From NCBI GenBank assembly GCA_963855995.1, contig OY979730.1, positions 10,269,300 to 10,333,299 on the forward strand: DNA of 64,000 nucleotides, in the 5' to 3' direction. The notes beneath the pieces were generated by a model that saw only the letters and a program-made list of their open reading frames with translations, searched no databases and was not told the DNA's origin. The DNA is from Muricea muricata. Taxonomy: Eukaryota > Cnidaria > Anthozoa > Malacalcyonacea > Plexauridae. Both the position numbers and the translations under genes were made by a program. Shown one piece after another: positions 1 to 64,000 of the stretch. Each line of letters begins with the position of its first letter. Position 1 is the first letter of the stretch.

Positions 1-469
1 AGCCATGCGAAAGGATGATGATGTAGATGTTGCAAGCTGCCAAAGAATTAAACGATTGACGATATAAAGTTTGCCGCTCTGGCCACTGATAGCTTATTTG
101 AAAAGCCTTGCTGTCGTTAAATGAAGGCATACCTATGACCCACTGGGATTATTTCATTCACAGCTCATTTTCTGCTGACAATACTCTCGTGTCAACTTCA
201 AGTACCGAATATTTGCCTGAAGCAAATTCGCAAACTATATGTCGATTCAACTTTGCATGGGGTAACATAGTGGCTTTTAAAGCTGTACTGATCCTGCGAC
301 TTTAAGATTTCCCACGGCGTAGATTTGACGAATTTCTCATCCCATGCCAACATGAAACATATTTTGCTTAGTCAACACGGATATAATATCTCAAAATCCC
401 GTGGAGTCAAATATGACCAACTTAGCAGACTACTCTGACTTTTTAAGCTTGCTTTTAATCAAACTGCTG
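1..469. other. Left edge, no gene seen
   Basis: AT-rich sequence with no open frame showing family features, no splice-bounded exon and no recognisable repeat. It runs up to the first diverged units of the 114-bp tandem array. Confidence 0.4.
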
Positions 470-1805
470 CAGATAGATCATATAGGCTATTGTATTCATC
501 GTTCTACAGAAACCCGAAGTAAACCAACTAGCTTAATTTACACTCGATAGCCCTATCAGTTCTAAACCTTCCTTCCAACAGGTGCAGTAAGGATCACCTC
601 TTTTTACTTCAGTTTTGCTAGAAACCAAAACTAAACCAACTTTATCTACTCTGAATAGCTCTATCAGTTCTAAACTGTTCTTCCTAGAGGTCCAGTAAGG
701 AACATTTCTTATTGATCCATGACTACTACAGTACGAATCCTAAACAAAAGTAACTTTTCTTATACTGGATAGCTCTATCAGTTCTAAACGGTTTCCAGAG
801 GTCCAGTAAGGATCATATGATATTGATCCATTGGTACTACAAGAGGAAGCCTAAACTAAACTAACTTAATTTACACCGGGGAGCTCTATCAGTTCTAAAA
901 TGCTCTTCCTTATAGAGGTTCAGTAAGTATCATGTCTTAGTGATCCAGTGTTACCATAGGAGGAAACGTAAACAAAGTGAACTTTATTTACGCTGGATAA
1001 CTTTATCAGCATTAAACTGTTCTTCCTAGAGGTCCAATAAGGATCATCTCTTATTGATCCAGTGTTACCACAGGAGAAAACCTAAACTAAACTAACTTAA
1101 TTTATACTGCATAGATCCATCAGTTCTAAACTGCTCGTCCTAGAGGTCTAGTAAGGATCATCTCTTATTGATCCAGTGTTACTACAGAAGGAAACCTAAA
1201 CTAAACTAACTTTATTTATACTGCATAGATCCATCAGTTCTACACTGTTCTTCCTAGAGGTCCAGTAAGGATCATCTCTTATTGATCCAGTGTTACTACA
1301 GAAGGAAACCTAAACTAAACTAACTTTATTTATACTAGATAGCTCTATCAATTCTAAACTGTTCTTCCTAGAGGTCCAGTAAGGATCATCTTTTATTGAT
1401 CAAGTGTTACTACAGAAGGAAATCTAAACTAAACTAAATTTATTTATACTAGATAGCTCTATCAATTCTAAACTGTTCTTCCTAGAGGTCCAGTAAGGAT
1501 CATGTCTTATTGATCCAGTGTTACTACAGAAGAAAACCTAAACTAAACTAACTTTATTTATACTAGATAGCTCTATCAATTCTAAACTGTTCTTCCTAGA
1601 GGTCCAGTAAGGATCATCTCTTATTGATCCAGTGTTACTACAGAAGGAAACCTAAACTAAACTAACTTTATTTATACTAGATAGCTCTATCAATTCTAAA
1701 CTGTTCTTCCTAGAGGTCCAGTAAGGATCATCTCTTATTGATCCAGTGTTACTACAGAAGGAAACCTAAACTAAGCTTACGTTATTTATACTGGATAGCT
1801 CTCAT
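470..1805 (+). repeat. 114-bp tandem satellite array
   Basis: About eleven to twelve head-to-tail units. The anchor GGTCCAGTAAGGATCAT recurs at exactly 114-bp spacing through the right part (TCCAGT at 1261, 1375, 1489, 1603, 1717). Units on the left are more diverged and those on the right nearly identical, as expected if the array grows from its right side. Each unit carries the landmarks CCTAAACTAAACTAACTTTA, AGCTCTATCA and TGATCCAGTGTTACTACAG. Related blocks occur at 9.7-10.1, 22.5, 39.2 and 42.3 kb in both orientations, so this is a dispersed tandem family and not a single-locus array. No open frame runs through the units. Confidence 0.9.
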
Positions 1806-4800
1806 CATCCTCTTTTTTACGTTTAAATTCTTCTCATGGTGTTTCATGAAATGTCAGGCCTATGATTAATCGAATATCATGCCCACTATATAATCTGTAA
1901 TTTCTCTACAAAAAGAATCGGAATGCACTCAGACGGCTGGTGAAATTTTTTATTGAAACTTGGCAACAGAAAAGATTATATAGCATGGCCAACCAAAATA
2001 TGCTCAATTTCACAATCACAAAACTTGATCATAATTATTGCCCAACTCAGCAATTAAACACATATGGAGTTAGTCAGGAGTAACCTCACTTGAAGGTATT
2101 TCGTAATATTAAACTGCTATATTTGTCTCTTCATTTTGGACCTCCTGTTTACAAACAAGATCCTCGAAATCGCTCGTGCTGAATATCAACATTACTGATC
2201 CATGACCACGACTACACACTGCTCAATATCTATGTCTAAGTTTTAGATTTCGCAATACTTATACAAAAAGTTCTTACAGAAAGTTGCGTAATTTTTCAAA
2301 CAGTTAGCAGAGTACTGGAATTTTACTTACTGTTCTCTAATTATGGTCAGTCACAGTAATTTTTGGACGAACGTCCATTAAAGGATTTCATGGAAATTTT
2401 TCTTGCTTAATAGAGAAAGTATAAGGGCTGTTCGCGTTGAAGAATTCTATATCAAGAGTTAGAAAACCACCGCCACACTGCAAAATATGCACTAGGTTCA
2501 GCAAGTCTGATGTAAGTTTGTTGACTGGCAGACATCAAGCAGATATCCGCATGCATTCGCGTGGCTTGCTCCATTTTGATGATAACACGTTTGCTGCAAG
2601 TTTTTAACAGGCTTGATGCAAGTTGATTTTTCATGCAAGTTAATTTTTCATGCAAGTTGATGCAAGAAGACTTTTCATTTGCAAGTTTGATGATGCAATT
2701 TCAGAACAATCCTCAAAGATATGAAAGAATAGACCAATATTAACCTGACAATTGAACTGTGTTTGAACTCGCATCTTCGGATTGCAAATCCCAACGAATT
2801 TTCGTTGTTCTCTCCTTTCTTAGATTAATACAAGTTTTTTTTTATCTCTGAAATGAAATTAAAACACTGTGCGTCCTCAAAGAGTCATATAAGGTGCTCA
2901 GCCTTCGACTGGATCGTGTGACAGTCATAATGAGCTACGATTTTATGTTGAGTTGGCTTGACCGTGCACAAGTCTTTTGAAATTTTGCGTATAAATATTT
3001 CAATAGTACCGTTGAGTGCTTCGGCGAGGCAACGCTATTGGACGATTACTTCATTACACCAAAAATCAATTGTCTTCACCGAGCACAAGTCAGCATAAAT
3101 ACGAACAAAAAGATAGAACAAAGACGTTGGCCGAGTTTCAGCTCTCAGCTGCAAGTGAAGGATGATTACATATAGCCCTATAGTGCTGTATGCATCTCAC
3201 CTTGGTTGCTTAGTTGACAGCTTTGCAACTGCAAACAGATTCTTTTCAATTTTACCAGAGTTTTACCTGTTCAATACTCTTCAAGTAGCAAATTAGAGGT
3301 AATTCATAGGTCCAGTTTTTCGAAGCCCGTTTAAATAAGTCTAGAATATCGAACAAACTATGTAATATTCATAGACGAACACCTAAATTCTAGTACTTCA
3401 ACTATGACTACATATTTAATGTTTATTATGGGAGTGTGATTCAAATTTCACTTAAACATTGTTTCCATGAGAAAGATCTTCACAGGATCTCTTAGCCTAA
3501 TGCACGGTACGGCTGGTAATGCATAGTTTAATCCTAATGCAGAATCTTTAAAATCTCACTCTCACTTGTAGACCGATTAGCAGCCAGAATTTAGCCAGAG
3601 AAATCCGGACTGTAATCCCATGTATGCGGCGTACAAGGCAAGCACATCATTACATGTAAACTATTTTTATGATTTTTATGTATTCAGGTTAAAATGAGGT
3701 TTGTGGTCTTACCCTGACCTTATATCAAGCTAAAAATACGCTTTGCTACAGCGGAATTTATCCAACGACCTTTGAAAACCCAGCCCAATGCTTTACCAAC
3801 TCAACAACCGTTTGTCTGCATCCGTCAACGGAACCATATACGAGTGGAACAAACGTTGCCTGAAATAGCTGCACTATATTGATCTTAAATGATGACATGA
3901 AACGTCAAGAATCAATAAGGATGACACTAGAGATTTTTGGAATACCAATTATACTGGATTGCTTTTACAACTTCGCAACATCCTGCATTCGCAAACGTGC
4001 AAACATTATTATCTGATGTGATGTGTTTAATTTGGGAAGAAGACTTAGAAACAAAATTATTGAAATTCTTGATAATACCTATATACACATAACCTCGAAT
4101 CCACCAAAAGGTCAACCCTTTCTTTATCAGCATGTTGTTACACAACTAGAAACCTTAGAGACTTGATGCAAGTTGTGGATTTTAACCGGCTTGACGCTAG
4201 TTTGTCATGCACGTATCAAGCCTTTTGGCTTCATCAAACCTGTGAAAATCAAACTTGATGCAACTTGATATTTGCAGACTAGTGCGAGTTGTTGAATGAA
4301 AATTTTGAATAAAATTGTTAGATAAAATTTTCGACAATCAACCAACTCGTATCAAAATTCCTTTACACTTTCCTATACAGTTACGTCAACTAACGAGGAA
4401 AATATTTTCGAGTGAAAAATAGGGAAAAAGAAAAATTCTTTTGCAAGGGTGGCCGTAATTACTAATGGTCAAGTAGTTCAAAAAGGGCCCTCCATTTAAC
4501 CGGTCATATATTGGCATGGCAGTTTTGGCTCTTTACATAGATATTTTGTTTGTTAAATGACAATTGATGTACAATCTCACGATTTGGAAAGAAGTAATGT
4601 TTTTAAAATAGATTCCATTTAATTTCTCAAAATCACCGTTTAGTTGGTCTAGATCCTCTACCATGCAGGAATTGCGATAAATCCACTTGAGGTGTTTAGA
4701 AAATGTTACAAAACTATTACTTAACTCGATAAGTGGTGTTTAATACTTGAGAATTACTGTGATTGACTGTAATTAGGCACATCAAGTGTGTTTGCAGACA

Positions 4801-5225
4801 GAATTACGGCTATTGATGTCTGCTCGACATATATGTCTGCCTCGACAAAAAGATTTTTGGAATAAGTACAAGAAGCACAATATATAAAACACGGCAATTT
4901 ACGAGAAATATCGATATATTGCATTGGCTGTTTGAGCTCTCTGACGTGTAAAATAAGGTATACAGCTAGTTTGCTTAGCTCTTTCCAAAGATTCAGTTTT
5001 GCTGTTTGTGATCATGACCAAACTCTATTATAGGTTGTTCACTCTGGAAACTACTAAAACCGATCTAATATACTTGCAATTAATTATATTGGCAAAGAAT
5101 TTAATGTTGATATTTGGCTCTTGTCTGGTGTTCAATAATTTCGTACGCTTTCCAAGACATTTGAAATTGGGGAAGGGGGCAGAGTTTTCTGGTCTACACC
5201 ACTTCTTCTCCCCGAAGAGGGGAAC
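1806..5225. other. Gene-free stretch with CAAGTTG-type repeat fragments
   Basis: No coding exon could be supported. About 2440-2700 and 4160-4300 hold diverged members of the CAAGTTG/CAACTTG-rich dispersed family, recognisable by GCATTCGCGTGGCTTGCTCC and repeated GATGCAAGTTGAT motifs. The remainder is unassigned AT-rich DNA. Confidence 0.5.
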
Positions 5226-5573
5226 CAATGAAACATTATGCCCTAGCCATGTTTCGTAAAGATGGACAAACCTAGAAACATTGTTTCTTAGCCATGTTTT
5301 TGAAGGTGAACAAACCAGGAAACATTGTTTCCTAGCCATGTTTTCTGAAGGTGTAGGAGAAACCAGGAAACATTGTTTCCTAACCATATTTTCTGAAGGT
5401 GGACCAACCAGGAAACATTGTTTCCTAGCCATGTTTCCTGAAGGTGGATAAACCAGGAAACATTGTTTCCTAGCCATGTTTCCTGAAGGTGGACAAACCA
5501 GGAAACATTGTTTCCTAGCCATGCTTCCTGAAGGTGGACAAACCAAGAAACATTGTTTTCTAGCCATGTGACA
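5226..5573 (+). repeat. 45-bp minisatellite with palindromic core (locus 1)
   Basis: Seven to eight tandem units. The core CATTGTTTCC recurs at 5323, 5371, 5416, 5461, 5506 and 5551, which is 45 bp apart except for one 48-bp step. Each unit contains the short inverted repeat GGAAACATTGTTTCC followed by TAGCCATGTTTCCTGAAGG. Because the unit length is a multiple of three, long open frames run through it, with a 15-residue repeat on the minus strand. These are by-products of the period. The array lies about 1 kb upstream of the promoter of the Tg1/S1-homolog gene, and a second array lies in that gene's intron 2. Confidence 0.9.
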
Positions 5574-6399
5574 TAAACATGTTATAATCAAATCATAATG
5601 TCAAATGCGTTTGAAGAGACTATTGAAATAGTATTCTTGCATTCTGAAATGACATTGCTCGCCTGTGGATTTTGGGCACTTTTTCAAATGTTGCAATCAA
5701 ATTGCAACATTTTGCTATAAAATTGCAAATTAGAATGCAGCAACTTGCAATATTACCATAAACAAACAAATCTCGACCAAATCCACGACGTAACTATGGA
5801 ATTAGCTTGACCTTGTCAGTTCTTTTGAAACACGCAAAATTCCGCCGTGTCAGCTATTTTTAGAAAATGATCAGCGTATTATTTTCTTTTTTCTTCGGAT
5901 AAAAACATATTTCGCCCACGGTCAAGTTTACCGTAGCATGCAATAAAAACAATTTAAACATGTTATGCAAACGGCACAAATTATGAATAATTGATACCTA
6001 CACACTCAGAATCCGTTTGACAGAAGAAAGAAAACTTTCAAAGCTTATATTGACTCACAGTTACGAACGCAAGGGAAGAAGCAAAGTTTTGGGTGAATTT
6101 TCCCGTCCCTAAATATGTTTGCAGCACTTGTGGTGGCATTAATAAGCCAAGACGTAATTGTACAGTTGGTCGACTGTGTTTGTATTTTTGGCTGGTGGCG
6201 TGGCTAAACAATATATTAGCGCGGAACGGTGGCGATGACTACATTTCAATAAAACTCCCAACTAGTGGGCGTTGAATCCCGTTACTTTTTTGACTTTGTC
6301 CAGGATGCGTCGACATGCAGTCGTGGAAAGTTTGGCGCAACGGAGTCCTTCAATTGGGAATGATACAGCACCTGTATTGATGTCGCAATGGCCACTCGT

Positions 6400-6599
6400 G
6401 ATTGGCTAATCATGTCCTTGTGTCGTCATTAAAAGCAGCTCAACCGACTCCTCGTCGTCTAGTGGGAGGTACGATCGAGCGAAGACGCAACAGCCAAGAC
6501 AGACCAGCGCGTATAAAGAGCAAAGGCTAACTTGTTAGTAAACAGTTTACGATAAACCTACGGCGAGAAACAGAGCTAGAAGCTTACAAGAAGGACAAT
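6400..6599 (+). promoter_or_regulatory. Core promoter and 5' UTR of Tg1/S1-homolog gene
   Basis: A TATAAA box at 6512-6517 lies 83 bp before the start codon at 6600, which puts initiation near 6540 and gives a 5' UTR of about 60 bases. An inverted CCAAT motif (GATTGGCTAA, about 6400) lies about 110 bp further upstream. The position relative to the first coding exon supports the call; the exact start site is inferred. Confidence 0.6.
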
Positions 6600-9500
6600 A
6601 TGTGGAGAACGCCGATATACTTCATCTCCGCTCTCATGCAGGTACGAACACATTGTAGTCTTGCTACGCAATCGTAATCATTTCCCAGATTTCGAAATTC
6701 AATTTACACGCGATTAATCCCTGTTTGCTTGTCATTTACAGATGTGCTCCGTGTTCAGCATCAGGCCAGGTACTGTGATTTACGTCATTTTATCGCTTCA
6801 AGTTCAACAGTATGCTAAGGTTTACTCGACGAAGTTATTTCGTGCATTGTCTGCAGATATAGGGTTCGAGATTGCGAGACAATGTCCAGCAATCCGCGAC
6901 AAAAAATGCACGGAAAATAGGGCTAATGAATCACATTAAGTCGTTCGCGAACAGTTAAACACCTTCGGTAGGAACGAATTGAAGTCTTGAAGAGCTTTAT
7001 CCAAGTTATGACATGCATTCAACGATTAGTTCACGACGTTTTTTAAATGTTAGACGATGTGACGTCTTTTTTCGTTCCAAACTCTGCGACTCTGTGATTC
7101 CGTGCCACATATATTTTATCGACGTTCGAATCGCGTGCGATGGCAACCAATGTCGTGCTGTACGATTCAAAAAATGAGAAGCATTTTGTATTTCGCGTCA
7201 TTAATGAGAGACGTAGATTTCGACCAATATACTTGAAGGTCGCGAGAGTTGAAATCATTAAAGCGAGCTAACGGCACCCCTGCGAGCTTAAGGAAGTCCA
7301 GTGGGATGCCCAAGGGCGAAGTTTGAAGTAGGCCTACCTTACTTGTTTTGGTCGTGTTTTTTTTTTAAAACCTTGGCCGCAACTCCGAACGCTGCGCCAC
7401 TTCAAGGGTACAAAAATGCAACGATACTTTGATAATATTGAGAATATTACCAGAAGGTGCAAATAAACTAATATAATATGGAGAACGTGTGCGCGTGGAA
7501 AATTCTGAACGATCCAAGGTCCGCCCAGACAACTCCCAGAAATATATCGCGCGCCAGTCGGCGGATCAAATGGCAAACCGAACTCGTCGAGTTGTCAGCA
7601 TATTGTAACGAAAGTAACATATCTCTTGGTTGTATTGTGATCACGTGTCATTGCACAAGCACCTCGGAAAATTCTTGACGAATTTTGCCCACAATTGGGG
7701 CACTTTTAAGCATGAAGCTTCAAAATAACTCCGAAGTATGCAGCAGTAGGTCACGAACGTCATAGGCGGCTCGGCGGATCGAGGCACAATATACACTCTG
7801 CCTAAGTCCAGTTGTGCAATAGTTCGGTATACATTAGACGCGCGCGTTAGGCTATCGTATTGTGTAAACGAACTTGAATTCATCGATCAGCGTGTTTTTA
7901 AAACGCAGTACAGTTATAAAGTCTCGAAATTCGGACGTAATCGATTTTCTTTGGGCCTCGCATTTTCACTGAGCCCTTATCTTTTGAGTTTGGCCACTTG
8001 GTCGAATACGAAACGAATTAAGAATGACCTTCATTGCATAACTGCTTGGCGTTTTTGGCTCGGTCACAAAACCAAGATGATTTGTTTGCATGAAGTTTTA
8101 TCTACGGTAGACTGTTTTTACGGAAGTTTTTCGGCGGATTTCCACTTTTGGAGCATGTAAACGTGCGGATTTGTGACGAATTTTCCAATCGGGATCAGTC
8201 GCCAAAGACATTCACTCTTAATCCACACATTCGCATCGGTCAAAAGTAGAAAATTGGAGCGAAAATCACTCCTGAGTCCGAAATTTGTCATTTGGACATA
8301 TTATGGAAAGCCACTTTTACCCGAACAAATTTTCTTTGACAAATTTCATGTGTAAAATTTTTTTCACCTTGTAAATTAGAAATTTATTACAAATTTAGCA
8401 TTTTTGGCTATCTCACACCGATGATTTTTGTTGCGACATTGGGTGGATGTGAACGAGAAGATTTATTAGATCTTTGCATTGACATATCATAACTAACCTT
8501 ACATATTTCCGTGTAATCCACTCTGTTCGGACTTTTCATCCGTCAAAAGTATAAATACCCATCCAAAATTGGCCTTCGGGGAAATATCCTAGTAAAAAAA
8601 GCGAGTATTTAATAACCATTCAAACTTGAGTGGCAAGAAGCGTTCAACCTTCCTAAAGTTCTCAAGCCTCCCACAAAATTTTGGTTGAGCTTTCCAAACA
8701 CTAATTTCCTCAGAAAGAAGGCATGATTTCTGGAATAGACTATTAAACGACTATTAATTTTTTTTGATATGTTGGTTTATATTAGATGTACATTGTGTAG
8801 TACTTTGACACGAAGCCTTCGTATCTGACCGCCCATTTCCCACGGGCAATGCCCGAATGTTTGCGGCTTAATTGCAGCCCTAATTCAAACTCACGTTGCA
8901 TTGATTGAAGTTTGTTTGTCGCGTCTCAGATTGTGAGCAGTGTCATATTAACAATTCACCAAAACACATCGAGTCTGAGTAAATGAGTCGACTAAGTACA
9001 ACCAAGACAACGACTTAACTCGGAATCGATTCGAGTCAGTCTCACTCAAGTCAACTCCACTCGAGTCAGAATCAACGGCATGACTCGAAACAATAATAAA
9101 TGCGAGTGCAAGTTATCACGAACAGGACTGCGTGAAACATTTCGAATATCTTCAATGAAGTCGAGAGAAAACGGAAATAATTTTTTAAGAAATATATTAT
9201 GCTTCCGACAACACAAGTGTCCAACAACGAGTGTTTTTTTATGAATTAACTTGCTTTGACACGATAAACACAACTTGTTGTCAAGAGGATTGCACAATAC
9301 CAAGGAATATGTAATGGGGCAAGCTTTACTTCGAATAAATTTTGAACTTATTTTATTCGTTTTAAATGAATTACTCAATGCTCTAATCTTAATCTAATGC
9401 CGAAAGCCTTCAAATTTCTCCGGTTACTCAGGATTAATCGTACAGAGAAGTTGTAATTAAAAACTTATTTACAAATACAATGCGTTTCATGATGCTTTTA

Positions 9501-12500
9501 AACAAAAGAAGAATATAAACATAGTTGTAGGATTTCCTAGGAGCACGCACGTTATCGATGCTAGGTTTAAAAGAACTTTTAGACAATTGCCAAGGAAACA
9601 CCTTATTGCCTCATTTTGAACACATTATGGTAGAAACAAGTTAGAATTCTTCTGGTAGTAAAGTTGAATCAACGAGAGAAGTTCGTTGCTGGATTTCTGG
9701 GAAGAACAGTTAATTAAGTTTAGGTGTCTCACTTCGCATTATAGAACTTTCCAGCAGAAAAGAAGTTTTATTAGTTTACTTTGGTTTATGTTTCCTACTT
9801 AGCAACAATCCTGGACCCATAAGCGATATTTTTTGGGTTTCTCCGAAGAACAGCTTAGAGTTAAAGGTATAGTTAAGTTTGGATAAGAGATGTTCCTCAC
9901 TGGACCTCTAGAAAGAACAGCTCAAGACCTTCGCAGCTTTGGATTTCCAGCGAGAATAGCTTAAAAATGATAGAGCACTCTAGCATAAATAAAGTTAGTT
10001 TAGATTAGGTTCCCTCTTGGCAAGCCTTGACGAATAAGAGATGACTTTTACCAGACCTTTAGAGAAGACAGCTGAGACTTGACAGAATCGTATACAGTTG
10101 GTTAAGTTAGGGTTTCTCCCGCAGTAACATTCAAGCTCAGAGCGAGATAGTTTTTGAATTACAAAATAAATAAGTCGTGATTGTGCTGTCCGACAAACTT
10201 CGATTAAAAAATTGACAGACAAGTCTAATACAGTACATTAATTTTAGCCTAAATATAGCATAACAATTAATGCCAATTGCAGGGGCTTAGGCTAGGCAAT
10301 TTAGGCATAACCCCAAGGTTAATAAGTTGACAGAAGCCGTGGAACAGTTCTAGCTGGTACTGAATGTGGTCACGATAAAGGAGAGAGGCAGATGTTTTGA
10401 AACCAGCTGTTCGAAGAGGCGTAGAAAGGTAGAGAAGAAATGTTGAGGTTTTTCACATAACTTCAATCGTCAGACTGTTGTAGCATTGGAATTAAAGGAG
10501 CACGCCCTTGGAAGAGCGTAGTGGAACAGTTATAGACATGAGACGCTGTTAAAAACACACAATCACATTTCGTAGCACGTTTCTTTAGTCCTACAATATA
10601 AGTTTCCTAGGACGAGCAAAGCAGTCGACATTTTCGCGACTGGGGAGGGGGGGGGGGGAGGGGGCAGGAGACATTTTACAACTACTACCCTCTTCTTTAA
10701 GGCTTTTTTTCTCCTTCGTCCTAAAATGAAGCAAAATTTTTCTTTGCGTGCGCGGCGTGTGTGGATTTGGTTTAATCCGACAGGTTAATAATTTTCGATT
10801 AAAAACTGTAAACCAACGAAACAGCTGCGCTAGTTAATAAATTAATAAACTAGGAAACAATGTTTTACAGTCACATTTCCTTCATACTGAATGTTGACAT
10901 GTTTCCTAGCCATGTTTTCTGAAGGTGGACAAACCAGGAAGCATTGTTTCCTAGCCTTGTTTCCTGAAGGTGAACAAACCAGGAAACATCGTTTCCTAGC
11001 CATGTTTCCTGAAAGTGAACAAAACAGGAAACATTGCTTCCTAGTCATGTTTCCTGAAGGTGAACAAACCAGAAAAAATTGCTTCCTAGCCATGTTCCCT
11101 GAAGGTGGACAAACCAGGAAACATTGTTTCCTAGCCATGTTTCCTGAAGGAGGACAAACCAGGAAACATTGTTTCCTAGCCATGTTTCCCTAGTGTAGGC
11201 GAACCAGGAAACTTTGTTTCTCAGTTATGTTTCCTGAAGGTGGACAAACCAGGAAACATTGTTTCCTAGCCATGTTTCCCTAGTGTAGGCAAACCAGGAA
11301 ACTTTGTTTCTCAGTTACGTTTCCTGAAGGAGGACAAACCAGGAAACATTTTTTCTAGCCATGCTTCCCTAGAAGGGGCGAAACAGGAAACTTTGTTTCC
11401 CAGCCATGTTTTCCCAGTGTGGGCGAAACAGGAACCATTTTACAGGCGTTTGTCTTCTTACGTCTTAAAACTAAGCAAAACTATTCATTGCGTGCGAGGC
11501 GTTGGTGGAATGCGGTTTAATCCAACAGGTTAATACATTTTCGATTAAAAACTGAAAACCAATGGGCTCACTGCAAAACAGCTGCGCTAGTTAATAACTT
11601 ATGAATCTCTTCCTAAAGACTTTATTCCCCCTGCATTTCTTGCGGTGACTCAAAAATTTTCCTTCGACGGAGTTCGAAGACATTAATTGCGGAGCCAAAA
11701 AGACGCAATTTGCAACAAGTATGTTGACATCTTGTAAGAGACTTGTTGCAAATTGCGACAACCCGATACGAGGATGCATTCGCATGATTTGTGACAGCTT
11801 CTTGACGACAAGACTTGTTACAGCTTGTTAAAACAACTGGCAGCAAGCCTTCGGATAACAAGTTTTGACAATCAACACGCAGCAAGTCTGTTGACGACTT
11901 GTAACTGAACAATCGTCAACAAGCTGTCGCAAGCAATGCCAACGCATCCTGAGAGCGGCTTGTTCATAATTGCAAGAAGTCAGCAGATTTTTTGCTACTT
12001 GCCCGTTTTTGACTGAGTAAAGGAGCCCATGTTAGCCTATATATGAAGGTCTGTGTAATTTCAACACTTTCTTTTATTTTAAACAGGACGAGCTAAGATC
12101 AGTTGCAAACAACTCCGTCTTGAATCGCTCAGACAGCCGTCTACCGGATACATCCCAAGATGCAATGGCGATGGGTCATTCAAAAAGACGCAATGTTCTT
12201 TTGATGGACGGGAGATAAAATGTTGGGATGTGGATAGACTTGGAAACCCGATAGGAGTGACACGGAGGCCTTATATAGTTCGTAGTCGTCAACAAAACAA
12301 AGAACGGGAATCGACAAGGACTTTACCACCCATCACCAACGACGCACACCGTGTTACTTACCCAATACGTGATACAACGACTGAAAATGAGATTGTTGAG
12401 ATTGTTGAGCATAAGACAGGACCAGGACAACCAATAAGTAAGGCTCCTTCTTTACTAATGCTCCTTCAATCCAGTAACAAGGTGCTCTTGTTTCTTTTTT

Positions 12501-15500
12501 AAACCCGTAGCACAGGGAATGTGGACTACAAATTAGGCAACGGCAAAAACGCAAGAAGAGTTCAGTTCAGTTCAGTTCAGTTCAGTTCAGTTCAGTTCAG
12601 TTCAGTTCAGTTCAGTTCAGTTCAGTTCAGTTCAGTTCAGTTCAGTTCAGTTCAGTTCAGTTCAGTTCAGTTCAGTTCAGTTCAGTTCAGTTCAGTTCAG
12701 TTCAGTTCAGTTCAGTTCAGTTCAGTTCAGTTCAGTTCAGTTCAGTTCAGTTCAGTTCAGTTCAGTTCAGTTCAGTTCAGTTCAGTTCAGGTTTTGTCTT
12801 GTTCTGCCCTGTCTTTTCCAGTTGAGTTGAGTTCAGTTCAACTCATCTTATCTCCGTTCAGTTCCGGTAGTTGATGAGAGCGAAGCCCGAAATTATTTTG
12901 CCAAAAACAAACTATTAAAAATTGTCTTTGAATTAAAAAATACACAAGAAAAATGATTGTTTTCCTACTTGCTGTGTATCGAGCAACAGATAGCGAGTAC
13001 AGGAACCAATCATATTACATCATTTGCAATAGTATGCTAGTATGATTCTACTAATTCAGTTATTTAAGCTTAGTGAGACTCTAATCTGTCCTCAACTACA
13101 TATTTATTTTCGATTCTTCTTGCCTCTAGCTACCAGACCTTTGACCAGATGCGAAAGAAGGAGAAATCGCAAAAGGGAAAAAGCATTTGGACGCTTGAAT
13201 GCATTCATCCCAGCTTGTACCCCAGAGGGACACTTCCAGCGAGAACAATGTAACGTGGGCAGGACTAAGTGTTGGTGCGTAGGGGAAAAAGGAAAAAAAA
13301 TTCCCGAAACTGTATTCCGTAATTCTGAACGACCGAACTGCTACCCAGGTATTATTTGTTATATTAACTAAGGGCCCAAAAGAGACCCTTTGGGAACTCC
13401 ACCTTTGAATACAACCGTAATAAGGTTGTCATCAAGTCTCATCGGGTCTCGAGTAGCTTGAGTTTGATCAAATTTTAACGGGAGCACAGAATGCGGAAAA
13501 AACAGGACAAAGTGTTTTCCTTTTTTAACCACTTATATTCATGAGGGAGCTCTCATGCAAACGTTGGGTCAGATCATGTCTTTTATTAGACTTCTTTAGA
13601 GATTGACAAAGGTATCCAGTACAAATTAAGTGATTTTAGGTCCATTTGTTCATGATCAATTCTACAAGTGACTCTCTAAATTGGATGAAACAATTCAAGC
13701 CAAACCAAAATGCAGCATCAAACATGCAAATGAGTGTCAAACATGAAATTGGCTGCAACAGAATATGTTTCGAGTAGTTCATTAGAAAAGGAACTTGAGA
13801 CAACGTCCAGAACGCGTTCCATAACCACCAACAATTGAGAGTTCTTCAAGAGCTTCAACCTCTCCGCTGAAGTAACGAGGAAAGCTGAATTACCGATCAC
13901 TTTATGTTTAGATGCTTGTGGTAAGAGGTTTGGGCGTCACTCCAGGCGCAAACGTGTCGTGGGAGGTCAGGTATCGACCCCACATACATGGCCATGGCAA
14001 GCCCTGGTCTTGTTTAGTGATCCTAAACACATCTGTGGAGCAACACTGGTGAAACGAAACTGGCTTGTCACTGCAGCAAGTTGTTTCGGTAAGATACATT
14101 TTTTTACTTAGCTTAGCCACAGGGGTAGGGTCACCACCACAGCGTGAGCCAATTACTGTTTGCCCGTATTACCTATCCCACCCTGTCAACTTTCCTGTGG
14201 GAGAAAACCGGAGTACCCGGAGAAAACCCACAACTTTCGGCAGAGGGTTGACCATACTCTTTTCACATAAGGACTGGGTTCAAGTCCACCTTACTGGGGA
14301 TCGAACTCGGAACCTTAGAGGTGAAAGGCGAAGCCCCAAGCAAAATTTTTAAGCAAAACACAAGACGTTACTTTCCAAAAGTCAAATATACAAATGTGCA
14401 AATGTGCATTACACGTGTTGAAATATACGTGGTGTTGTATTCAATCCTTGGTCGAGGATTTAACACGAGGTTTTGAAATACCTGAGAAGAAAAACAATCG
14501 GACTATTGCATCTTCTCGGATCCGGACGTTAAAATAGTTTAGGTAATTCGGAGTCCCTAATTTTAAGCAATGACCTAGTTGGAGAAATCCGCTCACCAGC
14601 GTGGAGTAACCAACAGGACCCTAAGATTTAAGTCAACAGAAACCAAACAAACCTTTTCTTTTACACAGATAATTTTCCAAAGAGAAGATCCGAATGGAAC
14701 GTTAAACTTGGGGTGCACAAACTGAACTCAAGCGATGAAGACAAACTGAGCGTTAAAGACATACACATTCATGAAAAGTACAAGCCAGGAAACGCTACCC
14801 ATCCAGGGGACTACGATGTTGGTAAGTCAATGTGGTCAGACTTTACCTGTCGAAGACTGCAGACTGGCAGTCGAAATCTCGTCGATCAGAGAACGTTTCA
14901 GAAACTCTATGTTAACTGGTGTTGGGTAAACACCAACCTAAAATGATAAGGCTTTGTGATTGGACTTTTGAAACAAAGGTCACCGTTGTTTGTGATTCGT
15001 TCTTTAGAAAACCAATTTCTATAGTTTTTTGTCTTTCATTGTTATAACCAACCACTCACAAAGCATGTTAGTATAGGTTGGTGGCGCCTCCAGACCAGTA
15101 CAGTTATAGATTACCGTAATTAACGCCTTTTTCGAATGGCCTAGTTTTCCCTCGGCCCACCTACCCAAGTTATTAACCATTGATTCCTTATACTGCAGCT
15201 TTGATAGAAGTCTCAACTTCTGCGAGAATTCCCAGACACGTCATGCCGCTGTGTCTACCAGACAACATTGATTTCTACAAGCAAGGTGCACGGTGTTCAA
15301 TCACCGGGTGGGGACATACTTCGTATAACGGATCACTTTCAAGAGTATTGAGAGAAGCCTGGGTCGACTTGGTACCCCTCGATGAATGCAACTCAGAAAA
15401 GTAAGAGATGCCATTATGTCGTCTACTACAAAGTGAGAAACGTGCAAATTGCAACAAGTCAGCTGACATCTTGCAACAGACTTGTTATCAACTAGATGAT

Positions 15501-16035
15501 ATCAGGATGCATTCGCATAGTTGGCGACAGCTTGTCGACGGCAAGTCTGCTGCAAGTTGTCAACAAACTTGTTCCAAGTTGATTATCAAAACTTGTTATC
15601 CACAGTCTTGCTGCAAGTTGTTTCAACAAGTTGTAACAAGTCCTGCAAATGACAAGTTGCAACAAGCCTGATTTGAACAGTCTTGTTGCAAGTTGTTAAC
15701 ATTTTGAGAAAATTTACAATACATATGGCTAAAGTGCCAGACATGAGGTCAATAGTGTTGAAACAATTAGCAAGAGAAAACTCTGTTATCATTATCCTAG
15801 ATCCTACAACGGCGCTATCAATGACAGATTCATGTGTGCGGGGTATAAGGAAGGCGGGATGGACGCGTGTCATTTCGACACGGGAGGACCGCTGGCCTGT
15901 CCTATTGACAAAGGTACTTGGGTGTTAGCTGGCATAGTGAGCTGGAGACGGACATGCGCACAACCGTTCAAATATGGCGTGTATACGAACGTCCATGATG
16001 TAAAGCCATGGATTGAAAAAATTATCAAGCGATGA
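6600..16035 (+). CDS. Secreted protein: signal peptide, two thyroglobulin type-1 domains, catalytically dead trypsin-like domain
   Basis: Eight exons: 6600-6641, 6742-6769, 12087-12437, 13130-13348, 13912-14088, 14669-14821, 15199-15400, 15801-16035. They total 1407 nt (468 residues); phases match at every junction and all introns are GT-AG. Residues 1-23 form a hydrophobic signal peptide. Thyroglobulin type-1 domain 1 has Cys30, 49, 60, 69 but Asp71 where CWCV is expected. Domain 2 has six cysteines (148, 170, 181, 188, 190, 211). SRRKR (224-228) precedes VVGG, so cleavage by a furin-like convertase is likely. The S1 fold follows, with Cys216 positioned to tether the propeptide. Asp102 and Asp189 equivalents are kept (D322, D412), but His57 is Ser270 (TAASC), Gly193 is Phe416 and Ser195 is Thr418 (FDTGGP). 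Peptidase activity is therefore unlikely; a binding or regulatory role is inferred. Tg1 domains often inhibit or bind proteases. The exact Tg1-Tg1-S1 architecture is one I cannot name. Confidence 0.88.
9700..10060 (-). repeat. Diverged 114-bp satellite units, reverse orientation
   Basis: Minus-strand relatives of the array at 470-1805. CACTGGACCTCTAGAAAGAA and the blocks ATGATAGAGC and ATAAATAAAGTTAGTTTAG reverse-complement the unit landmarks. About three decayed units. Confidence 0.7.
10647..10664 (+). repeat. Poly-G tract
   Basis: An uninterrupted G12 run followed by A and G5, in otherwise AT-rich intron DNA. One of about nine G or C homopolymer runs of 10 or more in the window. Confidence 0.9.
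10900..11445 (+). repeat. 45-bp minisatellite with palindromic core (locus 2)
   Basis: About twelve units. The core falls at 10942, 10987, 11032, 11077, 11122, 11167, 11212, 11257, 11302, 11347, 11391 and 11436, an almost invariant 45-bp step. From 11167 to 11347 two unit variants alternate (one with CCTGAAGG, one with CCTAGTGTAGGC), giving a 90-bp higher-order period. It is the same unit as the array at 5226-5573. Both strands stay open because 45 is divisible by three. Confidence 0.92.
11700..11960 (+). repeat. CAAGTTG-family dispersed repeat
   Basis: Contains GAGGATGCATTCGCATGATT and ACAGCTTCTTGACGACAAG, the diagnostic core of the window's most abundant repeat family, flanked by multiple CTTGTTGCAAATTG-like words. 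Lies in intron 2, about 130 bp before exon 3. Confidence 0.75.
12561..12790 (+). repeat. (TTCAG)46 microsatellite
   Basis: Forty-six perfect copies of the pentamer TTCAG, followed by a degenerate tail with GAGTTGAGTTCAGTTCAAC. It lies in intron 3 of the Tg1/S1-homolog gene, 124 bp after exon 3. Five-base periodicity opens all frames, so the frame running through it (FSSVQ repeats) is artefactual. Confidence 0.98.
14100..14345 (+). mobile_element. SINE-like dispersed repeat in intron 5
   Basis: Carries CCCACCCTGTCAACTTTCCT, GGAGTACCCGGAGAAAACCC and a TGGGTTCAAGTCCACC segment resembling a tRNA B-box. Related sequence (CACCCTGTCAACATTTCCTG) recurs near 57980 in a PRPF40 intron. Assignment to a SINE class is tentative. 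Confidence 0.45.
15440..15700 (+). repeat. CAAGTTG-family dispersed repeat
   Basis: A well-preserved member in the last intron of the Tg1/S1-homolog gene: GATATCAGGATGCATTCGCA, GACAGCTTGTCGACG, and repeated CAAGTTGTCAACAAACTTG-type words. It begins about 40 bp after the donor of exon 7 (15401). Confidence 0.85.
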
Positions 16036-16133
16036 GCCCGCATCACTAAACACAATCTCGCACTGCCACGCGTGTAGACCACGCATACGAAAGGATCGAG
16101 TAAAGAAGCACCGGAGGACAAAGTTAATATATA

Positions 16134-16139
16134 AATAAA
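16134..16139 (+). terminator. Polyadenylation signal of Tg1/S1-homolog gene
   Basis: AATAAA lies 99 bp after the stop codon (16033-16035), followed by AT-rich sequence. It is the only canonical hexamer this close downstream. Confidence 0.65.
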
Positions 16140-16309
16140 GTTAAAATGTGTAAAGACCACGAAACACATGCAAAATCATGTTGAACAATTTAGTTTTAAC
16201 ATCATGTTTTAACAACTCCATTTGAAGATCATATCACGATCCAAGTAAAATTAAAGTCAGTAAGTTCAATTTAGTGTTTTGTTTGCACTTGAAAAAAAGC
16301 CGTTGACAA

Positions 16310-16600
16310 ATCGACTCAAATTTTCAACAAGATTGCAACAACTTGGTGACAACTTGTAGCAAGCTTGACGGGAATATCAGATTGGCTACAAGGTTGCCCT
16401 AACAGCCCTGATACAGACCTGTTGCAAGGACATTGTTACAACACAAGTTGACGACACAAGGCTGTAACAATACAGCTATATGATGACTGCTGGAACAACC
16501 TTGTAACAAATCTGATAGTTCCATAAAGCTTGCTACAAGTTGGTAACTCCAAACTTTTTGCAACAGCTTGACGAAGCTGTTTTCAAATTTATTGATCAAC
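16310..16600 (-). repeat. CAAGTTG-family dispersed repeat, second subfamily
   Basis: Shows GGTTGCCCTAACAGCCCTGA and TACAGACCTGTTGCAAGG with many AACTTGT/ACAAGTT words. The same GGTTGCCCTA...CAGACCT blocks recur in coding orientation inside the extra intron of the middle GPCR gene (36163-36800). Confidence 0.7.
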
Positions 16601-17409
16601 TGCAATTCTTGGGTACAATGTGGACACCGCGAAGCCCAGAAATTTCTATTTCTGAAAAGCTCACATATTATACGATTCTTAAAGCATCTTATCACAACAC
16701 TGTATCGATTTTATCTGTATAAGTTATGAACGCATTTTATACCATCTGCAACAGTGCCGCTTGCTCGCATGAGAAAATTGTATCAAAACCGTTCACGATA
16801 TCCATAGCTGTTGAATGTCATTTTCCGCCATCTTTGCTTCACCCAAACATGGGTTCTTACCAGAGTTATCTCTCCAGTATTTATAAAGTTCGCTATTCAT
16901 GGTGTCTATTTTGGTACAGGTCAAGGAAAGAGGTCCCGTTGTCAACATGGTTCTATCCCCCATTACAAGTGCAACAAAACACTAAAAAATCAATTGCTTA
17001 TTAGATTAAACTGTATTATATTAATGTAAGCATGTACATGTGACTCGCATTGATTGTAATTAATAATAAACTAAGTTAAATTCTAATTAATTAGCCTTAC
17101 TTACCCTATGAGACCAGGCTAGAAAACAGCCATTTTCGGGCAGCAAAAATCATTATTTTTCATAATAATTGCTTATCGAATTTTTTTTACTGGTAAACAA
17201 TTCTTTGACACTTGGTTTCTTAATCGATGTAGAAAATTCGGATCAAAGTTTCCCAATGTAAAACTCAAATGTAAAACAATGTAAAACAAAAATGAATTTT
17301 TCATCGCGTATCTTCTTGGCAAAATTTCGTGCAAAAATTTGGTGCTAAGCATCTGCAGTACACTTTTTTCACTTTACCGTGAAAACAAATGCTAAATACA
17401 GAGGTATAA

Positions 17410-17502
17410 TTTTTTAGAAACACCACGTATCATCGTAAAGCTTTCGATCCGTCAGCCCGGACCTTCGTCAGTGCTAATAAATTTACGTGGTGTTTCCAAA
17501 AC
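17410..17502. mobile_element. Short inverted-repeat element
   Basis: Begins TTTTAGAAACACCACGTA and ends ACGTGGTGTTTCCAAAA, inverted repeats about 90 bp apart around a GC-richer core. A related ACGTGGTGTT end occurs near 14430. Confidence 0.5.
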
Positions 17503-18811
17503 TGCCTCATATTCGATAACTCTGCCACCAAAAAAAATGGCGCCGGATTTTCTAACCTTGTCACGTACCGTAAGAAAGACTATAATTCACTACAAAGTTC
17601 GTTTTAAATACATATATGTATTATATTAAATGTAAAAGATTGTCTTTAAGATTTATCACTGCTTGTAAACATTTGCCAAGCTGTATTATGCAATATTAGA
17701 GTTATTTAACCGTATAGTGTGCATGCGTGCTTTCCAAGGTTTTTAATCTCACAGCTTAAACACTTAAATAAATAAGTAAATAAAATTCCTGGCAAGGTCT
17801 ACGAATCAAATCTTAGACAGTAATGATATGAACAACACGTCTGTGACTTGTCAACATTATTTATACGTCGTTATTTATGTAAAGAGAATAAACACAATAT
17901 TAAATTGAATTTGTAATGATCTTTTTGCATGGCTAGTGCTCTCAACGGTCGGCGAAAGCTTACCGTATAAGTGCATGGTGAGTATAATATAATATAGCAG
18001 TTTCTCACAAGCTTGCACGATCACACGCAAAGAATAAGAGCGTTTTTGAGTGAAAGTAAACACCAAATATTGAGAGCGGTTATGGATTGCTAGTAATATA
18101 ACCAATATTTTTAAATGGATGGACTTATTTAGCGACAAGCAAAAAAGGGATCGGTCTTCTGACCTCTTAGCGTGTTCTTGAAGTATTATGAAGTTCAAGT
18201 GAATGAAGACTTTCTGACATCTCAAATATGTTTGTTGCTGCATCAATAAAGATTCTTGAAACAAGGTTAATAATATCGACATTGGTATTAGATTATTCAA
18301 GGTTAATCGTTACTTGGGGCGACCTCACCTTACTAACAGTGGAAGAATTTTTATTTTTAATCGTATATGTCCTAAATATTGTAATTAAAACTTTATCTAC
18401 GAACAGACTGTAAATTACATTCATTTACAGACTAAATGAACATTGGTATACTGCGTAAAATCAAAATGTACTCATCAGTAGGATATTGACAGGTTTTCGA
18501 AGAACGTTGCACGTTTTGTCAGTTCTAGTGACAAAATTTTCGGGCACTGAAAAATGTGAACAGTCACCCAGACCGCTGTCGCTCAAACTTGACCAGTCAA
18601 ATCTAAAATTTGGCTACTCATTGACTGGCAGTTTTTGGCTTTGAATATTGGCGATAATGTGCAGACCTGAATTTTATGCTGAACCTTACGTGTTATGTAA
18701 ATTATGGTTTACAAATTATTGCTAATATTTTACAAATAAGTTAGTTCGAGCTTGGATATTATGTCAATGTACAGTTATATATAAAGTGGGTAAATGTGAT
18801 TTCCATTGCAT

Positions 18812-19312
18812 TATCGTCGATTTCAGGTCACTTTTCCCTGTAATATCAAAGAGTAGAGGCTACAAAGAGCGGCAGGTTCAGTCAAAAAAGCGTAAAGTGC
18901 TTGCGTGTTTTTAGCTAGTGCCCTAAACAGAAGCATTTCCCCCCGGAAATATTAAAAATAATTACTAATACCGGAGGAAAATGCTTCTGTTTAGGGCACT
19001 GGCTAGGAACATGGCGCCCATGCCGAATCATCCCGCAAGCACCTTACACTTTTTTGACTGAACCTGCCTCTCTTTGTAGTCTCTACTCTTTGGTCACAGA
19101 GCTTTGGTAATATACCGAACTTCGTTGCGAAGTTCATTTCAGAATTCGCAAACCGGTTTGTAAACAAAGGCTGTGATTGGTCCCTGAACTCAAAGAAGCC
19201 AATCAAATGATTTGTTTGCAAACCGGCTTGCGAATTCTGGAATGAACTTTTGAACTTCGCAACGAAGTTCGGAATATTACCGTGAAAAGTTGGCTGAAAT
19301 TGACGATAAGTT
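18812..19312. mobile_element. Outer palindromic element interrupted by a second element
   Basis: The left arm (TATCGTCGATTTCAGGTCAC) and right arm (ending in TGGCTGAAATTGACGATAAG) are inverted. The right half is itself a foldback built on AACTTCGTTGCGAAGTTC and CAAACCGG. A separate inverted-repeat element (18847-19092) splits the left arm. A half copy with the same words lies at about 26330-26445. Confidence 0.6.
18847..19092. mobile_element. CAAAGAG-ended foldback MITE, copy 1
   Basis: Inverted termini CAAAGAGTAGAGGCTACAAA and rc of TTTGTAGTCTCTACTCTTTG, with long near-palindromic arms (CCCTAAACAGAAGCATTTCC and its reverse complement). A second copy lies at 55545-55793. No clean target duplication is visible here, perhaps because it inserted into another palindrome. 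Confidence 0.8.
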
Positions 19313-19579
19313 ACAGATAAAGTAGACATTATTTAGATACTATGTCTATCCAGTTAGCATAGTCGCCCTGAGCCATGGCCTGGCTGAGCCAAGCTCATTC
19401 TCACTAGCCTGCTCGCCGCTGACTAATTCGCTTTGAAAATAACTTTAAACTTTTTCACTTCGCCAATGTATAACAACAGTAACGAAGGAAAAAAAGTAAA
19501 TATTAACCAAAAATCTTACTTCGTTACAAGTACGGCAAAATGTAGTTCATGAAAAAATTACTCCGTTGCAAGTAAAAAC

Positions 19580-19725
19580 ATAGGCGGCCCAATTCAGTGT
19601 GTAGTTTCATACAGAGATCAGTAGCGTATTGTTTACATATATAAAATACATGTATTTATATATGTAAACAATACGCTACCGCTCGCTACTGATCTCTACA
19701 CGAAACTACACACTGAATTGGGCCG
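19580..19725. mobile_element. ATAGGC-ended palindromic MITE, copy 1
   Basis: Arms GGCCCAATTCAGTGTGTAGT and its inverse, then a near-perfect inner palindrome on GTAGCGTATTGTTTACATAT. Related by its ends to the element at 20126-20239. Confidence 0.8.
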
Positions 19726-19998
19726 ACTTTTTTACTAGTAAATAAAGTATATATGCTGATTAACACTGGTATTTTGGACCGACGTGTTTTCACATCATCA
19801 TGAATCTATAATTACCTGAAAGACGTTTTCCATTGCCGTTATTGCCCAAAATATTGAGAAATTTCCCTTTTTATCTTTTCAAACTGTTCGTCATCCAAAG
19901 CTGCGCTTCTGAGCTTGTTACAGACGTCCTCTTCTGTCATACTTTCATACCATGATCTTTCTAGGGACATAGGTAAACGAAAGATTCAAGTTTTTTAT

Positions 19999-20602
19999 AA
20001 GTTGATGAATAGGCAGTCCATTAAAAGTTGTGAATTTACATTAAAACTGCTCAAAACATTGTCCAACAAATGGCAAACCTTACGAATTAGCGAATTATAG
20101 CTTATTAAAGATAACTGGAACGAGCATAGGCAGCCCAACTCAGTGCGTAGTTTCATATAGAGATCAGTGCTTTGCATCATACATTATTATATGCGCATTG
20201 ATCTCTATATGAAAGTACACACTGAATTGGGCTGCCTATGGAACGAGCGACTCGATTGCACGGCGAACGAAATGACGTATGTACTTAATTTCCTAATGTT
20301 GGCAACTCTTTGAACTTTTTGAAATACACGGCACGAAATAAATCCGTAGTTTATGAAAACCAGAAAGAAAACAACTTGCTAACAACTAGGTTGGTAAAAT
20401 TATCCTAGTTTATATTTGTGTTGTTTTTATATACGTCATGTCGTTTGCCGTGCAATCGAGTCGCTCGTTCGCAATTATCTTTAATAAGCTATAATTCGCT
20501 AATTTATGAGGTTTGCCATTTGTTTGACAATGTTTACAGCAGTTTTGATGTAAATTCACAACTTTTAATGGCTGACGGGTTGGCCTATGGTTGACGCAAC
20601 AA
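19999..20602. mobile_element. Large foldback pair containing an inserted MITE in one arm
   Basis: The left arm (about 19999-20290) and right arm (about 20420-20602) are inverted copies, sharing CCATTAAAAGTTGTGAATTT, AGCGAATTATAGCTTATTAA and CGAGCGACTCGATTGCACGG. The left arm is longer only because it holds the 20126-20239 element. The right arm keeps the uninterrupted site. Confidence 0.8.
20126..20239. mobile_element. ATAGGC-ended MITE, copy 2, with target duplication
   Basis: A 114-bp element with termini ATAGGCAGCCCAA and TTGGGCTGCCTAT. The 9-bp duplication GGAACGAGC flanks it (20117-20125 and 20240-20248). The empty site, read on the minus strand of the opposite arm (20463-20470 region), is GCGAACGAGCGA. 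A duplication of 8-9 bp would fit hAT or Mutator-type mobilisation; no transposase is present. Confidence 0.85.
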
Positions 20603-20789
20603 TTTATACCTATCGTAGTACATTTTCGAGGCACCCATCTTGATCTGGGGAACACCTGGTGTGTATTCAAGAATAACACAAACGACTCCCATAATATGTT
20701 GTCAAACCAGCATAAGCTCCTTATTTGAATTTACTATATCAGTAAATTCCTAAAAGCCTCTAAATTTACTTATATGATAAATTTACGAC

Positions 20790-20826
20790 AAGCCTAACCC
20801 TAATCCTAACCCTAAACCTAATCCAG
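20790..20826 (-). repeat. Short interstitial telomere-like repeat
   Basis: About five degenerate units of CCTAAC, CCTAAT and CCTAAA beginning at AAGCCTAACCCTAATCC, equivalent to TTAGGG-type repeats on the minus strand. Confidence 0.7.
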
Positions 20827-21949
20827 AAACAAGACGACTTGAAAACTTGTTTAAGAATCTTATATGCAGTTTTTTGTGCTCTCTCTGACGATGCAAGTTG
20901 TTTTTGTTATCGGTGAATATGAAATTTCACATTTTTTCTGGAATAGAATTCAATAACCCGTTTTCTTGGTATCAGCCATGGCAACAGGCAAATTTTTTTT
21001 GCTTGGGGACATTTTTTGGCGACAATGTACCTTTCACTGAAAAGAACCACAAATCAGGTGTCCTCAAGATAGGTGACACGTTAAATGAAACAATTTTCCA
21101 CCACAGCCCACGGCTTACTGTGATTTTGTGGCACTCGATGTTGGGTAACGGACAGTTCCCATTATAGACTAAATTTTTGTCAAAGCAAGAACGATTTCTA
21201 TCAGCCAAGCTAGAAAGAGCATCAAAAAATGAGTAAAATTGGAAAAAATGGTTGCGAAATGTCGTAAAATACGGAAAATATAACGCTGCAAAGGCCGTAA
21301 AATTTGTTTATATTTGTAATAGGCCCGAACAAGCCTACAACATTTCAGAAAAAAAAAATGGTGGAAATTGTAGCTTTCCCACCCACCACGTAAGACAAAT
21401 ACACACAAAACTTCCAAACTTCGCAAAGCTATATCTACATCATTTTACAACCCTTCGCAACCAAACTTCGCCATTTAACTAATTTTAAGAAATTTCCACC
21501 TGTGCTGACAGAATTCCTTCTTCTTCGGCAAGCTGAGCAGGTTAGCCTGCTTTTCCAGGCAATTAAACACAGCAAATTGCACTCATTTCTGGCGTGACAA
21601 ACGGAAAATGGTCGCAACTTCGGAGTTTTTATTGTGTGCATGATTACGAATTCGTCTGGTCTCCCTGTAAACGTATACAAGAACTCTCCCGTATCATCAA
21701 TCTTACCTTTTATTGGTAAAAATCCTCCAAGTTCACAAACGGCAATATTAAATACATTCTCGTTCTTAACACCTAGAACAAATTTAGCCCTCAAACAACT
21801 GTGTGGTATGCGCAGTTAAACTAGTTACAACACTACGACCACAGATACGTCATGTTTTCAAGGATATATGTTTCCATTCATCAGGATAACCTGGCGAGTT
21901 CTGAGTTGAGCTGCGCAGACAGAAACGCTGTCACAAACTTCGTGCAAGT

Positions 21950-22210
21950 AAGTTGTGAATTTTAGCGGTTGAAATTAAGCTTTGATGCAACTTGATAGTT
22001 TGCAAACTTGCTGGAAGTTGTTGAAAGCATCAGGCATGTGGATAAAAAGTTTTGACATCAACAAGAGTTGTTAAAGACTTGTCTTGGCAATCAACTTGCA
22101 TCAAGTTAATTGACAACTTGCAGCAGACTTGTTATCACCAAGCCGAAGCAAGCGATGCGAATGTACCTGATATCGGCTGGATGACTGCAAGGTAACAAGC
22201 CTGCAGCAGA
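21950..22210 (-). repeat. CAAGTTG-family dispersed repeat, reverse orientation
   Basis: Contains CCGAAGCAAGCGATGCGAAT and CTGATATCGGCTGGATGACT, the reverse complement of the family core, plus GCATCAAGTTAATTGACAAC. Confidence 0.8.
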
Positions 22211-22503
22211 CTTAGCTGCGCATGCAGGAAAACTAAAGTTGATAGCCCATATATTTTCGAGGCTCAGTGGAGTTATCTGATTGTCGGTAATCACTGGAAG
22301 TCAAATCATAATCATACCGGTTGACGGCTTTCTTGCCCAGATGAAGATCCTCAAAACATCCTTAGTATCTGAGTTGGTCCCCTCTGACAGCCGCTGACCG
22401 CGTGTAAAAAACACATTGTGGGCCAACTCATTGTGATGCAGGTATGACGTCACCTTGTAAATACGACTGAAATAAGAAATATAAAGAAATAATCAATATA
22501 ATA

Positions 22504-22712
22504 TTCACACTGGTGTTACTACAAGAGGAAACCTAAACTAAACTAACTTTATTTATACTGGATAGCTCTATCAGTTCTAAACTGTTCTTCCTAGAGGTCC
22601 AGTAAGGATCATGTCTTGTTGATCCAGTGTTACTACAGGAGGAAACCTAAACTAAACTAACTTTATTTATACTAGATAGCTCTATCAGTTCTAAACTGTT
22701 CGTACTAGAATT
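22504..22712 (+). repeat. 114-bp satellite block (about two units)
   Basis: Two units with CCTAAACTAAACTAACTTTA and TCCTAGAGGTCCAGTAAGG, in the same orientation as the 470-1805 array and nearly identical to its younger units. Confidence 0.9.
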
Positions 22713-22929
22713 AATGTAAATGATAAATGAATTTACCTAGAAACAGTTTCTATATTCTCACAATTGACACATTCAAACACAAATGCCGTAATAGGATAAT
22801 CGACAGTTTCATAAAGGCCATCGCATATACGAGACACGCCCTTGAAGAACATAAACAATATATATATTGTATATTTGAAAACATAAACAAGATTCGATGC
22901 AATGAACTGCACAGCCAAGAACAAACAAG

Positions 22930-23130
22930 TTTCAAGAAGTCTGTTAACATCTTGCAACAGACTTGTTATCAACAAAAGCCGATATCAGGATGCGTTCGCA
23001 TGGCTAGCGACAGCTTGTTGACGACAAGTCTGTTGCAAGTTGTCAACAGACATGTTGCAAGTTGATTGTCAAAACTTGTTATCCTCAGGCTTGCTGCAAG
23101 TTGTTTCAACAAGTTGTAACAATTCTGCAC
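22930..23130 (+). repeat. CAAGTTG-family dispersed repeat
   Basis: A good copy: GATATCAGGATGCGTTCGCA, TGACGACAAGTCTGTTGCAA and CAGGCTTGCTGCAAGTTGTT in the standard order. Confidence 0.9.
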
Positions 23131-23162
23131 ATAACAAGCTTAAATTTAACTGACTTGCTGCG

Positions 23163-23570
23163 ATAGACCTTTAACCTTTTAGACAAAGTTTTGAAAGAAT
23201 TCGAAACAGGTAAAAATATTACCACATCTTGAAAGAGCATCCTAAACTTAGTAAAACTGCAAAGTTTGGTAGGGAAATGTTCTAAAATATGGAAAATATA
23301 GGCTTTCAAATTTGTCAAATTTTGTATACATGTGCATTACGGGTGGAAAATAATACTCAGTTGATACCCTTGGGTATTCATTTCTCACGGATAATACAAA
23401 ACTACAGAAAATTTGCCAGCTGTGCAAGACTATATTTTCTATAGTTTACAACATTTTACAGCCAAACTTTGCAATTTTACTAAGTTTAGGATGCTCTTTC
23501 AAGCTGTGGTAATATTTTTTCCTATTTCGATTTTTTTCAAAATTTCGTCTAAAAGGTTAAAGGTCCATTA
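23163..23570. mobile_element. Foldback element with roughly 135-bp inverted arms
   Basis: Left arm GACCTTTAACCTTTTAGACA...GAAAGAGCATCCTAAACTTA and right arm TAAGTTTAGGATGCTCTTTC...CTAAAAGGTTAAAGGTCC. The single-copy centre is about 130 bp. A diverged relative with GAAAGAGCAT and Y-shaped arms lies around 21165-21490. Confidence 0.75.
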
Positions 23571-24104
23571 ACTTGATAACATTAAGAAGTTGCCACAAAG
23601 CGTAACAAAGCGGTTGTTTGCATAACCGGCTGTACACCTGCAAGAAGGAATGTTAAATGTTAAGCTTACCACACTTTCCATCGCTAAAACATACGAAGTG
23701 TAATATGCGTGAAGATGAAGGTGATTGACCGATGCAAACGCACACAGACTGTTAAAACCAACACGAAAATCTCTGAAAAATGAAAAGTACTTTTTAAAAT
23801 GAGACATAGTAACGACAGTTTATACTAAAATACATGGTTTAGAGCCCAGGAAAAAACACAATGAAGCTTACTATGCATAATGTACAATACAACGTACAAG
23901 TACGTTGGGGGAGGGGGGTTGTGCAAAGAATATGTGGCCTATCTCGTAGCGTGGTGTATTGAATTTATTTCATATCAATAACAAGATATGCGTAGCTTGG
24001 CAAATTGTTCCTGCAATGCATAAAAAGCTGGGTCCAACAGTCAGCTATTGGTTGTTTACGCAAAAATACAATAGGCATGCACGCCATTAAATAATTACCA
24101 GGGG

Positions 24105-24356
24105 TCGGTTGTACGAAAGGCGAATACCGCCATCCACCAGATAGTGATATTCTCAAACTTTCTAAACATGTTCAGTCACTGGTAAAACCCATATTAAAGT
24201 TCAGCATTTTCGAGTCAAGGTCCCTTTTTATCTCTGGCGAGTTCAATATCCCTGGTGTCATTGCTTTTTATGCCTTTCTGCGACAGTTGAAAAAAATCAC
24301 TATCCAGTGGATAGCGCTATCCACTGACCTTTCCTAAAACCGACACCAGGATAATA
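24105..24356. mobile_element. GGTCGGTT-ended foldback element
   Basis: Starts CAGGGGTCGGTTGTACGAAA and ends AAACCGACACCAGG, with an internal palindrome at ATCCAGTGGATAGCGCTATC. A related inverted copy spans roughly 35175-35556. Confidence 0.6.
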
Positions 24357-24359
24357 AAT

Positions 24360-24735
24360 CAGTTAGATTCATCAAGTTAGCATCAAGTCGGTGAAAATCA
24401 GAGTTGATGCAAACTGATGTTTGCTGAAGCTTGACAATCAAGCCAATCTGCACGTCGAAACCAAAAAAATGAGCGGTTACATACTGAGATTGTACTTTTC
24501 ATGCATACAAAATGATTCGAACACTAACGGTACCGATAATTTACTGGATCCAACAATCGTATTGGGTTACAACGTCGGATTGGGTGGAAATCAACTTGCA
24601 TCAAGCCTGTTGACAACTTGCAACAGACTTGTTATCATCAAGCCGGAGCAAGCGGTGCGAACACATCCTGATATCGGCTTGATGACTGCAAGGTAACCAG
24701 CCTACGGCAGACTGGCGGCAACTTGCGTGTTTCTG
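24360..24735 (-). repeat. CAAGTTG-family dispersed repeat, reverse orientation
   Basis: Has AGCCGGAGCAAGCGGTGCGA and CTGATATCGGCTTGATGACT with GCATCAAGCCTGTTGACAAC. Split by about 170 bp of unrelated sequence. Confidence 0.8.
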
Positions 24736-25075
24736 GCTGTGTACATCTATACATCTGGGGCCGGTTGTATAAAACTCTCAACCGCTTTCTAATCACAGTT
24801 TTGTAGTTAAATAGTGATTAAGTACAAAATACGTGGTTCTGATTGGTCGTGGTTCTGGTTGCTACTAATCATGATCACTTTGTTTTTATATGACCGGCCA
24901 CAAGTTCATCAAATTTGCCTCTCTTTTTTGTACCATTTTCTTCTGGTGACTTTTTCTAGTCTTGTAAGAGATCCATATTTACCTTTTGCAGCTCAAAAAC
25001 ATCATCTCAATGGACAGACGAATTGCTCTTTCAGTCAACACCTAGACGACCACAAAACCACAGCAAAAAAGTAAA

Positions 25076-25368
25076 CAATATAAGAAAAAACATACTCCGA
25101 AGAACAACATTTTGTAAACTCAAGATATGAGCTATTAACAACAAGACAACAGTTTTGCGGTGATATTCATGTTGTCAACAAGACAATATTTTTGCGGTGA
25201 TACAAGCTGGCTATCATATAATATTGTTCTGGTTTGACAATGACTTTGAAATAGAGTCGAAATATCACCGGAAAACTGTTGTCTTGTTGTTAACAGCTCA
25301 TATTGTCTTGAGTTTACAAGATGTTGTTTTTCGGAGTATGTTTTTTCTTATATTTTATTAAATTGTCT
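25076..25368. mobile_element. Foldback MITE with AAAAAACATACTCCGAA ends, copy 1
   Basis: Inverted arms share AAAAAACATACTCCGAA, CAACATTTTGTAAACTCAAG and ACAAGACAACAGTTTT. The centre holds one TGACTTTGAAATAGAGTCGA unit. Copy 2 at 62895-63180 has this centre amplified. Confidence 0.8.
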
Positions 25369-25609
25369 GCTGGTAAAGGTGTCTAAAAGTAAACAACTCT
25401 AACTTCAATTCGACAAATAATAACACTCAAGGTAACACCAGTACCTGCGGAAAGCAGCCGTCAGAATCAGGCACAAATAAAATATTCCCATATTCCAGAG
25501 GGCTGACATTAATGACGACAATGTTTCTTCCTGGGTGATTATCATGGTGTTGTCCTTGCAAGGATAACAGAATCTAGAAGAAAATTATTATGCACAACAT
25601 AAAAAACGC

Positions 25610-25775
25610 ACAAATTGCAACAAATCTGTCGCAAGTCTGCAACAACTCTTGTTCATGACAAGTCTGTTTCGATTTGTAAACAAACTTGTTGTGTAAGATG
25701 ATATTCAAAACTTGTTATCAACAGGCTTGCTGCAAGTTGTTAACAAGCCTGTAAATGACAAGTTGGACATCACTT
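25610..25775 (+). repeat. CAAGTTG-family fragment
   Basis: Partial copy with AAATTGCAACAAATCTG, CAAAACTTGTTATCAACAGG and CTTGCTGCAAGTTGTTAACA. Confidence 0.7.
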
Positions 25776-26457
25776 CAACATCAATGTAATAATCAAATTA
25801 AATTAAATTACAATTAGAACAGTAAATTATTAATTTAATCAACCTGGCAAATAAACCCACCTCTTTCGCAGGAACTTTGGTGAAGTTAAATTTCTCAGCA
25901 TTGTAAGGCTGTTTTAAACTCAGTATATTTTGAGGCGCTCGTCTTTGAGTGAATCTCTTTTCATTTAACTAAAAACAGCAAATTGAATGTGTCTAGCTAC
26001 TGTAATGGAATCCTTGAGGTAGTGAATAAGATATCTATGTGCGCCATTTTTGGCAGCTTCCCAACTTTAAAACCCAGTTGATCTAAAAACACGGGAAGTA
26101 CTGGCACTAGTTGTCAAATAGAAATCATTTTTCGACCCAAATTATCAAATTTCTCATGAAATATACTTTACTTCGTTGGTAAATTTCTGATAGACTTATA
26201 ATTTTCTTCATTAAAGACAGTTACTAAGTTTCAACAAGTTTCACAAAGAAAAACAAAAGATATAAGTGATTAACAACAGCAAAATGGATTTCTATTTGGT
26301 ATTTGAGTTCTGGAGCCAATCACAACCTGGAAACTGGCTTGCGAATTCTGAAATGAACTTTTCAACTTCGCGACGAACTTCCGAAAATCGCAAGAAACCT
26401 CGGAATATTACAGTGATAAGTGACCTGAAATCGACGATAATATAAGTAATAATTAAC

Positions 26458-26563
26458 AATTAGATTACGAGCTCGAGATTTCTATGCGGTGCAGTTGATG
26501 AGGGCGAAGCCCGAATCAACTATCACCGCATAGAAATCGAGAGCGAGTAATCTAATTGTTTTA
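26458..26563. repeat. Near-perfect hairpin with about 45-bp arms
   Basis: CAATTAGATTACGAGCTCGA...GATTTCTATGCGGTG pairs with CACCGCATAGAAATC...GAGCGAGTAATCTAATTG around AAGCCCGAATC. The GGGCGAAGCCCGAA centre and the sequence to the right (to about 26750) are shared with 12865-13050. Confidence 0.75.
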
Positions 26564-27740
26564 GTAGAATCAGAGATCAAACATGGAATATTCAACAAAA
26601 AATTTGATTTTTAAGCAATTTTTTTAAAAGAAATCTCTACAGGAAGATGATTGTTTCGCTACTCGCTATCTATCGAGGAATAGATAGCTAGTAGAGTAAC
26701 CAATCAAATTACAGCATTTGCAATAGTATACTAGTATGATTCTACTAATGTTGATTATTATTCATTGTACTATATTCCTGTATTCTCATTGGTTAAGAGC
26801 CTACAGATATTTCCTCAGTCTGAATAATTCTGAATATCCTGCTCAGCCTCATAAATGTGCGCCTGTGCACAATTCTTGGAGCTCAACGGTTTTCGTATAA
26901 AAACAAAGAAAATACTTCAAGTTACAAGTCAAACATTGAAATTCATGATATATTTATAAACGATTTTATTTTGATTCAAGCGATGCATATTAACTTCTAA
27001 ACAGCATAGATATTCAAAAATTATGAATTCTTGTGATTATTTGTACAAAAAGATCAAATAATGGAAACAAGATAGCAATAATGAACAAATCATGCGGTCG
27101 GTTTCAGCAGACGCGGGCAGAGGACAGAAACTAGAGTGTAATTTGAAGTGGCCTAAATAACATAAACTTGCCTTTACGGTGGTAACTACGGTTAAAAATC
27201 CAAAGGTTATTTCATACCTGAGCTACAAAGTTATATTTTCCTGGAATTATCCGTCTCTCAACAGAATCTAAATTATATTTAAAACATCCCGACTCCATTG
27301 CATGGTCCCACCTCTTGAATATTTCCTCGTCAAACTGCGAGAGAATAAAATCACAATGTAATACGAAACTTGCGGATACATTCTGAATTCTATTATAAAA
27401 TTGCACACTAAAATTATTCTGACCTTACTTCCAGTGTTTGAGCATTTAAAATTGAAGTCATCTTTGCTATATGAAAATAAATGTGTTTCCTAAAAAACAA
27501 AGGTTGAATTCTTAAAAACATACCGAGTTGTGTGCAGTGCGGTGGGACAGAGTTTGGAGAAAATTTAAGGGGAGGTGGGGAGATTTTTAGGGGAAGGTGC
27601 TATTAAGACATCTTTAAGTCGATAAAGGGTGGAAATAAAAAATGCCTTACTTTTATGCATTTTACATAATTATGTTTGCCTGTCTCGAATAAGATTCATC
27701 ATCACACAATAGACACTAATTCGATAAAGCAGACATTTAT

Positions 27741-28120
27741 TACTGTATTCTCTCTATTTAGCCCCCGGGGGGGGGGGGCTTACTCATTTCAGGACTTTTT
27801 GAGGGTGGCTTATTGGAGAAGGGGGCTTAATTGAGAGGGGGGCTTATTTATTCATCCAAAAACCAGCGATGGAGATTATCTCTTTGAACTGCAATACACT
27901 CAAAATCATTACACAGTATATATCATATAACAACAACATTTATATTCAATGTAACAACATATAATATATGTGGAAACAACATATAATATATAATATAACA
28001 ACATATAATATATATTTTATGGGGGGGGGGCTTATTAGAGAGGGGGGGGGCTCGATTCATTTTTTCACTCAAAATGGGGGGGGCTTATTTGAGAGGGGGC
28101 TAAATAGAAAGATTACAGTA
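27741..28120 (+). mobile_element. G-rich element with TACTGTA terminal repeats
   Basis: About 26-bp inverted ends: TACTGTATTCTCTCTATTTA then GCCCCC on the left, and GGGGGC then TAAATAGAAAGATTACAGTA on the right. A terminal TA at both ends fits a Tc1/mariner-type insertion. The interior repeats a GGGGGCTTATT..GAGAGGGGGG phrase and a TA-rich block of ACAACATATAATATA units. Two G-rich GGGGAGGTGC-type stretches flank it. Confidence 0.6.
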
Positions 28121-30847
28121 GGGGAGGTGCCAAAATTTTTGGGGGAGGTGCTGAAAATTTCAGAAGAGGTGTGAAGTGATCCCAGAGGAGGTGCACTCCC
28201 CCAAATTTGGCCTTGCTGTAGAACTATTTTTTCTTAGGGGGCTCTCTAACCTCCCTTGATGAGTACAAAATTGTGAAAGCTATAACACATACATCTACAG
28301 CAGTAACAAAAACTGTCATTATATGGCAACCAACCCGACAGCAGAGTGCAGAAAGCTCATCTCCCTTTTTTAAGGGATATTCTTTCTACCACTGAACATT
28401 TTCCGTAAGCTTATCACACTAGACTTGTGCAAGACTGGAAGACTTGTACTGCACAACCCAAGATATCGAGTGCACAATTTCAATGTCTTCTTTAGTCTTC
28501 TTTACACTTGCTACTAAATTTCATAAACCTTGGGCACACAATTTTCAAACTTTCCAGTCTAGGTATTGCACCCTTGCCAAGCCCCCCATTGGCCCTAGAA
28601 GTGAAGACCTCTGAACATTGTGCAGAATGTTTTAATTTTTATCCACCTATCCCCTCCCCATTTGTTAGTTATTTTTGGTGACCCAGGCTGCAGAGTATGG
28701 TAGCTTTTGACGAGATCTCGGGTGCAGAGAAGGCACAAATCTTAGGTGCGGGTATGCAAAACAGTTGCCAAGTGCAGGTCATGAGTGAGTTAAGGGGCAA
28801 AAGTTACAAAACATGCGTTAAAAACAATGAAAATTATTGCCTTGGGAGCAGATTTAAGTACAGTGTTTTTGTAAAAAATCTTGCGGGCACTGTTGACATA
28901 CTCTGCAGTCTGGAAGTAAAACAAGCACACCGAGGAAGTACCCCTGGGAAGCATTTACTACCATTGCCCTTCAGTTCCCCTCATTTTCTACTCTCAATAT
29001 CTTTTTGGGAACCACTTCACTTTGCAGTCTGGGTTATTAATAAATTCATTTGTTTACTTTCTTATTACTCTGTGAAACGTCAATTGATTGCAGAGTTTGC
29101 AAAGTGCACTGGGAACACAATGCACAAAAAGTGCTCTAATGTCCACACAAAAAATATTTATGTCCTGACACAGCTAACCAAAACGACGTCTTCTCATGAC
29201 AAAATTTCTATGGGCACTGCAAAATATACCCAAGCTGTCTTCTTCTGGCTGTGCACATTGACGTTTGCATTTCAAGCACATTGCCATTCTGCATTTTGAA
29301 TGTTTTTCGATTCTACAAATACAGTTTCTTGCAAAATATTGCGCGGATAGTACGTACGTTATATATATGGCGCGGACATATACAAAAGTGCGCGGGGATT
29401 TTCTGCATACACAGCAAACTTTGCAATCTGGCATCAATATAGTATGCAAAATATAATACATGATTTAGGTATTAACATCGCTAACTTACTATATAACATC
29501 CAAACATAAAGAGACAATGAAAGCAAGTTAGGTATATTCATCTATAAACTAAGGACGCCACGTCGACACTCAAATATTTGACTAATCTTAATAACCCAAA
29601 GAAATCTTTTTGTGTACTATGATAGAGCCTCCAATAATACATCATTTATTAAAAGTAGAATATGGGGGCTCAGATCCTCCTCAAAAGGAAAAGCGGGACT
29701 CCGTCCCCTTTCGCCCCATCTTCTACAGCGCTGCTAAGAAATCAAAAAGAGATTTTAGAAATTTTACCTCATTTTGGGCAGCCATGTTGGTTGGAAGGAA
29801 TGGAGGCTTGAGCATACTTCATGTATATAAGTATGAACAAATATAGTAGTTGTGCGTTGCGTAACCATGCATGTTACCTTGCCCACCCCCATCATTGACG
29901 TTTACATTTACGAGTTTCTGGATGCAGGCTGAAGGTGCAATGTAGCACGAGTTCTTTAAAAACAAACATGTTAGGACCTGATTTACTTGAAATTCTTTGG
30001 GTCAGCATTGATTTATATGTAAATTGAATTGATTCAGAAAAAAAATATCCCTGCGTTTCTTTCCATAACTAAGAACGGGTACTTCTTCCGGCAGTACTTT
30101 CAGCATCCTTGAGTAATTAAAAGATGGTTACATCTGAAATGAACTCTAGTATTCAAATATGGTACTGCATATGTTCTCATCAATCACTGAGATAAAATTG
30201 TCGACGTTATTGAAATATAATTTTTTCTTCCTGTGACCACCGACAGCTATATTGCCTGGTTTTCATTACACCTGAAATTATCCCGTAATAGAATTTGTCT
30301 TTTTCGTAGCCGACAATTAAAGGAATGAACTAGAAACGCGATTTAAAGCGCTAATAGCTCTTTAACTTCACCTTAGTCCTTAGATGTATTCCATGTATTT
30401 CCATATTTTAATTAAACAAGAACAACAATGTCTATGGAACTATTTTAAATCTTTTTCCGGGGTTAATACTGCTAACCAGACTGAAAGTCAGAATTCAATG
30501 ACAATGTCATCGCAAAACGTTTTTAACAACATCTGTAGCGACATTTCGCGGACGAAGGCAAACATGAAGCGTTGGTGTTTAGCTTTCTTGCATCCAAGTG
30601 AAGTTTTAAAAGTCGATAGTTTTATAGACATTGCTGTTCTTGTTTCAAAAACAAAGTCCCAGAATATAATTAAAGCAAAGTTACAGGGTTCCAATGTAAA
30701 GCGTATCAGACGTATTAGCACGTTCACTTGCGTTTCGAGTCCATTCGGTCCTTTGATTGTCCATGCTAGATCTATCAATTCATATACATAAATTATGCTA
30801 TCACATATAAACTACGCTATTATGGTTGTGATTTCTGTCCATGGAAG

Positions 30848-33094
30848 TCAATTCCTTCCCGCCATCTCTTCAGTACACTTCATGTTTTCCAACACGATAT
30901 TCTCCATCGAGTGCGAGGTTGGAGTCTTGGGTGCATTAGAATAGCCAATGACGCGAGGGAGATGGCAGCGACCACTGCAACACAGGATTGATTTAAAACC
31001 TTCGCGGAAATTCTTCCCCAGCAAACAGTAGATGACTGGATTGCAGGCACAGCTCAGAAACGCCAGCAGAAGTGAGGGGTACCAAACGTATCTAGAATAC
31101 AAATCGAAAGCACAAGGTTTCCTTATGGCATTTTCCTGGTTGTCAGAAGTTCTTGAATCTTAAACCTTTGTACACTAGGAAACGTTCCGAAAGAAAGTTT
31201 CCGAAAAAAAGTTTATGAAACGAATAGAGCATTTGGTTAAAAAGCAGCGAAAATTGAGTTCCAACGGGATCTTATCGACATCTTTATACGGCTAGTACGG
31301 CTGTTCGAAATAGATATACCTTTAATTTCATAATGTTCAATGGTTGAAATGGTTAATTTGTTGACTAGGTACAAAAAGTTTTGAAAACTTGTTTCACAAA
31401 TTAGAACATTGCTCTCATTAGATAAACGTTTGTTTCAGAGATTTTCTTTTCGTATCAAGGCCTTTAATTCACACCCTGTTACTAGTGTGAAGCAGTGAAG
31501 GAATGAATACGTGTTAAGTAACAAAACTTGTACAAACCTGGCGCAGTTTGTATCAAAGGCGTTTAGCTTAAACGGTGGATAAGTGAAATTTGAAAATCAC
31601 TTTTACATCTAGTACGGGACCAAAATTATGAGTTTAATAAAATAAATATTTAGTTTTATATATAATTGTTCTTCTCAGGTCAAATAACTTTAGCTGGCTT
31701 GCTTATACAACATGCAAACTTGTTTAATAGCTTTGAGTAAATGCCTTTGATACAACCGGCCCCTGGTCAAAAGAATTAGAACCGGGTGGAAACCTGCATG
31801 GTTAAAAAAACAGGCAAAAATCGGGCGTATATATCTTTTAAGAGATTTGCTTGGCATCAGTCTCCTGTTACACATGGTATTTTTATAAGACTATGTTAAC
31901 AAAAAATAGGGGTGTTCGTTTCCCCCCCGGGGGGGGGGGGTGGAGAAACAACACAGCCACCCTATTATTTGTTCTCAAAACAGAGTTTTATATTTTTATC
32001 GCATTGCTTGCATATCTATCAGGGGCTTGTTGTCTCTGTATTTTGAGGAGCTAAAAGTTGATCCATCGCTTACGTACTTATAAACACTTTTGTAATCATA
32101 TTCGATCCTCTTCAAAAAGTACAGGATGTTATAAGGCGTCCACGATAGAAAGAAGACGACGATGGTTACAAAAAGCATCTTCACAACCCCCCGTCTCGAT
32201 CTATGCATTGCCATGCTGGCTTCACTTTCGCCGGGGGGTGCAATTCGTAGCCTCCGAATCACATTGAGGTAGAGCACGGAAATGACGATGAGGGGGACTA
32301 GGTACAAGGCTACCACAATGAAAACGCCATAGATGTTTTTAGCCCGCAAACTCGGCCAGCGGTATGTACAGTCACAGCTCAGCTGTTCCCCATCAGTATT
32401 CCACCTGACACCGCAGTAGTACAAGGTTGGAAAATAAATGATAATGGAGGCCAACCATATTGAAGGAATGATGTATTTGAGCCGTGCTTTAAAATCTCCA
32501 AATGTTAATGGTTTGCAAACAGCACAGTATCTCTCGACAGCGATCACGCTTAGGGTTAGAACTGATGAACTGTAGGGAATATTTACCATGTTGATTTGAA
32601 ATTTACAACCCACGTTGCCTGGAAGTGAACGAATAAAATTAAATGCTTTAACTATACAATTACAAACTTTCACTTTCAACTAATTTAAAAATGGATGTTC
32701 TGACTTTAATACTTTAGAAGTATAAATTTTTCTTTAAATAACCCAACTATAGCTTCTTTTAAATATTAATAATGATCGACAACCTACCCAAATTCAAATC
32801 TTTCACAACAAAATCCGTGACTTGGAACACTGTTGCCAAAGCTTGAATAAGATCACTTACGCTGAGATTTACCAACAGATAGTTCGTGACTTCGTGCATC
32901 CTACGATTCGAGGCAACGATGTAACACACCAGACCGTTTCCAGCCACCGCAAACATCAGGATCAAAGTATACACGGTCAAGAATATGGGCACGGCAGAGC
33001 CCAAGGAATTGTAGGCTTCCTTGTTGGTATCATTGCAAGACGATGTTGTGCAATTGGATTGGTTTGTGTAAGAGGTATTTAGCAATGGTACCAT
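30848..33094 (-). CDS. Class A (rhodopsin-like) GPCR, neuropeptide-receptor type (gene A)
   Basis: Three exons read on the minus strand: 33094-32788, 32618-32078, 31091-30848 (1092 nt, 363 residues). The phase 1 and phase 2 introns close in frame. The extracellular N terminus has several N-glycosylation sequons. Helix marks: AGNGLV (TM1), NLSVSDL (TM2, Asp2.50), Cys3.25 in NVGCKFQ, ERYCAV in place of DRY (TM3), the extracellular-loop cysteines in CDCTYRWPS, SWTPYN (TM6) and NPVIY (TM7). CCSG in the C tail could be palmitoylated. The layout matches peptide receptors of the NPFF/QRFP/tachykinin-like group; the ligand cannot be told from sequence. The exon 2 donor is GTACGT after TATAA, chosen because only it joins exon 3 in frame. 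First of three tandem paralogs. Confidence 0.9.
31545..31765. mobile_element. CCGGTTGTATC-ended foldback element
   Basis: Left end TTTGTATCAAAGGCGTTTAG and right end GCCTTTGATACAACCGGCCC are inverted, with GATAAGTGAAATTTGAAAA inside. It lies in intron 2 of GPCR gene A; family copies lie at 42752-43013 and 53074-53320. A C7G12 tract (31922-31940) lies to its right. Confidence 0.75.
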
Positions 33095-34619
33095 AATGAT
33101 GACGCCTTTGATATTATATGTTTCTTACTCATTTACTCATTGATTATTTGTTTGTCGATCTTTTGGGATGTATCTAGCCATCGGAGTTCTTCCACATTGT
33201 TCTTGAAGCTTGTTCATTGCTAGAGTTATGAAAGGTTTACGAAAAGTGCTCTGTATAAATAACATGGTTAGCAGAGTATAGACAATGCATTATGTGTAAA
33301 TATTTGATGTAATATGATACCTGTATCTCATTCGACTTTACTCTTCAAATACATATACATGCACAATACATGCACCTCAAAGTATTATATGTTCAAATAG
33401 TGAGTACAAAATATTTGGTGTTATACAGTCGCGAAGCTAGCGTGAAAGTTATTTCCTGGTCCTACAGACCGTGATCCGTGAAAACAATCAATTTCTAAAG
33501 AAATGAATTGATATATGCTAATGCTCAAAAGTTGCAAAGTACACAGTTGCAAAATGTCCGCTAAACGGGTAAACTCAAACTTTTGCAACGTTTATGAAGT
33601 TATTATGCAAGCATTGATAGCTAAAAGTCTCCCAGAGTTTTTATCACGACGTAAAGATAGATTGTTTTATCACTATTGGATATCACAAATGAAGATCGAA
33701 GGACAGAACAGTAATAATTACAATAAATTAAGTTTTGTTTCGATGTTGTAGCAGGTTTTGAGATTGTGGAGTAATTATGAGAAGGATTTAATTATTGCAG
33801 TAACCCAGTTATGAACATTTTATTAGTAATTTCATAGGTTAGAGAGCAATGAATATACTTTTGGCTTATTGATAAGAGCCTTTAAGGTAATTGTGATATA
33901 TACGTCAATAAATTTTGTAGCGTGCCTTGTTTCTGAAAATATTGAAGGATAAATGAGACTAGTTTTGTGATTAGGTCTATTGTGATGACGTCAGAAGCGG
34001 GTTAGTGTATAACTGTATAAATGTCAATCAGTAATTAAATCTGAATGAAGTTTTCTTGAACACTTAGCAATCTACGTAGGGAAAATATACATACAATTCC
34101 AGAGGGACATTAAATCTAACATTAAATACATTTGCAAATGACGCGGAAATATTTGACGTGGAAATGTCGCAGGCACCTTGATACTGAAGCCATTTTTACG
34201 ATCATTGACATCAATATGCTTATAACTATACGGCAACGACCAATTCAGACTCTTCGCCTTTTGCCATCATAATTATTAGTTTCCACTCTCCCCCCCCCCC
34301 CCCCCCCTACGTCCACCAAACTACCAAACCTTTTGCCTTCAAAAACGCTTTTGAATTCTTGGGAAACATTTTCTCTTCCTGGGAAGTAAATGACCATGTC
34401 ATTCAAAGTCAGCAAACATGCCAAACAAGGAGACATTTTTATTTGAAAGAAAAACGGTGTTTCATAGTTTACCCAGGACTCAAAACTATTTACAATTTTA
34501 AATGTTTATGTTTGCAATGTTGATACGTGCATTAAAAATGTGATGCAATACCTTCAAACTATTTATTTGCATTCTACTTTTTGTAAATTGCTGTTAGAAT
34601 ATAACATGGGAATATAATA

Positions 34620-34772
34620 CAGTAGCAAAGCCAGCCCAACAATTTGGTCATGCTGTGCAAATTTAAACATTATCATTATTCATTTCTTTAAAAATTCATT
34701 CCTTATACGGTAAAAACACAGAAAAATTTGCATTTGCATGACCAAATTAATGTCGGGCTGGCTCGGCTACTG
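34620..34772. mobile_element. CAGTAGC-ended MITE, copy 1
   Basis: Ends CAGTAGCAAAGCCAGCCCAA and GTCGGGCTGGCTCGGCTACTG-like inverse. GGGAATATA occurs just outside both ends, a possible target duplication. The interior AACATTATCATTATTCA and TTCCTTATACGGT is shared with copy 2. Confidence 0.8.
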
Positions 34773-35026
34773 TCAGGGAATATACTGTTGAAATCGAAGT
34801 GCATTCTTATTGGCCTGCAATTTTAGATCCAGATTTTAATTTTTAGATACTAGAGGATTTAAAAACAACTAGATGTTTTGGTTAAATATCCGTACAGTAT
34901 TAGTGGTACATATCGAATAATGAGTGCTATTCCACCAATACACAGGGTGTCTTAAATCGTATAATTTGCATAAACAAGAGCAAAGAGCTACTGGTCATTA
35001 TAAGGTCATCTTAAACGAGCCGAAAG

Positions 35027-35170
35027 CAGTAGCGAAACCAACCCGACAATTTAGTCATACTATGCAAATTGAATCATTATCATTATTCACTCTTTAGCAA
35101 TTGATTCCTTATACGGTCTATAAACACAGAAAAATTTTCATGACCAAATGTCGGACTGGCTTCGCCACTG
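35027..35170. mobile_element. CAGTAGC-ended MITE, copy 2
   Basis: CAGTAGCGAAACCAACCCGA at the left and TCGGACTGGCTTCGCCACTG at the right. CCGAAAG flanks both ends (with A between on the right), a likely target duplication. It lies 254 bp from copy 1 in the same orientation. Confidence 0.8.
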
Positions 35171-35645
35171 ACCGAAAGGTAGATAGCGCTATCCACTGGA
35201 TAGTGATTTTTTCAACTGCCGCAGAAAGGCGTAGAAAAATGACAGTATGACACCAGGAATACTGGGATCGCAAGAGATACAGAGTGAATTGAAGATTAAA
35301 ATTGGTTAAACAGTTACTGAACATGTTAAGAAAGTATGAGAAAATCGCTATGTCCTTTGGATCGGTTCTGCGAATTATGGAAAGCGCTAGACATAGACAC
35401 AATAACACCTCTAGGAATACTGGACTCGCAGGAGATACAAAGTGACTTTGACTCGAAAATGCTGAAGATTAATACTAGTTTACCAGCTACTGAACATGTT
35501 TAGGACTTCACTGTTCAGTGATTGTGCTATCGAACTTTCGTACAATCGACCCCTGACTTAAATCATTGCATTTTTTTTTGAGATAGCTACCATGGAGTCA
35601 TAAACGCATCATGGAAATCTCGAAACATCCTCCTGAGAATTCATT

Positions 35646-38600
35646 TTATGTCGCCATCTGCATTTCATTCGTATGAACTTGTCGCGTAGTGGGTCGCGAA
35701 GGTCTTGTGCTTGAACTTTGAGCCAGGAGATCTTGCATGAAAGCTGGAACGCGACACTGTCGGCCACACAGTATCGATTTGAACGCCTTCCGAAAATTGC
35801 TTCCAAGTAGACAATAAATAATCGGATTGCAGACCGTGTGGAGAGAGGCGATCAGGAGAGATGGATACCACACATATCTGTACAGAAAAAAAGAAGTAGA
35901 ACAATACTTGCTCGGTGGCGCGGGTTTGGTTGATAGATAAATAACAATATAATAATCAGTTCCGATTTCAACAAAACATTTTGTTTGGTTAAACTTACGG
36001 ATATATGCTCCGGTAGTCGACTTCAAGTCTTTTCAATGTGTAAAGAATGTTATAAGGCGTCCAAGCGACAAAAAATACAATCAACGTCACCATCACCATC
36101 CTTACCACGCTCTGGCGTGATCTGTATACTGCAGTATTGCCTGTGTCTTCCCCCGGAATTACCTGAGGATTAAGATGTGCTACAATGACATAATTGTGGA
36201 AGACTATTTTGTAAAAAAAACTTGGGAAAAAGAGGGAGTAATCTGAGTGACATGACTAGCTGAGGGGATTTCATGGTTCTCGATTTTTGCCCGTTTGGAT
36301 TTAATGTAGAGAGTATAATTTCTTCACAAAATTGCCATACATCCTGTATCAGGTATGGTGAAATTCTTGTGTGACAATTAGATTACCATTTATTTTGCGC
36401 AAAAACGCACAAGACAATAATTGTAACAAACCTGGAAAAAAGTTGTAACAAAGTTGCGCTGTTTTTTCCAAGGAATAAGCTGTTATAACAAGCTTAATGG
36501 TCAGACTTGTTACAAGTTTGTTCCAACAAGACTCATACAGTCATGATACAGGAATGTTGTTAGGGTCTCAACTTCGAGGTCTGTATTAGAGTTGGTAGGG
36601 CAACCATGAAACAAGTCTGCATGATATTTTCTTCACGCTTATTACAAACTGTCAAGAAGTTGCACTGAACTAGCAGCTGACGGCTTGAGGTAGGCAGTGC
36701 AAACTTATAGGCAGCTTGAAACAAGCATTCCGAACTCAACTTGTTCACAGGTCGTGACTTCCTTCAAGTCGTGAACTTGTGGCACGCCTATAACGTTTAC
36801 CTGTTTCAGTCTTCGAACAACGTTGGAATAAAAGTACGACGCAACAGTTAATGGCATGACATACAAGACAACGACAATGCCGACGCCATAAATATTCTTC
36901 GCTTTGAGGCTCGGCCAGCGATAGGTGCAATCACAGCTGAGTTGGTCCCCTTCGCTCATTTGATTTTGGCCACAAAAATACAATGTCGGAAAGTAGATTG
37001 TAATAGAAAGCAGCCAGATCGAAGGAACTATATATTTGAGTCTCTCTTTGACACAATCCAGCACGTCCATAGGTCGGCATATGGCGCAGTAACGTTCAAA
37101 TGATATGACGGCAATAGTGAGGCAGGAAGAACCATACGGAATGTTGACCATGTTTACTTGAAATTTGCATCCAACATTACCTGCGTACGGAACAGAAATA
37201 TTGACAGAGTCTATTGACATCTTGCAACAGACTCAATCGTTATAAACAAGCCGATATCAGAATGGGTACCGGTTCACACGGCTTTTGTCATGCAGCTTAT
37301 TCACGACAAGTCTGTTGCAAGTTGTTTCAACAATTTGCAGCTTAATGACATTAACAAGCTGTAACAACCCTATAAAATTTACTTACAACTTACAACAGTG
37401 TCGTTTTGGATGTGCGAAACCAGGTCATTTAGATCGTAAGGATCCCTCATGTTTCGAGAAACTTGACTCAAAAGTAATGTTTCGAATTCCCTACAATTCT
37501 CTCTCACAAGGATGCAAATTTCGTGCGGTTTTTGGGCCGGAAAAGAATTTTGTTCTTGCAAGAAATCTAAGCTCTTGTTATGTTCATGAGGGGGAAGATA
37601 AGCTTTTTAATTGCCCAGATAAGCTGATTTTATTTATGCGTGGGTAGTGCTTTAAAAATGCGTGGTTTCCTTTACATCGGTTACAAGCGCCACTTAGCAT
37701 ATTGCAGGCGGAAATGATGCTAATGTTTGAATGTGAATTATACTAATCACACGCGAGTTATGCTAAATAGTGGTAAAATATGCTAAATAGTAGCAAATTA
37801 TTTTAATTGTGTGTTGTATGACGCAGCGGTTTTTTAAAAACGAGCAAAAAGGACTTGCACGTTCGAAAACATTCACAATTCGCAGCAATAAAAATTCTCT
37901 GCCTTTTTTTGAAATTTGATCATGCTTACAAAAACAACACCTTCCACGCCACTTCAGAACGTCAGCAAAACAGCTCAATGGCGCTAGTGAAAAAAAATGA
38001 CCTTGCGCACTGCATCAGGTTTGGTTGCGCAAGGAAAAATTCTACCAGCAGGATGTGTTCAGATGTTGAGAGCTTTATCGCATCGTCTCTTACTTTCCGA
38101 TATCACCATGGTAATGAAATTTCGAAATTCAAGAGAGCTAAAAGCATTACTTTTTTTATGTGTGGGAATCGAACGTGTCGGAATTTCGAAAATTTTTAGT
38201 GTCTGGAAATTTATCGGTACAAGATTGCATGGTTTATTTTTATCCAACTCATGTATTGACTATTGTGTCCATTCATTTGCTCGCCGTGTCATATTTTTTT
38301 ATCTCATTCTCGTTTTGACAGATGCAACGCCCTTTGACACGTTGAGCGCACCCGTATAGATAATGAAAACAATGTTTGTAAACATAACAGAATGACATTT
38401 GTGTGACGTTAATGATGATATTTGTTCTTATAACTAATCAAATTCTGCCTAGCAATTTAACGATAGCTGATGGAAAATTTTTCTAACATTCTTCGTTCCC
38501 GAAATTTTTAGCTGTATTCCGCAAAAAACTTTTCAAGTGCGTTTTTATTATATCTTTACGCGTAGCGATGAAAAATAGCTACTAAACTGCAGCGCATGAC

Positions 38601-39811
38601 AACGATTAATCACTTGGCTGTTATTTTAGATATTTTGACCACGTTCCAAATAATAAATTTCACGTTCAAAAGTCATGATGCAACCTGGTGTTACTAGTTG
38701 TTTTTTTTTGTGATAATGCCTCTCATTAATAAAGCGGAATAGCTCAAAACGGTAATGCATAACCAAACTTCTACATGAGAAATTATGTAGTGATCTTTAA
38801 TGCAATGCAATTAACAAATTTTCAGACAAAATTTCGTTTTAAAACACTTTATTAAAGTTAAACGCAATCTGATTGTAACTTGATATTCAGCTTTTCAATG
38901 CTCTCTGCGAAATACGATAGACGTGTATGACGCAGTTGTGCAAGTATATTAAAGTTTGCAGTTGTAATGCAGAATGATCTGTATGATTTAGTTTCAATAA
39001 CAATTCATAAGTGTAAATTAGGGAAGATTCAAGAACCGTTGCAAGAACGCTTGCCTTGGCGTTACTATGGGAGTAGTGCAGAATCAATATAGGATGAACT
39101 GTTTTTCCCAAAGGGTGAAAGGGCCAGATAATGTAAGATGTCTTTAATTATGAATTAGATCCATTGCTACCATAGGCGAAAACCTAAACTAACTCCATGA
39201 CATGCTGGATAGCTCTATCAGTTCTAAACTGGTTTTCTTAGAGGTCCAGTAAGGATCATCTCGTATTGATCCAGTGTTACTACAGGAAGAAACCTAAACT
39301 AAATTAACTTTATTTATTGTGGATAGCTCTATCAGTTCTAAAATGTTCTTCCTAAAGGTCCATGCTGTGAAGATCATCTCTTACTGATCCAGTGTTGATG
39401 ATCCATGATAACATTAAACAGCACGTTTTGCGTAGCGCCTTATATAAAAAATAAAAGTGAAGAAAGTAAACATAATAAAACGTACAGATGTAGCGAGCTC
39501 TTACCAAGGTTTAAATCCTTCACGGCGAAGTCGGCAAATTGAAAAGTCGTTGCCAACGCCATGAGGAGATCACTTAGGGCCAAATTGACCAGGAGAAAAT
39601 TGGTTGAGTCCTGCATTTGACGATTTCTCAAGACAATCCAGATGACCAGTCCGTTTCCGATGACGGCAGAAAGTAAGAACACTACATAGATTGTCATGAA
39701 AATCGCCACGGAGAAAACTTTATTGTAGATTTCAGGCTCCGTTTTGTTGGAGGGTACAGCCGTGGTGTAGTTTGTTAAAATAATTTGCATCATTGCGATT
39801 GTTCCATCCAA
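35646..39811 (-). CDS. Class A GPCR, neuropeptide-receptor type (gene B), with an extra intron in intracellular loop 3
   Basis: Four exons on the minus strand: 39811-39505, 37180-36801, 36162-35999, 35877-35646 (1083 nt, 360 residues). All phases close. Motifs: VIGNGLV (TM1), NLALSDL (TM2), NVGCKFQ, ERYCAI (TM3), CDCTYRWPS in loop 2, AWTPYN (TM6), NPIIY (TM7). Exon 1 is 307 nt, exactly as in gene A, and the phase 1 and phase 2 introns are shared with A and C. Between RRLKQ and VIPGED gene B alone has a 638-bp phase 0 intron, where A and C read straight through. CAGGTAA is present at both its ends, and it contains CAAGTTG-family sequence. Intron 1 holds another CAAGTTG element and a 114-bp satellite block. 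Confidence 0.88.
36163..36800 (-). other. Paralog-specific intron in GPCR gene B, flanked by CAGGTAA direct repeat
   Basis: Reading the minus strand, exon 2a ends GAAACAG and the intron begins GTAAACG; the intron ends CCTCAG and exon 2b begins GTAATTCC. So CAGGTAA stands at both boundaries. The interior carries GGTTGCCCTACCAACTCTA and CAGACCTCGAAGTTG, matching the repeat subfamily at 16310-16600, and AACTTGTAACAAGTCTG words. Confidence 0.75.
37205..37375 (+). repeat. CAAGTTG-family dispersed repeat next to a splice acceptor
   Basis: ACATCTTGCAACAGACTC, AAGCCGATATCAGAATGGGT and GACAAGTCTGTTGCAAGTTG in family order. Its left end is about 25 bp from the acceptor of GPCR B exon 2a (37181). Confidence 0.85.
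39150..39400 (+). repeat. 114-bp satellite block (about two units)
   Basis: AGCTCTATCAGTTCTAAACT, TTAGAGGTCCAGTAAGGATC and a second, more decayed unit. It lies about 100 bp downstream in sequence (intron side) of GPCR B exon 1. Confidence 0.85.
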
Positions 39812-40790
39812 ATTTCCGAAAACAAAAAGATGCGCAGCAATGCGCGCTAGTTTATCGCGTCAATTTTAACAGACTGGTAAAATTTTGAAATATTAGTCGC
39901 ATTGGAAAGCGACAGCTTGTTATCTTAACTTGATCTGCAATATGCTTCCTCATAGACAGCCCACGAGTACCAGGAAAAGGTGTGTTTAATAATTTTGGTT
40001 TAATCCACGAGTGAAGCAAAAATGCTTCCGCCAAACGATGACAATTCTCTGGCAACAGACAGACCGATTAGTTTATAAATTAATATCTCACGAGCAGCAA
40101 ATTACAAAATCGCCCCAGCACTTTTTTCATTATACATATTAATTTTGTTTAATATTCGGAAGGGTTTAAGTCAATTTGTAAAATATATATGTATACTTAA
40201 TTGCAATTAAGTAGAAGGAAGCTCTGGCAGTCTACAATAAATCCAAGGGGTTTATATATGTATAAATACGAACAGAAATAACAAATTTCTGTATTCAGCT
40301 CGCGCATAGACGTTAAAAGCATTCAATATCTTATGTCAATATTTATTTTTAAGAAAAAACTAACCGACATATGTTTACATGAAAAGATCATTTTAATATA
40401 AGGGTATTGTATTTTATTAAAAACGTTTACTATAATTATTCACTGGAATCAAATGGAATCAATACTGACGACATATGCAATATATGTCGGCTGTCTTCTC
40501 AAACAAGAACACAGCCGGAGGACATCGGAATGACTTAGTCTTAGTAAAAACCCCTAAATTTTGTTTATTGTTACATTTACTGGCAGGCAAATAAGCGAGA
40601 GACTTTTGACTGATAGCAAATAGGATACGGAGAAGAAACGAAAAATTCGCGATTTGAACTCGCATCTTGGTAGAGCGTGGCGGGCGATCCGGAAACTCGT
40701 AAATGCGAGTACAAATCAGGCTCGCGGTGGCGAATTTTTCCTTGTTCTCTGCAGTGTCAGCCAGATGAATATGAATCTAGTTTTTGCATC

Positions 40791-43700
40791 TTAATTCGCG
40801 GTGAGATTTGTGCGCGCAGTTTGTCGTGACGTCCTCTGTGTTCCACTCGTGGAAACCCTCAATATTCTTGGAATTTTCACGCAGCACAATGTTGACTTGA
40901 CAGCCTTTCGGAAGTTCTTGCTCAACAAGCAGTAGACTATGGGATTGAATGCACAGCTTATGAAGGCCAAGAGCAGGGCGGGATACCACACAAATCTGGA
41001 TGATAAGATGGAGAAAAAATATGTCAAAAATATGAACATTGGATTATGACTGGATAAGATGGAAAACAGCGAAATTTTCAAGACAATGAAAAGACAATGG
41101 TCTATAGAACATTCTGATTACTGGATCATGACTGGATGATATGGAGAACAGTGAGATATGCAAAACGATGAAAAGACAATGGAACATTCTGATCACTGGA
41201 TCATATGGTTGGTTGACACGAAGAACAGCGAGATTTTCAAACCAAGGATCCGGAAAAGACAGTAGAACATTCTGATAAGTGGATCACGACTAAATGACAT
41301 TGGGAACAGGGAGATTTTCAAGACAATGAAAAGACAATGGTCAATAAAACATTCTGATCACTGGATCATGACTGGATGACATGGAGAACAGTGAGATATT
41401 CAAAACTATGAAAAGACAATGTAACATTCTGATCATCGGATGATCAGACTGGATGACATGGGGAACATCAAGATTTTCAATGAAGATGACAATGAAGACA
41501 ATTAAGCATTATGATACGTTTGGCAAAAAAATTAACTTATTAACAAATGAAAAATATATATTAATCTTTCATTCTCTACGTACTTATATATTCTGCGATA
41601 ATCATACTGGAGCCTCTTCAAAAAAAACAATACGTTGTAAGGCGTCCACGCAACAAAAAATAACACGACACTGACAAGCAACATCTTCACAACGCCTTGC
41701 CTTGATTGATACGCCGTAACCGTGCCCTGTTGCTCGCCGGGAATGGAGCGCCTGAGCCTGCGAATCACCAGAAAATAAAGTCTGGAAATAATGACCAGCG
41801 GTATGACGTACAAAGCTACGACCACGCCTATGCCGTATATAGATTTCGCCCGCAGACTTGGCCAGCGTTCAGTGCAATCGCAAGTCAACTGATTTTTCTT
41901 CGTGTCCGTTCGTATGCCACAGTATACAATGTTTGGAATATTCATGCAGGTGCTCGCTAGCCACGCTAGAGGCACAAACCAGCGGACACCACCCTTGAAC
42001 TCATTGAAATAGACAGGCTTGCAAACGGCGCAGTAGCGCTCATACGCGATGAATATGAGAGTAAGGACTGAAGTGCCATACGGAATGTTGTACATGTTGA
42101 TCTGGAACTTACATCCAACGTCACCTGAAAACGGAATCAAAATGAATACTTTCTAACCACTGTTGGCTTTGGAAGGTGTCAATGTACCGAAACAGACGAG
42201 TCAACATTTTGCAAGAGTAAAACTACAAAATTATTATAGATTTTTGCTACGGGAATCTGCATCTGATGGTTGTTAGAATTCGTTTAGATTAAATGTTTCT
42301 TCCTGTAGTAATACAGGATCAATAAATGATGGTTTTTACTGGACCTCTGGGAAGAGCAGTTTAGAAATGATAGAGCTATCCAGTATAAATAAACTTAGTT
42401 TAGTTTAGGCTTCCTTCTGTGGTAGCACTAGATTAATAAGAGATGAAATTCACTGGACCTCTAGGAAGAACAGTTTAGAACTGATAGAGCTATCCAGTAT
42501 AAATAAAGTTAGTTTAGTTTTAAGAAAACTGATAGAGCCTTCTATAGCATAAAATATACACTTATGTATAAGCTTAGGCTATACAAGTCATATTGTTTTC
42601 CCCAGTGAGAATTAGGAGATGACCCTCCATCAGGACATAGGCGGAACACAAATAATTTAGTTTGTTTAAGGATCAGGAAGTGGAAGCCATTCGAAAGTGA
42701 AATTAAATTATTAGACGTAACTGCTGAGCAATTAGGAAGTCATTTGCCTGCAGGGGCTGGTTGTATCAAAGGCGTTTAGCTTCATCAAGATGAAGAGGTC
42801 AGAACTATTGAACAAGTTTGTATGTTGTATAAACAAACCAGTTAATTAGTTATTTGACCAGAGAAGAACAAGTATATATAAAACTAATTATTTATTCTAT
42901 TAAACTCACAATTTTGGCTCCGTACTGGATGTAAAAGTGATTTTTAAATTTCACTTATCCACTGTTGAAGTTAAACGCCTTTGATAGAACCGGCAGGCCC
43001 CTGACTACTTGTGAAATATCAGTTTAAAACCACAATCATAAACAATGCTCTCTCGCAAAATATAAAATTGTTTCAGTTCTTGCATCAAATATCGGACTGC
43101 TACATCTAATAACTACAGTTAATACGTCAACTACATGCCAAGATAGTAAAAATTTCATCTGTATAAATCAGACGATGGATGACCAGAATTGCAATATCAC
43201 GCAATGAATGGCAAAACTAATTACGTATGTTCCAACGAGTTCGATTTTGATGATGTGGTAATGTCCGTGATCATAAAAAAGACTTTGTTTACATTTGGAA
43301 CTTCAAAATCTGTGAGTCGAGTTTCAAGCATTCAAAAAAAGTTCGACGACGAAAATATTTGAGCAAATTGACAGCTCTGCATGTGTGAAACTATTTTTTA
43401 CAGTCGGCGTTAATAAACACTACATGAATTGCCACTTTAGAACTAAATCAATATAGTTTTTGTTTTTCAAACTTCAAAGACAATACATGCAAGTGCTTGA
43501 AGATTCAAATTAGTGCATGGGAATTCCCAAGCAAAAAACCTTTCTTGGTTTTCTCCTGGAAATGCTTTTAAGATATATCATTCTAGAAGCATGTCCAAAC
43601 TCCAAAGTCTTTCAAGCAAAATATCAAATTGTGTTCGCCTTCAACATTTGCCACGAAAAATTTACAAAATATACAAGTCTTATGTCGTCCCAGCGCTATT

Positions 43701-44409
43701 ATAATTATATGGTGTCATGATATATGATGCTCTAATCTCTTACATCTCGTAATATGCTTGAAGCACTTTAAAAATAAAAAAACCCCGTAAGAAAGACTAG
43801 TCAAAATGATGAATTTTGGGAGCATACCATGATATTTCGAAATTGAGTTTAGTCTCTTCGGTGTCAATGAAATCCTAAAAGCAATCAAACCAACCTGACC
43901 GCGTAGCTCAGTTGGTAGAGCATTGAGCTAGCATTCCAAAGGTCGTAGATTTGATTCCCACCGTGCGCTTGTCTAGTGCGGATATAAACTCAGAGTAACA
44001 CCACAAACATCATTTTTAACTGAGCCCAAACAATTAAACTACTAAACCACTAACCTGTACTAAACACCTAAAAACTAAAGTTCCTCTACAACTCACCAAT
44101 GTTCAAATCTTTCACAACAAAGTCAGCAACGTGGAAAATGCTGGAGAAAGTTTGAATCAGATCTGCCAAAGCCAAATTTACCAAAAGATAATTGATGGTA
44201 AGTTCGTGCATTTTTCGGTTGGTCGACACTATCCATATGACGAGACAGTTGCCGCCAACAGCAAGTACGAATATGATCGCGTAGAGCGATAGAAATAGCG
44301 GAGCCCCCGTTAATTTGTTGTAGATTACATTGTCTGTGTTGTTGCCAACGCTAGTCGCGTTGTTTGTGTAATTATTTGACGTATAATTATGTCGCAAATA
44401 ACCAGACAT
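40791..44409 (-). CDS. Class A GPCR, neuropeptide-receptor type (gene C)
   Basis: Three exons on the minus strand: 44409-44097, 42124-41584, 40995-40791 (1059 nt, 352 residues), phases 1 and 2 closing. Exon 2 is 541 nt, exactly as in gene A, and reads unbroken through loop 3. The N terminus has many NxS/T sequons (HNYTSNNYTNNATS). Motifs: VGGNCLV (TM1), NLALADL (TM2), DVGCKFQ, ERYCAV (TM3), CDCTERWPS in loop 2, AWTPYN (TM6), NPIVY (TM7). It has one extra residue before TM2 (LTINYLLVN versus VTNYLLVN in A). The tail has CC followed by a Ser/Thr/Arg-rich end. The exon 2 donor is GTACGT, as in A. Most upstream of the three tandem paralogs, 979 bp from gene B. Confidence 0.9.
41045..41500 (+). 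repeat. Tandem repeat of about 75-85 bp in GPCR C intron 2
   Basis: Five to six irregular units sharing GACTGGATGACATGGAGAAC, GAGATTTTCAAGACAATGAA and AACATTCTGATCACTGGATC. They make up most of the 588-bp intron 2 of gene C. Confidence 0.8.
42290..42535 (-). repeat. 114-bp satellite block, reverse orientation (about two units)
   Basis: ACTGGACCTCTAGGAAGAAC, AACTGATAGAGCTATCCAGT and ATAAATAAAGTTAGTTTAGT reverse-complement the 470-1805 units. Lies in intron 1 of GPCR C. Confidence 0.9.
42752..43013. mobile_element. CCGGTTGTATC-ended foldback element
   Basis: Left end AGGGGCTGGTTGTATCAAAG, right end CTTTGATAGAACCGGC..GGCCCCTG; interior AAGTGATTTTTAAATTTCAC matches the 31545-31765 copy. In intron 1 of GPCR C. 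Confidence 0.8.
43900..43990 (+). mobile_element. tRNA-like SINE head, copy 1
   Basis: An A-box-like TAGCTCAGTTGGTAGAGC is followed 38 bp later by a decayed B-box, GTAGATTTGATTCCCACC. The acceptor halves GACCGCG and CGTGCGC do not pair, so it is not a functional tRNA gene. A second, better B-box copy lies at 53850-53945 on the minus strand. Both share GCTAGCATTCCAAA in the anticodon region. Confidence 0.75.
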
Positions 44410-45824
44410 TTCTGAGAACGGTGGTAAGAGAATTCAATGACGGATTATTTTCCAACAACAAGTTCCAAAACAAAATATTGTGTCACAAACTCAGCTCAAA
44501 TGGTCTTACGGACGGAAGCTCAAATCGTCCTCTTTCTCAGCAATTTATAAAATCCTTGACCTTGAAGGTTGTTGACGACATCCAAAACAATAAACGAAGC
44601 TTTTCACAATGTTGAGCATGGCACTGATTCAAAGTATACTTTTCTTTAAATTTCAGCAACTCAAAAGGGCCTGCACAATTCAGCACTGATAGAGATATAA
44701 AACGAAGCAAAACGAAGCACCTTATTCGTCTAAGCAAAGTCTAACTCTAAGCAAATATATCATGCAAGCAACAATTTTGCGGTTTAAAACGTCAGTGGTC
44801 ATATATAGCACGAGGAAAAGCTTAACAATGACTTCCCTGTTTGCTTTTGCCAAAATCAAAAACAGGAAAATAAGGCATATTCATACTGTTTGCCTTTGCC
44901 AAATACTTTAGTTAAAGACAAATGAAGCCAATATACAAGTTTAGGTTTAATTAGCTCTGGGTTGTATAAAACATTAAAACAATCTTCTTATAGTTTAAAA
45001 CTTTCACGAAATCTTAGATTGTTACAATCAATTATTCAACTGATATCTTTCAATTCATGTTTACAATAAATTACTACAAGTTCCTGTATTGCAAGTCTTT
45101 GAAACGAGGAAACTATTAAAAATGCCAAATTTATGATATAAATGCAAAACATGTTTGCTTTGATGAGCTCCGCTCGCCGAATTACGTCATGAGATATAAA
45201 ACATTTTTCCGTGTTGATATACAGTTATATCAACACGAGTGGAAATTGGAAAAACGAGAAATTGTGTGAAAACACGACGCCCGAAGGACGGAGAAATGTT
45301 TTATATTTTTTTTATAATATAGTAATGTCAAAAGCCGGAAGGATACGAAAAATTTCCGTGTTTACAAGTGGCAGACACGCCTAAAACTTGGCAACCAAGC
45401 AACGCGAGAAGCAAAATCAATTCCGATAAAAAATGGGAAACATAATGTTACTAGTCCTAGACAGAGGTGTAACCTCTTGTACGTGTGAGGGGTGGAGTGG
45501 GACCTTGCCCAATGGTTGTTTCGTCGGGTAATTCACCCGAAAATGTGGAAAAAGCTGGTTAGATTTGAGATTTTCCTCATAGATTTTGGACGAGAATGTC
45601 CGCTATATTTAGCTTCATTTTTCCTATAGATCTAGACGGATTCACTGTTCTCACTCCAGATTAGATAGCGTCCACTGTTCATATGGAGAGGTCACGGGAA
45701 GGCCCCAAATTGGCGATTTTTTTGCCTGTTAATGTGCGATTCGGGTGGAAACACCACATGTGAAAATATAGTAGTGTTGGTATTTAAAAGTTGGGAAAAA
45801 ATACAAAAAAGATAGAGAGAAAGT
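44410..45824. other. Divergent intergenic region between GPCR C and TFIIS
   Basis: No exon seen. It contains upstream sequence of GPCR C and of TFIIS, with a TATTTAAAAG motif at 45781, 44 bp before the TFIIS start codon. A perfect 12-bp-arm hairpin, CGTGTTGATATA..TATATCAACACG, occupies 45210-45237 within a longer dispersed repeat (AATTACGTCATGAG ... CGCCCGAAGGACGG). Confidence 0.55.
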
Positions 45825-48800
45825 ATGAGTGTCGAACAAGAAGTAGCGAAATTAGCTAAACAGTTGGATAAAATAGTTTCTGAAGAGAATTCCGTGAGTG
45901 TTGTAGTCGAAATATGTCATTCGCCATGTAATCACTATAATGCCGCCATTTTAAATATTCCATATTTTGTTGGCATATAAATTATAAGGTTGTAGTCATT
46001 GTTGAAATTTGTGTGCTTGTATCTGGTCTTTTAAAATGCGATGGTTAAAGCATGTGATGACTTTTTTGTTAAATTAGATCTTCCAAGTCTTGCTTTTTTG
46101 TAGTCAGTTGTTTAGATGCAAAATTAATTAGAGAGGGTTAGATTTGACTTCCACACTACCACTACTGTTACCTTATCCAGATTTTTAAGCAATCTGATTG
46201 GTCAGTTGGGTAGAACAAGCTCATCTGATTGGCTGAAAGATTGATTAAGGTAGTGATAGTGGTAGTGGAAGTCAAATCTGGACCTCGCTATTATATACCA
46301 TTGAATGATTGGTCATTCATCTATGTCCCAATGTATGTAATTCTGCTCATATACCACAGGTGTTAGGATTCTGTTATGTTGGGAAACTTACTTCGGCAAG
46401 ATTGCACGGTTATTTGGGCTAAGTCATTTTCGAATTACGCTATTCAGCGACATATTTTTAGAAAATGCATATGACGATGCTTGATAAGGTGATAGGCCTG
46501 GGTAAAATAGAGTGTTTGTGTGTCAGTTTCTCACTCTACCTCAACATGGTCTTATAAACACGTGACGAGATCTGTGACACAGGTCTCTATTTATGTTACA
46601 GGGAATACTATAGTAATTACAAAATATATATGAGATTATATGCCATCAAAACATGTTTTAGAAGAGTGAGAAACAAATCATGTAAAGTACCAAATGTCTC
46701 ATTCAGCCAACTCCTTAAGAATGAGTCTACTAGATATCCAACCACCTTTTCGTCATATGCATATTGTTACCGATGATCTTAATAAACATGACAAAATTTG
46801 GTATTTGCAATCTGAGGTTTCCATCAGAATTTAGAGCTGCCATTCAGCAGAGGCGACCAAGCTTTCATCATTTGTGAAACCATTAATTGCAAATTAACAA
46901 GCCTGATTACAAGTTTGGTCAACAAGTTGCTAGAAGTCAGAAAAATTGAAAACTTGCAACAAGTTGCAAAGTTTTTGGCCAACTATGTGTGGTTATGGGT
47001 TTGGATTTGTTGATGATAGACACATACAGTAATAGCATATTTTCATTGACAAAACATCACCCACTGTAATGTGCACTGTACTTTTATTATGGTAAATAGA
47101 TTATGTGTATTTTAGAATCAAGAAGTTGCTGTTGATTTGTTAAAAACGTTGAAAGATCTCCCAATAACGCTGGATGTTTTGCAGGTAAGATTTGACCTTT
47201 CGGATATAGTTAATATTACTGTGTACCATGACTCCATCCGGCTTGTTTGAATAACATTGCCACTGGTCTGATAATGTCATTAAGCTTGTTGCTAGTTGTT
47301 AACAGCTTGTTCCAAGTGTGTTACTGACAACAAAATTGAAAGAGGCAGGCATGAAAGCACAACATTGATTGCAACAAAACAGGACTGCAACAAGTTGTTA
47401 ACAAGCTGTAACAGCTGTATTTTTACATTCATTTGCTGCCAGAATACTTGGAGTTTGAATTACGATGGAAACAAATAACTTCTACGTTAACTTCTTACGT
47501 TTAGAAAACAAGAATAGGTATGGCCGTGAATGTGCTACGAAAGTCCAGCTCAAATCCTGAAGTTCAAACAATATCAAAAGCTTTAATTAAAAGTTGGAAG
47601 AAACTTTTGACAGGTATAGAAAATCAGTCGAAAAAAACTTGCAAAAAGACAGTCTGCGAGTGAGTGTGTGACGTTTTTAACTGTACTTTGTTAGAACCAG
47701 TACAATATCTATGTTTTTGAACGTTGCTAGTAGAATTTACGGCTCTTTAAAGCCTGCATCAGTGCATCATTGGTACTTGATATGAATTCGGTTGAAATTA
47801 CGTTTTTTTCTGTGTTTTTAGACAAAGAAAGTTCCAAAGAAGGCGGTAGTAAAGGCGAGAGCGAATCTGATAAAACTTCGACTAAATCTAAAACGACAGA
47901 AACAGCTGTGAAGAGTGAGAAAGTTGAAACGAAAGTCGTTCCTACAACCAATAACGATGTCAGACAAAAATGCCGGGAAATGATCGTGAACTCTTTGAAA
48001 ACTTCAGATAATGACGGCGAAGGTATTTGCTAACTGTAATTCAGCCGTTGATTTTTCTTCGAATATCTCATTCTTTAGTTGATATCTTTTCCGTAGGCTG
48101 AATAGTCAGCAAGAAAACTTATTTTTGGAAGGTCAAGTGTCTGTTAACTGGACGACTAATTCTTTAAACGTTTTCAATCTTTTATTATGTGTTTCTTATT
48201 AGATGTAGAGGGTATCGCAGCTGCTATCGAAAATTGTATCCTTGACAAATTGATGAAAATTGTGGTGGAATTAGTTTACATGAGAGTTGAGGGGGGTTGA
48301 GAAGCGAGAGTTTGTATGAGAGTTTTCTCAACTCTCATGTCCTGGTCAAACGAGAACAAGTGTTGATGAGAGATGAGAAACGAAAGTTTGTATGAGAGTT
48401 TTCTCAATTCTTATGTCCTGTTCAAACGAGAACAAGAGTTGCATGAGAGTTGATGAAAGTTGAGAAGCGAAAGTTTGTATGAGAGTTTTCTTATCTCTCG
48501 TATCCTGGTCATCCTTAACGCATTTGTATCGCAGGTATATTTGAAGAATTTAGGGACACGAACACGAAATACAAAACAAGAATTCGAAGTCGTGTTTCGA
48601 ATCTTCGCGACGCAAAGAACTCCAAGTTAAGAGAGGCGGTAGTGAACGGTGAGATAACGCCAGAACGGATGGCGAAGATGACAGCAGAGGTGAGAAGAAC
48701 AGTGTAAAATGTGCATTAAGATTTTAATAATTGACAGCAAGTAGTGTACAGTCACCCTGTTTGTGACGTCATCACTATGCACCTACATGTAATTATAAAA

Positions 48801-49753
48801 CAAGATGGCGGACGTCTATTGTCATTTGCCCTTGAATATTTCAGAAACTAAAGATGTTTTAAAAAATTTAACAACGGATTTTACATTTACAGAGGATATA
48901 CTGCCATATCCCTTTAATACGTTTCGGTTTTGTTCAATATGTGAGAAAGCAGGATTCATGCTGAAATTTTGACTTAAAAAGTAGTTGTAGGACAATTCTG
49001 CCGACATTTTTCATCGCTTGTGATCGCCTTGCTTCTTTGAAAAGGAAATGGCAAATGACGAAATCAAAACTCTACGAAAGAAGTTCACGAAAGAAGCTAT
49101 CGACGACGCCCAAATGGCAGTAACAGCGGGAACGCCGACTGATCTTTTCAAATGCGGCAAATGTCAAAAGAGACACTGTACTTACACGCAGGCAAGTTTT
49201 GTACAGTTCATGTAGTCTTGTAAAATGTCCGTGAAGCTTTGCCTCCGGTATTAGAGGGTAGCTCGGGGCACTTTACAAACACGCTGGTCAAACACGCAGC
49301 CAGATCTGCGAGGAATGAACTGAAACCAGGAAAAGTAGTCAGAACAGATAACTTAGAAAGTAACGTGTGTTTATTTTCAAGGTTCAAACAAGAAGTGCAG
49401 ACGAACCGATGACAACGTTCGTTTACTGTCAAGAGTGTGGAAATAGATGGAAGGTCAGTTTGAAATCGTTGAGCGTGCGTCTAATAGGGTCGAGATTGGA
49501 TTCGGTATGTCGTGTTATTGTGGAGAACATTAAGTGAGAAACTCTCATACATTTCTCGCTTGTTTTCGTTTTACAAAGTTTGAAATGTACTGTATTTCTG
49601 ACGAAATGATTCGTTATCATTAAATTTTTGCTAAGCTTAAATGACGTTTTTTGAAGGCGTTATTCTGTAAACAAGTTGTCGACCAGCCTACCCAGAATTC
49701 AGTACGGCACTAACACAGTCATGATCGTATTTTTTTCTTTCTAGTTTTGCTGA
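45825..49753 (+). CDS. TCEA: Transcription elongation factor TFIIS
   Basis: Nine exons: 45825-45893, 47116-47184, 47505-47613, 47822-48022, 48203-48235, 48535-48689, 49045-49191, 49382-49453, 49745-49753. They total 864 nt (287 residues), close to the roughly 300 usual for animal TFIIS. The N-terminal helical bundle (1-82) includes [10 protein letters not shown] and [10 protein letters not shown] Ser/Lys/Glu linker follows, then the polymerase-binding central domain (about 145-225; [22 protein letters not shown]). The C-terminal zinc ribbon has CGKC (249, 252), CQEC (277, 280) and the catalytic acidic hairpin RSADEP with Asp268-Glu269. It stimulates transcript cleavage by arrested RNA polymerase II in the nucleus. 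The fifth exon is only 33 nt. The intron after 49191 begins GCAAGT, a GC-AG intron confirmed by frame and family alignment. The last exon encodes just FC and stop. Confidence 0.96.
46140..46279. mobile_element. Palindromic MITE in TFIIS intron 1
   Basis: AGATTTGACTTCCACACTAC and GTGGTAGTGGAAGTCAAATC are inverted arms, with a second inner pair, GATTGGTCAG and CTGATTGGCT, in direct order. Confidence 0.75.
46895..47420 (+). repeat. Two CAAGTTG-family fragments flanking TFIIS exon 2
   Basis: Short copies at about 46895-46985 (AACTTGCAACAAGTTGCAAA) and 47235-47420 (GCTAGTTGTTAACAGCTTGT, ACAAGTTGTTAACAAGCTG) on either side of the 69-nt exon 47116-47184. Confidence 0.65.
48290..48515 (+). repeat. 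Three tandem GAGAGTTGAGAAGCGAGAG units (about 80 bp)
   Basis: AGTTTGTATGAGAGTTTTCT recurs at about 80-bp spacing with TCTCATGTCCTGGTCAAACG between, in the TFIIS intron just before exon 6 (48535). A single related unit lies in a PRPF40 intron at about 58918-59000. Confidence 0.8.
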
Positions 49754-51560
49754 TGACAGTCTTTCAATGTCCACGGATGGGAAAACATCCATACGAGCGA
49801 ATTTTTAGAAATCTAGTGAACAGACACTATTATAAAACAAACTATAATCTATTGGAATTCGCGGAAACTTTGCCAAAGTTTTAGCCATGTACAAATTTTC
49901 TAGTATATACTTTAAAGTTTAGCTATACGTGTTGTGTTCATGTAGCGTATTGGCTCTGCTTCGATAGGGTCACCTGAACAGAATGTTTCTGCTGTGAAAG
50001 TGTCTACTCAAGAAGGATTGCTCATTTGTCAGACTTGTAAGCTATCAATTTTGCTGGTTTGGTACCTCATGCACTTGCAACAAGTCTGTTAAATCAGCCT
50101 TGTTACAACTTGTTGAAACAACTTGCAGCAAGCCAAGTTTTGACAATCAGCTTGCAACAAGACTGTTGACAACTTGAAACAGACCATAGATATTAGAAAA
50201 AGGGATGGAGTGGCAACTCTTTTGTTATCTATATTTTATCTTCAGTTGAGCACACCGGAAGCAAACATTGCCCAACTTGTATGGTAATTATGCTCATGAA
50301 CTCAATTTCATTCATACGCATGATTACCATAGCGAGTTGTGCAATGTTTGTTTCCGGTTTATTCAAAATAACTGAACCGAAGATCGTGTATAGTATTGAA
50401 TAGCGTTGCCAATCCATTCCCTTGTCTAATATCTATGAACAGACTTGTCGTCAACAAGCTGTCACGAGTCATGCGAACTGATATCGGCTGGACAACTCTG
50501 TTGCAACATTTTGACAGGCTTGTTGCGACTTGCCTGTGTGATATCTGCATGTCATGTTACAATGTGGATAAAAATAAGTCACTAGCCAGCCTGGTTAGGC
50601 GAGACATCACCTCGCGCTAGGTGGAATCAAGTAGGATAAAACAGTCTCCCACTTTTGGTACCCAAAACCACTAAAGTTTAAACAGAATCCGGCTAATATT
50701 TCTTTATTTATGACCTAGCCCCCCCCTCCCCCCCCCCCCCCCCTATAGTCCCTCCACTTTCTAGTGCGCTCAGAACTTATTTTTAGCCACAAGTTTACGC
50801 GTTGTCAATGGCCAGACAATGGGCTTCTTCGCTCAAATAAAAACTTTGTAAGTTTATTCTTGTCAGAAATGGTGTTACCAGACTAGGCCTCCACAAATGT
50901 ATAGCCAATTTAGCTAGAAATCTTTACGTGCGCAATGATTTTTAAGATTTCAACTTTTGAGTGTCGGGCTGCTAAACTAGTTTTTTTTCCGCTGAAAAAT
51001 ATTTATGTAATGTACCTGTATATGTAGTAGTGTAATATTCAAATTTATGTTACAATATTGATATGTATTTGGCTGTGTGTTACAAGCGTAATGCCCGAAG
51101 TTCATTAAATCATTTTTTAATGAAAATATATTTGACTTTAGGCAATCTCCCCTCTTGTTTTCAAGCATTGGAAAAAAGTACTGTTGTCCTAAAAGTCATA
51201 TTGTACGATACGACCTCAAAAAAGCAACAATAAACAAAACCTCTATCACGTTTAAAAGTGTTTAATTAAAACTAGTCTTCTCTCTGGATTTCAATATTGA
51301 CACATTACATCAGGATTTGTGTTTTTAAATGTGTGTTATCAGCGCGTGTACAACGAACATTGTCAGTGAGACAAGCTCTGCTATATATTTACAATGGAAA
51401 AGATTAAAACTGTCCGTCTTCCGTGTAGAAAGAGGTTCTCTGCCTTCTTCTTTCCCCAAGACATTTGGACACAATGTTAAGCTAAGCAAGAAAATGACAG
51501 CCACGGAACGCCTCGAAACTATGGATGCGAAATCCTCCTGTGCTAGTTTCCTAGACGTTG
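49754..51560. other. Shared 3' region between convergent TFIIS and PRPF40 genes
   Basis: No exon seen. It includes the 3' UTR of both genes. Candidate plus-strand AATAAA signals are at 50836 and 51229. CAAGTTG-family fragments lie at about 50060-50185 and 50425-50545, and C8-T-C16 tracts at about 50719-50743. Confidence 0.55.
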
Positions 51561-63896
<12,336 letters not shown>

Positions 63897-64000
63897 CTGA
63901 AGAAAATGCGTGAAAAATGAAATTTGACGGAGATCTACAGTATGCACTGGTAATAGGAACCTTGATATGTTGAGAATTAATGTGAATGGATAGCAATAAA

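Follow-up and report, generated by a model that had tools for sequence, protein, structure and literature searches.

Comparison of three tandem rhodopsin-like GPCR genes (A, B, and C, all on the minus strand) in the genome of Muricea muricata reveals an intron that, within this genome, is found only in gene B and that, judging from sequence, was likely gained in the gene B lineage. The window, meaning the whole 64,000-nt stretch that was analysed, covers positions 10,269,300-10,333,299 of the forward strand of contig OY979730.1 (assembly GCA_963855995.1), and the coordinates below refer to it. The reading that we regard as quite probable is the gain of an ordinary spliceosomal intron in gene B, with a fold-back MITE inserted into it later; birth of the intron from a repeat of the CAAGTTG family, as the preliminary description had proposed, appears unlikely. 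The case underscores that a splice-consensus repeat together with a transposon lodged in an intron can mimic introner birth, and gene B can serve as an example of intron gain specific to one paralogue of a receptor family.

Membership in the rhodopsin-like GPCR family is indicated for all three genes by Pfam 7tm_1, which matches gene A (E 9e-32), gene C (E 5e-30), and both exon 1 (E 2e-11) and exon 2a (E 3e-20) of gene B, and the solved chains closest to gene C are orexin, bombesin, gastrin/CCK, and opioid receptors. Gene B comprises exon 1 (39505..39793, TM1-TM2, located by tblastn to exon 1 of A and C), exon 2a (36801..37180, TM3 to loop 3), exon 2b (35999..36162, TM6, placed by alignment), and exon 3 (35646..35877, TM7 with NPIIY and the tail, read from the open frame). 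Exon 2 is unbroken across loop 3 by blast and alignment in both gene A (32078..32618; exon 1 at about 33094-32789, exon 3 from about 31090) and gene C (41584..42124; exon 1 at about 44346-44098, exon 3 from about 40994). Several other repeats were observed in and around these genes. An 82-bp tandem array of 5.6 copies (41033-41480) occupies much of gene C intron 2, a 114-bp tandem unit (11.3 copies, 526-1807) recurs by eye at ~39130-39400 in or beside the intron downstream of gene B exon 1, and two copies of another fold-back-looking repeat (34620-34790 and 35025-35175, with ends like cagtagc-aa-gccagcc, by eye) lie directly 3' of gene B. Elsewhere in the window, a 45-bp minisatellite forms two arrays (5230-5569, 7.5 copies, within a 190-aa open frame, and 10900-11411, 11.4 copies), and a perfect (AGTTC)46 array lies at 12559-12790.

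The extra intron is 638 bp long, in phase 0, and interrupts exon 2 of gene B in loop 3 (36163..36800, running from 36800 to 36163 on the minus strand). Exon 2a ends in AAACAG/GTAA, where the slash marks the exon-intron boundary as placed by alignment, and exon 2b begins GTAATTCC. Joining 37180-36801 to 36162-35999 gives an open frame whose alignment with A and C has no gap at the junction (RRLKQ/VIPGE in B against RRLRIAPPGE in A and RRLRRSIPGE in C), and the unspliced frame runs into a stop inside the intron, which is presumably spliced out. The gap-free spliced alignment bears out the earlier description of a phase-0 intron in loop 3 of gene B where A and C are continuous, and two further observations made there are likewise confirmed, namely CAGGTAA at both exon-intron boundaries (36797-36803 and 36159-36165) and CAAGTTG-family sequence within the intron (a MITE profile match at E 3e-49).

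Evidence for gain was sought in the 453-Mb genome (74 contigs of very unequal size: C1 124 Mb, C2 72 Mb, C3 61 Mb, and the others seen, to C16, 11.6-19 Mb) using gene A exon 2 as the query and scoring the best 150 of 178 candidates. This search yielded at least 56 matches, two of which are the two pieces of gene B exon 2. Of the remaining 54, which include A and C, 52 cross the intron site unbroken, from query residue 25 or lower to 161 or higher, one of them with an internal stop codon, and the remaining two end at query residues 129 and 123 within open frames of 381 and 317 aa. No break at the site appears among 27 homologues aligned with B either (27 of 30 loci, leaving out L011 and L014, which are both B itself, and the partial L023). 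Since the flanking introns are present in A and C as well, the extra intron is the only one that differs among the three genes. Identity over 178 positions is 116 for A-B, 106 for A-C, and 95 for B-C, L012, the next relative, shares 36% identity with A, and a tree based on 16 of the 28 aligned rows places A and B as sisters with weak support (83/77). A screen of the viral_contigs set for receptor relatives returned nine pattern-matching stretches, none of them encoding a relative. With 52 of the 54 remaining receptor matches in this genome uninterrupted at the site, gain in the gene B lineage is well supported.

The CAAGTTG family was described earlier as repeated many times in the window, and the counts agree, with 49 occurrences against 14.1 expected and none of 100 shuffles reaching 49. 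When the whole intron was searched against the genome (best 40 of 761 candidates scored), at least 53 matches were found, all of which, except the intron itself, are confined to query positions 129-328 of 637; weaker local matches in the MITE loci extend to intron positions 27-103 and 350-403. Comparison of 27 such loci (20 plus 7, with L048 and L052 overlapping) defines a near-palindromic element of ~445 bp with ends TACACACGTAAAAA...TTTTTACGTGTGTA. One copy, L043, is 76% self-complementary over positions 19-406 with identical 14-bp ends, and so shows terminal inverted repeats. A profile built from 23 copies of the 27 loci matches intron positions 22-383 (of 638) at model positions 8-398 of 411, and the repeat fills about 60-64% of the intron rather than the whole of it. 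The limits of the element were mapped by aligning the intron end to end with 11 copies. The nine full-length copies place its left end at intron positions 9-26 and its right end at 403-417 of 638, and the two shorter ones (L044 and L055) place the left ends at 8 and 16 and the right ends at 380 and 375. By profile and alignment, the intron thus holds an old, near full-length fold-back MITE copy on the minus strand at 36384..36792 (left end 36792-36775, right end 36398-36384, both uncertain), which, from the nine copies, begins 8-25 bp inside the donor and ends 221-235 bp before the acceptor. These end positions indicate that the element is nearly complete yet stops short of the acceptor.

Ten end-pairs could be located at nine MITE loci, with L008 yielding two that have one right end in common. 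In eight of the ten, both ends carry a terminal TA, and direct repeats of at least 4 bp are lacking outside the element in all ten; a 7-bp duplication is therefore not a signature of this family. With its TA ends and fold-back form, the intronic repeat resembles a TA-targeting MITE, and from these two features only we take it to belong to that class (Tc1/mariner-type). The profile gives 33 matches in the window (E up to 0.01, both strands, overlapping) that amount to 4.6% of its length, so a secondary insertion into an existing intron is to be expected; a weak partial match (E 0.004) also lies in intron 1 of gene B, which A and C share, at 37221..37365 on the minus strand. A single-copy tail (36163..36383) separates the MITE from the acceptor. 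The 3' 313 bp of the intron (36163-36475) found only themselves in the 453-Mb genome, and the tail gave chance-level matches only in a blast against the window, with the qualification that the genome search scores the best candidates only and skips very common words, and could therefore overlook a second tail copy that has diverged. The first 150 bp of the intron gave one other genome match, weak (E 1e-6) and inside the MITE-like part. Because the 3' part matches only itself and the 5' 150 bp has one weak match within the MITE part, no family of like introns emerged from these searches, which could overlook a diverged copy: the whole intron was found once in the genome, and the MITE copies are many.

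The preliminary description also read the CAGGTAA at the two boundaries as a duplication. The junctions do share a direct run of exactly 7 bp, and to that extent the claim stands; a run of this length has about a 1% chance per intron (1.0% under a position model built from 16 other introns). The 7-mer is not enriched in the window (11 occurrences against 7.9 expected, with 18 of 100 shuffles reaching 11), and one of the 11 provides an internal control, namely the acceptor of gene B intron 1, common to A and C, whose CAG/GTAA (37177..37183 in the 7-mer scan, minus strand) matches the donor of the extra intron over the identical 7 bp. The junction run was further compared across 17 window introns, taken from genes A, B, and C and a multi-exon gene on the minus strand at 51754-62089 that we take to encode a PRPF40-like splicing factor (its exons 3-4 pair was left out, and exons were assumed to be adjacent elsewhere). 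The run is 7 for the extra intron, 5 for B1 and C1, and 0-4 in the others (the next longest being 5, 5, 4, and 4). When donors and acceptors were swapped, a run of at least 7 arose in 4 of 272 pairs, two of which involve the extra intron's own sites, and in 2 of 240 pairs without those. The CAGGTAA at the junctions thus mostly reflects splice consensus, and the repeat is mildly suggestive for the extra intron without amounting to proof of duplication. In the available text of PMC3443670, 43% of gained introns in Daphnia are flanked by short repeats, and in Drosophila repeats of at least 5 bp occur at 25% of introns that were gained and at 26% of those that are conserved. In the portion available of PMC11782384, direct repeats lie at or near all 213 introns examined and are interpreted as traces of insertion, those of 6-30 bp exceeding chance expectation; the reading given there speaks for an insertion-born intron, and the ubiquity of the repeats speaks for a high background.

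The description of the gain as recent finds no support. The intronic MITE and copy L043 agree at 285 of 361 aligned columns (21% different, with many gaps), and six young copies (L004, L007, L042, L043, L049, and L052) are 94-97.5% identical to one another; if the MITE is nested, the intron would be older than an already old insertion. The A-B duplication sets no useful upper bound on age, since 37 of 46 fourfold sites differ, which amounts to saturation. A recent date would still be compatible with the divergence if the intronic copy came from a different subfamily.

Several explanations were weighed against the favoured order of events. It is unlikely that the intron is ancestral, retained by B alone after losses in A, C, and possibly further relatives: such a history is helped by the weak grouping of A with B and by the fact that the case for gain draws on the paralogues of one genome, but, with the neighbouring introns staying, it would require at least one exact loss should B branch outside A and C, and two should it be the sister of A, and 52 of the 54 other matches (including L012 and L013) pass through the site. 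One gain in B makes for a simpler history than an older gain followed by one or more exact losses. More doubtful still is an introner-type birth, in which an element inserted at CAGGTAA duplicated the site, the two copies became the splice sites, and the tail belongs to the element but is unseen elsewhere. The exact 7-bp match at both junctions, the frame restored without a gap, and the closeness of the MITE's left end to the donor would all fit. Against this, the right end lies 221-235 bp from the acceptor, the tail was found once in the genome, the ten end-pairs of the family show no such duplication, the 7-bp run is matched by chance at the rate given above, and by eye the intron ends lack an inverted repeat. 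Introners as published are alike to near both boundaries, which argues against one here (PMC9860276, in the parts available), given that the likeness of this intron to genome sequence, rather than to annotated introns, is confined to the MITE part. A broader version, in which the MITE, possibly with a captured flank of ~225 bp, inserted at CAGGTAA and made this intron while its relatives made others in the genome, is very improbable. Such a case would be notable, since the 2022 survey, as far as its available text goes, placed introners among animals and land plants in only two groups, both animals (PMC9860276). Among the titles and abstract openings covered by our literature search, none concerned introners in corals or intron gain in this receptor family, which does not in itself show absence.

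Gain followed by MITE insertion is therefore preferred, and we infer the following course. An ordinary intron of roughly 235 bp would have been gained at the CAG/GT site in loop 3 after B split from A and C, from DNA whose source is no longer recognisable; later, a fold-back MITE of ~400-445 bp with TA ends would have inserted just inside the donor, bringing the intron to 638 bp. Two observations sit less easily with this account and also fit an insertion event, namely the MITE's left end 8-25 bp from the donor and a 7-bp run that is the longest of the 17 introns. As for the gain itself, one ordinary route, and our leading guess, is that filler DNA was captured when a staggered double-strand break was repaired, leaving the 7-bp direct repeat; the guess is a tentative one to which we give clearly less than even weight. 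The repeat at the junctions and the 33 repeats in Daphnia that one adjacent exon shares, at 4-12 bp (PMC4202315, available portion), are in keeping with it, but the length of the repeat is near the splice-consensus background, the Drosophila frequencies noted above (PMC3443670) do not separate gained from conserved introns, and the genome search turned up no locus from which the filler could have come. The least credible of the routes considered is that an exon piece bearing AGGT was duplicated in tandem or that another intron was transposed: AGGT stands at both junctions, but no copy of an exon or another intron was found inside the intron by window blast or genome searches, in which a diverged source could be missed.

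TA-targeting (Tc1/mariner-type) MITEs resemble the intronic repeat in fold-back form, terminal TA, and high copy number, the class being assigned from the TA ends and the fold-back form.

With introners (Gozashti et al. 2022, PMC9860276, in the parts available), gene B has in common an extra intron in one gene, a short junction repeat, and DNA-transposon sequence inside, and absence from close relatives holds among the paralogues (52 of 54 matches continuous). Introners, however, form intron families whose likeness extends to near both splice sites, and the survey retained families of at least four like introns, whereas the gene B intron is alike in part only, a pattern filtered there as secondary insertion. 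The family found here shows no target-site duplication (none of ten end-pairs at nine loci), a feature that is not universal in introners, being present in 49 of 130 families. A parallel to the proposed gain is offered by the new Daphnia introns credited to break repair (PMC4202315, available portion), which similarly have a short direct repeat (4-12 bp) across the intron and filler of untraced source. Those gains are recent and within one species, whereas the gene B intron holds an old MITE and lies in a saturated paralogue pair.
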